A stretch of 28,216 nucleotides of DNA from Fragilaria crotonensis (Eukaryota > Bacillariophyta > Fragilariophyceae > Fragilariales > Fragilariaceae): positions 1-28,216 of the forward strand of contig JAKSYS010000745.1 of assembly GCA_022925895.1 (NCBI GenBank), read 5' to 3'. Below the pieces are notes generated by a model. The model was not told the origin of the DNA and ran no database searches. It worked only from the letters and a program-made list of their open reading frames with translations. The first letter of the stretch is position 1. Each line of letters opens with the position of its first letter. Shown here one piece after another: positions 1 to 28,216 of this stretch. Position numbers and translations under genes: made by a program.

Positions 1-577
1 AAGTGCCGTAACAACGAGTTTTTATGAGTCGAACGTCAGCCTCGTGCTCCCAGTGACGACCCACTGTTGGACCATGTGAGGGCCTTGCGCTGTGATCTTG
101 GCCAAACATGCTGTCTGGCAGCGGCAAGTGTGTCGGACATAACCGAGTCTGAGACACCTGCCCATCACTTCCTTACTGCAACACGCATCGGCGAGCTGCA
201 ACCTCCTCACGGATTCACTACTCCCGGGCCTTGGTGCATCACTATTCCACAACGAAACCGCCAAATATCACAGTGAACAATAAGAACTGAGAAGGAAATA
301 TACAAGTAAGAATCACGATGCGCAATACCTTGCGGCCTTCTCTTGCTCTGGAGAATTGACCACTTCGACTTCATTCAGCACGAGAGGCGTACGTTGTACC
401 TACAAACAGGCTCATGCGCATAGTCCACGGCCGAGGTCAAGATCTGAGGCCCCTGTAGGACACTCTAGACCCTAGACAATACTATAGACAGATAAATCAT
501 GGTCGTTGATGAGTACTATCTTAATAACCGGCAAGATATCTCGGCACGACACACGTAAACCTGCACACAAGCACTGG
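1..577. other. No gene recognised
   Basis: I see only short overlapping ORFs on both strands, with no recognisable motif and no convincing splice structure. The stretch lies downstream of the minus-strand PGP synthase, so part of it is probably that gene's 3' untranslated region. Confidence 0.5.
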
Positions 578-1456
578 CTAAATCGCATCCACTTCAGATA
601 CTACTTCTGGTGGTGTCACCTTCTTTCCCGTCATGTACGGCGCTGCCACTCGGAAATATTGGCTTCCGCTCGTCACAGTCAACACGGCGCATAGATAGAG
701 CAATGCCAGACCTGGTGAATACAATCGGCTGAGAATTCCAGTACTCGACGTCTCCTTGGGGACTAGCAGCAAGATGGTGAGCGACATCATGGTGGCCGCC
801 GTCTTGACCTTGCCTTGATATTGGAATTTGACTGCTTCGCGAACTCCCTGTTGGGCCATCCACTCACGGAGCGCCGTGACTGCGATCTCGCGACTGACAA
901 TAATGGCCGTCGGGATCGCAATCTCGACACCGTAACGACCTGCCAAGAGGATGAGGGTCGTTGAGACCATGAGCTTGTCGGCGATAGTGTCAATCAAGGC
1001 TCCGAGGGGAGTGGTGATATCCCAGAGTCGAGCGAGGTATCCGTCGACCCAATCAGTGATAGACGCAAAAGCAAATAGAATCGCGGTGGCAACATGCTTG
1101 TTTGGTTGATAGAATAGCGGAACCAAGACTGGAATAGTGATACAACGGATGGCACTAATCAAGTTGGGGATGCGGTAGTATGGGATGTTCGGATATTTCC
1201 GACGAATGTATCCAGGAGCAGGAGCATTGGGACCCAACTTGTAGTCAATAGCAGTAATATTTTCGGCTGTTGTTTCGCTTTGTACGACAGGTTCAACCGC
1301 AATCGGTGCAACCTGTGCATCAGGAGGTGGCGGAGGCAACTCCGAGCCGCCTCTCATCGCTTGACGGACGCTGACATGATTCAAGGGAGAAAACGGGGTG
1401 GACAATGCTGATGGAAGTACGGCGGTCCAAAACAGAATGACTGACAGAAAGTTCAT
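578..1456 (-). CDS. pgsA: CDP-diacylglycerol--glycerol-3-phosphate 3-phosphatidyltransferase (PGP synthase)
   Basis: Encodes a 292-residue integral membrane enzyme that transfers a phosphatidyl group from CDP-diacylglycerol to glycerol-3-phosphate, the committed step to phosphatidylglycerol. The complete CDP-alcohol phosphatidyltransferase signature is visible: D135, D138-G139, A142-R143, G152, D156 and D160. It is flanked by the bacterial-type PgsA context (RIPNLISAIR at about 95-104 and ALREWMAQQG further on), so this is the bacterial/plastid PgsA type. The first ~20 residues are a hydrophobic signal peptide, followed by an MRGGS motif and a proline-rich linker to about residue 90. That presequence suggests import into the complex plastid (or another endomembrane site), where phosphatidylglycerol is the main phospholipid. 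The start at 1456 is an ATG directly before the signal peptide. No intron is needed. Localisation is inferred. Confidence 0.9.
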   Translation of the reverse strand: MNFLSVILFWTAVLPSALSTPFSPLNHVSVRQAMRGGSELPPPPPDAQVAPIAVEPVVQSETTAENITAIDYKLGPNAPAPGYIRRKYPNIPYYRIPNLISAIRCITIPVLVPLFYQPNKHVATAILFAFASITDWVDGYLARLWDITTPLGALIDTIADKLMVSTTLILLAGRYGVEIAIPTAIIVSREIAVTALREWMAQQGVREAVKFQYQGKVKTAATMMSLTILLLVPKETSSTGILSRLYSPGLALLYLCAVLTVTSGSQYFRVAAPYMTGKKVTPPEVVSEVDAI

Positions 1457-1933
1457 GATCGGTGGACAAAGGACAAGTTATCGGGGATGCTTGATGATCC
1501 TTGATCCTTGATCCTTGATCCTGCTTCGTGATCATTGTCGGCATTCGTTTCCGCGTTACGCCAGGACCAAAATCAGTCTGTCCCTTGCCCGTGCAAGATC
1601 AAATGTCATACGTTCAAATTCGACCAGTGTCAGTATTAGACCGATACTCGAAGTACTGGTAACTATGCATACGAAACTACTGGTAGAGTACTACCATACC
1701 GCACCAACAAGTACAAAGAAGGAGTAGTAGTACACAATACACAAGTATCAATGTTTGAGCATTGTTTGAGTCTTGCTTGAATACTTGTACTTGTATCTCG
1801 ATAGTATCCCGCGTACCATGACTGTAGCCCTCGTATTGGAAGGTCTTCACAGTATGCAGTCTGATGTAGGAGTACCAGTATGAAGTATGGTACTCAGAGG
1901 ATGATGTATGATCGTATCATGTGATGTACTACA
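1457..1933. other. Intergenic, upstream of PGP synthase
   Basis: No gene seen. The first ~80 bp hold the 7-mer repeat listed separately. The rest is rich in GTAC/AGTAC-type short palindromes, a habit shared by most intergenic stretches in this window. Confidence 0.45.
1496..1521. repeat. 7-bp tandem repeat (TTGATCC)
   Basis: A partial unit (GATCC) followed by three perfect TTGATCC units, about 40 bp upstream of the PGP synthase ATG, so in its promoter or 5' leader. Confidence 0.85.
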
Positions 1934-3280
1934 GTATTATCTGGAAAATACCACCGAAGTGGTATAAATGCATAGATTCTTGAAGAGGCGAGAAAATTAA
2001 TACGGTAGTACTGTATAATATGTGGAAGGTAGATTTGTGTAGCTAGTACCGGGATCGGAATGATATCAAAATGCAACGTACGCGCATGCAGAATTGGATA
2101 TTCTGATCCCAATTTGCTTCAATTTGGCACTGGCGTCACTCGTACCATCCGTAGGATGTGTACCAAAAAGAGTAACAAGTACCGTCGATACTACTTGGAG
2201 TATAATTGATGATACGTTGGTGCCGCGAAACCTCAAAATTGCCATGAGAGGTCAGAGCGTAGGATCTTTGGCAGTTTGATGCTGTGATAGCTACTGTGCA
2301 TGATTCACGCCACAGCGTCAGCAAACGCAGCAGAGGTCTGGTACATTTGCGGAATGTGGGTCTAGGGGAGTGATGGATTTCTTGCATTTTTGACCGAAAG
2401 CGATCTTCGGCTTCCAGCTGTTGTCCCACAAGGTGGTCCAGAATCATTCGATATGATATGCGGCAGAGAGTGACGAGCGCAATTTTGAAGTTTGTGAACA
2501 AATACTATTTTGAACTCTGATTTCTTCATTCCTCAGGGACGGGTGGTCTATTGCCAGAAAAGCTACGATCCCGACTACTGGCTCGCCTGCCTGAACCACA
2601 TTTACATGCTGCTGTTTGATGGTTACTACCTGCTGCTCTGGGCAACCTCTACTACTATAACATGGGAAGTGCCGGGTACAACTTGACTTGTTGGGGATCA
2701 CCGAAATTGTTCGCCAAAGATGGCTTTCATTATAAATGCTGGTGAGTTCGAAGCTTGCTACCTTGTACTACGCCAATTGTTTGCGGCGAGGACGGGTCAT
2801 GGGCACTTGCAATGCTCAAGGATGGGAACGAAGTCGAAAGGGTGTGTTGTCGACACGATTGGAGTCTTGAGTTGCGGTCCCGATCGTTTCTTTTCATTGG
2901 ATGGAGAAGACTGCCATTGTCGCATATTTGTTGAGGCGCTATACGAGTCTCCCTACTGTCCTCAACTTGCCAGGGCAGAGATCCCAGAGGGCAATCAACG
3001 TGATCTACAGTCGGAACTATGATCCACAGGCAAATATGACTGGCATTATAAAAAGGCTTTAGCTCTTCAGATTGAATTGTCTACAATGTTTAAGTTGATA
3101 AGATCTGAAGGGTTTGTTCGGACTTGATTGTTTTCCCCCTTTCCGCGACATGTCATGGAGCTTGGAGTACAGATGTGATAACTGTACGTAGTCTCTTAGT
3201 ATGGTTTTCACATACGTTAGCCTTCACGTTGGACGCCGTATTCGGTGGTATGCTTTGATGCATGAAATCCGGATACATTC
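1934..3280. repeat. Tandem duplication, copy 1 (1347 bp)
   Basis: This segment is repeated head-to-tail at 3281-4625. By eye the copies differ by five substitutions and two indels: a 3-nt difference near 2575 and a 1-nt difference near 3156. A 3-bp GTA occurs at both outer edges and at the junction (1934, 3281, 4626), as expected for duplication at microhomology. No terminal inverted repeats, poly-A or transposase are visible. The unit holds ORFs of 121 and 85 codons (minus strand) and 100 codons (plus, 2720-3022). A plus-strand frame from about 2507 to 3022 is open except for one TGA near 2684. I recognise no domain. The 3-nt indel keeps that plus frame, which is weak support for coding. Confidence 0.95.
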
Positions 3281-4625
3281 GTATTATCTGGAAAATACCA
3301 CCGAAGTGGTATAAATGCATAGATTCTTGAAGAGGCGAGAAAATTAATACGGTAGTACTGTATAATATGTGGAAGGTAGATTTGTGTAGCTAGTACCGGG
3401 ATCGGAATGATATCAAAATGCAACGTACGCGCATGCAGAATTGGATATTCTGATCCCAATTTGCTTCAATTTGGCACTGGCGTCACTCGTACCATCCGTA
3501 GGATGTGTACCAAAAAGAGTAACAAGTACCGTCGATACTACTTGGAGTATAATTGATGATACGTTGGTGCCGCGAAACCGCAAAATTGCCATGAGAGGTC
3601 AGAGCGTAGGATCTTTGGCAGTTTGATGCTGTGATAGCTACTGTGCATGATTCACGCCACAGCGTCAGCAAACGCAGCAGAGGTCTGGTACATTTGCGGA
3701 ATGTGGGTCTAGGGGAGTGATGGATTTCTTGCATTTTTGACCGAAAGCGATCTTCGGCTTCCAGCTGTTGTCCCACAAGGTGGTCCAGAATCATTCGATA
3801 TGATATGCGGCAGAGAGTGACGAGCGCAATTTTGAAGTTTGTGAACAAATACTATTTTGAACTCTGATTTCTTCATTCCTCAGGGACGGGTGGTCTATTG
3901 CCAGAGCTACGATCCCGACTACTGGCTCGCCTGCCTGAACCACATTTACATGCTGCTGTTTGATGGTTACTACCTGCTGCTCTGGGCAACCTCTACTACT
4001 ATAACATGGGAAGTGCCGGGTACAACTTGACTTGTTGGGGATCACCGAAATTGTTCGCCAAAGATGGCTTTCATTATAAATGCTGGTGAGTTCGAAGCTT
4101 GCTACCTTGTACTACGCCAATTGTTTGCGGCGAGGACGGGTCATGGGCACTTGCAATGCTCAAGGATGGGAACGAAGTCGAAAGGGTGTGTTGTCGACAC
4201 GATTGGAGTCTTGAGTTGCGGTCCCGATCGTTTCTTTTCATTGGATGGAGAAGACTGCCATTGTTGCATATTTGTTGAGGCGCTATACGAGTCTCCCTAC
4301 TGTCCTCAACTTGCCAGGGCAGAGATCCCAGAGGGCAATCAACGTGATCTACAGTCGGAACTATGATCCACAGGCAAATATGACTGGCATTATAAAAAGG
4401 CTTTAGCTCTTCAGATTGAATTGTCTACCATGTTTAAGTTGATAAGATCTGAAGGGTTTGTTCGGACTTGATTGTTTTCCCCCTTTCCGCGACATGTCAC
4501 GGGAGCTTGGAGTACAGATGTGATAACTGTACGTTGTCTCTTAGTATGGTTTTCACATACGTTAGCCTTCACGTTGGACGCCGTATTCGGTGGTATGCTT
4601 TGATGCATGAAATCCGGATACATTC
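3281..4625. repeat. Tandem duplication, copy 2 (1345 bp)
   Basis: Second copy of the unit at 1934-3280, same orientation, about 99.5% identical. It carries the 3-nt deletion near 3905 and a 1-nt insertion near 4501 relative to copy 1. The plus-strand ORF at 4064-4366 keeps its 100 codons with a single Arg-to-Cys change. The unit's gene content is unknown. Confidence 0.95.
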
Positions 4626-4949
4626 GTAGTATGAAAGTATGAATTCTATGATACTTCGATGCTGCTGAGATGTCTGCTTGTCGCCAGTCGTCAGTTACGG
4701 TACTTGTAGTACTGATACCGGTACAAGTTCTGCAGTGCAGGAGGGTCGGCAGGTTATGTGGCTGCGACATGATCTTGTCCATTGGATCCATCAAGTCCGC
4801 AGTCGGCAGAATTGGAATTCGTCGGATGATGCCTTGGGCCTTGGGCGGATGATTGAATTCATCTGAGTCGCAGCTGTTAAACGTTAAACCTCATCTCCGA
4901 AAGAGATTGATAAGCTTCTTCTCCAAACTGCCATCATCAATTACTAATC
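4626..4949. other. Intergenic, upstream of NOP10
   Basis: No gene recognised. Sequence after the duplication leads into the NOP10 5' leader. Short overlapping ORFs here show no motif. Confidence 0.4.
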
Positions 4950-5250
4950 ATGCATCTAATGTACTACTTGGACGCCGAGGGGAAAAGAGTATACACTCTT
5001 AAGGTAAGCAAATCTCCGCTTGCATGGATCGAGACTCAATCGGGTAATGTCAAGGTTCTTTATTTCTCATTGCATGCCTATCCTCCTATCCGTCTTTTTT
5101 CGTTCGCAGAAGCAAACACCTGCTGGAAAAATTACTGAGAGCGCACACCCCGCCAGATTCTCTCCAGATGACAAGTTCAGTCGACACCGCGTAGCATGCA
5201 AGAAGCGATTTGGAATCTATTTGCCCGACACTACCATGAAACCAATGTAA
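4950..5250 (+). CDS. NOP10: H/ACA ribonucleoprotein subunit NOP10
   Basis: NOP10 is the smallest core subunit of H/ACA snoRNPs and telomerase RNP. It binds the Cbf5/dyskerin pseudouridine synthase and acts in rRNA pseudouridylation in the nucleolus. Exon 1 is 4950-5003 (18 codons, ending VYTLK). The intron is 5004-5109 (106 nt, GTAAGC...CGCAG, phase 0). Exon 2 is 5110-5250. The spliced product is 64 residues, the same length as human NOP10. Diagnostic blocks are the N-terminal [14 protein letters not shown] and, in exon 2, [18 protein letters not shown] followed by KKRF. As in other eukaryotic NOP10 proteins, no zinc-binding cysteines remain. The stop is 98 bp from the stop of the convergent minus-strand gene. 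Without splicing the frame ends at 5138 with a meaningless tail. Confidence 0.96.
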
Positions 5251-5348
5251 CTTCCTTTTAGCTCCCTTATGTCTACATGGCAGTTGTAATAAGAGTAAAG
5301 GATCAACACATTTATGTTTTTCTATGAACGTACACATGAATGACTTTC

Positions 5349-6908
5349 TTAGTCCTTGACAGCCAAAATCTCAACGTTGTATTTGATGCTTCTCGGTCGG
5401 ACCCAACTCTTTTCGTTCGACCACAGTAGGGTGCACGAGTTTTGAACAGCGAAGGCACCTTCGATTTCACCAGCAGCTCCACCAGTGACTGTCCTGTAGG
5501 TACATAAACGCAAAACACAAACGTATGTGAGCCCACGGGTTAGTTGAAATGACCAGGAGCACGCAATCACCCAAACATTTTGACGACTATCGAGGAAAAC
5601 GTACCGATCCTTGATCAAATAATCTGCGCGGAATCGCTTTTGAGCATCGTCACATTTTCCCTTCAGTAGATTATATTCCACACTATGCTCCACTGGGGTT
5701 ACATCAAACTTCCATCGCAGCAAAACACGTTCGCCGGACTTGAGCTGATGGGCATGCTCCCCCAATTCAATCACAGCAAAACCAACGTCACCAGCACCAA
5801 TCACCAACGACGAAATCTTGGCAGTGAGCGATCGTTCGCCAGATATCGTACCACCAGCGGATGCGGACGCTGCATCCTTGAGCTCGATCGCCCGCAATCT
5901 TTCTTCCAAACAACGCGCGCGTTCCTGACTCAAACGCTTGGCTTCGGCCGATGCCAAAGCCCATTCTTGGAGTGCAAGAACGTGGGCTTGGAGCTGCTTC
6001 ACCATTTCGCGATCTGTCTGTACGGACTTGGCGGCTTCCTCAATCTTGACGGCTCGAACATTCGCATCCATGCTTGCCTTCGTTACCAAATCAATTTCCA
6101 ACTGCATCTCCTGTAGAGATTGCAGCTTATCTTGCATCGATCGGCTGGCATTCTCTGCTTCCATTTGCGCCATGCGCAATTCGAGGGACAACCGGTCGAC
6201 CTGGGCAATGGCATGACTCCGCTCATGTTGCAACACTTTTGCTTGCTGTTCAAGTTGAGAAGAACGATGCAGCAACGCCGTGTTGAGATTTTCAAGTCGT
6301 TCTGTGCGATGCTGCGATTCCGCCAATTCTTGAAGCAGCATTCCGTCCACCACCTGGTCTTGGGTCGGAGCGATGGTTGCTGCGGAGGGAGCTGCGGAAG
6401 TTTCGCCTCCAGTCTGTGTGTGTCCCACACTAAGAAGTGCCTTATCAAAGTTTGTCTCGAAGTCTGCCAGAAGATCCATGTGTGTGGGCCGATTGGCAAG
6501 CTTTTCCAATTTAGAATTGAGTCGTTCGATTTCCTTTAGCGATTGCTCCAGTTTCTTGGCTGTACTCTCGAGCTCCATTTTGGCTTCTCGCTGCGCCTTT
6601 GCGGATCGCCCGAGGAGAGACTTGAGCTTGTTCACCTTGTCCTTGAGTGCAGCATGATCGCGCATCATTCCCTGCAACGAACTGACTTCCCTTTGGCTGA
6701 CCTTGCCTGAAGTTAACAGTTGAGCAATTTCTTCATTGGCTTCTTCCAGCGAGAAGGCCTTACTCGACTCTGTAGGAGTCTGCTGTGGCTGAGATTGGGC
6801 TTCAACTCTCGAGGGAGTTGAGTGGCTAGTGGCACCATTGCTGCTTGTTGGCGGGGCAACCGATTGTTCTTTGTCAGGAACAGTAAAGAAATCGTCCTCA
6901 GTCATCAT
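5349..6908 (-). CDS. Coiled-coil protein with C-terminal GOLD domain (FYCO1/golgin-like)
   Basis: The chosen start is the ATG at 6908; an in-frame TTG lies five codons upstream. An intron at 5494-5604 (GTACGT...CTACAG, 111 nt) splits an arginine codon. Spliced, the protein is 482 residues. Residues ~1-50 are disordered and Ser/Thr/Gln-rich. Residues ~50-345 are long heptad-type helices with a break near 140-185. Residues ~370-482 fold as a GOLD domain, recognised by LLRWKFDV, then the terminal CTLLWSNEKSWVRPRSIKY and NVEIL strands, which resemble the GOLD domains of FYCO1 and SEC14-like proteins. Such proteins usually act as membrane or vesicle tethers in Golgi or autophagosome transport; that role is inferred. 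The intron length is divisible by three and contains no stop, so unspliced mRNA would encode a longer protein with 37 extra residues inside the GOLD domain. Confidence 0.85.
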   Translation of the reverse strand: MMTEDDFFTVPDKEQSVAPPTSSNGATSHSTPSRVEAQSQPQQTPTESSKAFSLEEANEEIAQLLTSGKVSQREVSSLQGMMRDHAALKDKVNKLKSLLGRSAKAQREAKMELESTAKKLEQSLKEIERLNSKLEKLANRPTHMDLLADFETNFDKALLSVGHTQTGGETSAAPSAATIAPTQDQVVDGMLLQELAESQHRTERLENLNTALLHRSSQLEQQAKVLQHERSHAIAQVDRLSLELRMAQMEAENASRSMQDKLQSLQEMQLEIDLVTKASMDANVRAVKIEEAAKSVQTDREMVKQLQAHVLALQEWALASAEAKRLSQERARCLEERLRAIELKDAASASAGGTISGERSLTAKISSLVIGAGDVGFAVIELGEHAHQLKSGERVLLRWKFDVTPVEHSVEYNLLKGKCDDAQKRFRADYLIKDRYVFLDSRQNVWVIACSWSFQLTRGLTYVCVLRLCTYRTVTGGAAGEIEGAFAVQNSCTLLWSNEKSWVRPRSIKYNVEILAVKD

Positions 6909-7794
6909 GTGTCGATCCTTCAAAAGCTATGTGGTATCAGGTATCAGTCGTCAGTAGGAGTATGACGAGCTTCCTGGTGGTGTTGAGTTTTCACACCACA
7001 AGGACGTTGTTATCACTGCAATGTACTTCGATGGCACAGAATCGAGATGGTCCTCGCTCGCAAACGCGCTTGACACTTGACGAAGGGATAACAACGACGG
7101 GCGAAATACGGTACTATAGCCAAGCGACGACTTCAATGGGTCACTGCGTCACTGCTCACTGGATCACTCGGCGAGGTTGTTTGTTGTGTCCACGGCGCGT
7201 ATGGACATATATCGAGTCTGTTGTCTATTGTACTTTGTACTACTGTTCGAGAACGAGTTCTGGAGTGAATGCATAGAGACGGTAAAGCGGGGAACGTTCC
7301 ACAGGAATGTCCACCATTATGAGAATTTAGCTATCTTCGCTCCAAGAAATCTATAAATTTAGCAATCTTTGGAAGCGTTTGAAACCGTGTTCGCCCGACC
7401 TCCTCGGTACAATTGTATGTACAGATGTACAGTATCGTACTCTCATCGTCATTCGACCAGGTAGTCTACGTGGTTCACAGTTCACAGTGCACAGTGCTCC
7501 GGACTCTACAGAACACCCATACACCCGTAGACTTGGACTAAACAATGCTACAGTACCGTACAGTGTCAATCTTAGGAATTAGGAATTTTCTGCTCGTGAA
7601 TTAAAGACGGCGTCAGGAAGCACTTCGAACTTCGATTACATGGATCGTAGATCGTACATCGTACTACTACTACTCGACATCCCTACGAAACAACATCGTG
7701 GAAGTGGCAAGACGGGCACTTCAATTGAGTGTTGTCTGTCATCGCTTATACCATTCCATCTCTGTAGCATCACCGATACCACTACATATAGACA
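6909..7794. other. Shared upstream region of divergent GOLD and eIF4E2 genes
   Basis: No gene supported. It lies between the divergent starts at 6908 (-) and 7795 (+), so it should contain both promoters. Short GTAC-containing palindromes are frequent between 7400 and 7570. ORFs here are short and lack motifs. Confidence 0.5.
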
Positions 7795-8727
7795 ATGGCC
7801 GTTGTAAGTGTATCGGCCTGAGCCGGCGAAGCTTGTCATTTGGACTTCACCAAGCTGAACATCTTCCATTTGACATCAAGGCGATCGGAAGAACCTTCAT
7901 ACGGTGGATTGGTGTACAGTATTATTCAACTATACCCTTCCGTACTCACAAATTTCCCTTTTTCGTGTTGACATTGGATTGATCTCGAACCACAGGGAAC
8001 GCCTCTCAATTCGGGGTACACCTTTTGGTACATGCGTCGCGGTAAGAATGCAAAGGCTTTGCCAGAGGCAGAAGCACCGGTGGAAGGACCCGGCGCCGCG
8101 GCCGGACCTGCGGGTACCTATGAAAACTCCATCAAAAACATTTCGACGGCCATGACGGTCGAAGAGTTCTGGGATACCTACAACTACTTGGTGCGTCCCA
8201 ACGATTTGCCGTCCACCACTGATTATCATCTTTTTCGAGTGGGCATCAAGCCCACTTGGGAAGATCCAAGCAATATCAAGGGAGGCAAGTGGATTGTTCG
8301 ACTCAAGAAAGGGCTCGCCAGTCGCTACTGGGAGGAAAGCATGCTAGCCTTGATTGGGGGTCAGTTCGCTGGGATCCCGGAAGGTGAGATTTGTGGAGTG
8401 GTTGTTTCGATTCGCTATTCTGAGGATATCTTGGGAATTTGGAACAAGACTTCGAATGATCGCGAGTTGTCGGAACGAATCCGTGAGGCCATCAAAAAGG
8501 TTTTGCAGCTCCCTCCCCACGCCCATATGGAGTACAAGCCGCATTCTTCCTCGCTACAGGATAAGTCATCCTTCCGGAACACGCAGGTATGGAAACCCAA
8601 AGAGGGCACTGCGCGTCCGGAATCGAGTGCTCCTCCTCGTGAAACTAGAAGGGCAGGCTCTTGGGGTGAGAGGGACGATGCGCGCTCGTCCAAGCCGAAG
8701 AGGGATGTTGAGCGTTCCTGGAGATAA
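7795..8727 (+). CDS. EIF4E2: eIF4E class II cap-binding protein (eIF4E2/4EHP-like)
   Basis: Binds the mRNA 5' cap; class II members (4EHP) typically repress translation because they bind eIF4G poorly. I place the start in a 9-nt first coding exon (7795-7803), followed by an intron at 7804-7995 (GTAAGT...CCACAG, 192 nt, phase 0) and exon 2 at 7996-8727. The product is 246 residues. The alternative ATG at 8032 would cut off the conserved GYTFWYMRRG strand. Key residues: Y45 stands where canonical eIF4E has the first cap-stacking Trp (the class II hallmark), W91 in PTWEDPSN is the second, and W62 in VEEFW is the dorsal partner-binding Trp. GGKWIVRLKKGLASRYWE and EEICGAVVS-like blocks closely follow human 4EHP. 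The last ~45 residues, after FRNTQV, form a charged tail rich in Arg, Ser, Lys and Pro that human 4EHP lacks. Confidence 0.92.
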
Positions 8728-9157
8728 AGAGGACAGCTTGCTCTCGGGCTAGTTTGGTAACCTGCTAGACAAGTAATTATGGTACTCTGGAGCACTTCCA
8801 GTACGGTTGATCATGCAATAGTAATCCAGTCTCTATGCTAATCTCCTCCCACCAAATCCCCAATCCCTAATAAATTCGGGACTGAATCGGACTGTCGTAC
8901 ATCGTACAGTACTTGTACTGGACTACTCAAGCTGGTGTCGGTTCCCATATGCATTGGTCATCGTTCATATGCATACTACATACCATGGCGCGTACTAGAA
9001 ATACCAGGTACTACTACGCGAGTACCAGACATGATACTAACACCTCTGCGGAGATGGTCGTACAACCAGAACACGTGGAGCTTCATCCCTTTGGCATCAA
9101 GTTGATTATCATTTTTTGTCAGGTGGATGCTATCAACACCATTAACAATTGAGCTAC
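8728..9157. other. Intergenic between eIF4E2 and Derlin
   Basis: No gene seen. It should contain the eIF4E2 3' end and the Derlin promoter. GTAC-rich short palindromes lie around 8895-9025. Confidence 0.45.
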
Positions 9158-10147
9158 ATGAACATGAAGACGTTCGGCATTCTTGCAGTATGCTGTTTGC
9201 TGCAACTCGAATCCGCGGATGCGCGGTCGGGTTACCAAATTGTACGAGCACATGCGTTTGTGCATGATTCGCCGTTATCAGAGACAATATCCAGAACTTT
9301 GCAAGTTCGTGGTGGAGCCAAAAGCAAACGGAAAGGAAAGACTGCCTCTCTCAGCTCGTCCAAAACAGCGACTGGAAAATCGAAGGTCCAATCAGGAAAG
9401 GAGGTCGCGAAACCCTCCGCTCTTGGTGATATACTTCAAAAGTACAAGCAGATCTTGCCGCTGACTCGCATTTACATCACCATGGTCGTTGCAGCGACTC
9501 TCTTGGGAATGGTCCTTGGCGAAGAACTCACTCAAGGACTCTTGGCGCTGGATCCTATCCGTACTGTGTATGGACTAGAGCTTTGGAGACCATTCACTGC
9601 TGCAACGTTCCTAGGACCTCCTAGCATTGGATGGCTGATGAGCGGCTATTACCTCTTCGAATACGGCTCTTCCCTGGAGCGTGCGTACGGCACTGCCCAG
9701 TTCCTCGTATTTCTCCTGTCTCAAATCGTTTTACTTTCAGGTTTTTCTATTCTCTTCGGCCAACCATTCTTCACGTCCTCCGTCATCACGGCCATGTTGC
9801 ACGTGTTGAGTCGCTCCATGCCCCGCCAGAAGGTTAAATGGATTGTCTTTACGGTCCCTTATTGGTCATTACCCTACGGGCTAATGATGACAGACGTCCT
9901 GCAAGCGGGAAATCCTGCTGCGGCACTTCCCCATATCTTGGGAATCTTGTCGGGACATTTCTACCACTTTCACAAGTTTGTATGGCCCAAGATGGCAGGT
10001 GGAGAGGACTGGCTAGCCGCCCCCCAATTCCTCGTCTCGCGATTGGATCCAAATGCCAAAAAAGCGAGCACTGCCAAGGAAGCGGTTGATACCGCTTTGA
10101 AGGCAAGAAAGAAGGGAAAGGGGCGAAAATTGGGAGGAAAGAAGTAG
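9158..10147 (+). CDS. Derlin with plastid-type presequence (probable symbiont-specific Der1, SELMA)
   Basis: A 329-residue Der1/Derlin protein. Derlins are polytopic rhomboid pseudoproteases of the ER-associated degradation channel. In algae with complex red plastids a duplicated set (sDer1) sits in the second outermost plastid membrane and imports preproteins (SELMA). The start is the ATG at 9158; an upstream in-frame TTG is not needed. Residues 1-22 form a signal peptide (Ala-Asp-Ala before Arg23). Residues ~23-95 are Ser/Lys-rich and transit-peptide-like, with AHAF at 31-34 and VRGGA at 50-54. The Derlin core follows: LWRPFTAATFLGP (142-154), the YLFEYGSSLE helix (165-174) and HILGILSGHFYHFHKFVWP (259-277), with the family's GHxYxF signature. 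No rhomboid Ser/His dyad is seen. The tail is very Lys-rich. Host ER Derlins lack the ~95-residue leader, so a plastid location is inferred. Its stop is 59 bp from the convergent neighbour. Confidence 0.87.
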   Translation: MNMKTFGILAVCCLLQLESADARSGYQIVRAHAFVHDSPLSETISRTLQVRGGAKSKRKGKTASLSSSKTATGKSKVQSGKEVAKPSALGDILQKYKQILPLTRIYITMVVAATLLGMVLGEELTQGLLALDPIRTVYGLELWRPFTAATFLGPPSIGWLMSGYYLFEYGSSLERAYGTAQFLVFLLSQIVLLSGFSILFGQPFFTSSVITAMLHVLSRSMPRQKVKWIVFTVPYWSLPYGLMMTDVLQAGNPAAALPHILGILSGHFYHFHKFVWPKMAGGEDWLAAPQFLVSRLDPNAKKASTAKEAVDTALKARKKGKGRKLGGKK

Positions 10148-10206
10148 TGCGTGCTCCGGCTAGATCATTGTGTTGACCTATTTATTCTAAATAGATGCTA
10201 ACTTGT

Positions 10207-11064
10207 TCAGAAAGCAAGCCCCGGCGAGGGGAATTTCTTGACAATAATATTCAATCGCAGCATCAGACTAGGCGATGATCCCTTTTCCGTCACCATCATG
10301 TCCTTGAACGTCAACCAGGTTCCGTCGAGCTCAAACTTCATTTCGTTGAAGAAATTTGTCATGGCATGCGATAGCTCAGCCGACGTAGCTTCGAGGTGTG
10401 GTATTGTCGTTATCCCTTCCGGAGTTGCTATTACTTTTGCTCGCTGCTTTGCTTCCCCCCTCGTCAGGATCAGCTTCCACTTTTGTCCCATGTATGACCC
10501 AAAGAATGTTACATTCCCCAAAGATGCGTCCACAATTGTGCCTTCTTTTAAAAAAGCAAATTTTTCACCATCCTTGTGCCTTAGCGCTGGGGGTTTCATG
10601 TAAGGGTGGGTGATGAAGTTCGCGAAATCCACATTATTGAGTGCTATAGTTGCCTGGCCAGTGGCTGGCGTCGTGAGAACGAGTTTCCGATTGCTGAGTA
10701 TCCGACCAACGTCGAGTTCGCAGGTTTCCACTGTCGCTTCAATGGCGCGACATGACAATCCCAATTGCGATTTCCATCCACGGCCCTTGACAGTCACGGG
10801 TCCGACTCGTCCCTTGAACAAGAGATCAGAGGAATTTGCCGACACGTTGCACTCGACGCCAGTTTGACCCTTGAGTCTGACCTTGAGTGCCAACTCTGCA
10901 AGGTTCGAAATTAGGCCGGAGGTGAGGCCTCCGTCGAAGTGAATGCTACTGCGGACATGAAGCCGTGAAGCCATCCGATGTGAACCCAGGGATGAAGTTG
11001 TGAAGGAGTTCCCAGGAATGACCAAGGAGGCGAGAATGACCAATATTGTTGTGAATTTCATCAT
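10207..11064 (-). CDS. DUF2993-like protein, plastid-targeted
   Basis: A 285-residue protein resembling the DUF2993 (LmeA-like) family found in cyanobacteria, plastids and actinobacteria. Family features visible are VECNVSANSSDLLFKGRVGPVTVKG-type strands (about 69-93), a CRAIEATVETCELDVG segment, and a long amphipathic beta region ending near the C terminus, consistent with a lipid-binding-like fold. Residues 1-20 form a signal peptide, with cleavage likely just before F21 (NS-F), matching the diatom ASAFAP-type rule where Phe follows the cleavage site and directs the protein to the plastid stroma. The biochemical role is not known to me. The start is the first ATG at 11064; no intron is needed. 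It is divergent from the YtqB-like gene, with 658 bp between starts. Confidence 0.65.
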   Translation of the reverse strand: MMKFTTILVILASLVIPGNSFTTSSLGSHRMASRLHVRSSIHFDGGLTSGLISNLAELALKVRLKGQTGVECNVSANSSDLLFKGRVGPVTVKGRGWKSQLGLSCRAIEATVETCELDVGRILSNRKLVLTTPATGQATIALNNVDFANFITHPYMKPPALRHKDGEKFAFLKEGTIVDASLGNVTFFGSYMGQKWKLILTRGEAKQRAKVIATPEGITTIPHLEATSAELSHAMTNFFNEMKFELDGTWLTFKDMMVTEKGSSPSLMLRLNIIVKKFPSPGLAF

Positions 11065-11722
11065 GCGATATGTGATGTGGATCTTGATCCGATGTGCAGT
11101 TCAATCAACAGAGGACCAGACTTTGCTTTGAAAGGATAATGTGAGATTAAGTAGTGCGTGCCAAACCAATCAATTCAACTGACGAGACAAAGAAATAATT
11201 CACTGGTGGAATGTTGACGACGACAGCAATGTGAAAGAGTTGAGCTGTATGAGTACGCATTATTAATTTGGCGGGTCGATGTGATGTTGAGTTATGTGAT
11301 AGGTTGAGATATCTTGTGAGTCATCGCCCTATGGGTGACGTGATCATATCGAAAACCGTGATTCCCTCGAGTTCCCTATATGATGGGCTAACTGTATGAA
11401 GAGCTGTGACGACGTCGAGAGCTGGGGAGAATGACGAGCACAGCGATGCCAGCACACAGCACGTACTGTAGCTTTATTATCAATGTGCGTGCTCAGTACA
11501 AGTACTTCAGTACCTGGTACCTAAACTGCCATACGCCATACGACATAACAGCGTTGGGGGTTTTGGGTAATGCTGGAGTTGATGTGTGATGTGTGATGTG
11601 TGATGTGTTGTGATGTTTCGTCCACAGCGGTCTGGCGTGAGGCAGGACCCTCTTCCCACTTGACAATCACTTCACTCACCGCTCAGCGCTCAGCGCTCAC
11701 CCCATTTTTCGGCATTAAGGAA
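11065..11722. promoter_or_regulatory. Shared upstream region of two plastid-type genes
   Basis: It lies between divergent starts at 11064 (-) and 11723 (+). Contents: a TGACGTG motif near 11335 (CRE half-site type), a GTAC-rich patch around 11460-11525, and a 7-mer tandem repeat just before the plus-strand leader. No ORF with a recognisable product. That the region co-regulates both genes is inference. Confidence 0.4.
11581..11608. repeat. 7-bp tandem repeat (GATGTGT)x4
   Basis: Four perfect GATGTGT units followed by a degenerate continuation to about 11616. It lies 115 bp upstream of the chosen methyltransferase ATG. Confidence 0.9.
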
Positions 11723-12736
11723 ATGAAAGGCGTGCTCGTGTTGCTTACATTGTGTTCCGGAATGATCTCCTCCAAGTCGGCATCAATGGCAGTCGCCTTG
11801 GGCGCATCCACACAACGAAAGCTGACGACTCGAATGAGTCTCTTGGATGATTTTACGTCAAAATCATATGTGAAGGGGTTGATTGGGAATGCAGTGAATC
11901 GAGCAATGTCGACACTCAACACGAAGGAAAAGATGGATTCAACCATGCGGCGAGAGGAACAATGCTCAGAGAAATCAATGCAAACAACTCAGGCGCCAAG
12001 CTATTATGAGAATCCCTGTATTCATTTCACAGCTCTGGCACACCTCCAATGGAAATATGTCCTTCGACCAGGAGTCGATGCCGCCATTGATGCTACCTGT
12101 GGCAACGGCAATGATTCTTGCCAAATTGCAAGCATTCTTTTTCCTGACGGGTATGCTGGTAGTGCAGAACTCATTTGTATTGACATTCAGGACATGGCCT
12201 GTGAGAACACTCGACATGCTTTGGAGACGCAACTTGGGACGCCTCTGATGGAGCCCCATGTGCGAGTCGTGCGCGCGTCGCATGCTCGACTCCCAACCAC
12301 GTCATCGCCATTGGCCCTTGTCTGTTGGAATCTGGGATATTTACCTAGGGTTGAGGACAAGTCCACTCGTACCAACATGGAATCAACTGTCACTTCGATA
12401 GCCGATGCGGCATTACAACTTCGAGTGGGAGGGCTGCTGTCCGTCATTGCCTACCCCAAAACTAACGCGAACGAGGCATTAGCCGCCAACGCACTCTTTG
12501 AAGCGTTGGCGGCTTTAACATCAAATCAAACTGATTGGAGGAGTTGCCTGGATTCCTTGGGTCCAGATCCTATTCCGGAGGGAGACAGAGTGTTTTCTGT
12601 AAAGGAGGCAGTCACTACGGCTATGAATAGAATTATCGAGGAAGGGGATCCGAATCAGACTTGGCGTGGAATGGAGCATCGCATGATGGGCCGAATCTTG
12701 TCGCCGACGTTGTTGACACTGACGCGAATCAAATAA
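11723..12736 (+). CDS. YtqB/TrmR-family SAM-dependent RNA methyltransferase, probably plastid-targeted
   Basis: A 337-residue protein whose C-terminal two thirds match the YtqB (rRNA/tRNA methylase) family. Bacillus TrmR in this family methylates 5-hydroxyuridine at tRNA position 34. SAM-binding motif I is DATCGNGND (123-131) and an acidic strand end, CIDIQ (152-156), follows. The family signature NLGYLP is at 203-208, and AYPKTNANEA (243-252) corresponds to the bacterial VYPGH region. Residues 1-~20 are a signal peptide (MKGVLVLLTLCSG) and the next ~75 residues are Ser/Thr/Lys-rich, so plastid import is likely and a plastid tRNA substrate is my inference. An open frame continues upstream to a GTG at 11600, but the ATG at 11723 directly precedes the signal peptide. 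Its stop is 58 bp from the SWEET stop (convergent). Confidence 0.82.
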   Translation: MKGVLVLLTLCSGMISSKSASMAVALGASTQRKLTTRMSLLDDFTSKSYVKGLIGNAVNRAMSTLNTKEKMDSTMRREEQCSEKSMQTTQAPSYYENPCIHFTALAHLQWKYVLRPGVDAAIDATCGNGNDSCQIASILFPDGYAGSAELICIDIQDMACENTRHALETQLGTPLMEPHVRVVRASHARLPTTSSPLALVCWNLGYLPRVEDKSTRTNMESTVTSIADAALQLRVGGLLSVIAYPKTNANEALAANALFEALAALTSNQTDWRSCLDSLGPDPIPEGDRVFSVKEAVTTAMNRIIEEGDPNQTWRGMEHRMMGRILSPTLLTLTRIK

Positions 12737-12794
12737 TTGTCTACAGGAATATGGACCATTACTCTGGAAAACAAGTTCAGGTCTGTTACAGCAC

Positions 12795-13725
12795 CTAAAC
12801 AACCAGGTTTTCCTCGCTACAAGAACCTTCATCAACAAGACCAACATTCGATTCATCAAGGTCAAAACTCTGAACGCGTGGGTAGATGCAAACCAACACG
12901 CCTTGGGCGACTCCCAAAACTAACCCTATTCCGTTGGGTGCATATATGATTGGATCCATGCGAGCGACGCCGTACGCCATCCAAAATGTTGTGTTGACCC
13001 AGTTCATTACCATGGTCGGAAAATGAATGGCCTCGCTGCTTCTCGTACGAATTACTCGTGACATGGCCTCCAAAGGTGCACCATAAAAGAAAACTGTTCT
13101 CCCAAAAAGTAATGAGATCATGTCTGGGTGTCGTTTCCACAAGAAAGAAATGCGTCGTTCTTACCTAAATTCACATTCACACAAAGCCCGATAATATGTG
13201 CTGGCGAATAGAAGTGTTGCAACCACCCTGCCCAAACTAGAATCAAACACCAAACCACAAGGATGCGAAGCATCAGTGTCTCTTGCCGAACGGTGACAAC
13301 CCTTTCACTTGCAGTTCCGGATTGACTGCCTTCCCCGTCCTTGAGATCATTCATGATCTCAAAGTACTGTAACTTGGCTGCCCCACTGTTGAGCCAAAAA
13401 CTAAGGACTAAACCGGGCATGTTGGACGCTAACACGAATGGATCCTTAGTGTAGTATCCGTAGGCCGCCCAACCCAGGCAATTACCGGTCATAACAGCCC
13501 ACGGGACCGGATTCAGACTCCCTAACCTTCCCTTCTGCAACGCTTCCCGCAGATCATACACGGGAGCTGCTCGTCGTTGAGTTAGTCAATGGGAAGTGCA
13601 ATGCGCATGAAGTGTAAGAACAAATTGGCTCTCACACACTCACCAGCAAACATGATTGCTGCCATGACACATCCCAATGAAGGGCATACGTATTCCATTA
13701 CAATTGTGACCCATGATGAGTCCAT
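12795..13725 (-). CDS. SWEET: SWEET-family sugar transporter
   Basis: A bidirectional sugar uniporter of the MtN3/saliva (SWEET) family. Three exons: 13725-13644, 13566-13165 and 13093-12795. Introns are 13567-13643 (GTGAGT...GAGCAG, 77 nt) and 13094-13164 (GTAAGA...GAACAG, 71 nt). The spliced protein is 260 residues, normal for the family, with seven predicted membrane segments as two triple-helix MtN3 repeats joined by a linker helix. Conserved prolines are P29 (AAPVYD), P49 (NPVPW), P168 (GAPLEAM) and P187 (IHFPTMV). Pocket positions are W60/W199 and N76/N215 (SNMPG, APNGIG). The second acceptor was chosen because it restores exactly the family spacing between IIG and APL. A nearer acceptor would give a 41-nt intron and ten extra residues. 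The tail (~235-260) is acidic. No signal for plastid targeting is seen, so plasma or endomembrane location is open. Confidence 0.9.
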
Positions 13726-14968
13726 CACTGAACCTTGATCGGCAGCTTTTGTCTACACAACTCTTCTGTATTGATGGCTCTATTTTTCCGACTGATGGGG
13801 TCGGTGGAGGGTGTGGATATGGTTGCTGTTCATGGAGGAGGAACATCTATCATCAACAAACCGACAGGGCGCACAGAAGAAAAGCTCTTCACGTAGCACT
13901 TGGGCCAATCAGAATTCGCCAAGCTTTTACTACATGCTGCTGTTTGCAGTTTGCACCCCCAATCGTCCTACAGCAAAACAAACATTTATGCATATACGTC
14001 GTATATATGTTATAGTGTTATCTATGTAGTAACAATAAGCTGCGTGTCGCATATGGATATGCATACTGTATGTTCATACAAGCAAAGCCTACGAAAAGGT
14101 GGCGTCCTGTCGTCCTGTCGGATAAGATGGGGATTGGAATGCGGTGATATGACGTCAATCATGACGTCACAGTGCTAATTCCATCGTTTACTACGATGCA
14201 TACGATGTATTCAGTACTATGGTACTTGAACTCCAGTAAAAGGCAATAACTTTCGAAGAGCGTGCTTATCTTGTTGGTTTGACTTGACGTCATTTCACAG
14301 GATTCAAATCGGATCCACGCCTGCCGGACATTGGCATCTGGCGTGAACAACCGAACGATCCGACATTGAACACTCGAAACGCGCTTTGGCCGACCCTTCC
14401 CAGTACGTCACACATCTCGATTTCAATTGGTGCCATGTACAATTCGTACTTTTACCTCTGTAATAAGATTCGTGAAATTGATAACCGCGCCGTACGGAGT
14501 CCTACTAGCTAGTCTACCTGGTTCTAAGAACTCACAGAACACGATCAATCTGATTTGATACATGAACTTGGAATTCCATATTTTGTATGTCATATCTCAC
14601 TACTTCCATGACATTACGACACTTATCGTCATTTGTTTTGCACATTCATATGTCCGCGTATGAGATGTCGTCCTACACAGACATTCGGAAAATGTCGATA
14701 ACCGATCAGGATTTTCCGTATGCATAATTCATGAGCACGGAAGACATCGGCTCCACTTCTTTGGTGGTCCAGTGTGATATGTGGAGTTGTGCTCGGGTCG
14801 TGGCACGATTGTTACTGTAGTAGCATGAATGCTTCCTGAGTCGCCTTCGAGTCCTGTGCACTCGAGTCCTGTTCGAAACAAGAGATTGTGTCGGGCAGTG
14901 AGGCCTGAGTGCAGCGATGCTTGAGGTGTTTCGATTCACGCCATGGTGCACTAGTGCTTCAGGGTGCC
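13726..14968. other. Intergenic upstream of SWEET
   Basis: No recognisable gene. Plus-strand ORFs of 92-100 codons near 13713-14178 have no motif and overlap the SWEET first exon or repeat-rich sequence. A short repeat (GTCCTGTC twice) lies near 14105, and the TGACGTCA cluster is listed separately. Confidence 0.45.
14150..14292. promoter_or_regulatory. Cluster of three perfect CRE octamers (TGACGTCA)
   Basis: Perfect TGACGTCA palindromes occur at 14150-14157, 14162-14169 and 14285-14292, and an ACGTCA half-site lies near 14405. In Phaeodactylum, TGACGT/ACGTCA elements mediate CO2/cAMP and light responses through bZIP factors. The cluster is 425-567 bp upstream of the SWEET start (13725, -), the nearest recognised gene. 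That it regulates SWEET is inference. Confidence 0.55.
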
Positions 14969-14970
14969 GA

Positions 14971-15290
14971 ATTGTTTGTTGCCGCCACCCCATGTAACCC
15001 TCGTCAATCCATCGTTATGGCGGCGTTGTGCATGGAATACTTTTTTCATGTGGAAGCAATATGGTCTGATTTCAACGGTGTAAGGAGCCCGCACATGTAT
15101 GATCCCGTCTGTTGGGAAGGCAGTTCGTTCAAGGGTGATGAGCATGTCAGGAAGAAATTCAGGTTGGCGATTGGATTGCTGTCGCCATCCATACAGCCTT
15201 CTTCATTCCACAATCGGGGCGCCGTTCAGGTGGCAAGTATACCGTGGCGTAGAAGCAATTTCATCCGATTTCTATGGCGTATAACCCGAA
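14971..15290. repeat. Diverged ~206-bp direct repeat
   Basis: About 115 bp beginning near 14971 reappears in degenerate form near 15177. The best-conserved part is GTGGAAGCAATATGGTCTG at about 15050 against GTAGAAGCAATTTCATCCG at about 15255, followed by GATTTC and GG(T/C)GTA. Identity is roughly 60-65% by eye. A GTG-initiated ORF crosses it on the plus strand without recognisable motifs. Confidence 0.5.
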
Positions 15291-15313
15291 AGAAGCCTGC
15301 CTGTCTGGATTAC

Positions 15314-15371
15314 AGTTCTACAAGTTCGCCCATTCGGTTGCCAGTTCTACAAGTTCGCCCATTCGGTTGCC
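15314..15371. repeat. Exact 29-bp tandem repeat (two copies)
   Basis: Two perfect copies of a 29-bp unit that starts AGTTCTACAAG and ends CGGTTGCC, at 15314-15342 and 15343-15371. Confidence 0.97.
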
Positions 15372-15470
15372 ATAGAGATAGGAACTAAGCTGAGAAACAA
15401 ACTGTGTAACGCAGTCTCTATTATCTGCAAAAACGAACTCCTATAAGTACATTCATCAACTAGCTAAGTG

Positions 15471-15839
15471 TTAGAGGCTCCTCACTAATGTGCTATCAAG
15501 CAAACTGAAAGGAAGGTTTTCTTGTTCAGTGTTCCAGTTTGCAAGGATCAGTTCCCACTCTGATACCTCGCTCACTTCACCGGCGACTTGGTCTAGGACA
15601 TCGTCTGTCAAGGTGACGCGTTGCTTCTTGGAAGGAGAAAATTCTTCTTGTGTGATGGTCCGTTTCTTCACTTGTGGAGAGGAGGCATCGCCCATACTCT
15701 GATTATCACTCCCTACAGTGGCCAGCATCAACATCATGCCTTCTATCGCTAGCTTGATTTTGTTCACGTCCTCGAGTTGACTTTGATTGCGAGTTTTGAG
15801 GTGCTGTGTTTGCAAATCCGAATTGTTGGCAATAGCCAT
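15471..15839 (-). CDS. Hypothetical small protein, possibly nuclear
   Basis: A 122-residue ORF from an ATG at 15839 to a stop at 15471. I recognise no family. The N-terminal ~45 residues are Gln/Asn-rich and helical (NKIKLAIEGMMLMLATV). The middle has two basic clusters (VKKRTIT and SPSKKQRV) that resemble a bipartite nuclear localisation signal. The C-terminal part is acidic with aromatic residues (SEVSEWELILANWN). A good TATA box stands about 155 bp upstream on the same strand, supporting transcription. It could also be a fragment of a longer gene. Function unknown. Confidence 0.45.
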   Translation of the reverse strand: MAIANNSDLQTQHLKTRNQSQLEDVNKIKLAIEGMMLMLATVGSDNQSMGDASSPQVKKRTITQEEFSPSKKQRVTLTDDVLDQVAGEVSEVSEWELILANWNTEQENLPFSLLDSTLVRSL

Positions 15840-15994
15840 TTTTGTGATTTTTTTGTGCTCGAATTGTGAGCTGTTACAAGCGGTATGAAACTTCCTGAGT
15901 ATGAATGCCTGTGAGCAACTTTGGTTGAGAGCTTCACGAAGCTTCCTTTGCCCAAGATGTCAAATTTGGTTGTGTATGACAAAACTGCCCCCAG

Positions 15995-16004
15995 CTTTTA
16001 TATA
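15995..16004 (-). promoter_or_regulatory. TATA box
   Basis: The minus strand reads TATATAAAAG here, about 155 bp upstream of the ATG of the small unknown protein at 15839. Initiation ~30 bp downstream would give a leader of roughly 125 nt. Confidence 0.4.
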
Positions 16005-16060
16005 AGATGTTACATAATAGTCGAATGGTCATTACCGCTGCGACAAAAGGTCCCAGCTCA

Positions 16061-16792
16061 TCATTTCGCGTTCTCATAAAGACTTACGAAGAGGTTTAAG
16101 ATCGCCGATTTCGGATTCGTGCGTTCGTCATATTCCCTGTTAAAAAAATTCTCGCCGGCCCCATTAGTATTGTACCGATCTCGGAGTATGCGAATGTGTG
16201 TGGGAACCAGGATTAAAAATTGAAGAATCGGCGTTGATTCAGTATGAATTCGAGCAGAATTACGTAGCCCTTCTGTATCGGAATATTCCATAACCGGACT
16301 GGTCAGTACCACTTTGCATTCGATAAATACTTGCCCTGCAACTTCATTTCGAACTCTCCTGCTATGCATCGGACCCATGTTGATCTGGTGGAATTGTGAA
16401 AATCTAAAACCGCAAACTAGAGTCGAGGCTTGAAGTACACAAATGTCGAAATGGACACTCAGGAACTGAGCCTGATGACAATCGCACTGTCCTATTGCGT
16501 CTTTCGTCGTGGATGACTCCCTCACACTCATGACCTTCACTTCGAAATCGGACTTTTACGAACTTCGGGCAAAGGAAATGTCTCTATCTTGCAATGTGAT
16601 ACTCCATGTTTCATTTAACCCCCCATACGTTGTCGTAGCGTGAAGTACAATTATGCACGATCCCCACGCCTTCAGTCTGCCGATCGTACGAGCATTACTC
16701 GCTCGTCGCTCGTGATCCCCTATACTTTTTTCGTATATATCATTGAACGTAAAAGCTGTACCGAAACAGGAAGGTAAATTCGTTTGACCCAA
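16061..16792 (-). pseudogene. Interrupted hypothetical reading frame
   Basis: Two minus-strand ORFs (78 and 159 codons) lie in the same frame, separated by a single TAA at 16556-16558. Together they make about 240 codons of plausible protein sequence, but I recognise no domain. The TAA sits inside a splice-donor-like GTAAAAG. A 102-nt GTAAAAG...CCTGAG intron would remove it and keep the frame, so this may be a real spliced gene. Upstream, a TTTCAG acceptor near 16840 and a GTATGT donor near 16885 could add a first exon with an ATG near 16907. Alternatives are a decayed gene or chance open frame. Confidence 0.3.
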
Positions 16793-16885
16793 GTCGATAC
16801 GGCACGAAAGCCAGTTTACTTTGACAGTATGCTTGTACTTGTATCTGAAATCTGAAGTGAGTTACTCAACTATGTTCATACTTGT

Positions 16886-17340
16886 ACATACCTCAGGGGT
16901 ATGGTATACATTCGAGATACACGAGCGGCATATCACAGTATGCTTAAGAATATGCTGATTTATCTGTTCGCCGCGACAGCGACACTCGTGTTCAACAGGT
17001 AACAGCGGGCAAGCCTGTTTCAAATATCCAAGTCGTACTTTGGTCGTGGACTCGCGCGCGACAGTTTGTTATGCCTGGTCGAGCAATACACCGGAAAATT
17101 TCAAGCCTGGAGGGACCTTTCCAATGAATGTATCGAGTGTCTCTCACTCCACTAATGCACGTGCAGGTATTCGAATGATGGTGGCTTGTTGAGAGTGTCG
17201 CAATGGCATAGTCAACGCCGGAGTTTCGAAACAGAAGTAGAAGACCAAATTTCAGGCCCACCAAGTTCGATACCAGGGTGATAATAGAGACTCGAGTGTT
17301 GCTCTCCGTATGGAGTACTGCTGAGTGATATGCAAGTGAC
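16886..17340. other. No gene recognised
   Basis: A minus-strand ORF of 116 codons (16992-17342) shows no motif. Nothing else is supported. Confidence 0.35.
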
Positions 17341-18281
17341 ATAGCGTCGTATCGACAAGATCTGAAGGATGTAAAATTTCAATATGATAATCTCCTATGC
17401 GATTCCAAAACTTCCTTCTTGCGTGGTCTCTTTCGGTCAGTATTCCTTGACAGCCTGGTGATGCCAGGATGTTCTCTTCCTCGCCGGCTTACCCTCGTCG
17501 TCCTTCATTGAACATAATCACCCATATGTAGACGACTTTCGGGGAACTGAGAATTTATCTCCTCCGCAATCGTCAGGTCGATGGGACAGTTTGTACCCAC
17601 CACTTCTGTTGAATCTACCCACCCTCATCGCATCGGCACAAGCAAGCACGCTTTGACGTTCCTTGTGCAGTGAATCTGGCGAAAAATCTTCTAGGAAGGG
17701 AGGGGGCGATGACGAGGTATGGGAATCACTTACACTAATTGTTCGCGTTACTGCGCCATTGATGCTCCAATTGGTACTCTCTCCAACTATTCGTCAAGGA
17801 AATCAGCGATTGGATTCGTAGCCAATTCATTGGGCTAGCCGAGAAGAACAAATCAAAATTTGCTTGATGCCCTCTTGATGGTCTCTTCCTGTCCCATTGT
17901 TGGCAACGATTCCTGGGTGTCGACCTGCATAAGGTGCTACCACATGGACATGCTTAGGGGTCTGTCTTTTTAAATGCCACATGTAGCACAAGAGGCGGCG
18001 TGGATAAGGAATTGCAAGTGATGGCTACTGTTTTTCTTGCGCGCAGTCGTCGTTGCGATCTTCGTTGTTAATCGCTCCTCCAGGCAACGAAACTCAGCCT
18101 ACTGCGAGCTGTACGGTACTTGGACAACGGTCGATCCATTTGCCTTGGCTTTCCCTCGCACTCAGATGATGCGATGATTGACAATGATGAAGTATGGGAT
18201 TGTTGGATTCCCGGGCACACTAAAGATCCATCCGACACAATTGAGGCGGAACCTCGCGTGACGACGGAGGTTTCGAATTGA
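17341..18281 (+). pseudogene. Possible decayed protein-coding sequence
   Basis: No single frame is open, but protein-like pieces follow one another on the plus strand in changing frames. The piece before ~17460 includes DIASYRQDLKDVKFQYDN. The piece at ~17465-17818 includes FIEHNHPYVDDFRGTENL and DDEVWESLTLIVRVTAPLML, broken by one stop. The last piece, ~18075-18281, includes DNGRSICLGFPSHSDD and DNDEVWDCWIPGH and ends in a stop. I do not recognise the family. The pattern suits a pseudogene or an error-rich multi-exon gene, but chance cannot be excluded. Confidence 0.25.
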
Positions 18282-18802
18282 TTCAAACTTCACGATTGAG
18301 ACTCTTTGTTATGTAGACTAATCACCCCAAATGTTAGTGTGTGGTGATCTTGAGAAACACAGCATCATCGCCATCGCACCTCGCACCTCGCACCACCAAA
18401 ATATTGGCCACATCGAACGTTTCTTGCAACACCGTAAGCCGTTAACCATACTGTCACGTCGCAACTCAGAGTAACACAGTACAGACAAGCAACACTCTAC
18501 TCGTGTACAGTGTACAGTACAATATTGTACTTGTACTATTATTCTGGGTATGCATAATTTCTCGAAGTCACTATTATGCAGTACCAGGGTATATTCCGGA
18601 ACACTACCAGTAGCGCATTTTACGATGGCGACCTTGATGAAAGGTGTTGTCCATCGTTTGTGATGCGTTAGAAGCACAGCCGCAACCCGCAACTCGTTGT
18701 CGTCGGCGCCAGGAACTAGAGCTGCGGCACAGAAACTATCACAAGGTGAAGAAACCAGGAAGGTCTTGAGGGCAGTCGGTTGTTCCAGAGTAGACAGGAG
18801 AT
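18282..18802. other. Intergenic upstream of 2OG oxygenase
   Basis: No gene supported. A dense patch of GTAC-containing palindromes lies at about 18505-18540. The minus-strand ORF of 124 codons has no motif. Confidence 0.4.
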
Positions 18803-19714
18803 ATGGTGTTTACCATGTCGGCATCGGTTGTCTTGTTCTCGAGAAGGGCAATGTCAAGAAGTTGCGTCCAATCAAGATCATTTATGGAGGACGTACGCCC
18901 GATCTTGAATACAGAACATCTTCATCAGAGGCTCAAAGACCTGATTCCCTCGATAGTTTCATCGCTTGAATCAAATGGATTCTGGACCAACTTTGATACT
19001 GATAGAAATGAACCTGTCCTCCCAACAGAGGTTGTGTCGGCCATGCGCGAGCAAAGCATAGCGTTGAGAAGTGGTGGAAGGTTCGAACAATCGTGGTCCG
19101 AGAGATTAGTCGAATCCACAGGCGTCGTCACGCGTTTTGACAAGGAAGGCGTCTTTGCTTGCGAACCAGATGGTCATGACTACTATACAGCCCCTGACAT
19201 TCTCATGTACATGTCGACTGTGATAAAGACTCTACCTCCGCTTCTCAATGATGTGATAAATGATACTGGCCTCTTTCAAAACTCGCTTCAGTTATCGAAT
19301 CAATCATTCAATGCGAAACTAGCCGTCACATCCCCCGGGGGGTCCACGTATCCCTTGCATGTGGACAATACGCTTGGAGTGACGGGCTCGCCATAGGACG
19401 ACACTCGTAAGCTGACATGTATTATCTACCTTAATCCGCATTATCAAGACGGAGATGGAGGTGAGCTTCGGTTGCTATTGCTCAATGGAGGATGTTTGGA
19501 TTTGGATCCACGAGGGGGGCGAATGGTAATCTTTTGGAGTGATGAGATTCCGCATGAGGTTTTGCCTTGCAAACCAGAATCGAAGGATGAGCAGTTTGAT
19601 CGGTACGCCCTAACAATTTGGTTGCCAGACAATGATCCACGCAACATTCAGCCAGACGGAAGTAAATTTGAAAGCCTGCGCACTGGTGCCTTCATGACTG
19701 ACGATTGGTGTTGA
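18803..19714 (+). CDS. 2-oxoglutarate/Fe(II)-dependent dioxygenase (prolyl-hydroxylase-like), interrupted by an in-frame TAG
   Basis: The catalytic core of an EGLN/prolyl-4-hydroxylase-type oxygenase is present in one frame across a single stop (TAG, 19394-19396). Before it: the N-terminal helix, the LPTEVVSAMREQSIAL segment, and the first two iron ligands H186-V-D188 in YPLHVDN. After it: DDTRKLTCIIYLNP, DGGELRL, the third ligand H251 (IPHEVLP) and the 2-oxoglutarate-binding R267 in DRYALTIWL. Total about 303 codons. The interruption lies in an 18-nt in-frame segment, 19379-19396, that starts GT and ends AG. Removing it joins HVDNTLG to DDTRKLTCI, which matches the spacing in animal EGLN enzymes. 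So this may be an extremely short intron, a CAG-to-TAG mutation, a sequencing error or a true pseudogene. No clear targeting signal is seen. The substrate is unknown. Confidence 0.75.
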
Positions 19715-20249
19715 CCACATAGTGAGGACGTTCATAACGACTCAAGAGTATTTGCTATCACAACATCAATCGGGATCATTATGGTTCCTCCTGAACCGCA
19801 GTCCACTTCTTGGATGGTCCCTGCCGGTTCGAGATCTCCACACCTCACGGGAAAACTCATTAATGCTATCAGGTACTCTACTAGTAAAAGTGCCCCCAAC
19901 GAAGAGATAAGTTAAGTTTGACGACTTCTACCTTTAACCCATAGAGGGGGATGCGCCTTGGCCCTTCCTAGCGAAGGGTTCAGTCTTCGGCCCCAGGGAT
20001 TCCGTCCTGTCCCAAAAGCGCGACGTGGCACGGCAGTTCTGACTTCGCACAATTCGACTATAGTACCGTGTATTGAATCTTGATGACAAAAGAACAGAAT
20101 TTGTTTGGTAGGTGTACCAGTACCAAGTAACTTTATTTGTACCAGAACTCTGTACAGTCCCAGCAGTACCTTGTACTCCTACTGACTATACGAGTTCTTC
20201 TTCCAAGAGACCAAGAGACACACATCGGTTCGGCAGAAAAATATGCGCA
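19715..20249. other. Intergenic between 2OG oxygenase and UbiA genes
   Basis: No gene supported. A short perfect hairpin (CCCTTC, loop CTAGC, GAAGGG) lies at 19961-19977. The frame upstream of the UbiA ATG is open to a GTG at 20112 but looks like leader sequence. Confidence 0.4.
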
Positions 20250-21162
20250 ATGATATCTTTGGCCAAGGATTTGATCCAAGTGTCAAGACCCGGTTGGTGG
20301 TTGGTGACCCTGTGGCTGTACGTTGCACCCTGTCAAAAGGGCAGTAACAATGTAGATGTGGCAGGTCTCTTGTTCGTACTGTTGCCCCTCAACGCGATGG
20401 TATATGGCATGAACGATGCCTCGGACCTTGACAATGACTTGTCCAATGATCGCAAGGGCAACTTCATATTCGGTCCGAAAGGTTGGTCAAAAGAAAGACT
20501 GAATCGAGTTTTAAAGCCTGCAATCTGCGCGGTATTCCTTACCCTCGTTCGTTGGGGTCTCGAAACAAACCAGCTCCTTCTTCATTTTTTTTGGTTCGCA
20601 ACCGCATTGGCTGTCAACTATTTGTATAACTTCCATTCTTCTTCCTGGAACATGATGCTTCGTGTTTGTCGGATACGGATCAGTGACTCTCTTAAGTTAT
20701 TGGCGACATGGTGGAACTGGATTTGGGCTAGAACGATCATCAGACGGGAGATGGTATTTCGGAGGTTGCAATCAAGAATATTGGATGCATTTGACCCTGC
20801 TACTGGTAAGGTCGCAGTTATGGACAGAATTATTGGATTACGAATCAGATCGCAAGTCGAATAAGCTGACTACGCTGTCGCGACTGCCCACCAAGGACCT
20901 CGCACGGCGACTCGTGCTGGGCGTCCTCCTGTTGGAAGTTCTTTGGTGTTTGGTCGTTTGTCGAGTACATGGAAGTCAATGGTCCATGCTCCTGGTGTTT
21001 GCGATCATGGGTGTAGTTTGCTTCGCATGTCTTGAGTACGCCTTGCCCCGTGCCAAGAATTCTGCTTTCGCCGTGGATCTGACCTATTTGGCCTTGCTGC
21101 AAAATGCTGGTGGCATTCAATTATTGTACGATTGCTGGAGTCGGGGAATCTTCGTGAGATAG
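20250..21162 (+). CDS. UbiA-family prenyltransferase, frameshifted
   Basis: UbiA enzymes are polytopic membrane prenyltransferases that attach isoprenoid chains to quinones, chlorophyllide, heme or carotenoids. The first aspartate motif is complete: N55-D56-x2-D59-x3-D63, followed by NDRKGN. The second is represented by LDYESDRKSNKLTT in the 3' half. Starting at ATG 20250, the first frame runs MISLAKDLIQVSRPGWW to about LYNFHSSSWNMML, then family-like sequence continues one frame over as VFVGYGSVTLLSYWRHGG to the stop at 21162. The switch is at about 20658-20663 (CTTCGTG). The span of 913 nt equals 304 codons plus one nucleotide, so a single 1-nt insertion explains it; no GT-AG intron fits. 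The restored length of ~303 residues is normal. The substrate cannot be told from the sequence. Confidence 0.8.
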
Positions 21163-21410
21163 ATCCCCATGTGACGTTGAAGGGGACATTTCAAAATCAA
21201 TCGCTCTGCACTGGTACACCATGTTGTACTTGTCGAGGGCCGATGGTGTCGAAAAGCAAGTCTTGAATCATCCATCTGTACTCTGTAAAACGATGAAAGT
21301 AAGTTTTTGTAACAGTCGTCTGCTGTCGTCCACGCATTGCCCGGTATCGCACCCTTCAATACCATAGTGTTTTCCAAGACCATCCGTAATTGCGAATTTG
21401 CGATAGAAAA

Positions 21411-21728
21411 TTACTTAAAATTGTCGGATAGCAATTCTGGATCAAACAAGTCCGATGCTTCCACACGAGTTGCAGATATGCGCGCCGCAGTTGGAGGTAT
21501 CTTTCCTTGACGCAGATAGTGATGAAAGACGCTCGAGACTTGGACGGCGACGGGATCATCACTAAATGCTTCTGGGTTTTCGGCAATGATTTCACATGGA
21601 TGCAGTGTCATTGCCTGGTACGCAAGGTCGACTTGTTTTCCTGTCACTGGATCGACAGCAACTATGCCGCTACTTTTCTGTTGGTTGGTTGCGACATCCT
21701 TTGAGGTTGAAACAGTTGTCTTCATCAT
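21411..21728 (-). CDS. Hypothetical small protein
   Basis: A 105-residue ORF beginning with two ATGs at 21728. No family recognised. After a short Ser/Thr/Lys-rich start it reads as a compact helical protein (AVDPVTGKQVDLAYQAMTLH, then DPVAVQVSSVFHHYLRQGK and a Pro/Ala-rich tail). Amino-acid content looks protein-like, but the reverse strand is also open in places. Convergent with the UbiA gene (248 bp between stops) and divergent from the HAD gene. Confidence 0.45.
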   Translation of the reverse strand: MMKTTVSTSKDVATNQQKSSGIVAVDPVTGKQVDLAYQAMTLHPCEIIAENPEAFSDDPVAVQVSSVFHHYLRQGKIPPTAARISATRVEASDLFDPELLSDNFK

Positions 21729-22070
21729 TGTTATGTTGGAGTTGTTAACGTTCGTTGGTGTTCGTGTGCTGGTGTGGCTATCTTCAGCGTTGGAGGGAGT
21801 TCAGATACAAGTCTGCCAAACTAGATATTTAGCTTATTTCAGACCTAGTATGATGCAAAGGGTGAAATGAGCTTCGAGCACCTTTCGTCTTTCCTCCAGT
21901 CCGAAACCGCCATTTACGAGTACACTGACCTTTCTACTCGGAGTACGCGTACCATTTCTCGTATTCACTATTAACAATTCACAGTGTCGTACTGTTGTAC
22001 ACATTTTTCCACAACTCAAAACAAGTTCTCATCGGCACACCAAGCTGTAATCATCATCGTTCCTTCCGAT
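21729..22070. other. Shared upstream region of the small ORF and HAD gene
   Basis: No gene. It contains a TACTCGGAGTA palindrome near 21935, a motif that recurs almost identically near 24525. Confidence 0.4.
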
Positions 22071-22830
22071 ATGCCGATTACAACCATCATCTTTGACGTG
22101 GACGACACTCTGTACGATGTCGGATCCGGCTTCACTGCGCATCGCAACGGATATGGCGCGGAATCGTTCATGGTTGGTCATCTCAAGTTCGCCTCCATGG
22201 AAGAGGCCAAGATTGTTCGGGATGAATACTTTGCCGTGTACCATTCGACGGCCAAGGCATTGACTGTCGCACAAGCGGAAGGGAGATTACCCCCAGATGC
22301 ACCCAAATTTGATGCAAAGATTTGGCCGACTGGTGGGCCGAGAAATTGGATTTTTCTCTCTTGGGAGGTGTGGATCACAAGTTGCAAAAAGACCTGGGGG
22401 ACTTGCCACTCAGATTGTTGCGTTTTCCAATGGTCCTCGCAAGTACGTCAAGCGGGTATTGAAAGAGCTTGGAGTGTGGGAATACTTTGGAGACGATCGA
22501 TTGTTTGCCGTAGATGACACCCTGCCGCATTGCAAACCTGAAAGAGAAGCCTTCGAGTTGATTTTCGAACGTATCGGCGTCAAGGCGGACGAATGTGTCA
22601 TGGTAGAGGACAGTATGAAGAATATACGCAAGGCGAAAGAACTGGGAATGAAGACGGTTCTGGTTGTGGGACGGCCCTCTGAAGCAACGACGGCTTCAGA
22701 AACGACAAAATCAGGTGATAAACCAATCGAGACAGACCCGGCTGTCGATGTCGCGATTGAAGTGATACATAAAATGCGGGACTCATTACCAAGCCTGTGG
22801 GCAAGTAGTCCTGCCGAATTTACATCCTAA
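22071..22830 (+). CDS. HAD-superfamily phosphatase, pyrimidine 5'-nucleotidase (SDT1/PHM8) type, two frameshifts
   Basis: A haloacid-dehalogenase hydrolase that should remove phosphate from small molecules such as pyrimidine nucleotides. All four motifs are present: D9-V-D11-D-T13 (FDVDDTLYD), the SNGP motif II, K in CKPEREAF and the acidic VEDSMKN motif IV. It is read in three successive frames. The first runs from ATG 22071 to about FDAK (near 22318). A middle piece, ending DLPLR, includes DLADWWAEKLDFSLLGG and reaches about 22414. The last continues IVAFSNGPRKYVKR to the stop at 22830. Each switch is explained by one missing A, at the AAA of 22316-22318 and near 22413-22416. The span of 760 nt plus two gives 254 codons, a 253-residue protein of normal size. 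Its stop is 78 bp from the convergent UBL-PUB gene. Confidence 0.82.
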
Positions 22831-22908
22831 TCAAAATAATTTATCGATTCATCATTATTTCGAGTACTTCAGTACAGCATAGAGGCATGAGTTTCCCGGG
22901 GTACCCTA

Positions 22909-24144
22909 CTAGTTGTCATTCAGGGATCGCCTAATCGCTTCCTCAAGCATTTCTTCTTCAGTCATTTCCTGGTCAGTTCTTGCGTTATTGTTAGCCGGTC
23001 CACCCGGCTGTTGAGGAGCGCCCATGCTACCCGTACCGTTCATCAGGTTAGGATTTTGCATCATCTGCGATACTTGGGCTAACATTTGAGGATTGTTGGC
23101 AATTTGTTCGAGGCTTTGCTGCATCAATGGATTGTTCGCGAAACGCGGATCATTGCGCAGCATGTTCTGCACCATTGGGTTCTACGGAGAGCACAAATCA
23201 ATTATAAGAGCCAGTCAGAACGAACAAATGAGTTGAATGTGTAATGATTTGGAGAAATACGTACCTGAAGCATGGCCTGAAGTTGTTGCGGGTCTCTCAT
23301 CATTTGAGCGGCAGCTTGCTGCATCTGAGGCGTCATAGCTGGCATACCTCCTATTCCATCCATACCAGGCATTCCTGCGAATCCGTCCATACCAGGCATT
23401 CCAGGCATGCCCACAGCTGGAGGGATACCCATTGGTGGACCACTGGACACTGCGTTGGTGGCGGACTGAGACGCGCTTGCCAGTTCGGCCACGTGCTGCA
23501 CTAACATTGGCCAGGCTTCAGGACGAGGATGCATGACGAAAAATGGTTCACCATCAATGGTTTCCAAAGAGAATCCTACTGCAAGCATCGCTGCTTCGCC
23601 TCCTGGTATCCCCCCAAGTCGCTTGTTAAATGCAGCATTGCCACGTTTGACCTTGCGGTATTTCTCTTCCAAGGGGTTGTTGGCAATATTTGACAGAATC
23701 TTTTCTAACGTTTGAACAGCTGTCAGGTACACCGAAGACGAGTTGGAAGTCCCGAAGCGCCGTGAGGGCGGCGGTGAGCGTAGCTGGGCTAGCGCTTGTA
23801 GCCCCTACCGGAACTCCAGTTGTGACAGGGACAGTCACAGATGAACCAGAAGTAGCGGTCGCAGAGCTAGGCGAAGGAACCACAGCCGTCTGAACGGGTT
23901 TTCCCATGCAATGGATCACAGAATCCTGCTCAAGTTTGTACTCTTCAACAGCATTCTTGTCATTCTCATTGCCTACCAAACGACCGCGAAAAATGAGTCT
24001 CATGGTTTCGAGAGGGATCTTGGTCGCTTCTGATGCCTTCGCTCTGAGGGAAGCGGGGCTTTCATCTGCGGCGACTTCCAGAGGCACTCGAGCCGAGTTC
24101 GGAACATTGGAAAGCGTGAGAATTACAGTAATCGAATTTGACAT
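22909..24144 (-). CDS. UBL-PUB-STI1-UIM protein (ubiquilin-like shuttle factor), frameshifted
   Basis: A predicted ubiquitin-proteasome/p97 adaptor. Order of domains in the restored 383 residues: ubiquitin-like domain (1-~80, with IFRGRLVGNE), Ser/Thr linker (85-120), PUB domain (~135-215; NNPLEEKYRKVKRGNAAFNK, GFSL), Gly/Met-Pro repeats (MPGM units, 240-265), STI1/DSK2-type Met/Gln/Asn-rich helices with NPQM and DP repeats (272-340) and a perfect UIM at the C terminus (EEEMLEEAIRRSL). PUB domains bind p97/Cdc48 tails; UIMs bind ubiquitin. The intron is 23182-23264 (GTACGT...CCGTAG, 83 nt, phase 0). A 1-nt insertion in the CCC run at 23751-23753 shifts the frame between linker and PUB. The coding total is 1153 nt, one more than a multiple of three. 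The start is ATG 24144, just before the UBL. Canonical ubiquilins end in UBA and lack PUB. Confidence 0.8.
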
Positions 24145-26122
24145 GGTGATAGGGGATGCTACTACTCCCGACTCCCGAGTATTTGATAGCTTGGAAAACG
24201 CAGGGCTGGTGCGTCGCATATCTGCTGTTTGCAGACTATGACATACGGCGCCGAATGGGGGAGTTTGATTGTGTGGGTCGCAAGCCTTACTGTGCTACTC
24301 GATACTGATAGTTGACACTTGACACTTGCACGCCAAATGTCTTGTATTATGCATACTCTACCGGGTTCCGGTACATTTACCTATGCTTACTACCTTCCTA
24401 ATCATTAGCACAGCGGCAGCACGTAAAATAGATCTGGGATTTTACCTTCACGGATGATCTACAGTCAATGTTTTACTGTAGAGTACGATATGTATATATA
24501 CATATATCATATCAATATATCGTACTCCGAGTATATCGTATGCATATATCATAGACTCAAACCATCCAATACTAGTACTACAGTACCTGGTACCAGTACT
24601 CGATGTGACAGGCGACAGCAACGGTTCGGGCATGCTGTTCGTCACTTGATGATGTATGGAGTTGAGGATGCTGATGAGTAGCTAAAAAGGTTTGTTTGAC
24701 CTCGGACCATCAGTGTTGCCATATATCTAGAAGGCAAGCGAGTTACGGATCCAACAACATAAAGGAAGGACAAAGACTCTCTCTTGATTGAACTGACATT
24801 CTAGTTGGAAATCGTGCGATAACCTAGTTGGCGGTGAACCGGGATGCAGAGTACTATGTGCTCCGGAGTACAAGTAGAACTACCATAGTGTGTAGAGAAT
24901 CATTTGGTTGGAGGTCACAATGAGAACTCATCATGACTTGAACATGAACTAGTCAACATTGATATGCGTGCTTTCAATTAAAACATCAAAGATTTATTAC
25001 TGTACAAAACACTACTACTGAACGTTCATACTATGGTATTGTTGATTGACTGAAATAGAAATCATAAAGGGTCAAGGCACAGTGTACTGGAGTTGTAGGC
25101 GCCCCTTTGCTGTCCACTGTCCACCACAAACCAGGGCACTATGAGTAAGTTACTATTCAGAATTCCTGGAGGGTCCAGCACAGCATAAGAAATTGAGCCA
25201 CCTTCAGTCAAAGCATGGCAGAATGTTTTTCACTGAACCTTCCAGTTACGCAGTAACAAACATAAGAAATCAAGGAAGCAAAGTCACTGTAAGGCCTTTG
25301 TGTGTTCACGTCAACTCAAATGTCACTCCACATGCCATCAAAATTAAAAGATAACCAGGGGTCAAGTTGCAAAACCATCTTCACAGTACATGTGGTTGGC
25401 CCCCAATCATGATTGGTGACTGAGAACCAGCCACTGAGTTGTCGTTACATTGTATTCAAATAATAAAACCCCAGAATCAAATCAGTAGTACGGAAGTCAA
25501 GTGCAATCTGGTCTATGGTGGGATGTCTCTTTCGTAAACTTACTTGAATGGCGTCCATTCATCTTTAATCAAAGTTGATGATTGACAGTGATAGAAGTTG
25601 CATTGCATTTCGATCTAGACACTTCACAAATGAAGGTTTTGAAAGCTTATTATTTTATCCTGCATGAAATGAAGTCCAAGCAATACTCTTGGTAATGAAT
25701 ATCATTCTGCTGTGTTGAAGATCAAATCACAGTATTTGTAGTCCACTTCATTTTGCATTATTGACAATGCAAACCGTTGGACACCGTATGCTGTTAATCG
25801 TTACCTTAATGCATCCGCGTCCGGTTGATGACACCAAAAATGTCGTTTTTCTGAATATACATTAAATTGCGTTTTGTATAGTGGGCAAAAGACATGCCTC
25901 AACTTGTAACAATGGAAGTTACTTTACCAGCAACTACTGCCACAGATTTGGAAGTTACCTTCTAAACAATAAGGAAGAGCACCAAGAAACTTCATTCTAT
26001 CTGAAATTAAACAATAATAGGCATATAACTACATTTGTGAGATGATGATCTTCTGTCAGAGTCCTATACAATTGACATACGTGTCGACTGACAACATGCT
26101 GAGATTTTGAAACTCATGCTGA
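24145..26122. other. Long AT-rich gene-poor stretch
   Basis: About 2 kb with no ORF longer than 75 codons and no tRNA or repeat gene that I can recognise. Composition is more AT-rich than the coding parts, especially from 24900 to 26100. Visible elements are an 18-bp palindrome (listed), a TACTCCGAGTA palindrome near 24525, a GTAC-rich cluster at 24570-24602, and an inverted repeat (TTGCATT, loop ATTGAC, AATGCAA) near 25755. It may hold a non-coding transcript or old repeat remnants; nothing proves either. Confidence 0.5.
24488..24505. repeat. 18-bp perfect AT-rich palindrome
   Basis: ATATGTATATATACATAT equals its own reverse complement. It is embedded in ~70 bp of TA-rich sequence. Confidence 0.9.
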
Positions 26123-28182
26123 CTATATTACAACAATTGATGCTATCCTGGCGAAGCGGTTGGGAACGGAGTCTGACTTATCAATCCATAATCGTAACTC
26201 ATACTGTCCATCAGCATTCGGGTTGTGATAAAATCCGTTCTTTGTTTTCACAACAAAGCAATCGTCAATAGGTATAAGTTCAGAAATGGGTTCCCGATTT
26301 AGTTCCATCTTCCAGTCAACGTTGAACGTCTGAAAGGCAACCTCGCCTGGAGGACATTTCCCCCAGTTGCACCTGGAAAAACAAACAACAATGACGCCCA
26401 CTGGGTTAAAGCCAGCCGGGGCATATGCTGCTTTTTCCGCATCACCTGGGAATACGAGCGAGGCCCAACCCCAGTCTTGTGTACAGTAGAAGTAGTCCTT
26501 ATGGTCGATATTGAGTTCTACAGGGCACTCTTGACGATCTTCTGTTTCAAGAACCAATGTCATGTCCCTCCTGTGGCCTTCAGGTGGTGGATTTTTTGCC
26601 GCGTGTTGGACATGAACTCCTTGCACATATCTATGCGCCTCCACTTTCTCCCTACTGTCTGTCAAGATACCGAGGAACCTGGTTTGAGCTGGCAAGAGTG
26701 CCGTTTTACAAACTGCCTTGTAACGGAAGAAGTATTGACTCTTGAGCCCTGCAGCGGCTAGTTCTTGCGAGATCAAACCTTCTGTCACGTCCGGCACTGC
26801 CGAGTTGAGGTACATCGAGTATTCAATATCCTCTTCCTTCAACAGTCTGGCGTACAACTGCCTAGGATCCTCGGGACTTTCGGCCAGGTCCTTGAGAGCA
26901 TCGATCATCGTTTCTGTCAGGAACAGTGCCAAAATATTTCCCGTGGTCGCATGCTGCCTCCAGCCGGGATGCCAACTGGCCCTAAACTTTCGATCGGGGC
27001 AAACATTGATGTTGTACTTCAAGTCGCCGCACTTATCTTCCTTCTCTAAAGCGTTTTTGCACTTGAAGTATCGAGCGTATGGTCCAAGCTTCGCCAATTC
27101 TTCATCGGGCAACCCGAATGAATCCGGGACAGCTTCAGCTACTTCTGCCTCGATGTTTGGCAGCAGCTGAAGTGTTGGGACTCCGGCTTCTTCGGCCAAT
27201 CGTAACATACCCATTCGACTTCTGTAGCGACGTCCGCGATTGCCGATTGAAAAGTGAACAGGTCGATTCGAATGAAGACCAGTACGACTGGCGAAAAAGT
27301 TGGTCTTCCAGTGTGCATTGCCGTCTGTCATACCAAAGTCCCAAGTGATGACATCAGCATCCTTGCCATAAATCGCTTCGTTGCACAGGGCAAGCTGAGG
27401 AGCCGAGTTCATGCCTCCCATGGCATGATTTCGACCCACAAAATCAATTCCCACTGAGCGAAAGACATCCTTGACGCCTCGTTCTAAAAAGGCCGTGTAA
27501 GATTCATTGAACAGGTTGCCGTGTCCCGCTGCTGACGAGTGACCACCCGTCACCCATACAAAGCGTTCGTAAAACGGTGGGATCGTTGGAGGACCACTTT
27601 TTCTTGAAGACGACGATGTGTCACAGGCTCAGATTTGGTGCAATCACAGCCCTGTAGATTCTTTCGTTCGTCGAGGATTCTTATTTGCACCTTAAGTGCC
27701 TTCATCTGGAGCTTGCGACGAAACTTGACGTAGGAAACGTTTAATGCCGGATCTGGAGATACGCAAACCTTTTCTCCTATCACTTGGCCATTCGCTTTGT
27801 TAATCCACATCAATTTGAAGGGTTCCTCCCCATAGTCGTCCCTCAGCATGTTGTGCAATCTTTCGCGTTCCTTTTCGACAGCCTTGAGAAGGAAGTGTGG
27901 GTCTAATAGGTCGCCTCCATGACGTCTCAGGAGCTGATTCGACCGAGCGTCACATAGTCCTGGGCAAAATTCGCGTTTAATCTTTTTCTCGACTCCAACC
28001 GTGGCGTCGAGAATCGGCTCCGCCTTTTCGACAAAGAGATACATGCCTGCCATTGCCATCAGGGCCACAAAACCATACCACCTTTGCACTTGTTGAAGGA
28101 AGGGAATTCGCTCTATTTGCTTCGTTTCCTTCGTATCCTTACGCCCATCCACAAGAGGTTGGGATTGTACAACGACATCCAT
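26123..28182 (-). CDS. SGNH-hydrolase-like type II membrane protein, frameshifted
   Basis: The N-terminal part (from ATG 28182) has a basic cytosolic segment, one membrane helix at about 36-51 (YGFVALMAMAGMYLFV) and a Cys-containing luminal stem. At a run of five A on the coding strand (27598-27602) the frame shifts by one. The continuation reads FYERFVWVTGGHSSAAGHGN and then the body. One missing A explains it: 2060 nt plus one gives 687 codons, about 686 residues. The body has an SGNH-like block I (GGHSSAAGHGN), RNHAMGGMNS, a WDFGMTDG motif and a late WHPG (RASWHPGW) that could supply the catalytic His. The C-terminal ~200 residues look like a separate beta-rich domain. This suggests a secretory-pathway esterase or acyltransferase-like enzyme acting on glycans or lipids, but the substrate is unknown. 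Whether the nucleophilic Ser is conserved cannot be confirmed by eye. Confidence 0.72.
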
Positions 28183-28216
28183 GGTTTCTGAGAGGTGTGC
28201 TGGATTAAACGACGGT
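28183..28216. other. Window edge, upstream of SGNH-like gene
   Basis: Only 34 bp of leader sequence before the ATG; nothing further visible. Confidence 0.4.

Follow-up and report, generated by a model that had tools for sequence, protein, structure and literature searches.

A stretch of 28,216 nt from the diatom Fragilaria crotonensis (contig JAKSYS010000745.1, referred to as the window) contains an oxygenase gene whose reading frame is interrupted, in the genome sequence as given, by a TAG codon at 19394-19396. This codon closes an in-frame segment of 18 nt with GT and AG ends. Is the segment an ultra-short intron, or is it coding sequence that carries a lesion?

The oxygenase gene and its in-frame stop

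The gene and its parts are as follows.

18803..19714, forward strand: gene for a prolyl-hydroxylase-type (PHD/EGLN-like) 2OG-Fe(II) oxygenase, 303 codons followed by TGA, with one in-frame TAG inside (translation, PF13640, PDB matches)
18803..19393, forward strand: N-terminal piece, 197 aa, holding the HxD iron ligands at 19358-19366
19379..19396, forward strand: GT..AG segment, 18 nt, codons V T G S P stop, interpreted as an extension of the loop that is coding and bears the lesion, rather than as an intron
19394..19396, forward strand: premature TAG codon (translation)
19397..19711, forward strand: C-terminal piece of 105 aa, containing the His at 19553-19555 that is the distal ligand of the iron and the 2OG-binding Arg at 19601-19603 (PF13640, alignment)

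The translated frame runs from ATG 18803 to TGA 19712-19714, and the TAG is the sole stop in between. The C-terminal piece alone matches the Pfam family PF13640 (2OG-FeII_Oxy_3) with an E-value of 2e-14. The N-terminal piece alone matched no Pfam family at E 0.01. With X placed at the stop, the protein finds prolyl 4-hydroxylase from Phytophthora capsici (pdb entry 6iuq, E 2.4e-13), Pseudomonas PPHD (4iw3, 1.3e-12) and EGLN1 (about 5e-9 at best) by sequence in the PDB. The best of these matches, 6iuq, comes from a stramenopile. It shares the HxD..H..R core, the RK(V/L)TC..YLN strand and the GDGGE turn with the window protein; the match spans query residues 155-276 only.

The window protein was aligned with 39 relatives (38 from genome contigs, one viral) chosen from 77 distinct ORFs. 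No variation is seen at H186, D188 and R267 in this 40-row alignment and very little at H251, and the read-through protein keeps all four across the stop. By the roles of these residues in the family, H186, D188 and H251 are the iron triad (HxD..H) and R267 is the 2OG-binding arginine.

A structure of the read-through protein was predicted with AlphaFold2 on the same alignment (mean pLDDT 71, pTM 0.72). All 50 best fold matches listed for this model are prolyl hydroxylases, with PPHD, the Dictyostelium PHD, P. capsici P4H and EGLN1 at the top. EGLN1/PHD2 and the bacterial PPHD (4iw3) have the fold and the ligands in common with the window protein, at 21-24% identity in the fold alignments listed. 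From the HxD..H motif with its arginine, the PF13640 match and the predicted double-stranded beta-helix fold, the product of 18803-19714 is predicted to be a PHD/EGLN-like 2OG-Fe(II) oxygenase.

Position and composition of the 18-nt segment

The segment, GTGACGGGCTCGCCATAG, comprises codons 193-198 counted from ATG 18803. Its coordinates, letters, GT and AG ends, length as a multiple of three and status as carrier of the only internal stop had been reported in the first-pass annotation, and all were confirmed on the sequence. The same applies to its position, with the HxD strand before it and the next core strand after it. It begins four residues past the D of HxD (HVD-NTLG / VTGSP-stop / DDTR-KLTCIIYLN), and in the predicted model it is flanked by strands 183-186 and 202-209. 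Mean pLDDT is 56 for the block of loop residues 191-200 and 91 for the next block; the low value in the model is as for a flexible surface loop.

Measured against the coding usage of the window, the five sense codons of the segment have a mean log2 score of 0.29, compared with 0.07 for the whole gene, and look ordinary for coding sequence of the window. Their GC3 is 0.8 versus 0.51 and 0.45 in the flanking parts of the gene, a difference of which five codons say little.

We propose that the gene would encode one continuous prolyl-hydroxylase-like 2OG oxygenase with a loop that is naturally about six residues longer (V T G S P x) where the HxD strand connects to the next core strand. The sixth of these codons would read TAG either because of a base-call or assembly error or because the strain or allele sequenced carries a real nonsense mutation. 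We infer from the comparisons below that the segment is coding throughout and that its last codon formerly specified an amino acid.

Loop length in relatives

The loop from HxD to the next strand has 14 residues in the window protein and 8 without the 18 nt. The shortened loop had previously been described as having the length seen in EGLN-type enzymes. This is nearly but not exactly so: 8 is the value in close bacterial PHDs, 4iw3 among the structures, and in 6iuq, whereas EGLN1/PHD2 has 7. The best sequence match, 6iuq, is unlike the window gene in having a loop of 8 rather than 14 and in being uninterrupted.

A scan of genome contigs found 116 relatives, the best 80 of which were returned; these are bacterial by their titles. 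In this first sample the motif was found at 79 of 81 loci, with a loop of 8 in 65 and a nominal loop of 12 in 14. At the latter 14 an earlier HYD had been caught, and the three of them that are in the alignment place the true pair at HLD, with a loop of 8. The two loci missed by the motif count have loops of 8 (L079) and 11 (the viral L001). A second sample, covering 296 genomes of one phylum, gave 85 matches. Of these, 50 were covered, the best 30 as loci and 20 weaker ones as fetched sequences. Among the close loci of this sample (the 30 plus two more) 31 of 32 have a loop of 8, and in one the motif was not recognised; the 32 include three from genomes of the first sample. The motif was recognised in 13 of the 20 weaker relatives, with loops of 11 (eight), 12 (two), 5 (two) and 8 (one), and not in the other seven. 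One identical protein at two loci of the viral collection, both obtained with a eukaryote-weighted alignment query, has a loop of 6.

Other searches were less productive. Neither the read-through protein nor the C-terminal piece nor the pattern WSDE-PHEV had a match in the viral collection, where a three-row alignment query gave one distant locus, L001. Five viral loci found with a degenerate RK-TC-YLN pattern were discarded, as they are open stretches without HxD and look like chance. Plasmids and phages gave zero tblastn matches at E 1e-3. An orthologue with a sense codon at 19394 was found in none of the viral, plasmid, phage and genome-contig collections, none of which is eukaryotic. The literature search returned no title on diatom prolyl hydroxylases and no text mentioning 6IUQ.

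The most informative parallel to an extended loop is the Dictyostelium prolyl hydroxylase (6t8m), which has the same fold and a natural insertion at the same place. Its sequence HRD-SFYS-sesl-TISR-RIT carries four additional residues at the very point of VTGSP-stop, so that 12 residues lie between HRD and the strand. It differs from the window protein in having four extra residues versus six, in their identity and in the absence of a stop. Relative to the bacterial rows of the 40-row alignment the window protein itself is longer at two further places, by about 18 residues near 132-149 and by 7 near 259-265, both without a stop. Judged from these sequences, loop length is not diagnostic of an intron: 6t8m is extended at this very site, the loops measured in wider relatives have 5 to 12 residues, and insertions occur elsewhere in the window protein. 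Nevertheless, 14 residues exceed every loop measured, and all measured close bacterial relatives and 6iuq have 8, which counts against a natural extension of the loop.

The uniform value of 8 in these relatives would also fit a real 18-nt insertion bearing a stop, by which the gene of an ancestor with an 8-residue loop was broken, with no splicing involved. We regard this as improbable. The segment has no second copy in the window even when up to 3 mismatches are allowed, its codons look ordinary, and the Dictyostelium enzyme carries extra residues at this site naturally.

Chance occurrence of GT..TAG

Since the TAG itself supplies both the AG and the reading frame, only an in-phase upstream GT is required for a segment to look like an intron. 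The frequency of such a GT was determined for 1729 codons from six ORFs of the window, the oxygenase among them, by taking every codon as TAG in turn. A segment of exactly 18 nt resulted at 109 of the 1729 codons (6.3%), one of 15-33 nt at 648 (37.5%) and one of 12-48 nt at 1018 (58.9%). GT..TAG is readily given by chance, and the GT..AG appearance is thus weak evidence for an intron.

Splice sites were compared with a five-point count (R at +3, A at +4, G at +5, T at +6 and a pyrimidine before AG), in which the 18-mer scores 3. The oxygenase gene contains 20 GT..AG choices of 12-220 nt that skip the stop, six of them listed, the 18-mer included. Introns of 144 and 177 nt, which score 3 like the 18-mer, were rejected because they would delete the HxD motif, and those of 87, 168 and 180 nt because they would delete core strands after HxD. 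The remaining 14 options score 2 or less.

Introns of the window and tiny introns elsewhere

Three introns were recognised in the window, with lengths of 71, 77 and 83 nt. Two belong to a SWEET sugar transporter gene (12795-13725, reverse strand), which has two ordinary introns and is continuous once spliced.

13567..13643, reverse strand: intron 1 of the SWEET transporter gene, 77 nt, GTGAGT..GAGCAG; spliced protein continuous
13094..13164, reverse strand: intron 2 of the SWEET gene, 71 nt, GTAAGA..GAACAG; spliced protein continuous
23182..23264, reverse strand: intron in the ubiquitin/PUB-domain gene, 83 nt, GTACGT..CCGTAG; similar coding sequence resumes after it, as read by eye

Counted by hand, these introns score 5, 4 and 4, compared with 3 for the 18-mer. 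Their GC contents are 47, 42 and 37%, versus 67% in the 18-mer. The donor of the 18-mer, GTGACG, has neither G at +5 nor T at +6, and adenosines occur only at positions 4, 15 and 17 of 18.

Tiny introns are known from other organisms. In Stentor, tiny introns measure 15-16 nt, and 8173 of 8806 introns are 15 nt long with the branch adenosine mostly at position 10 (PMC9505925). Chlorarachniophyte nucleomorph introns are given as 18-24 nt, mostly 18-23 or 24, and AT-rich (PMC4035089). The 18-mer resembles both classes in length range and in its GT and AG ends. An AT-rich body of the nucleomorph type is absent from the 18-mer with its 67% GC, and so is a branch adenosine placed some five nt from the 3' end, as in Stentor. 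Those genomes have hundreds to thousands of tiny introns, whereas the window has one GC-rich candidate beside introns of 71-83 nt. For the diatom Phaeodactylum, the Phatr3 annotation gives a mean intron length of 142 bp (PMC5859163). Judged by sequence, the composition, the donor and the branch position of the 18-mer do not suit a tiny intron.

It is consequently very unlikely that the segment is an 18-nt GT-AG spliceosomal intron. Its removal would join NTLG to DDTR and restore the loop of 8 found in close bacterial PHDs and 6iuq; it has the proper ends, is a multiple of three and contains the sole stop; and the Stentor and nucleomorph introns (PMC9505925, PMC4035089) provide precedents. Such an intron would lie in a nuclear gene of a photosynthetic stramenopile and would have to be removed by a spliceosome that otherwise handles introns of 70-80 nt. 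Against it stand the chance counts, the length and GC content (37-47%) of the recognised introns, the poor donor, the adenosine positions when set beside the Stentor branch point, and the Phaeodactylum mean. The first-pass annotation had offered an ultra-short intron or a lesion, with the lesion as the simpler choice. The lesion half of this statement fits our results. The intron half is left unsupported by the chance frequency of GT..AG, by loop length, composition, donor and branch position, and by the 71-83 nt introns nearby.

Possible read-through or a functional stop

Both halves of the gene are intact, and a full-length enzyme could in principle be made from this mRNA by translational read-through or recoding of TAG. 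We give this little credence, as the five other ORFs of the chance test contain no internal stop under the standard code, and neither does the SWEET gene once spliced. Equally improbable is a real and functional stop with the 197-aa protein as the product and the downstream half as a relic. The N-terminal ORF is open, but the short form would be without the second iron ligand. Moreover, the 105 aa after the stop still match PF13640 (E 2e-14), keep their ligands and contain no further stop, an intactness as expected under recent selection.

Other frame changes in the window

A coding loop with a lesion would not be the only interruption of a gene in this part of the window. The clearest case is the following.

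22071..22830, forward strand: pyrimidine 5'-nucleotidase-like gene of the HAD hydrolase family; the frame changes twice, near 22316 and 22417; TIGR01993

The two ends of this gene match TIGR01993 in different frames (profile positions 2-61 and 103-183; 28 and 72 bits), and the middle stretch in the third frame matched nothing alone. Chained with X, the three frames give a single match over profile positions 2-183 of 183 with 106 bits, which is under the curated cut-off of 142.9. The 154 nt between the matching pieces must encode about 41 profile positions (123 nt), so that there is no space for an ordinary intron. No GT..AG option of 45-220 nt at either switch of frame scores above 3 of 5, and a branch-like CTRAY is absent from the six best listed for each. 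From its sequence, the HAD gene would contain either sequence errors or be a broken gene.

Three more genes change frame. A UbiA-like prenyltransferase gene (20112-21162) is split over two frames around 20660. Chaining its frames with X did not extend the family match past the join, so a lesion in that gene is unproven. In the gene with a ubiquitin domain and a PUB domain (23202-24219, reverse strand) a frame change was placed by eye near 23757. A large, putatively SGNH-like protein (26123-28182, reverse strand) occupies two frames with a switch near 27605 beside a run of A, also placed by eye; neither piece matches Pfam. At these three frame changes, in the order given, 26, 12 and 12 GT..AG options of 45-220 nt are available, and some score 4 of 5. 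As lesions they are suggestive only, and introns are possible there.

In the genes that were looked at, every frame change, like the stray stop, lies to the right of 18.8 kb. Five ORFs between 578 and 12736 are open, three of them with Pfam matches. Perhaps 18803-28182 is a stretch of lower sequence quality. A tandem duplication of about 1.35 kb (1934-4632) consists of two copies with 99.3% identity, which differ by six substitutions and by indels of 3 nt and 1 nt. As these copies differ mostly by substitutions, they are uninformative as a gauge of sequence error.

Frameshifts and premature stops are known from long-read assemblies, where they arise chiefly via homopolymer indels (PMC12007338). 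The lesions of the HAD gene are indels, and so are most long-read errors, so that a base-call error to TAG gains only circumstantial support from them. A substitution to TAG is a rarer kind of error, and a real nonsense mutation is hence about as likely as an error.

Preferred explanation and implications

Taken together, it is highly probable that the 18 nt are a natural, coding extension of the loop, in which one sense codon was turned into TAG by a base error or by a real nonsense mutation. This explanation is supported by the catalytic residues kept on both sides of the stop, the insertion in 6t8m, the chance frequency of GT..AG, the frame lesions of the HAD gene and the ordinary codons of the segment.

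The case shows why any in-frame TAG resembles the end of a tiny intron. If the 18 nt were an intron after all, it would be a tiny one amid ordinary ones and would constrain how the spliceosome fits a lariat. Sequencing reads are needed to back the gene models of this stretch. If the TAG is a sequence error, the enzyme made in the cell is full-length and normal. If the nonsense mutation is real, a 197-aa fragment would result, which is presumably inactive since it ends before the second iron ligand and before the arginine that binds 2OG.
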